Assembly (NCBI GenBank): GCA_022385805.1
Contig: MU277676.1
Coordinates: forward strand, 142,090 to 176,019
Direction: 5' to 3'
Origin: Pilatotrama ljubarskyi
Lineage: Eukaryota > Basidiomycota > Agaricomycetes > Polyporales > Polyporaceae
DNA: 33,930 nt
Below, one piece after another: positions 1-33,930 of the stretch (positions are counted from its first letter, which is position 1; each line of letters begins with the position of its first letter). The notes beneath the pieces are model-generated. The model saw only the letters and a program-made list of their open reading frames with translations, was not told the DNA's origin and did no database searches. Both the position numbers and the translations under genes were made by a program.

Positions 1-394
1 GTGACCTTAGAATCAGATATATAATATATAATTTTCGTTCCGTTTCTCTAACCCCTTCTTGGGTACGAAGAAAAGGCGAGACCCCGGTGTGATAGCGGAG
101 GCCGGAGACTCGGCCACTTGGTGATGACGTTGATCAGGTGTGTGATCAGAAAGCACTTAGCGTCCACGACGTTAGCCCCGCGATGCATCATAAGTGACTA
201 CTGAAAGAAAGAAGCTAATGAGCAGACCCCAAGAGCCAGCGAGCGAGTAACTGCTAGGACGACGAGAGAGAGGCCGCCTGACTCGGGGACGGTGGAACCG
301 TGGAACTGAGTCAGGTTGCAAGTGCGATACCTGCCATATTCGGCGACCCCACCGAATACTTATTCCCACGGTTATGAACACGATACTCGTTCCT

Positions 395-627
395 AGTGTT
401 GCCGCAATGTAAAGGTCACCTTGACGAGAGCCCTGGTGAGGTGGACCTTGCCTTGAGCGGCATCTCGGCATCGCACCTTGGAGCCACCTTGACTTGATCT
501 ACCTTCAAGCTGGCGACTCAGATTTGCCTTTTATGGTAGGCAACTTCAAGGCAAGGTGGGCTCCAAGGTGGAATTTTCGAACTCCGACGACCTTGGAGGC
601 ACCTTTACCTTGTATTGCGGCAACACT
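395..627. mobile_element. Non-autonomous TIR element (MITE), Mutator-like by target-site length
   Basis: A 233-bp element begins and ends with the perfect 14-bp inverted repeat AGTGTTGCCGCAAT. It is flanked by a perfect 10-bp direct repeat ACTCGTTCCT at 385-394 and 628-637, the target-site duplication. Inside, CACCTTGGAGCCACCTTG (about 475-492) and its near complement CAAGGTGGGCTCCAAGGTGG (about 552-571) form a second inverted repeat, so the element can fold back on itself. It has no coding capacity. A 9-10 bp target duplication is typical of Mutator-like (MULE) transposons; that assignment is inference, because no transposase is present. Confidence 0.88.
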
Positions 628-641
628 ACTCGTTCCTCAGT

Positions 642-665
642 CTTAAGCGCTTAAGCGCTTAAGCT
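642..665. repeat. Palindromic octamer tandem repeat (CTTAAGCG)n
   Basis: Three consecutive copies of CTTAAGCG, the last one imperfect, lie just beyond the right target duplication of the MITE. Both CTTAAG and AGCGCT are palindromes, so the tract is self-complementary in several registers. It may be a simple repeat or a protein-binding site; nothing else in the sequence decides this. Confidence 0.8.
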
Positions 666-936
666 TGGACTAACTGGCACGAACGGGCAGCTTTTCCGCT
701 CAACCTTTCTGTGTAGCAGGCGGATAGTATTCCCCGGCAGAGATTCAGAGCGATCCGTCATACAGAAGCTATTCGTACCATGTCACAGTACTTGCGGAGG
801 TATGTAAGGGTGGCTCCCATGACTCGGACCACCTGTATGCCAGCGCTCACGTTGCTTGACTGAAGGCTATCATCAGCTGCGCCAACTCTCCTCAAGGTCG
901 AACTGAGAGCGCGCATGTCTGCGGCATACTATCACC

Positions 937-2747
937 ATGAAACACCTGCTCGACCTGACAGAAGATATTCTGATCCGCATCATCAGCGCATTGGACGGCC
1001 ATAGTATCCTAGACTGCAGAGAAGTACGCACAGACTCGAGCATGCCGCAAGCTCGTGGCCATCTACTGATTAAGTCTCGCTCACGACTGGTAGGGTAGTA
1101 GCCAGCTAGCGCATCTGGTTGACGACACCGTGGCACTGCAGTATATCCTGGAGCTGGCTCTGACTGGAATGATCGACGGTCCGCCGAGCAGCGCGACAGT
1201 GCGGGACCGTCTGGACGCTCTCCGGGCCTACCGCATGTCGTGGGACAAGGGCGAGCATCCTGTGTCCGAGGTGTACATTGGCTCGAGTCGATTGCTGTTC
1301 TCGGGAAACGCGACACACGTGGCATGGTCTGATAACAAAACCAGAGAGCTAAAGGTCTACAGGCCTGCCGGCGTCTTCCGCGGAATACAGGAACGCCGCG
1401 AGGTGTATGAAGAGTGGAAGAGGCTGTGCACGTCGCGTATCGGCCAGCTCGACTTCTTGATATCTTCTGGTCAGGACATGGTAATGCACTTCTGGACGTG
1501 GGGTCCAGCACAGACTCATCCAGGGTGAGTTGGTCACGACATCACTCCTAGTGCCAGCGCTCTATCTGTTGTGTGAGTTCGACCTTGGCTGATTGTCATA
1601 CTGCCGTTTGCATCTGTTCAGCAGTCGAGAATATGCCGAGTGCACCTTTGCTTCTCTCGCCGAGAACTTTGGGCCGCACCCCCTTGCAGCGAGGCCCACA
1701 TTCAACACGTACGTACCGTTGCCCCTCGTGCCTCCGGGCACGCTCTTGCGCATGCAATACCTTGGTGACCTCGTAGCATGGGCTGCATCAGGCGCGGGCC
1801 TTGTAGACATGCTCGTCATGAACTGGAAGACGGGGACACTCCTCTGGGTGAGTCGTCGGCGGCGACATCCTATCGTGCATCTGAGGCCTAATTATGGCCC
1901 CTAGCACATGCACGCACGCGGCATGCAGCACTTCAGGCTCCTTACCACAAACCATGTGGCCGTCATGCGGGAGACGGACTTCACAATCAGTCTCTACCGG
2001 ATCGATCCCCACGCCTCGAGTGACTGTAGCCTCTTAACCGCTAACAGCTGCCACTGTGTCCTGCAGCTGCCGCCACGAACCGGCCGCGTCCGTAGACAAC
2101 ACGTAGACAGCACGATCGGGCACCCGCCCGAATACTCCAGCGACACACGGCCGCTCTTCCTGAACGATCCTTCTCTCACCGTGTTCGTCGTGCACATCGC
2201 CTTGACGTACACAGGCCCTCGAGGCATGGCCACCGAGGAAAGATCCCTGTTGTTCATCCCCATTGATACGGTGATCCGTCTCTGCACAGGAACGGCGGAA
2301 GTGTCGAATGAAGGCCGCATAGTCCCATGGGCCGAATGGGGCCCACGCGGCACCCGTATGATGCGCGTCAGTCATGGGACATCGTTCCCCACTCCCCTCG
2401 GGGCGCAGGTCGCAGTATCGTCGATGGATGAAGAACGACGGGCACAGCTCGTCACGATATACGAAATCTACCCTCTGGCGAATACTGACTGGCAAAGCAG
2501 CATCGTAGACCGGACTGCGGACCGTACTAGTACGTCCGCCCTCACCGAACACCAATGCGTACGCTCTCACACGCAAATGGCAGAGAGCGACTGGCTCAAG
2601 GAAGCGCAGTGCTGGAAGGACCCGGTAGAGACGACTTATTCGCTGAGGACGACTACTAGGCTCGTACCGTATGGCCCGCAGGAGAATATGATGGTCTCGC
2701 GGAGCGTGTGGCTGTCCCATGACGGGCTGGTCCTGGTGAGAAGCTGA
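937..2747 (+). CDS. F-box protein, possibly broken by an early frameshift
   Basis: F-box proteins recruit substrates to SCF ubiquitin ligases through Skp1. The start at 937 gives MKHLLDLTEDILIRIISALD, a recognisable F-box. The text then continues as ACRKL in another frame (1040-1054), a 51-nt intron follows, and the next exon gives LAHLVDDTVALQY. The later exons join cleanly: 1106-1524, 1622-1847 (with GDLVAW and MNWKTG, as in agaricomycete F-box proteins) and 1905-2747 (with PWAEWGPRGTR and LSHDGLVL near the end). Between about 1010 and 1040 the frame must shift by one base, and no intron of normal size fits there. The gene is therefore either a pseudogene with an otherwise open body of about 500 codons, or the assembly has an error. 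The substrate cannot be read from the sequence. Confidence 0.72.
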
Positions 2748-2883
2748 CTCAACGGTGTACACACGGATCACATCTGCAGAGCCAAGACGAGTGAAAGACG
2801 AGTAAATTGATCAGTGAAACTTAAGCTGCTCCATAATTCTATACTGACCCAGCGGATTCGTCCGCATATAGGTTCTGAGGGGC

Positions 2884-3210
2884 TCACTGCTCTTCAATCT
2901 GCTGCTTCGATGTTCGAACCGCAGCTTTTGGATGGGCCTTGAAGTAGCGGACCTTGGCGGCCACAAAACGGTTATGGAAGCACTGGCATGACTGCTTCGG
3001 GTCAATGGAACAGACGATCGTGCTAGGTCGGTCACGATGCGCACTCGATACATGGCCATCCTGATAAAAATCTATCATGACAGATAGTTCAGTCGGCACT
3101 CTGTGATATCGCATCAATATCAGTGGAATCACTGCCCCCGCTTGCGTCAAGTCAAATTCGCGCCACAGCGACAACGCCGCAGCGCCCATATCAAATTGTA
3201 ATGGCCGCAC
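2884..3210 (-). other. Unassigned open frame, possible gene fragment
   Basis: An open frame of about 108 codons runs without a good upstream exon and has its first ATG only several codons in. The product has no motif I recognise; its C-terminus is basic and glutamine-rich. It lies between the F-box gene and the cyclase gene. It could be the last exon of an unidentified gene, a relic, or chance. The rest of 2748-3656 shows nothing I can support apart from the presumed cyclase promoter. Confidence 0.18.
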
Positions 3211-3656
3211 TTTCCTTGAGTCTCGTCAAGCCTTCCTGCATCACATTCATGTCCAACGCTTGCTAGCCCTGCGGCCAAAGAGGTCTGCCCTGCAAATCGT
3301 CTAGCGTGCACTCGGCCCTACCATCATGCAGCAAACCGCGCCGATATCAGTGGAGGCCCGCAAGGCGTCACCTCAAGCGGACCGTGACGACAGTCAGGGG
3401 TTGGAACTTGGGAGGTGAGTGTTCGCAGTCGAGGCTCAATATGAATTATCGCTGCGGGAGGCTCACGCTATCTCAGCTAGGAATATCTACACTCTGTACC
3501 CCTGACGATAACTTGGTGTGAAGTGCGACACAATCGGACTGTCTTGTACCTGCATCAGGCATTGGAGGCGGCTGGCAGGCCTATATAATCCTGCTGGGAT
3601 CCCCTCAGGAGGCCGCAAGGCGTTCTCTAAATCACTCCACATATTCTCCCGCCGGT

Positions 3657-5345
3657 ATGCATTCTGAGAGCGCACTCCCCACTTTCGACCAGCTGCCCAA
3701 GTTCAGGGATTGCACTGGCTGCGCCTGGGAGGTCTGGGGCAAGGATGACCAGCTCGGCACCGTGAACCTCCTCACCGATGAGTTGGTCAAGGAGGCGTCC
3801 AAGGAGATAAAGTAGGTATCCGTTATACGTGCGTCAGATGCTGTGTCCTCACCCATAGTCAGGACAGGAAAGGCGATCAGCTTGAACTGGTTCGTAGCAA
3901 TGCATACTTCTGCGCATGTGCGGCGTAATTCACCACATACTACAACAGGCCGATCAACTTCCCTGCAAAGGTAAGCACTCTCCACTTCGGCATCGGTGTC
4001 TAGGGTACTCATGCACCGGTTGTAGCCTCCGTTCCACCGCCAGCCCCCCGTTCACGAGGTCATCACTTTCCCCGAGTTTGGCGCCGTCAATGACGATGTC
4101 ATCCACATTGTAACTGTATTTGATTTCTGGGTTCCCTATCCCGCTGAAAGGCGCACCTGCTCAGAACACGCAGTCGGGGACCCAATGGGATGGGCTCAAG
4201 CACTTCGGCCTGGTGCATCATGGCCTTTTCTACCAGGGGTGCGTCTTGCTCACCAACGGGACAAATGCCATGTCCAACTCTTGACAAAGAACTCCCGCGA
4301 GCTTCTTCAAGAGCGGTAACCTCAATGTGACCAATCCCACGGACGTCGATCCCGAATTGATCAAGTACGGCATCCACAGTACGTCCTTCGATGTATGCCT
4401 TTCCATGCCGGCGCGTTGAACTTGTACATTTCCCGCGTCCTCTCTAAAGACTGGGCTCAGCATGGCATCTGCGGCCGTGGCGTTTTCCTAGACTTGGTAA
4501 AGTACTATACAGATGTGCACGGGGAACTGCCCTACGACCCCTTCACGGCGCACCCAATCCCGCTCGCAGACCTCCTCGAGTGCGCCAAGAAGCAGGAGGT
4601 GACATTCCGCCGCGGTGATATCCTCATCATCCGCGGTGGGTTCACGCTTCGCTTCAACAACGCGACTGAGGAGGAACGCAACGGCTTGGGTGAGAAGGCC
4701 GATACTTTGTAGGTGTTCCTTTCCCATCGGTTCAGTACGCGACCTGAATGAACGTCGTCGCAGCGCTGGTATTGAGCAGACGGAAGATGTCAAACGCTTC
4801 CTTTGGTACGTGACCTCGCTGTCCTTCTGAGGCAACTCAATTGCTGAAGACATCTACTGTAGGGACAACCACTTTGCGGCTGCAGCGTCCGACCTGCCTG
4901 CCCTTGAGGTAATCGTCCTCCACCGCTCCCTCCCTCCGCCGAGGTCAGCTCATTGATACCATGCGATCATAGTGCTGGCCCCCTCCGGAAGGCGTTGCGC
5001 ACCTCCACTCGACCCTCCTTGGGTATGTCCATTCATCATCACTGCGCAATGACCCACTTGATGATTCTTGACATGCAGGCTGTGGGGAATGCCCATCGGC
5101 GAGTTCTTTGACCTCGAGGCGCTGTCGAAGCACTGCGCAGAGACGGGTCGCTACACGTTCTTCTTTTCCTCGTGGCCGCTCAACATGTAGCTCTCACCGT
5201 ACTCCTGAGTTTGGACCAATACTGACTAGACGCGCATGAACAGCCTTGGCGGTGTAGCAAGCCCTCCCAACGCGGCCGTAAGTCCCCCGTCACTTTCACG
5301 ACTCGGATCCGCGCTGAATTAGCATTACTCCAGGCGTATTTCTGA
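3657..5345 (+). CDS. Putative cyclase / kynurenine formamidase-like hydrolase
   Basis: This is a member of the 'putative cyclase' family (Pfam PF04199), relatives of metal-dependent kynurenine formamidases; the substrate of the fungal branch is not established. Thirteen exons join in frame to 333 residues: 3657-3811, 3863-3889, 3949-3970, 4026-4109, 4165-4238, 4290-4378, 4450-4708, 4764-4805, 4863-4908, 4973-5022, 5079-5186, 5244-5277 and 5334-5345. Landmarks in order are GCAWEVWGKDDQLGTVNLLT near the N-terminus, NTQSGTQWDGLKHFG at the usual metal site, NWAQHGICGRGVFLDL, AGIEQTEDVKRFLW, DNHFAAAASD, LLGLWGMPIGEFFDLE and the terminal LGGVASPPNAAAYF. The site has Gln where the HxGTHxD signature has a second His, as I recall for fungal members. 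Exon 2 ends with the unusual donor GTTCGT. The last exon has only four codons. The gene looks intact and converges on P450 A. Confidence 0.88.
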
Positions 5346-5583
5346 GCGCGTCGAACATCGTGTTTCGTACGGCACGCTACAAGCAAATGCTCGTGTTCAT
5401 TCGTGTCATATTTATGTATACCAAGCCTCTGAATAGCGAGGTTGCCTTCGCGGGCACGAGTTTGCGCAGGCACACAAGTACATCACCAAAGATATAACTA
5501 CCGAGACGAGTCACGATACTGTCCATGTAGAAGGTATGCAGTTGTATATGCTCCGCTCTTCAAGCAGCGAGATGTCATGCGGA

Positions 5584-7999
5584 TCACGCAGCCTTGTAGG
5601 CACTGATCTTGATCGGTAGCTGGAAGCCCTCCTTTGCAGGCAGGCTGCGAAGCGAGGGCCGCTGCAAGGGGAGCGTCCTGATGATGATATCCTCCAGAGG
5701 AACGGCAAGCTCGAATTCAAACGACCGGATGATGTGGAACAGAATCGCCTTGAATCTGCCCATAGCGATCAACATCAAAGAGCGAACATGAACCACGGAA
5801 GAAGACTCACTCCACAAGAGAGAAGCGGTATCCGATACACGCGCGCGGCCCACCGATGAAGGTGAGGAGGTGGCCCCAAATTCCGGGCATGTCGGCGATA
5901 GCCTCGGGGGGATGCTCCCATCGCTCAGGTCTGTGTCGTATGGTCAGCCATCGGTGGGCATCCTACTCATGATGAATCACGCCTGCAAGCTACGCACTTG
6001 AACTCCAGGGCGTCTTCGCCCCAGATCGCCTTCGATCGGTGAACGGCCAGAATAGGTACGACAACCTTGTTTCCCTTAGCAATCCTGAAAGAAGCGAACA
6101 ACTCAGGCCAGCTCTACCATGGACCAAGGATAGATCTAGAACCTACTTGATCCCATAGTGCACCTTGCCGTTGCGGTCGGTAATAGGCTCGCTCAAGGGA
6201 ATCACGTCGTCCTTCGCGGCCTCGCGAATGAGCATAGTGACCGGCGAATGCAGACGCAGTGTCTCTCGGACGACGGCGTCGAGGTATGGAAGTGCATTGA
6301 GCTCTTCCATGGTCGGAGTGTCGGTCTGGACGGTCAAGAGTTCTTGGCGGAGTTTCTGCTGAACATCGGGCTTCTGGCTGAGTGAATATAGAGCCCAGGT
6401 CGCTGAGTTGCTCGTCGTGACGTGGCCGGCGAGGAGGAATCTGACAAGAATGCGATTAGCGGCTACAAAGGCTTTGCTGGTGAGCGCTCACGTTGGAATC
6501 TCTAATGTCAATGGCGGTGTGAGTGCCGGGTCGAAATCAACATTCAAGAGCTAATACTCACGTCCCACCACGTCCTCATCGGACAGCTTTTGACTTTCCG
6601 GGAGATCCTTCGCCATATTGGCCTTGATCAGAAGAGTGAGAAGATCGCGCCCTTGGAGATCTTTGCGCTCGACGCCATCGAGGTGCTTCTCGGATGCTGC
6701 ACGTGCGACTGCGGACTTCTTCTCCTCTACCAGCCGCATGCCAACGTCGAAGATCACCTTAGACGACTCCCGCATGTTCCTGGCCCGCTCAGCCGGCTAA
6801 AGTGCAGACTTCAGCATGAGTGGCCGTCGTGCTGCAGGGCATACGGATCATGTACTTACCAACCATCTGACCAAACTAGGGAAAGTAGCGATCAACAAAC
6901 CCATCAAGGATACACCCCCGTTGGCGAAGATCTTCCGGAAGGCGATCCCCAGTTCGGTCGGTTTGTCGTCAGAATTGAGAGCATGGAAATCGTAGTTGAA
7001 GCCTGTGAAGACGAGCATGATATTCATGGGAGTGATTCGACGCGTGCACCGTAACCTAGCCGTACCTGCCGCTCCGATCACGTCCAGAGTGAGTTTGGTG
7101 AAGTCCTTCATGACGTTCACTTCCTTGGGGCCGTCTGAGACGACACGCGCCCAGTAATCACGCAGCTGTGCGCCATTTAGCATGTAAGTGGAAGCCTTAT
7201 CAATGAGCGTAGCTTACCTCAATAGCCTTCTGAACGAAAATCTCTGTCAAGTCGCGGATTTGAGCAGGCCCGAATGCCGGGTTCTAACATCATCCGTCAG
7301 TACTAGTCCATGAACGCAGAGCCTTGCCATCAGGTGCATACCATGATCCTTCTCTGCGACACGGATTACGCGACTCAGTTGGACGTCACTAGTACCGTGA
7401 AGTGGGTGCGTGCATACCTGCTGTCTATGCTCATCACCTATCGTCACAGCAATCAATAATGGTACACCGGTACGGTTGAAGGGTCTCTCACCTTGAGCGA
7501 AGAGGAGACCTGGCGTTGCGTAACGTCGCGTGAGCAGGAAATCGGCTGCAGGAAATCACGAAAGCGAACCTTTGCCTAGGGTCTGGATGAGTAGTTTGCG
7601 CGCTTCTGAGGGCCGCGGGTAGTCGTCATGACGAGTTAGGACATGGTGTATGGCGCGGGGATCGAGCGTCCATACACGCGGGGTCTGGACATGGGCGATC
7701 CACACTTTCAATACTGCCAAGGTCACCGAAGAGGTCGGGCCAGCACTCACCATGAAGAACTCGCGGTCCACAAAGCATTTTCCGTACTGTTCGAACCATT
7801 GGTCCGGAAGAGCGGTGTCCTCCACCTCTTCAATCTCTTTCAAATTCCCATATATCCAGCTGGGGGCGGCGGGGCCAGGAAGGACACAGAGGGGCGTCCC
7901 GTAAATGAACGAGAGGCGGCGGTAGACCCACCACGCTGCATAGACGGAGATGGCGACCAATACGGCGAGCGCATCTCGGGAGGACAGGGATATAGTCAT
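5584..7999 (-). CDS. Cytochrome P450 (copy A), intact
   Basis: A microsomal heme monooxygenase that would act on a hydrophobic substrate at the ER with a P450 reductase. Fourteen exons splice to 546 residues: 7999-7751, 7684-7570, 7509-7492, 7437-7418, 7353-7342, 7283-7218, 7165-7066, 7002-6860, 6796-6562, 6501-6492, 6440-6147, 6084-5998, 5930-5811 and 5755-5584. Visible parts are an N-terminal membrane segment ([17 protein letters not shown]), the hinge LPGPAAPSW, the C-helix region with microexon RRIM, I-helix AGHVTTS, K-helix ETLRLH (ExxR), PERW and the heme loop [10 protein letters not shown] with its Cys. The acidic residue usual before Thr in the I-helix is Val. Four microexons are only 18, 20, 12 and 10 nt long. 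The family resembles basidiomycete CYP5150/CYP5144-type sequences, but I do not assign a name. It is a tandem paralog of B. Confidence 0.92.
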
Positions 8000-8135
8000 C
8001 CTGAAAGGAGCGAACTGCAGTCAAGGTAGCGAGGAATGAGTAGCGACTTCCGTTCGGCTTGCGGGGACGGTGGGTGACGTGAGAACAGGCTGTATGGCGC
8101 AGAGGACGGCGAGCCAGTACCTCCCCCGTCTCGTA

Positions 8136-8146
8136 CTTATATCGCC
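8136..8146 (-). promoter_or_regulatory. TATA-type core promoter of P450 A
   Basis: On the minus strand the sequence reads GGCGATATAAG, about 137 bp upstream of the start codon at 7999. The same core (GCGATATAAG) lies at nearly the same distance before P450s B and C, which supports a conserved core promoter. Confidence 0.6.
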
Positions 8147-8149
8147 GCA

Positions 8150-8900
8150 TGGCATGTATACTGCGGCGCTGCCCTGCTGAATAGAAGGATTCTACGCAGT
8201 TTAGTTCGGCGCCGGCGGTACGGATGAGTCAAACTGCTTTAGAGCGAGGAAATGCTCGGGAACAGTTCACCGTTCTCAGGCCGACAGCGTGGAAACTCAT
8301 TGAATGAAGATGAGCTTGAGTATCCTAGATATGGAGGGCTGGCCTTCGTTCGTGGTACCGTCGTGCAAGTTGAGAGCCATGTTGTGAGCGTTATGCGGGC
8401 GACCAACCGCAAACAATGGGAATGCTGCTGGGACGCGACTTTAAGTCGCCGAAATCGAGCTATGTCGAGGGACAGCATTGATAGATGTGTCACGGGTGCA
8501 TGGGACAATCGTGCAGGTACCCACGATAGCCGATCAGAATAGAAACGCGTCCCGGCGAGTACGTACGCCTGACGGCTCAGGCGCCTTTGCAGTGCATAGC
8601 ACTGGTGTTTGCAGTGCCACGGACGTACATGGCCAGGTCTATTGCGTAGCAGTTGCGCAGCACGCAGATGCCGCTGGGTGATACTGCATGACTACTTGGG
8701 GCCAAACGGCCCTCGTCTTTGCTGCTAGCCGGCATGCCGAGATGCTACACGTCCATGCAGATGGTTGCATCGTGGTCGAAGCACTCTATCCCCGAGCTGC
8801 GGCGTCAGCGCCCGCGGCATCAAGAAGCAGAACAATGACACCAATCTTCTGCGTGCAGGAGGAGATAGTTTGGAGATCGTCGGGAGAGCTGCCATATTTC
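8150..8900. repeat. Diverged duplicate of the region upstream of P450 B (copy 1)
   Basis: This stretch upstream of P450 A matches 12100-12660 upstream of B in collinear blocks. The clearest is at 8513-8557 against 12467-12510, sharing CAGAATAGAAACGCGTCCCG with a few mismatches around it. AGTACGTACGC, a GTACATGG block and GGTTGGAGATCGT-like text follow in the same order. The tandem duplication that made A and B therefore included upstream DNA. No gene is recognised in 8147-9551. Open frames there (for example 8688-8969) have no motif and are probably chance. Confidence 0.7.
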
Positions 8901-9551
8901 GGGCGGCGCAATGGCGAGTGGACGCGTATGCTCAATGCCGCTGGTCCCATGACGAGCTCATTGTCATAACTCTGTCCCGAGCTGAGGATTGACAGATTGT
9001 ACTGTAGGGGAGGTTATAGTTATCAAAAAGGCAAATATGTAAAGACGAAGGATAGAAGCAGTAGAATACTCACATGAAGTTAAATCAACAGCGATCAACA
9101 CAGGAACAATGTATAATATCAACACTTCCGCTTGGACCCAATGCATAGATGGTGTTTCGTGTGATCAAGACAAGCAGCTTCAGGGCTTTCGATCGGACAT
9201 GACCGGTGCGCTCGCACAAACCCTCACGAGCGAATCACAGTCAGCAGAGTTCTGTGGAAGGCGGTTGGCCCAACCGAGAGCTGAGGCGGCCGTCACTTCA
9301 CGCGTTCTCCAGTAACTTACTGTAGGTACCAGATAGCGGGGCAATCACTGCAGGCGAGATGCGATATGGCACTGATGGAACAGTATCGACTTCTGACAGC
9401 ATACTTCAGGTTTCGGAGGGCGATCTCTCTGGACGAGAGCTGGACAAGGCTGCAACCCTGAATCCCTCAGTGAATGGATAAAAGACCACCGATCCAAACG
9501 ATTACATACTTGCGTGTACGGGACTACTGAGCCACCCAGCAGTCATGAGGA

Positions 9552-11948
9552 TTACGCAACAGCCTTGTAAGCCCTTATCTTGATTGGAAGCTGGAAGCCG
9601 TCCTTGGCCGGGAGGTTCCGAAGCGAGGGCCGCTGCAAGGGGTAGGTCCTGATGACGATATCCTCGGGAGGGACAGCGAGCTCAAACTCGAATGACCGTA
9701 TAATCTGGAACAAGATAGCCTTGAGTCTGCCCATAATGATCAATGCCAACGCGCGAAAATCAGACGCAGAAAGGACACCCACTCCACAAGAGAGAAGCGG
9801 TATCCAATGCAGGCGCGCGGACCGCCGATGAACGTGAGCAAGTGAGCCCATACACCGGGGATGCCGGCAATCGCCTCAGGAGTTTGCTCCCACCGCTCAG
9901 GTCTGTGCCGCATAGTCAGCAACCTGTGAGGCCCTACTCATGAAGTACGCCCTACGCACTTGAATTCCATGGCATCTTCGCCCCAGAGAGCCTTTGATCG
10001 GTGGACAGCAAGAATAGGAATGACCACCTTGTTTCCCTTCGCAATCCTACGAGAAAGGGACGGGTCAGGCTGACTCTCTGCCGCGGACTCAGAGAGACTT
10101 ACTTGATGCCGTAGTGCACTTTGCCGTAACGGTCGGTGAGGGGCTCGCTCAAGGGTATCACGTCGTCCTTCGCGGCCTCGCGCATGAGCATGGTGGCCGG
10201 CGGATGCAGGCGCAGAATCTCCCGCACGACCGCGTCCAGGTATGGGAGTGCATTCAGCTCCTCCATGGTAGGGGTGTCGGTCTGCACAGTCAATAGCTCG
10301 TCGCGTAGCTTCTGCTGGATGGCGGGTTGCTGACTAAGTGCATAGAGAGCCCAGGTCGCCGAGTTACTAGTGGTGACATGGCCGCCGACGAGGAAACTAG
10401 AAAGCTCCGTGAACGATTATGACAAGGATTCAGTGATAAGCGCAGCTCACGCTGGGACCTCTACATAGTCATGGCATTGACGTTGACGTTGAGTGACATA
10501 TCGTACTACAAGAGAAGAAATGAAACTCACGCTCCACGACCTGCTCATCGGACAGCTTCTGGTTTCCCGGAAGATCCTTCGCCATATTCGCCCTGATCAA
10601 GAGGGTCAGAAGATCACGCCCCTGGAGGTCCTTGCGTTCAACGCCATCAAGATGCTTCTCCGACGCTGAGCGCTCGACGACTGCCTTCTTCTCCTTTACG
10701 AGCTGCATGCCAACGTTGAAGATCACCTTAGAGGCCTCCCGCATGTTCCTTGCCCGCTCAGCCGGCTATTGGCAGGCCTTAGCATGGACGACCGTCGTAC
10801 TGCAGTCGACCTGAACGATGTACTTACCAGCCGCCTGAACAAGATTGGAAAAGCAGCGATCAGGCGACCCAGCAAGGATACATTGCTGTTCGCGAAGAGA
10901 CTCCGGAAGGCAACTCCGAGCTCGGTGGGTTTGTCATCTGAGTTGAGGGCGTGGAAATCGTAATTGAAACCTTCGGAGACAAACGTCAGATTCGACGGAA
11001 CGGGTCAACGCGCCGAGGCACTGCACCTGCAAGCCCAATCACGTCGAGAGTGAGATTGCTGAAGTCCTTCATGACGTCCACCTCTTCGGGGCCGTCTGAG
11101 ACGAGTTGCGTCCACAGATCACGAAGCTGTGATGTGCCTTAGCATGTACGGGCATGCTCCGCAGATTGGTGACCTGCCTCGACAGCCTTCTGGACGAAGA
11201 CCTCCGTTAAGTCGCGGATCTGAGCAGGGCCGAACGCCGGATTCTGGAATTTGCCCGTCAGTGGACCATATGCAGAGGAGCGCCAGGGTGCGTACCATGA
11301 TCCTTCTCTACGAAACGGTGTACATGACTTAGCGAGACGTCATCAGACATGGAGCGAGTGCACGCAGACCTGCTTTCTATGCTCATCCCCTACCGTCATA
11401 GCACATTTGTAGCGGCACACCAATACATCGGAAGGGACTCTCACCTTCAGCGAAGAGGAGGCCTAGTGTGAGTCCACGCTGCGTGAGCATCAACTCAAAT
11501 GTAGAGCACGAGGAAAGCGAACCATTGCCTACGACCTGCATGAGGAGTTTACGCCCCTCCGAGGGCCGTTGGTAGTCATCGCTACGAGTTAGAATATGGT
11601 TTATCGCTCGAGGATCAAGCGTCCAGAGACGCGGCGTCTGGACATGAACAAGCGTTTCCTGTCAGTACTGAAGTAAACTGCAGTGGCAAGGTTACTCACC
11701 ATGAAGAACTCGCGGTCCATAAAGCATTTTCCGTACTGTTCGAACCATCGGTCCGGAAGGGCAGTGTCCTCGACTGCTTCGATCTCCTTCAAGTTGCCGT
11801 ATATCCAGCTGGGAGCCGCTGGACCGGGAAGAGTACGGAGAGGCGTCCTGTAGATGAAGCCGAAGCATTGGTAGAGCCACCAGGCGGCATAGACGGAGAA
11901 AGGGACCAATAGGGCGAGCACGTCCCAAAATGCGAGGGATTTGATCAT
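9552..11948 (-). CDS. Cytochrome P450 (copy B), intact
   Basis: Tandem paralog of A with the same exon plan; exons 1 and 2 (11948-11700, 11637-11523) have exactly the lengths found in A. The product is about 547 residues. It has an N-terminal membrane segment ([17 protein letters not shown]), the hinge LPGPAAPSW, microexon RRIM, I-helix GGHVTTS, K-helix EILRLH (ExxR), PERW and the heme loop [10 protein letters not shown]; it ends ...RAYKAVA. As in A, Val replaces the I-helix acid, and the first residue of the motif is Gly instead of Ala. The exon ending QKAVE must be joined through a GC donor (GAG|GCAGGT, about 11178) to keep frame; GTCACC four bases on would shift it. An in-frame ATG at 12056 is also possible, but 11948 matches the start in A. 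Substrate unknown. Confidence 0.91.
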
Positions 11949-12085
11949 CCTAGAGTGAGTAAAGTATGACCAAGATGGTGAGGGACGAGAGACGACTATC
12001 GCTGGGAGAGCAGAGGCGATAGGTGATGTGAGGGCAAGCTGGACTATGGACTGCACGACGTACTGGGACCACGCCCGTAATCGTA

Positions 12086-12096
12086 CTTATATCGCC
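12086..12096 (-). promoter_or_regulatory. TATA-type core promoter of P450 B
   Basis: GGCGATATAAG on the minus strand, about 138 bp before the ATG at 11948, in the same flanking sequence (CTTATATCGCC on the plus strand) as in copy A. Confidence 0.6.
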
Positions 12097-12099
12097 ACA

Positions 12100-12660
12100 T
12101 ATACTGCGGTCTAGTCCATTGTTGAATGTGAAGAGGCTACGCCGTCCTGTACTGCATCGGCGCTGGCTCCACGGCGCGATGCGTCCACTGACTTGAGACT
12201 GAGGAATTGCTGGACCAATGGACGGTTCGCAGTCCGACAGCGTGGAAACGCAACGAGCTTCACCATTCTGCACGTTCCGTCGTGCTGCCGCTGAAGCGCT
12301 GAAGTCTTGCTCCGTGCTATGAGCGCTCATGCAGGCAACCGATCGACAGCGGGACTGTCGGGAGCTTGAGATGCTGGCGCGGCATCGACGACATACGTGA
12401 TGGAGTTCGAAATTGCCAGTAAGCAGCGTTGATGGAAAAGCGTTATGGCAACATGGAACAGTACTGCAGGCACCTACGATAGCCGGTCAGAATAGAAACG
12501 CGTCCCGGCGCCTTGAGTCGAGTACGTACGCTTTGCGAGTGTGACACTGCATATAGACATTGGTACTCGCAGTACCACACCCGTACATGGTCGGGTCTAT
12601 CCTGTAGCGCAGAGGCGCCACGATCTTCGGCGCAAGGAGAGATAGGTTGGAGATCGTGGT
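12100..12660. repeat. Diverged duplicate of the region upstream of P450 A (copy 2)
   Basis: Partner of 8150-8900. A 10-bp insertion (CCTTGAGTCG, about 12511-12520) separates two blocks that are adjacent in copy 1. The rest of 12660-13353, up to the J-domain gene, shows no gene I can support. Confidence 0.65.
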
Positions 12661-13353
12661 GCCTGCCACACTCCCGGCGGGGACTGTGACGTTTGAAGCC
12701 GTATGGCGCCCGCAGTCAAAATGCCGCCCCGACGTCGGACATCGAGAGAACGCGGTATTTTGGAGCTCAGAATGGAAGGAGTGATGCGTAGATGGCTTAG
12801 CATGAAGATGCTCACGAGTCATGGCGGGAACGTAAGAGTATGGTGCGAGTTGAACGACAGACGGAGCCGTACTGGAAGATAGGACTGCTCTGCCTCAGCC
12901 GCATAGGGAGCTCCTGCATCTGCTGCACTATAAGTGATGAGCTGTCAGGACCTCACGATGGAAACAACCTGCGCACTTACGTTTCTAAATCGGCTGACTC
13001 GTCGCTCCGCCAGGGACTCTTGCCGTTCGGAAGTGTCCATCGACTTCCCTGCTAGGATTGCGAGGGAATTTCATTGAGTTTCAGCGTTGGTACCTGGTGA
13101 TCAACGTCGTCGCAGAAAGTGCACGTTTCAGATCCGCTGCCGACGTGAGCACGAGTTCCACAAGGTTTGGCTTGACCGCCAGCTGAGACTTACGGTCAAC
13201 GACGATGACTCGGTTGAGCGGCCAAACTCTGAATCTCTCGCGGCCATGACATCAAGCACTTCCTCAGTAGTGAACAGCACGCATGATACCGGCCGGGAGA
13301 TACCAGACGATGTCGAAGGAGCACGGTATTGAATTTTATAAGCACAATTGAAG

Positions 13354-14242
13354 TTATCGCTTCGGTTCGGACGGTCCTCTATCTGGACTTGAGGCGGGCG
13401 AAGCTGCCTCCAAGGATAACCGGCGCGCCTCGTCGGCATCTAGTGAGGTTACCGAGTCCGCGCGCGCAGCTGTTCTTCGCGCGTGCCTTGCGTCCGAGAT
13501 TGCTTGGGTGCGGGTGGTGTACGTCTGGAGGACGAATAATGCGATCGCCTGCACCATCACAAACGGATGTTGAGCATATGTCTCGCAAGAGGACTAAAGA
13601 TCGAACTGTGCCGGCAGACGCACCAGCAATACTGCTCCGAACATCATACGCTCTTTCCACCGCTCGTCCAAGCCGACATCGAGCTCAGCCCGTTTTCTCT
13701 GCCTTGCTCGCCACATCGCTGTGCTCAGATCATGGTATGTTGCCCGCGGAGCAGCATCGAAGCCTTCTCCGATATTTGCTCCGTCTAGAGAGGACGCAGG
13801 TCTCTTTCCGCAAAGAACTGCGTAGGCAGAGGAGATGGCCTGAAAGCGAGCGTGCGCAGTCTCGGAAGAGATACCTCCTGTGCGTGCCGAAGGAGAGTCT
13901 GGATGATATATACGGACCAGATCATAGTCTAGAATATATGGGTGAGGCTGAGAGGCTGATGAAGCAGGAGATACACGCGTACATACATCGCGCCTTGACG
14001 TCGGCCTTGGTCGCGCTTTTCGGAAGGTGGAAGATTTGGTGTGGTGTTGGATGCGCATTCGCAGGGAACGGGTACGGATTTGCGCTGTTTGAGGCAGCTC
14101 GTGGATGTCCCGCTGGAAGAGTTGGACGTACAAGTCGTGAACGACAGACTCCAGAGGCACCTAGCGGCGACCACGGTCGGCTGCGCATCGCTTGAGAGCG
14201 ACAAGCTTGAAACCATAGTTCATGCAACATCTTAAGTCCCAA
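13354..14242 (-). CDS. J-domain (DnaJ/Hsp40-like) single-pass membrane protein
   Basis: J-domain proteins stimulate the ATPase of Hsp70 chaperones through an HPD tripeptide. Three exons (14242-13987, 13928-13624, 13548-13354) join in frame to 251 residues. The arginine-rich, acid-poor N-terminus resembles a mitochondrial targeting sequence. The J-domain runs from HPTPHQIFHLPKSATKADVK through YDLVRIYHPDSP (HPD intact) to AHARFQAISSAYAVLCGK, about residues 63-125. The last splice creates one hydrophobic segment, MMFGAVLLAIALFVLQ, followed by a hydrophilic tail rich in Arg, Ala and Ser. A mitochondrial membrane location is inference. The start could be 14242 (MGLK) or four codons later. A long open frame on the opposite strand (13329-14195) is its shadow. 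Confidence 0.85.
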
Positions 14243-16375
14243 ATACAGCTCGAAGTTCGTGAAGTTCAGGGCGCGAGGAGGGCGACGGAGCAGGAAGAGG
14301 ATTTTAACGGGCCAAAGAGTGGAAGGTCATAGACGCTGGCCTAGAGAGAGATGTCCGGGCGTCACGGCGACTAGTCACGCGTATTGTGCACGGCTGGCAT
14401 TCCGCATCCATCCGCCTCGCGGGTCGTATATGGGGCGTGTATAAGCGGCGCACGTCTCCTCGCCCGCCCACGTCGTCTCCGACGCCAACACTGTCCCTCC
14501 CTCCCCACCTCAGCTACCTACTACAGTAGCTTAGTAGTCATCCATTCTCCGCTTATTGCTCCTTAACTCCTACTTCAAACCCCGCTTATTTACCACGGGC
14601 CGGCGAGGTATAGGATTATTATCCCATTACCTGAGTTACTTAGCGTAGTCGGTTCAATCGATCTGTTCTCTGTTCTCGGTCCGATGCTCCCGATGTAGGC
14701 GCCTGTTGGCCTCCGTCCTTGGCAGTGGTCCGCATCTTCAGTGTCATCGCCCGCATCCACCTAATAAGTCGGAGTACACTTGAACACAACTTGAAATTAT
14801 TGAACAAGTTCGAGCTCCGAACATACCCAGATCACCTTGGCCATCTGGTTTTTACCTCGACGGCCTGCCTGACCAGTGACACCCGAGCGGACGTCCTGCC
14901 GGCGACTCGGACGTCGACGTTGGCTACAGGGCCTCTGGGAGATCAGCGATGAGTCTCTCATTCCCGCTGAGAGTAAAGCCGACAGGCGAGTAAGCATACT
15001 TGAAGTACACCATCACCCGACATGGAGCTTGAACACGTTCTACAGATCGCTTTATTCGATTCTAGCGACCAGTGCAGGTAGCTGCCGGTCCTGGATGTAT
15101 TGATTCTCTATCCCCATCGCAGTCCATTGCAGCCTGGCTTCTCCAGTTCTCCTGCCATGGTAGCACTGGTATACCTCGTAGCTGGTGGGGGGCGGCTCCC
15201 ATGCTTTCTCGTAATTCACCTCATTCCCGTCTAGACAGAGCGCGAAGCACGATCCTCGCTCGATGTAGATCGCGCAACGGACCGGTCTGACATCGCCGGC
15301 AGGTTCATTGTCAACAGATTATGGAGCCGGAGTACCTGACGGCGGCAGGCCCCCTACCTTCACAGACTTGGCACAAACTCGACCCAAGCGTGCTGCTTCT
15401 CTGCCACCGAACTTACAGGAACTCAGCGCAGACATTCTGCGACCATTGCGACCGTTCTGGCTTCTCTAAATTCAATAGGGTTGAGGTGTGCAGAGTCCCA
15501 TTTACAGACAGCCCACGCTTCATCATAACATCGAAAGCAAACGCACGCGACGTTGTATTGGCCTGCATCGATGCTCCAGGTCGGCTTCACATCCACGTTT
15601 CTGAGCCAGAACGTTCGATAAAAGACTCGGATTAACTGACTGGATATCTCGGTGCCTGTTATACCTTGCCCACATAGCTTCGCAACCATGGAGCCTTCGC
15701 TTCTGCCCTTATTTCCCCGGTCCCGGCGACCGACCCCACGCGGCCCGGGCAACAAGTCTCGAAGTAATGGGCCCGTGGTGGTGCTCTTACAGCGGATTTG
15801 TTCTCGTACGCCGCTTGCTTGAATCGCGCGTTCGCGGTCATGCGCCGCTGTCACCTGGTGTGTGCTATAGCCTCCTTTCAATGATATCATCGGCGAAACA
15901 CCCAGACAGCCATCAGCGGTTCGGAAGCAGGGGCAGCATCCGTCGCGTCTCTGATGGTCAGAAGCTTGCCTCCCGCACCGCTTCTCCACTTCCCGTGAGT
16001 CCTAGCCCGCCTCCGCCTCGAGCCCCGCGAGCTAACGAGTTGTTTTGACTTCATTATGCAGCCGACGCTGTCCCGACTACACCTTAAGCACATCTTGCCA
16101 AGAAGTTCAAGTCAGGGACCGACTGTTCCGTCTCACCTCTTTTGCGACGCTCATGTTCGGAACTTCTGCTAAACTGTACGTTACGCTGCCAGCGCGTTCG
16201 ACGATCCGTGGCAGTCACGCGGCCCGCTTCTATGCTCCGAGCTGAAGATGTCGAGCCTCGCTGGCGCGTCAGCACCACCGCGTGCGGCCCGCGTCGTGCC
16301 TCTGCAATTCTGTGACGGGAGCATTATCGGACGACTCTGCGCCCCGGGGCTGCCATGTGTGCCTCCTCGTCTAAC
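14243..16375. other. Long intergenic region, no gene recognised
   Basis: About 2.1 kb between the divergent J-domain and esterase genes. No frame shows a protein motif or a convincing exon chain. Pyrimidine-rich stretches and a TATAAG at about 14439-14444 near 14430-14600 would fit promoter DNA, or an old LTR, but I found no paired termini or target duplication. The right end is presumably the esterase promoter. Confidence 0.5.
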
Positions 16376-16383
16376 TATATAAA
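16376..16383 (+). promoter_or_regulatory. TATA box of the glucuronoyl esterase gene
   Basis: TATATAAA lies 52 bp before the ATG at 16435, a normal position for a fungal core promoter. A GC-rich palindrome, GCCCCGGGGC (16341-16350), lies just upstream; whether a carbon-catabolite repressor binds there is not shown. Confidence 0.65.
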
Positions 16384-16434
16384 CGGCGTCGAACAGCGGA
16401 CGGCGAGCTCGTTGAAGAACCTCCGCCTGACACC

Positions 16435-18077
16435 ATGCAGCTCTTCACCGCGATACAGCTCAGCGTGGCCCTCGCCCTCGCGGCGGTTGCTCATGCGCAG
16501 TCTCAAGCCCAGGAATGGGGTAAGTATCGGGCGTCAACTCATCTTTTGTGAGCATCCCTGACTGATGGTCGTGCCTACAGGACAGTGTGGAGGTATCGGT
16601 TGGACCGGTCCCACCAGTAAGTTGTTGCAGGGTCTCTGAGTTTAAGCGTATTCACCGTAACTCTGCAGGCTGCGTCTCTGGCACCGTATGCACGGTCATC
16701 AACTCCTACTACTCGTAAGTCTTAGCTACTTTACGCCGGTCGGCTCGCTCAATGAATGCGTGCAGGCAATGTCTTCCTGGCGCTGCTTCCAGCGCCCCTG
16801 CATCCACGAGTACCATCCCCGTCACGACACCTAGCTCCCCGGCCAGTCCGCCCACGACTTCCGCACCCGCTCCCACCGGCCCCGCCGCCTCCTGCGCGAC
16901 CCCTGCGACCATTCCCAACTACAGTAACACCAAGCTTCCCAACCCCTTCCTCTTCGACGACGGTACCCCCGTCAAGACGGCTGCGGACTGGGAATGCCGC
17001 CGCGCGCAGATCAACGCCTTGATCCAGGGCTACGAGGCCGGCGCGCTTCCGGGCAAACCCTCTTCTGTGTCCGCCCAGTTCAGCAAGTCGGGCACCCAAG
17101 GCACGCTCTCCATCACCGTCAGCAACGCCGGAAAGTCTATCAACTTCGCTCCCACTGTCACCTTCCCCTCCGGCAACCCTCCCGCGGGCGGCTGGCCCCT
17201 GGTCATTGCCTATGATTCGCTTAGCATCCCCGTCCCCTCAAACGTGAGTATCAGCTGACGGGTTTATTAAAGAGCATCGTCTGACCTCCCATCGCAGATT
17301 GCTGTCATGATCTACTCCAACTCCGCCATGGCCCAACAGAACGACCAGTCCAGCAGGGGCGTCGGCCTGTTCTACAACCTCTTCGGTTCCAGCGCGACAG
17401 CGAGTGCAATGACCGCCTGGGCATGGGGCGTCAGCCGCATCATCGACGCCCTCGAACAGACTCCCTCCGCTCAGATCAACACCCGGCGCATCGCCGTCAC
17501 TGGATGCTCGCGTGACGGCAAGGGCGCCCTGATGGCGGGCGCGCTCGAGCCGCGCATCGCCCTCACGATCCCGCAGGAGTCCGGCTCGGGCGGCGACGCG
17601 TGCTGGCGGCTGTCCAAGTACGAGCAGGACCAGGGCTCGGTCGTGCAGACCGCGACGGAGATCGTGACGGAGAACGTGTGGTTCTCGACGAACTTCGCGA
17701 ACTACGTGAACAACCTGAGCGTGCTCCCGTATGACCATCATCTCCTCGCCGCGATGATCGCGCCGCGCCCGATGATTTCGTTCGAGAACACGGACTACGT
17801 GTGGCTGAGCCCGCTCAGCTCATTCGGGTGCATGACCGCCGCGCACACGGTGTGGGACGCGCTCGGCGTCGCGGACCGCCACGGGTTCGAGCAGATCGGC
17901 GGGCACGCGCACTGCGCTTGGCCAACGTCTCTCAGCCCTCAGCTCAACGCGTTCTTCGACCGCTTCCTCCTCGACCAGAACGTCAACACCAGCTACTTCG
18001 CCTCTAACATGGTCTTCAACGGCGTGACGTGGAACCAGGCTCAGTGGATCGACTGGACCACGCCCAAGCTGACGTGA
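16435..18077 (+). CDS. Secreted CBM1-linked glucuronoyl esterase (CE15)
   Basis: 4-O-methyl-glucuronoyl methylesterase that cuts the ester link between lignin alcohols and glucuronic acid on xylan, outside the cell. Five exons (16435-16519, 16581-16616, 16669-16714, 16766-17243, 17298-18077) give 474 residues. In order: a signal peptide of about 21 residues ending AVAHA-QS; a family 1 cellulose-binding module ([19 protein letters not shown]...YYSQCLP); a Ser/Thr/Pro/Ala linker; and the CE15 domain. The catalytic Ser is in GCSRDGKG (about residue 286), the acid in PQESGSGG (about 309) and the His in GGHAHCAWP (about 418-420). All three CBM1 exon joins are in frame. Length and architecture match known white-rot enzymes. 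It looks fully functional and is unrelated to the neighbouring P450s. Confidence 0.96.
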
Positions 18078-18461
18078 TAGCATGGGTGAGTGTCACGGTC
18101 TGCGATGTGCGCAATCAGTTCCATGCTCATGACAGAGCGCCAGGCCTAGTGGATTGTGTATATGAGTTGATGCAGGACGTTTCGAAACACCAATGTAGCA
18201 GATATACCTCCAAAATGAAAATTGCCGCAGCATCCAGTAGTAGGGGCTCAGGCTGTCCCTGAATGTCGTACATCGCACGAGCAAATTATCATGAACTTCT
18301 GCGAGCCCGTCCAAACCAGTCCATATAAATAGCTAGATCATCAGTTTCCAAAAGCCATTTCGCCACCGCATCGTACACCGCTACAAACATCAACTGCAAC
18401 AGCACGGGATACATCCAAAACATTCCAGCTCTGGTGAGACGCAGGATCGGGACTGAGCGCC

Positions 18462-19923
18462 CTAGGACGACGAGCCATAGACTTGTCTGGCGTTCTCCGC
18501 GAATACGGCGTCGATTGCGTCCCGCTCAACGCCGAGTTCGGCGAAGGACTCGCGGGCGAGCTCGAACCAGTCCCCGGCGTTGGAGGCAGGCGTCGACGTA
18601 GTCAAGGGCGCAGCAGGGGATGATCCAAAGAGGATGCGCTGGAAGCCAAAGGCCTCAACGGTAGGGCCGACTGGTGACGGTCGCATGTCAGTGAAGCTCA
18701 TAATTCTGAACCGGAAGGAAAAGGATGTTACGCACTATACATCTTAATCCTCCGCTTCCACTCCTTGGCCTCCTTCGACTCGAGGCGCGCCGCCTTCTCC
18801 TTAGCCTCCTCGCTTCTGCCCTCGTGGCTGAACGGGGCAGGCGTAGGCGGGGTGGGCGCTCCCCACGCAGGAGGGAGGAAATTCACGAAGAGGTTGGCGA
18901 AGAGCGAAAGCGACGCTGTGTGCGCCTGGTAGCTGCGGTAGAGCGGATGCGAGAGAAGTTTGACGATGGGCAGGGCGAGGCTATCTGGTGGTGGCAGGAT
19001 GTTCGCTGAAGGGTAAAATGAGCACAACCGAGTTACTCGAGGATTGGAAAGAGGGCACGGCGGAAAAGTGTCCAGGTTGAACCATCTCGGACTTCAGATA
19101 CTGTTGTCGCAGCGCGAGGCACGAACGACAGCGCTTTCCAAACCGGGATGTACGTCGGGCGATCTGATCCCGCTTTCGAGTATCACGCCCTCCGCTCACC
19201 GAAAGAGGAAAATACGCACAAAGAATGATCTTGCCCTTGGCTTCCGAGCTCGCAGTCGCTTTAGTCAGAACATCCTCGAGTGAATCCCAACCCTTATCTT
19301 GCTGCAAGTCGCTCTGGACGTCGATATTGACTGTGAACCCTTGAGTCAAGGCCCATGCGAGCGCCTCAATCACTGCTGGTGACGACTCCTTGAACGTCGT
19401 GGACAGGACAATGGCAGGTTTTGACGAGCTGGGGGCGGAGAGGTAGGATGGTGGGGAAGAAGGTGCGCCGTCCTCCAAGACGAAGGGTACTGCGATTGCA
19501 AGGACAGGGGTGGATGAAGTTGATGAGGTTGATTGGATCCTGGACGAGCGCGGGCAGCAGTAAGCGAGCTGCGTGCCGAGGACGACGATCTACGCGAGAC
19601 ACTTACTCCTGCACGACCTTCTCCACCTCCGCTGGCTCCGCACCGTGAAGTGAGACCACGACGCCTCTTATCCTCCCGCCCAAATTCTGGCCCACTTGTG
19701 ACTTCCAGCTCGACAGGTCACCTTTCGGAGCGATCACATGGGCATCAACGATCTCCTCCGGTTGCAACGAGCTGGGGCTGGGCGCAAGGGGAAACTGGTC
19801 GGACGTGCCGGTGTTCGGTGGCGTGAAGGCGGAGAGGGGCAGCTTGGGGAGCTGCTTCGGACCCTTGCGACGTGCGCCGACGCCGGGGGACCTGGGAGTC
19901 GGGGGCAATGTTGCGGCGCTCAT
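18462..19923 (-). CDS. Amidohydrolase-2-like protein, probable pseudoenzyme
   Basis: Four exons (19923-19607, 19539-19220, 19005-18736, 18670-18462) join in frame to 371 residues. The C-terminus (AFGFQRILFGSSP..., then GDWFELARESFAELGV, IDAVFAENARQVYGS) matches the end of amidohydrolase-2 TIM-barrel metal hydrolases. The N-terminal part holds VDAHVIAPKG, where metal-dependent members have HxH. The second His is Ile, and the catalytic Asp of the usual FGSD is Ser. If these alignments are right, the fold is kept but the metal site is gone. The first 50 residues are low-complexity (Pro, Ser, Lys). Role unknown. The gene is convergent with the esterase and shares a short 3' gap with it. Confidence 0.72.
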
Positions 19924-20861
19924 CGTCGTTGTCTTGCTGGTGGGTGTGAATGTGTTACGACCGGTCTGGAATCACGACGAGCGGCGAGTTGGAGGAAGAG
20001 AGGGTGGAGAAGAACGGAGCGGTTTAAGTAAGTACGAGTTTGATCCATCACGATCATCTCATCAGTTCGCGCTGCAGCGCTCGTCCTCGACTTCGCAGCG
20101 CATCCCTCCTCTTTAGGCCTCCACATCGACGTGGTTTCAAGCAACACCGGAGTCAATCATCGCTCGCCCAGTACGGCTCGAACCGATCAGCACTGGGCTG
20201 TGCAGGCGAAGGCTAGCCTAGACGGAGGGCGGAAATGCACCGCGCACCCAGAACCACATCTATACCCGCCTTCACCCCTCCGCTGACGACGGTCGACAAG
20301 TTCCCCTCACTTGCTGCCGGACATTGCGCGACAGCCGCAGTGGCGTTTCCTGACCCCGCAACGACCTCATGATCCTCCCGTAGAGTTGCTCGATTGCCCT
20401 TTGGTTGCCCTGGTGCTCGATCGCGACCCGCGCTGGTCCCTCCTCGGACTGTACACGTCTTCGACGAGTCAATCGCAGCCGTTCATGGTGGCCTCGGACA
20501 GAAGAGAACTTGTGTCGCCAGCCCTTCGCAGGTTGGGCTTCCTGTCTTCCTCGTAGCGTGACTACCTCAGAGATTCCATGGCAGACCTATGTAACCGCTG
20601 GTCTCGTGCCCAGACGTAGGATGATACAGCCGCACCCCACCACCGCGCTCATCCGACGTCTGGGGCATTTCAGTAGAGGCCTCCTACCTCCCCCCCAATT
20701 TGAAATTAGTCACGGTCACAGTGCCCAGGCACGCCTCGGGAATCTCGCGTGGCCAGATTACCTCGTCAGATCTCCTCCCTTTTTTGTTATGTCGCCAGAT
20801 CGATGTAATGTCTGTTTGGCCCTTGGCCGAGATAATCTGAACGCCACAGCGAAGAGGGTCG

Positions 20862-21416
20862 ATGTTCTGTCTCAACTACACCATGGACATCGAGACACAC
20901 CGACACAATCTCATCAGTCACTACGAGCTATTCCCAAACCACTCTGACGACCTCGAGCCAAACACTATCAGCTATGAGAGCGAACTTGATCTTGAATCGG
21001 ACGATGCCGATGGCAGCTGGCAAGATGAGCTGCACATGTTCGAGGATGACCCGTTTGACGACGAAGGCCACCGTGAGCGAGAGGAGGCCGAAGTGTGCTT
21101 CGACGAGGATCATTCAGGCTTACAGGCGGGCATTAGGGAGAGAGAAGTCAGTAGTGATTGTCAGGCCGTGAGGAACGTTCTTGCCTTCATGAAGACCCAG
21201 AAAATCAGGAAGCGGGAGATGACGCTGGGATCCTTCCTCGAGGCCTTGAGCTGGGGCGACACGGACTGTGCTTCAGACAACATAATCCGTGGTCACCGTA
21301 CGGTATTTCTGAAGAGCGCGGAGTTTGCAAGACTATTGCGTACCTGGAGGATGCCTCCCCGCTCCAAGCGCTCCCACCGTTCGCGGCCTGCAGGTGGGCG
21401 CCCGTACCCGCAATGA
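20862..21416 (+). pseudogene. Truncated N-terminus of a DUF6589-type protein
   Basis: The frame starts 75 bp inside the left TIR. It reads an acidic N-terminal region rich in Asp, Glu and Ser, then KREMTLGSFLEALSWGDTDC, RTVFLKSAEFARLLRTW and MPPRSKRS...RPAGGR. From memory this pattern (a long-helix FLxALSWGD block, then LLxxWxxPPR and an R-x-GAR block) is the region before DUF6589 in many agaricomycete proteins. The similarity ends at about 21400, where the sequence becomes the complement of the helicase gene and a stop follows. The DUF6589 domain itself is absent. The family call rests on recognition and needs a profile search. Confidence 0.55.
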
Positions 21417-21651
21417 CAGTGCAGTCGAGACCAAGATGGAGCGCCTCTGCGACATCAAGCTGCCAGTCATGAGGCACCATACCGCTGGTGCGTCTGGCGA
21501 AAGCGTCCGACATAGCTTGACGCGTGCGCTGCGAATTGTATCCTCGTTCTTGTTGAGCGCGCAGGCGGGCATTCTCCAGGTTTTGTCGAGCAAGCGCATG
21601 CCGGTCAGAGTTATAGTCACCAGAGCGTCCAGAGTGGTAAGGAGCAGGCAT
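21395..21651 (-). pseudogene. Truncated N-terminus of a RecQ-like DEAD helicase
   Basis: Starting about 108 bp inside the right TIR, the frame reads a polar N-terminal region, then FARRTSGMVPHDWQLDVAEA and LHLGLDCTVIAGTGA. This is the region up to helicase motif I of the RecQ-like helicases that are abundant in basidiomycetes, where AGTGAGKT would be expected. The match breaks inside the Walker A loop, right after GTGA, and runs into the complement of the DUF6589-type frame. The Lys-Thr that bind ATP and all later motifs are missing, so the fragment cannot work as a helicase. Confidence 0.75.
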
Positions 21652-21954
21652 GTAGATACAGAGCTCGCAGTACGGCAGTTGTGAACACTGGAGGAGGCAG
21701 ACGAAGGATGCCGGGCACTATAGACGCGACGCGTTTGCGCTACGGCGAAGATTCATACACAAAAAAGGGAGGAGATCTGACGAGGTAATCTGGCCACGCG
21801 AGATTCCCGAGGCGTGCCTGGGCACTGTGACCGTGACTAATTTCAAATTGGGGGGGAGGTAGGAGGCCTCTACTGAAATGCCCCAGACGTCGGATGAGCG
21901 CGGTGGTGGGGTGCGGCTGTATCATCCTACGTCTGGGCACGAGACCAGTAACCG

Positions 21955-22969
21955 CCGACGCTTCGCGTGTATATGTCATTTGAGAGCTCTGTCTTGCTCC
22001 GCAACGCCTTGGGAATATCAACGTGTATCCGTGTTGATTCATCAAAGCCTGCTAGCTCATCATGTGTGCCGGAGCCGTCTGCGTCCACTCAAATTGGTTA
22101 TGTCCGGAGACAAACGTGGGATAAGCCGGGGGCACCCTTGTCCTTGTCGCTCTTGTGATCCTGTCTGATCGTCTGCAGAGGCTCTGCTCTACACACTCAT
22201 GACATCCAGGTATTTCGACACTTTGCGATGGTGCCTGCAACTCACCGTACGCATCCCAGAGATCCTCATGGCAATCTCGGCCTCAACAGATAACTGCCGC
22301 TGCGTCCCTGATCAACCGTTTCTTGTCTCCCGTGGCTCTGGACAACTATCAGATCGTGGGGATAGCTCGCGTTCCCTATATGAGCCGTGAAGCCACATAT
22401 CAGCACTGTCTTCCTTCTCGCCCAACACAAAGACGACACAGCTTCTACTGTGCTAGCCACCTCGGGGGCGTGTTCTTGACTTCCGCGGGGACAACACCTT
22501 CGATTGAGGCCCGAGAACGCCACGGGCGAGAACACTATCATTGATATGTCAAATTCGTGTCTTCTCGTCGCCCTAGCATCGCCTCTCGCCGCTGGTGAAC
22601 GCTGGACTGACGAGGTCTGCGCAGTGGCAGCACTGCGATCTCGAGATACTATTCGCAGAGGGCGATTACGATTGCATGCGTGGATTTCTGAATTCAAATT
22701 TTGGCCCGTCACCCTCTCAACTACTCACTATATGTGGCCAACGGTACCTCGGTCATATGCTAGGTGAGTCTAGGCGGAGTGCCCACAGTACGAACGCGTT
22801 TCTTTATCTGGCACTTTCCGTCTCATGTAGCACCTCTCGTCCGATTTCAGCAGGACGTCGAAGCTATCCGGGGCGTCTGGTTGCTGCGAGAAGAGCGCGG
22901 GCATGGGGTCGGTCCGAGGATGTCGGCGGCCTCCTTGCCCCTAGCCTGCACAATGGTGGCCTGATGTTT
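21955..22969. other. Region without recognisable gene
   Basis: Between the TIR element and the peptidase relic I see only short frames without motifs. Part of it may be decayed downstream exons of the peptidase, but I could not locate its second catalytic Asp or C-terminus. Confidence 0.4.
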
Positions 22970-23300
22970 GACGATGATCCCATCGTGAAAGCCGCTGAGA
23001 CCTTGAGCCTGCGTCACTTCAAGGAATGCGGTGGATGGGGTGAATTTCAGCGAGTCTGATGAAATCGTACGGTGATGGTGTAGATGGCAAGCATCAGGGG
23101 TATCCTGGTTCTTTATGGTCGAATCTCCTAGCTGCAGATCCACGAACGCGACGTTGTCCTCGACTTCACCGATAGCGAAGCCTAGTCTCACTACGATACC
23201 GGTCGCATCATCGTCCAAGTTCAGTGCACCGCGCTGGCCCACGACAAGGTCAGCGGAGCCCGTGTCGAAACCAACAGTCGAGTCTACCCGAGGCAGAAGG
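22970..23300 (-). pseudogene. Relic of an A1 aspartic peptidase (polyporopepsin-like)
   Basis: On the minus strand, TVGFDTGSADLVVG (around 23249-23280) contains the first active-site motif DTGS. It is followed by VRLGFAIGEVEDNVAFVDLQ and LGDSTIKNQ, the usual flap and beta-strand region, then after a plausible intron AFLEVTQAQGLSGFHDGII, matching the GFDGILG block. After DGII the similarity collapses, and I find no second DTG/DSG motif or C-terminus. No start or signal peptide is visible upstream. It is best read as a fragment left by deletion, not a working protease. Confidence 0.5.
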
Positions 23301-24446
23301 TCAGCGCTCACGATCATAGGCAGATTCATGACTCGACTTACTCTTTCGTCCTAGCGTGATGTTTACTAGGAGATGAACTTGTCAGAACGCCGCCAGGACG
23401 ATGTGTGGCCAAGCCTTACGCGAGCTTTCCTTCGGCACTGTACCTGAACAGCGGAAGTCCGATCACCAGCAGCCGTTTTCCTTTTCCTGAGGAGTAATCG
23501 ACGCTTGGGATATCCGCTAGCCTAGCGCACCTGTGATAATAAGGCATGGTACCCACAGGCGCAGGCGGCGGCAACCGCTAGGGTGAGTTCAGTACGGGCA
23601 GACGGTGCTCATACTCCTCTACGGAGGACTTGGTGGGGACCTTGCGGCCCTGTACGTGGCATTAGGACCCACTGAGTGCTGGTCTGTGCAAATTCCGCTC
23701 AAACCGCTGACGTCGGGGACTCCGTTCTAGAGGCATCTTGATGCCTTTAGATCTGGTATCATGTAAATTAGCTGAGTAGACTAGTCATCCAGGAATCAGG
23801 ATGAACTTAGGATGAACTCACATTCCGGATACGGGCAAGCAAAAAGGTTCAGCTTCTATATACTGTGACTCTTAGTGTAAGAACGCGCTCAATCACGGCT
23901 CTTTCATGTACTCTATGCTGATAGGATATCCTGTGGGCACATAACAACCGCTAGTAATGATGAGGAGGTGCGGCCTGATCATCCTGTCTCGAAGTCCATG
24001 CCAGTGGTGGTCAAGTATGTAGTATAGTGGTGGCGGAGGTCGAGCCGTGGGAAAGAGTGCATACAGATGCGCTACGGTGTACTCCGATACACTCGGACTG
24101 CTCGATTGAGCACGGAACTGCTCTTACTCGACGCTACCTACTCGCTGGCACGGTACCAGAGACAGCAACAAGCTATGCGATAACAAAGCGAGGCGATATA
24201 CGAATACACGAATACAATAACAAGTCCAGACAGACTAAAGCCATACGGCAAAGCGTCCAAGCAGTCACTGAGCACTTCGATCATGATACAGTCCCTTCAG
24301 CCTTGGCAGTACTTCTCTAGGATCCTGGATCATATAACTCGAAGAGCGGATGTCCGACACTGTACACGCCCGATGCATGACAGTCAAACAACAAGCATGT
24401 GATAGCCCTCACAGCAGTTCTAAACTCGGGGTGAGTCCTACTACCA
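23300..24446. other. Intergenic region, no gene recognised
   Basis: About 1.1 kb with no frame carrying a motif. An open frame at 24027-24320 (+) has no recognisable content. No paired termini of a mobile element were found. Confidence 0.45.
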
Positions 24447-26222
24447 CTACGCTCTCTGGATCACAGGGAGGGGCCTCGTGGCCTCCCCGGGATCCTGATT
24501 GCGGTTGAGCGGTCGGTGCAGCCATACAAGCTTCGGCGCAGGAGATGGCTCTCGCATGGCGCGAACCGGCTGCGGGGCGACGACGTTGTCGCGCGGTGGT
24601 GGCGGAGCGGTGCTATGAGCAGGCGGAGGAGGAGGGGATTTGACTTCCTGTACCGCTCTCGAGGTGAGTTCCTGTGGAGGGAGCGGGGAGGGGTCGCGTT
24701 CTCGCATGTTGCGTGTAGCCTCTACCCATCGCTGCGTCCGCTCCTCCTGCGCCTAGCACGCGGATCGGGTGAATGAGCGTTGTTCTACTCACGCGGGATA
24801 TGCATCGCTCTCAAGAGGGACACTCACCCCGTAGTCTGATACGCTCCGCCGGTGGTCCATCTCATTCTCGATGAACCTGTCGAACGCGTCGAGGGCGCGC
24901 GCACGCTCCTCCTTCCGGCCCCGCGCGTAGCCCGCCTCATACCCGTCCGAGTATCCCGCCTTCTTACCCTCCTCGAACCCCGTCATCCGCCCGGCCGCGA
25001 AGCCTTCTGAGCGGCCGCTCTCGTACCCTTCCCTTGTACCCTCCTCCCTACCCTCTTCGTATCCGTCCGCGCGCCCAGCGTCGTATCCGTCTGCTCGACC
25101 GTCCTCGTAGCTGTCGTCACGGTTGTCGGTGAGGCGCCTCCTCAGCTCCATCCTCCTGACCTCCTCGCGGCCCTGCTCCCTCGCCTGCCACTCCCTCAAC
25201 CTCTGCTCGGCCCTGCGCGCCGCTTCTCGCGCCTCCCTCTCGTCTTCCTCCTTCTCCTGCCTCGCTCGCTCGACGCGCGCGAGCTCCGCCTGCAACCTCC
25301 TCGTCTCGCGCTCCGCCGCGTCCGCCTGCATCTGCCACCGCCTACACTCCTCCTGCGCGCGTGTCGCGTCGAGCTCCGCCTGGTGCCGCCCCGCCTCCGC
25401 CGCGCTGAGCCGCGCGCTCAGATCCTGCACGCTGATCTCCGCGGAACGCGCGCGGCTCTCCGCAAGGTCCGCGCGGCGCATCTCCTCCTCGAGCCGCGCG
25501 CCCGTCTGCCTGAGCACCGCCTTGAGGTGGCGCGCTTGCCGCTCCTCCTCCGCAAGCACGTGAGTGAGGATGGACGCACTGTCGCTGTCGCGCTCCTTCT
25601 CGCGGTCGCGCTTCTCCTTGCGCGGCGGCTTCGCGGTGGACGAGGTGTCGGTCGTGCGCGTCGACTCGCGGTCGCGGCTGCGCTCGCGTGTCCGGCTGGA
25701 CTCGCGCTGGGGGAGGTCGCGATCGCGATCGGGGAGGGGAGGTACATCGCCGCCGGTGGAGGTGCGTCCGCGGGGCGTGTGTGAGCTGGACGACGCGCGG
25801 CGGGCCTTCTTGCGGTGGGAGAGAAGGTTGGAGAGGACGGCCGGGTCGCGGAGGATCTCGTGTATGGGAGTGGGGGAGATGCTGGCTTCGTGGAGCTCGT
25901 TCAGGAGGTTGAAGCTGGGATCAGTGGTGAGCGATCGCTATCTCTGAATTGGGTCGCGAGCAGTATGCACGACTCACTCGTGGGCGCCCGGTGTGTGTAC
26001 GAGGGGAGGCGACAACGTGTTGAACGACCGCGGGGTCAAGAAACCGGGCTGGGGACTCAGTCCTGGGCTGTACGACCCCCGCATCTGAGGCTCGAGACTG
26101 GGGAGCTGGAGAGTGTCGCGGGGAGAGGGCGTTGGGGGGAGGTGGTGGAGACCGTCGAGCGGCGGGACGGGGAGGGGAGGGAGTTCATCGACAGAGTTCG
26201 ACTCGCGGTGCTCACCGTACAT
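24447..26222 (-). CDS. Coiled-coil protein with a long glycine-x3 repeat
   Basis: Three exons (26222-25978, 25914-24828, 24752-24447) join to 545 residues. The order is: a proline-rich N-terminus; a short ordered block (FNLLNELHEASISPTPIHEI, then LRDPAVLSNLLSHRKK); a charged Arg/Asp/Ser region; a long coiled coil rich in Ala, Arg and Glu (about 25570-25130); the glycine repeat (25100-24918); an AQEERTQRWVEATRN helix; and a proline-rich tail. In the repeat, 16 glycines occur at exactly four-residue spacing with Tyr or Phe recurring after many of them (GYDAG, GYEEG, GFAAG). I do not recognise a named family. The order suggests a conserved fungal scaffold, but the function is unknown. Proline-rich coding text continues upstream of this ATG to an AG acceptor-like site, so the true start may lie in an earlier exon near 26424. 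Confidence 0.75.
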
Positions 26223-26429
26223 TTGAGTGGGACCTGGCGGAGGCTGAAGGGGCTAGAACGCGAGTGGCGTTGTGCTCGTACGTCGGAGGAATGGCCTGTG
26301 AGAGCTGCGCGAAGCACAGGCACGGGCGACGGTGCTGAATGGCACTGGGAGAGTCTGAGCGACGTCGCTCGCGGGCATTAATATCACCGAGGTCCCTCAG
26401 GCTGGCGGCAGGCGGGCGGAGCATCAGGC

Positions 26430-27439
26430 TTCAGCCGGCCGTCGCCCGTGAGCAGCCCTGTGCGCAACGTGTTGGACATGTGCGGTCGGCAACTGTAGCG
26501 ACCGCAAGTCAAACAGGGTGTGTACGATAATGTATAGGCAGCACATCCGGATGCGAAGGTTCGCGGGCACCTGCTGCCGCGGGTCGGTGCACGCCTTGAG
26601 GGAGATGATTCTCGAGATATGTTTTCGCACGTTACGCAGTAGAACAGATAGACGCGGGGAGGCTCGGACGAGTGTATCTCCACTTGGGGAAGGTTCGGAG
26701 GCCGAGCCGGAGGAAGGAGTGCAGTGCTGGGCTCCGAGACATGCGCATAAGGACGCTAGCTCTCTGCCGGCGAGAGGAAACTGCAGAGCATCGCAGATTA
26801 GGCCAGGTGAGTAGACGAGCTGCGGACATATTCCTCGAAAGGAAACCTACGATGCGGACGATGATATGCCAGCCTTTGGAGTTTGGAGCGGAGAGGAAGG
26901 CTAGAGCAGTCCGTCAATGAAACGGACGGCCGTGCGATCTGCACTCTGCCTCGTGGTGTTATCTGGGCAAGGTTCGGATGCGGGGGATCAACAGTATCTG
27001 GACGGCGAATACCCTAAATCTACCGACCCTTACCTTTTCAGACTGACTTGGAGATCGTCCATCCGAATGCCCTATCCATTGCGTCACTTCCGCACTGGAG
27101 AAGACGATTTTGCTGCCTGAAGAGCGACAGATCGTCGTCCTTGGAGGACAGACATGAAAGTTATCGCCGTGAGCAGATGACGTTCGTGTAACCTGAGGCC
27201 TGGAAAAGTGATGGCCGGAGGTAACAAGGATCCAGTGCGTGTCTCAATGGGTCAAGGAAGGACCTCTGGCAGTCTGATTCCATATTATATATGATGCGGA
27301 TTATATGCTCGGATGTGCTGTCATACTCGTGCAAACGAAGGTCCGTGACGACGACCGCTGAACGGCGACACATACTAAAGTCCGTGGGGGAGGGATTCTC
27401 GAGACACAGCACTAAATATCACTTAAGCCCCGCACCACG
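26430..27439. other. Intergenic region, no gene recognised
   Basis: About 1 kb between the coiled-coil gene and the 3' end of P450 C. Several short open frames on both strands have no motifs and do not chain into exons. An AT-rich patch (about 27280-27310) may belong to the 3' region of P450 C. Confidence 0.45.
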
Positions 27440-29820
27440 TCAGGCACCCTTGTACGGCTTCACCAAGAGAGGAAGCTGGTAGCCCTGGCCAGGTTGGCTG
27501 CGGAGGGACGGGCGCTGGATGCCGCCGGTCTTGATGAAGATGTCCTCGTCGGGCACACCGAGCTCGAACTCGAAACCCCGGATGAGGACGAAGAGGATCG
27601 CCTTGACCCTGAGGGTCACTGATCTCAGTTTCGCAAGTCATGATGAAGGACAGGGCAGAGACTTACTCGACAAGAGAGAATCGGTACCCGATGCACGCGC
27701 GTGGGCCACCGATAAACGAGAGCAGATGTCCCCAGACACCAGGCATGGAGGCGATCGCCTCCGGGGGGTTCAGCCAGCGCTCGGGTCTGTACACCAAACG
27801 AGTCAGTAGACGTGCAGAAGCGCGACTGTGGCACTGCTCCCACCTGAACTCCAATGCGTCGTTGCCCCAGATGTCCTTCGAGCGATGCATAGCCAAAATG
27901 GGGATCGCGACCCTGTTCCCCTTCCCGATCCTGCAAGCCCCGAGTACTCAGCATAAGCCGATGGATGTAGTCACACGGCGCTTACCTGATCTCGTTGTGC
28001 ATTTTCCCGTAACGATCGACAGCGGGCTCGCTCAACGGCAGCACGTCGTCCTTCTGCGCCTCACGGATGAGCATGACCACAGGCGAATAGAGCCGGAGAG
28101 TCTCGCGGACGACCGAGTCGAGGTACGGGAGCCCCATGAGCTCGTCCATGGTCGGGTTCTCCGTCTCGACTGCGAGAAGCTCTTCCCTGAGCTTCTGCTG
28201 GATGGTGGGGTTCTTGCTGAGTGCGTACAGGGCCCAGGTGCTCGATGTGCTCGTCGTCTCATGGCCGGCGAGAAGGAACCTGACAGGTATGGAGGTTAGT
28301 GGACTCAGCGATTAAGGCGGTCAAGTGGACTGGGCATTACGTTGGAATTTCTGATAGTCGGGACATCATGAGGAGAAATCCTAGAGGAAACAGAGGAGAG
28401 ACACGTACGGCCAAGTACATCGGCGTCTGACAGCCTTTGACTGTCAGGGATATCCTTCGCCATGTTCGCTCTGACGAGGAGGGTGAGAAGGTCGCGGCCT
28501 TGAAGGTCCTTCTTCTCCAGGGCGTCGAGGTGCTTCTCCTCCGCCTCCTGCAAGATCGCCGCCTTTCGCTCCTGGACGAGCTGCAGGCCTACGCGCCGGA
28601 ATACCGCTGAAGCCTCTTTCACCGCCTCAGTGCGCTTGTTAGGCTGAGGCCGGCGTACGTATCAGTCTCCCATGTTCCGTCCAAGGAGTATAAGCTCGAT
28701 GCTCACGATCAACTTGAGAAGAGGGAAGGTAGAGCGCAAGAACGATAAAATCGAGCTGATGCCGGGCGCGCTCAGGAACAGCTTCCGGAAGGCGTCGTTG
28801 AGTTCGTTGGGTTTGCCTTCGGGATCGAGGTTCTTGAAGTCGTAGCCGAAACCTGATCAGGAGCAGTCAGTCTCAATCGGAAGATGTATGACATGGAGCT
28901 TAGCGATGGTGCCGTACCTGCGAGCCCGATGATGTCGAGCGTCAGCCTGCTGAGGTCGCGGTTCACGTTGATCCGTGCGGAGCCGCTCTGTGTTGCTGCT
29001 GTCCAGATATTGCGAAGCTGGTAGCGTCATAAACTAGTAGAACTGTTCCTCGTTTGCCGCTGGCGGAATGGCACGCAACGCACGTCAATGGACTTGTGGA
29101 TGAATATCTCCGTCAAGTCGCGAACCTGCGCCGGACCGAAAGCAGGGTTCTGCAAGGGATATAAGCACCGGCATACGGTAGTGATCAATGCCCGGAATGC
29201 CTACCAAGATTCTCCTCTGTGCCATGGAGCACGCAGGTCAATACCATCAGAAGCGAGAGAGCGAGGACAGCTTGCTAACCTGCTGCTTGTGTTCATCGCC
29301 TTGAACGAAGAGCAGACCTAGACGCGCCAGATCTGCTTAGTACTGCCCACTGTAAGCTATGAGAAGACGACAAACCTCGGCCCAAGATTTCGATGAGCGA
29401 CAAGCGGTTCTCCAGGGGCCTCGGGTAATCGTCGATATAGGTCAAGACATGGTGCAGTGCACGCGGATCGAGCGTCCACAGACGGGGTCTCTGCAGTCAA
29501 CACAACACATACGCGTCAGTACACCAACGTTAATGCACCAGCTTCCGGTGACAATGTACGAGACGACTTACCATGAAGAACTCGCGGTCCACGAAGATCT
29601 TGCCATACTGTTCAAACCACTTGTCGGGCTTGCGCATATTCTCCACCGCGGAAATTTCCTTGAGGTTACCATACACAAAGCTGGAGGCGGGCGGACCCGG
29701 CCAGATCCGCAAAGGTGTCCCATATACGAACTTGAAGAACTGGTAAAGGCGCCATAGTGCGTACGCAGCGACGGCGCCGGCGACTGCGATTAGGTCCGAA
29801 GACCTTACAGCGAGACTCAT
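27440..29820 (-). CDS. Cytochrome P450 (copy C), intact and more diverged
   Basis: Same family as A and B. The N-terminus ([20 protein letters not shown]) is a membrane segment, followed by hinge WPGPPASSF. The exons then give [28 protein letters not shown], microexon RRIL (12 nt), [39 protein letters not shown], mini-exon QIPT, I-helix AGHETTS, K-helix ETLRLY (ExxR), PERW and heme loop [10 protein letters not shown]. It ends ...[11 protein letters not shown] at 27442. It differs from A and B in two ways: the canonical Glu of the I-helix is present, and the LLFVQG and DEHKQQ segments are one exon where A and B have an extra intron. An upstream in-frame ATG at 29868 is possible, but 29820 aligns with A. 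The substrate cannot be inferred. Confidence 0.91.
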
Positions 29821-29960
29821 TATGGAGGAAGCAGGAGAAAGATCAAGGAGCGGGGCAGAGGTTCGCACGTTTGCGGACGATGAGGAAGAAGAGGATGGTC
29901 GAACTCCGGCTTTGAGGAGCAGATTCAGGTTAGCCTCTGCATGATCCCAGCCCTCGCACT

Positions 29961-29970
29961 CTTATATCGC
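29961..29970 (-). promoter_or_regulatory. TATA-type core promoter of P450 C
   Basis: GCGATATAAG on the minus strand, about 141 bp before the ATG at 29820, the same core and spacing as in copies A and B. Confidence 0.55.
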
Positions 29971-29999
29971 TGCTCCCTGCGAGCGATAGAGAATAGCCG

Positions 30000-30706
30000 C
30001 TCTCTGGAGTCAACGACGCGGAGTGGCCTGCCGGTCTCCGAGCGCTATCACTTGAGATGTGTCAAAGAGCCTGAAAGAGCGAGAGGTAGCGCTGCATAGC
30101 GCGGGACAGCGCCGATCTGTTCACTCAGATACCTCCGCGAAGAGGTGCTCGTCGCGTGGCGAGAGCAAATCAGGAGACCGGTTCACCCTCGTGGCGCTGG
30201 CCAGTGCAGTGGTGTCGCCCGCGCGTACATGTTTGCTCGGCCAATCCACAGCGGAATATTTCAAAGCGATTCCACGACGACTTCGAGGTATTCTTAGACA
30301 GGGTGGCTGGGTCGATTGCGGTAGGCAGTCAGACGTTCAGGAGTACGCTGGGAGCAAACCGGTACCGTACCAGCATGCGCAGCTTGCTGAGTCGACCGAA
30401 GATGAAACGTCCTTTAGCACGCTGAGTGACCTCCTGGATCTTCAGCTGCAGGCCTTCCAGCATTTACGGCCCTGACTCGTTCTGCTAGGAACGAACTTCG
30501 ACGCGAGACTGGAGATGTGGAGATGAACGATCGGGGTAGAGTCAGTTCCCGAGACGAGCGCTTGCACGGTGATGCTGCCGGCGCTCGCCGCGGCTTGTGT
30601 CATTTTCTATGACTAACTCGACCGTAGTGACAGGCTGTAGGCGGGCTTCCGAGCAGGCTGTGGTTGGCCGTCGCTGAACTCCTACACTCAGCGACCCTGT
30701 TGCACC
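30000..30706. other. Region between P450 C and pseudogene D, no gene recognised
   Basis: An open frame at 30059-30475 (+) shows no motif. The last P450 exon expected downstream of the heme loop of copy D (the FKAIL...FEFEL block) is not found here, so the 3' end of D has been lost. Confidence 0.45.
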
Positions 30707-30882
30707 TCACCGATATGGGGATGTAAGCGCCCGCAGACCACCGATGAAAGTGAGCAAGTGTCCCCAGACGCCGGGCATGTCGGCAATGGCCTCTGGAGGA
30801 TGCTCCCATCGCTCAGGCCTGTATTGAAATGTAAGCAACCTACAATTGAAGATGGTATTCTGAGCAACGTACCTGAACTCTA

Positions 30883-32194
30883 CAAGTGGGTGCCAAAAGT
30901 ATGGAAACACTGCCAATTTCGGCAGGTCACCTTTGAGATTCATTTTTGATTATTGAGCCAAGTACTGTGTCTGAGCAGCCACCATTCCCTCATATGCAAG
31001 TAGACATTGTATACATTCAGAACACCTTAACAGATCCACCCCGCTTCTCAATGACAGCAGCTGGTACCCGTCCCATCTTCGATTTCACCCTTTGGATATC
31101 CTCGTCCGTCAGCTCCTCCCAAGCCTGCCTGGTTGCCTCCCACAGAGCGTCAATAGACTTGTAGGCCCCTGGTGTGCGCTGTACTTTGTACTTGAGCTCG
31201 AACCAGATGCGTTCAATCGGGTTGATGTCCGGGGAATGTGCAGGATGGTCGAGGTGCTTGATGCCAAGGTGACGTCGAGCTTCTGCAGTGAGCTTGCTAT
31301 TGTGAGCTGGGGCATTATCTTTAACCACCAGCATCTCCCCACCACGCTCCTTCTCACAGTCCATGTAGAACTGGAGAAGAGGGCCCTCGAGAATCTGCGC
31401 GACATACCCCTTGGTATCCAGACCACCCCGCTTATGGTCTTCAGGTGCTTTACCCCTCGACCGCGGAAGATCCAGACGCACAAGGGGGCCCTTCTTCCCA
31501 TATGCGATGCAGCCCCAGACCATGATTCCACTCTTTGTGTTGGGGTGGGTATACACCCTCATCTCAGGAAGATCTGCCTCTCCCTCGAGACGGGTCACTC
31601 GTGGATGAATGACCTCCTCCCCTAAATGCAGAGCAGTCTCATCAGTCCAGATAACATGCGTCCAGTCCCTGTAACGGTTCTGGTGTGCCCAATGGACACG
31701 TGCCTGTCTAGCTGCTCTGGATAGAAAGGGCATATGACGTGCAAGATATCAATGATACCCAGCGTCGTAGGCGACACGGCGCACCTGGGAGACTGTGTAT
31801 CCTCCTGCCTCCTCAGCGACCTCCCTCCATGAGTTGAACCGATGGTATTGGATAGTGCGGAGGATGCGTCGTTCATCAGCACGTGAAAGGGCCTTGGGAT
31901 GGCCTGAGCGAGGGAGAGATTTGCGAGTGTTGTAGATCAAGTTGCGGATGACAGTTTTGTAGCATGTAGATTAGCCACTCCAACTTTCTTGGCTATCTTG
32001 CCATAGGTCGAGCCAGCCTTGCGGAGGCCAATGATCATGCCTCGCTTGGAGGGTGAGAGTTCAGTGGTACCAGCAGGAGCCATGGTAGTGAGGAAGGTTT
32101 ATGAGAAAACAGATCAAATTTCTCGGACACGCTCAACGGGCGCTTGATGTGACGTCACACCATCACACGTTTCCGTACTTTTGGCACCCACTTA
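30883..32194. mobile_element. Tc1/mariner transposon inserted in P450 pseudogene D
   Basis: A 1312-bp element whose ends share the inverted repeat AAGTGGGTGCCAAAAGTA, followed by YGGAAAC. TA flanks it at 30881-30882 and 32195-32196. Removing the element and one TA restores the uninterrupted P450 codons for DALEF, which proves the insertion point. The TIRs differ at the outermost base and at one inner position. It carries one minus-strand transposase gene that is broken. Confidence 0.95.
31017..32083 (-). pseudogene. Tc1-type DD34E transposase, inactivated
   Basis: Reading from ATG at 32083, an N-terminal helix-turn-helix region (MAPAGTTELSPSKRGMIIGL...) is followed by the catalytic domain. 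The first Asp is in IWTDETALH, the second in VVKDNAPAH, and the Glu in SPDINPIERIWFELK; 34 residues separate the second Asp from the Glu, giving DD34E. The terminal IEKRGG block ends at 31017. Two lesions break it: a one-base deletion near 31970, between VGVA and TCYKTVIRNL, and a TGA at 31749-31751 in the middle of AGYH/YLARHMPF, where CGA (Arg) is likely. The domain downstream of the stop is otherwise open. The copy cannot make a full transposase. Confidence 0.92.
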
Positions 32195-32760
32195 TAGAGC
32201 ATCTTCACCCCATATCTTCTTCGAGCGATGGATAGCCAGTATGGGGACAACAACCCTGTTTCCCTTCGCAATCCTGACAGTTGCAAGATCAAGTGGTCAG
32301 TTCAACGTGACCTGAGAATGACTACGACGACACGTACTTGATTCCATGGTGCCTCCTGCCAAGGCGGTCGGTATAAGGCTTGCTTAGAGGGATCACGTCA
32401 TCCTTGATCACCTCGTGGATCATCACGGTGATCGGCGCGTGCAGATGGAGGGTCTCGCGCACAACCATGTCAAGGTAAGGCAACGCGTTGAGCTCGTCCA
32501 TTGTAGGTGTCTCGGTCTTCACAGTCAGTAGCTCCTCGTGGAGCTTCTCTTGCATGACAGGTTCTTGGCCGAGTGCGTAGAGAGCGCAGGTCGATGAGTT
32601 GCTCTTGGTGACATGACCAGCAATGAGGAACCTAGAGAGGACATGGATAGCGATGAAGTTGTAAACATATGCTCGGGCTTCAGCCCATCGCAGAGTGCTT
32701 ACGTGGGAGTCTCTACAATGCCAAAGTCGAATCGATCAGAGGTTGAGGACAGAATCTGAC

Positions 32761-33460
32761 TGTTAGCGCCCGTGCAGACCCTTCCGGTACGGCCCCTTTT
32801 GGAACCCGATCGACCCGATAGGACTCTGAGACTCACTCCGAGACTCACTCGTCATCATCGGCGATGAGACTAACCCGCGCTGTACTCCACACGATCCTGA
32901 CCTTCACTCCATCTGATCCCGCTCCGATCTCTCCTCCGCAGTTACTCCTTACAAACCTGAACCTTACTTACTTCTTACTATATAAGCTTCCGATTCTATA
33001 GGGTAGCTCTTTAGTTCAGATATCTCGTTAACCACTTGATCTGCTGGTACAACCCCTCGGTCCCCCGTCCTTTACCCATTTGTTGATCCTCTGGAATAAC
33101 ATTCCGTCCTCCGATCTCCGGTCTGATCATATTCTGACCTCCAACTCTACTAAGATAAGTCCTTCGTGACTTGTCCTCTGGTTAACCAGCAGTTCGACAC
33201 TTCGACTTCTACCGCCGGTCTCCGACCGGCCTCTGACATCGGTCCGCTTTTGATCCGATTACATAAGCACACATTCCTCCGTAAATTAGAGGACTCCGTC
33301 GACTCTCGAAGCACGTTACTAATAGTTTCGCGAGTCCTCTCCATTACTCCCATACCGTGCATACTCCGACTGGGTTCCGATCCAACCCTTCCGGTTCAAT
33401 ATCGGGCTTCCGTCTTCCGGCCTCCGGGACTCCAGTCTTACCCCCACACGGTACCTAACA
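32761..33460. mobile_element. Solo LTR of a retrotransposon, 700 bp
   Basis: The element starts TGTTAG and ends CTAACA, the short inverted termini of an LTR. It is flanked by a perfect 5-bp duplication CTGAC (32756-32760 and 33461-33465). No internal retrotransposon domain and no second LTR are present, so recombination between two LTRs probably removed the body. A TATATAAG at 32979-32986 could be the LTR promoter on the plus strand, which would set its orientation. Gypsy or Copia cannot be decided. It lies inside an intron of P450 pseudogene D, between donor GTAAGT and the ETPT mini-exon. Confidence 0.92.
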
Positions 33461-33835
33461 CTGACGGGACAACTTACGGTCCACCACAGCCTGATCAGAC
33501 ATCTTCTGGCTGTCCGGGACATCCCTGGCCATGTTCGCCTTGATGAGTACGGTCAAGAGATCTCATTCTTTCAAATCCTTGCGTTCGACACAGTCAGAAT
33601 TCTTCTCCACAGTGACCTGCATGACAGTTGCCTTCTTCTCCTGCACGAGCTGCATGCCAATGTGGAACATCACTTTAGATGCATGCTTGGCATTCTGAAT
33701 ACCCTCCAATGGCTGCAGCAAGTCGTAATATGAGCCACATTCCTCCCGCAAGCGCCGGAAAATTACTGACTCACAAGATACCAGATAAGAGGGAACTGAT
33801 GAACTCTGAACCTGGAAGGCAAGAGCACGACTGTC

Positions 33836-33916
33836 AGCCGCACAAAGAGAGTCTTCAGTCTGTGAGCGAAAGACTATATTGCATAGAGTAAGTACCTGTA
33901 AGCCGCACAAAGAGAG
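33836..33916. repeat. Short direct repeat, two copies of 16 bp
   Basis: AGCCGCACAAAGAGAG occurs at 33836-33851 and again at 33901-33916. The distance is 65 bp, in the degenerate upstream part of P450 D at the window edge. It may mark a local duplication. Confidence 0.7.
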
Positions 33917-33930
33917 CTACAAGTACTTGG

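Follow-up and report, generated by a model that had tools for sequence, protein, structure and literature searches.

The 1349-bp element and its two gene pieces

The window, the whole stretch of DNA analysed here, comprises 33,930 nucleotides of the genome of Pilatotrama ljubarskyi and contains an element of 1349 bp (20599-21947), the end of which was set at TGGTCTCG by comparison of three copies. The element is flanked by a left (20591..20598) and a right (21948..21955) copy of an 8-bp target duplication, GTAACCGC. Its left terminal inverted repeat (20599..20787, + strand) starts with TGGTCTCGTGCCCAGACG and is identical to the right one (21759..21947, - strand). Over 190 nt, the arms 20598-20787 and 21759-21948 show complete (100%) complementarity, in agreement with the perfect repeats of the preliminary description, and 189 bp of these belong to the element once its end is reset. 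The 6-bp duplication TAACCG given in the same description has to be corrected: each of the three copies has an 8-bp duplication, and TAACCG is the inner 6 bp of the one in the window; the shorter reading arose from the chance complementarity of the outermost target bases, G and C. Each terminal repeat contains a stem-loop, at 20609..20664 (+; arms 20609-20624 and 20649-20664; z -3.49, equalled by none of 200 shuffles) and 21882..21937 (-), respectively.

Two gene pieces lie inside the repeats, point inward and meet at about 21400. The first is an N-terminal piece of a DUF6589-type, putative transposase gene (20883..21401, +; 173 residues), the frame of which continues to a stop at 21416. The second is an N-terminal piece of a RecQ-like helicase gene (21400..21651, -; 84 residues); the cut falls within its Walker A codons, directly after ...IAGTG. 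Their starts, at 20883 and 21651, lie 95 and 107 bp from their own inverted repeats, within the 75-110 bp reported previously. Homology to intact proteins ends at element positions 803 and 802 (about 21401 and 21400 in the window), confirming that both pieces are cut at the same place and locating the deletion junction at 21400..21401.

Three copies of the element were found in the genome, at C7:162688 (the window copy), C7:297916 and C38:176609. The second is identical to the window copy and the third has two differences; all three occupy distinct target sites, each duplicated over 8 bp (GTAACCGC, GGAAGCGC and GCTGAATC). Since the copies differ by only 0-2 bases, they probably moved recently. 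Ordinary genes near the window element encode a fungal glucuronyl esterase (GCE_fung, E 8e-91; 17271-18074, +) and a Yae1_N protein (24792-25937, -).

Full-length relatives in the P. ljubarskyi genome

A genome search with the terminal repeat identified relatives both shorter and longer than the window element, and a search with the Pfam DUF6589 profile identified eight loci. A RecQ-type helicase gene adjoins DUF6589 at seven of these, that is, at every resolved locus (7/7), where the two genes are always distinct and on opposite strands; the eighth locus, C158, runs off its contig. At four of the loci both ends of a transposon are present, flanked by 9-bp target duplications, one of which contains a mismatch; the genes converge in three of these elements and diverge in one. 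Convergent genes are present between inverted ends TAGTCTCGTGACCAGA in the elements at C16:473950-480250 (6.3 kb) and C38:274051-280231 (6.2 kb), the DUF6589 frame of the latter being open for 844 residues, the length of the annotated protein P0001. The layout is the same at C25:138124-161100, where the RecQ gene is split by a nested insertion, and C123 is an older copy with a damaged right end. The two genes stand back to back at C64:160111-168263 and at C112 from 60041 to the contig end (60041-67991). At C38:26-31 kb there is a distant convergent pair without detectable ends; an inverted repeat was looked for around it and none was found. Full-length units measure about 6.2-6.3 kb where the genes converge and about 8 kb in the second lineage, where they diverge, and the element ends read T(A/G)G-x-CTCG. 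The longer elements with related repeats and convergent DUF6589 and RecQ genes that had been predicted are therefore present (C16, C38 and C25). Among 143 stretches of viral contigs that fitted a pattern there was no relative.

The C25 locus was also considered as a single giant element of 23 kb. This was rejected, as it is a normal two-gene element with an insertion of ~16 kb in the RecQ Walker A codons. The insertion (C25:144350-160560) begins with CATCA, ends with TGATG, is flanked by CA and carries further reading frames, one of which, judged by eye, resembles a Plavaka transposase. PlavakaB, as characterised in PMC12730594, has similar features (CATCA..TGATG ends and CA flanks).

Probable origin of the window element by internal deletion

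The window element is very probably a non-autonomous derivative that arose, as Ds does from Ac, by internal deletion from an agaricomycete two-gene cut-and-paste DNA transposon. Its ends are related to those of the C25, C16 and C38 elements, and both N-terminal pieces are homologous to the genes of these full-length elements, which bears out their original identification as DUF6589-associated and RecQ-like. Among the 240 proteins listed, the highest identity to both pieces was found in Trametes cingulata, with 87% identity over 71 residues between the DUF6589 piece and P0080 and 87% over 38 residues between the RecQ piece and P0227; these overlaps are short because the listed proteins start late. 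P0080 and P0227 are encoded on one contig of 155,886 bp. Ranked by E-value, the best match of the RecQ piece was P0200 of Polyporus arcularius (62% identity, 68 residues), and the second-ranked DUF6589 match was only 34% identical to the window piece. With the lengths of P0080 and P0227 as reference, at least about 4.1 kb of coding sequence was lost at the junction. A search of the P. ljubarskyi assembly with the interior of the element returned the three short copies, one 92-bp stretch at 77% and nothing else. A near-identical full-length parent was thus not found in the assembly, so that the deletion, which the preliminary description had proposed and which the related intact convergent-gene elements support, rests on homology, not on an alignment of parent and derivative. 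Another derivative, independent of the window element, lies at C13:543192-543603 and joins both gene N-termini of a different family (RecQ part 62% identical to P0210, DUF6589 part 91% identical to P0084 of T. cingulata).

N-terminal pieces alone, and an assembly in which no parent was found, might also be expected if an unrelated transposon had captured fragments of two host genes in the Pack-type manner, neither gene being its own. Such capture is highly improbable: full-length relatives with related ends contain both genes, identically arranged, the independent derivative joins the same two N-termini, and the DUF6589/RecQ pairing appears to be old and co-inherited (see below). As an internal-deletion derivative, the element resembles those of Ac/Ds and P/KP in that the ends are kept, the interior is lost and several near-identical copies occupy new sites; it differs from them in retaining the starts of both genes. 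The short protein of KP represses transposition.

The RecQ Walker A codons were struck three times separately, by the deletions at 21400 of the window and at C13:543440 and by the insertion at C25:144350-160560. This may be due to chance, or the site may be fragile or targeted.

Target duplications and short elements

Eleven two-ended elements were examined, and ten of them have an 8-9 bp target duplication with at most one mismatch (eight are perfect). The length is 8 bp in four (the three of the window family and C29, the latter matching at 7/8 positions) and 9 bp in six (9/9 in C90, C26, C25, C16 and C64; 8/9 in C38); the remaining element, C7:462106, is two-ended and has no target duplication. 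When flanks of different elements were crossed as a control, no more than six of the 8-9 bases matched in 110 comparisons, which makes chance a poor explanation. Fixed-length duplications at other insertions had been anticipated, with TAACCG-like lengths of 6-7 bp; the former are present, and the length is 8-9 bp instead. A 6-bp duplication, as in IS3EU and Dada, was rejected because the end at TGGTCTCG gives 8 bp in three copies and most relatives have 9 bp. Terminal inverted repeats together with a fixed-length target duplication characterise the elements as DDE transposons. Helitrons are not known to have inverted repeats or target duplications, and both are present here.

The outermost bases are complementary in eight of ten duplications; in a ninth, that of C29, one copy of the duplication shows this and the other does not. 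None of three short elements has this property. Where it occurs, the inverted repeat appears one base longer.

Eight stretches of short elements with ends TAGTCTCGGCTCCAGACG were sampled. A possible second end was identified in four, three of which have a perfect 9-bp duplication (726, 187 and 176 bp) and one of which (189 bp) has none. Short elements with ends TAGTCTCGG(C/T)TCCAGACG occur at C21:335822, C81:83860, C73:7576-7751 and seven more places, are self-palindromic in four of eight stretches and were probably moved by the same machinery as the DUF6589/RecQ elements. One of them seems, by eye, to be inserted in the right end of the C123 element.

DUF6589 as a candidate DDE transposase

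The AlphaFold2 model of DUF6589 is confident and matches the DDE transposases Hermes, P element, Tn5 and RAG1, so that DUF6589 is most likely a DDE-type transposase. The nearest folds are hAT Hermes and the P element. The TM-scores to known transposases are low (0.15-0.32, with one Foldseek match at E <= 0.001) and a search with the DUF6589 sequence profile against solved structures gave no match (best E 0.31, unrelated); the assignment is accordingly based on the fold and the conserved acids rather than on activity. The predicted RNase H-like fold is accompanied by three conserved candidate catalytic acids, D330 (86 of 89 sequences), D501 (89/89) and E745 (89/89), which were located by sequence, not by superposition. 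Endpoint offsets of the fold alignments, a crude measure and not a superposition, put E745 at residue 572 of Hermes, 530 of P, 962-964 of RAG1 (in the mouse rows) and 331 of Tn5; the catalytic glutamates are Hermes 572, P 531, RAG1 962 and Tn5 326. The Pfam match of PF20231 on P0001 covers residues 382-797. As it starts past D330, the family could be extended N-terminally. The DUF6589 domain most likely makes up the C-terminal half of a DDE-type transposase.

A divergent lineage of hAT, P or MuDR that gained RecQ, in place of a group of its own rank, is a somewhat unlikely reading that agrees with the nearest folds and with the duplications of 8-9 bp, which are compatible with all three. P elements duplicate 8 bp and MuDR typically about 9 bp. 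The duplication of hAT is usually 8 bp (PMC12730594) and that of IS256 and MuDR together 4-10 bp (PMC10045372). The 9 bp found in 6/11 elements is thus of the MuDR type in length, but the MULE transposase domain was detected in none of ten DUF6589 proteins. More generally, no hAT, P, MULE or KDZ Pfam model matched any of these ten proteins in a list extending to E 1, which is thin above 0.1 since the HMMER filters remove most matches there; KDZ (PF18758) matches occur elsewhere in the P. ljubarskyi genome. The C/DxxH signature that follows the second acid in hAT, P, MuDR, Kolobok and Dada was likewise absent at the conserved histidines, read by eye on the alignment: position -3 is G before H536 (88/89) and, in P0001, N before H546. 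The DUF6589 elements are nearest to hAT (Hermes) and the P element in the predicted fold and have duplications close to the 8 bp of these elements, but differ from them in their large extra regions and low TM-scores, in the lack of CxxH and of Pfam matches in the ten proteins, in duplications of mostly 9 bp and in the RecQ partner. Kyakuja-Dileera-Zisupton (KDZ) elements are also DDE elements of Agaricomycetes, some with an accessory enzyme gene (TET/JBP), and Zisupton makes 8-bp duplications (PMC12730594). They have a transposase of another family (PF18758, found in 0/10 of the proteins), and the accessory gene of the DUF6589 elements is RecQ.

The RecQ partner and its co-inheritance with DUF6589

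The best NCBIfam model of the partner protein P0121 was recQ_fam (E 2.2e-49), below its curated cut-off (168.5 of 219.8 bits), and the best solved structure for P0124 was WRN (E 9.5e-22). In the C16 exons DEAD was found in two and Helicase_C in one, above cut-off, and the HRDC match of RecQ was below cut-off. These profile matches indicate a RecQ-family helicase core in the accessory gene.

Protein searches, each with 8000 scored candidates, gave 174 matches for DUF6589 and 652 for the RecQ model, of which the best 120 each were listed. Of the 95 listed DUF6589 proteins with an organism name, at least 38, from 30 species including P. ljubarskyi (two proteins), share a contig with a listed RecQ, as scored by species name and equal contig size, not by DNA. 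About 3.6 would be expected by chance if genomes of 40 Mb are assumed, and for contigs <100 kb 10/21 match compared with 0.03 expected. For the other 57 there was no RecQ on the contig among the 120 of 652 RecQ matches listed; they include P0001 of P. ljubarskyi, next to which RecQ is nevertheless present in the DNA. The pair was also found on contigs about one element long (6315 bp in Agrocybe chaxingu, 5312 bp in Agrocybe pediades) and under neighbouring gene numbers (g5810/g5811 in T. cubensis, g2764/g2763 in Rhodofomes roseus and g10340/g10341 in A. chaxingu). A search with the divergent-lineage DUF6589 of C112 gave 472 related proteins (best 120 listed); both DUF6589 searches were candidate-limited and the 174 and 472 matches may overlap. 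One DUF6589 protein of Ganoderma boninense, P0260, has the UniRef name of splicing helicase PRP28, which is likely a misnaming.

Distances among DUF6589 proteins and among their RecQ partners correlate across 36 pairs (r = 0.855; permutation maximum 0.20, 0/5000 as high, with species treated as unrelated). These pairs derive from the 38 proteins after leaving out P0051 (two RecQ candidates) and P0100 (a second protein on a used contig); for Earliella 5425013, P0127 was taken of two RecQ candidates. The nearest neighbour is identical for both proteins in 22 of the 36 pairs. In four species with two well-diverged pairs each, both proteins of a pair have the same nearest neighbour, from another species, in six of the eight pairs, indicating that the partners track lineage, not species. 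Judged from these protein comparisons, DUF6589 and RecQ were paired long ago and have been inherited together.

Amplification of RecQ genes at the chromosome ends of fungi has been reported (PMC7473861 and PMC4522978), and the C112, C123 and C158 loci lie at contig ends. RecQ could hence be thought the driver, as in subtelomeric RecQ repeats, with DUF6589 riding along. This is extremely improbable given that the C16, C25 and C64 elements lie inside contigs, that staggered-cut duplications and inverted repeats are DDE signatures and that the predicted fold of DUF6589 is DDE-like.

Stem-loops in the element ends

As single-stranded DNA, 9 of 12 ends fold better than shuffled sequences (z -2.4 or below), the stem starting some 9-14 nt in from the tip, or 22 nt in the fold of C112; z was above -2 in the other three, both ends of C29 and C58. 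Pairing of an arm with its own partner averaged 12.3, against 7.8 with the arms of other ends, and was reached by 0/20000 permutations for 13 ends and by 35/20000 for a set of six (one end per family and both C64 ends), related ends not being independent. Of the 13 ends, seven find their best partner in the own arm, and in one there is a tie. In four of the remaining five a close relative's arm pairs better (for the two ends of C29 that of the window element, for the left end of C38 that of its right end, and for the latter that of C16), and in C123 the arm of C38 beats the own arm by one point. The two ends of C64 have different stems, each self-pairing. The arms of the stem-loops tend to change together. 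Their complementarity could be kept by conversion between the arms, or by a pair of inverted binding sites evolving along with the transposase; against the latter, both ends of C64 serve one transposase, yet their stems differ.

A wider proposal, which we regard as tentative and rather doubtful, is that the DUF6589 elements form a DDE group of superfamily rank in which RecQ is a fixed working part. Their ends would be recognised or processed partly as folded DNA, with drifting sequence and conserved pairing, and RecQ would unwind the fold or an excision intermediate.

Proposed mechanism and comparison with known RecQ-bearing transposons

In the mechanism that we propose, the DUF6589 transposase would bind the ends, excise the element and join it to a staggered target cut, so that 8-9 bp of target are duplicated on insertion. 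The RecQ helicase, which stays with the transposase over long times, may act where the ends are folded or where excision has left a gap, unwinding or repairing the DNA there. Neither enzyme is encoded in full by the 1349-bp copies, which must have been mobilised by transposase supplied in trans.

Academ elements have target duplications of 3-4 bp and are not known to have a DUF6589-type transposase, which sets them apart from the DUF6589 elements by description, not by sequence. What Academ and AcademH have in common with them is RecQ or another helicase as accessory protein, RecQ being mentioned for Academ in PMC3627910. According to PMC9587614, KolobokH is found in fungi only and encodes a RecQ helicase downstream of its transposase domain, and the duplication of Kolobok is TTAA; it is likewise a fungal inverted-repeat element with a DDE transposase and RecQ. 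Given these reports, the DUF6589 elements could be KolobokH or AcademH under a Pfam name, but this is very unlikely. None of the 11 elements in P. ljubarskyi has a TTAA duplication, the DUF6589 elements make duplications of variable sequence and 8-9 bp, beyond the 3-4 bp of Academ, and their RecQ is encoded by a gene of its own that runs antiparallel to that of DUF6589.

That a transposon may carry RecQ is therefore not a new idea, having been reported for KolobokH (PMC9587614) and Academ (PMC3627910). No description of the DUF6589 transposase family, its duplications or its constant separate RecQ partner was found in the literature searched, Repbase and subscription papers being outside the search.

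These results suggest a likely function for an uncharacterised Pfam family found repeatedly in the proteomes of Agaricomycetes (at least 174 and 472 matches in searches that may overlap). In mushroom genomes, RecQ-like genes and hypothetical proteins should in many cases be masked as transposons. The elements add a widespread case of a transposase co-inherited with a separate helicase gene, in two gene arrangements, and open the reason for RecQ in transposons to direct testing; the covarying stem-loops of their ends suggest where to look.
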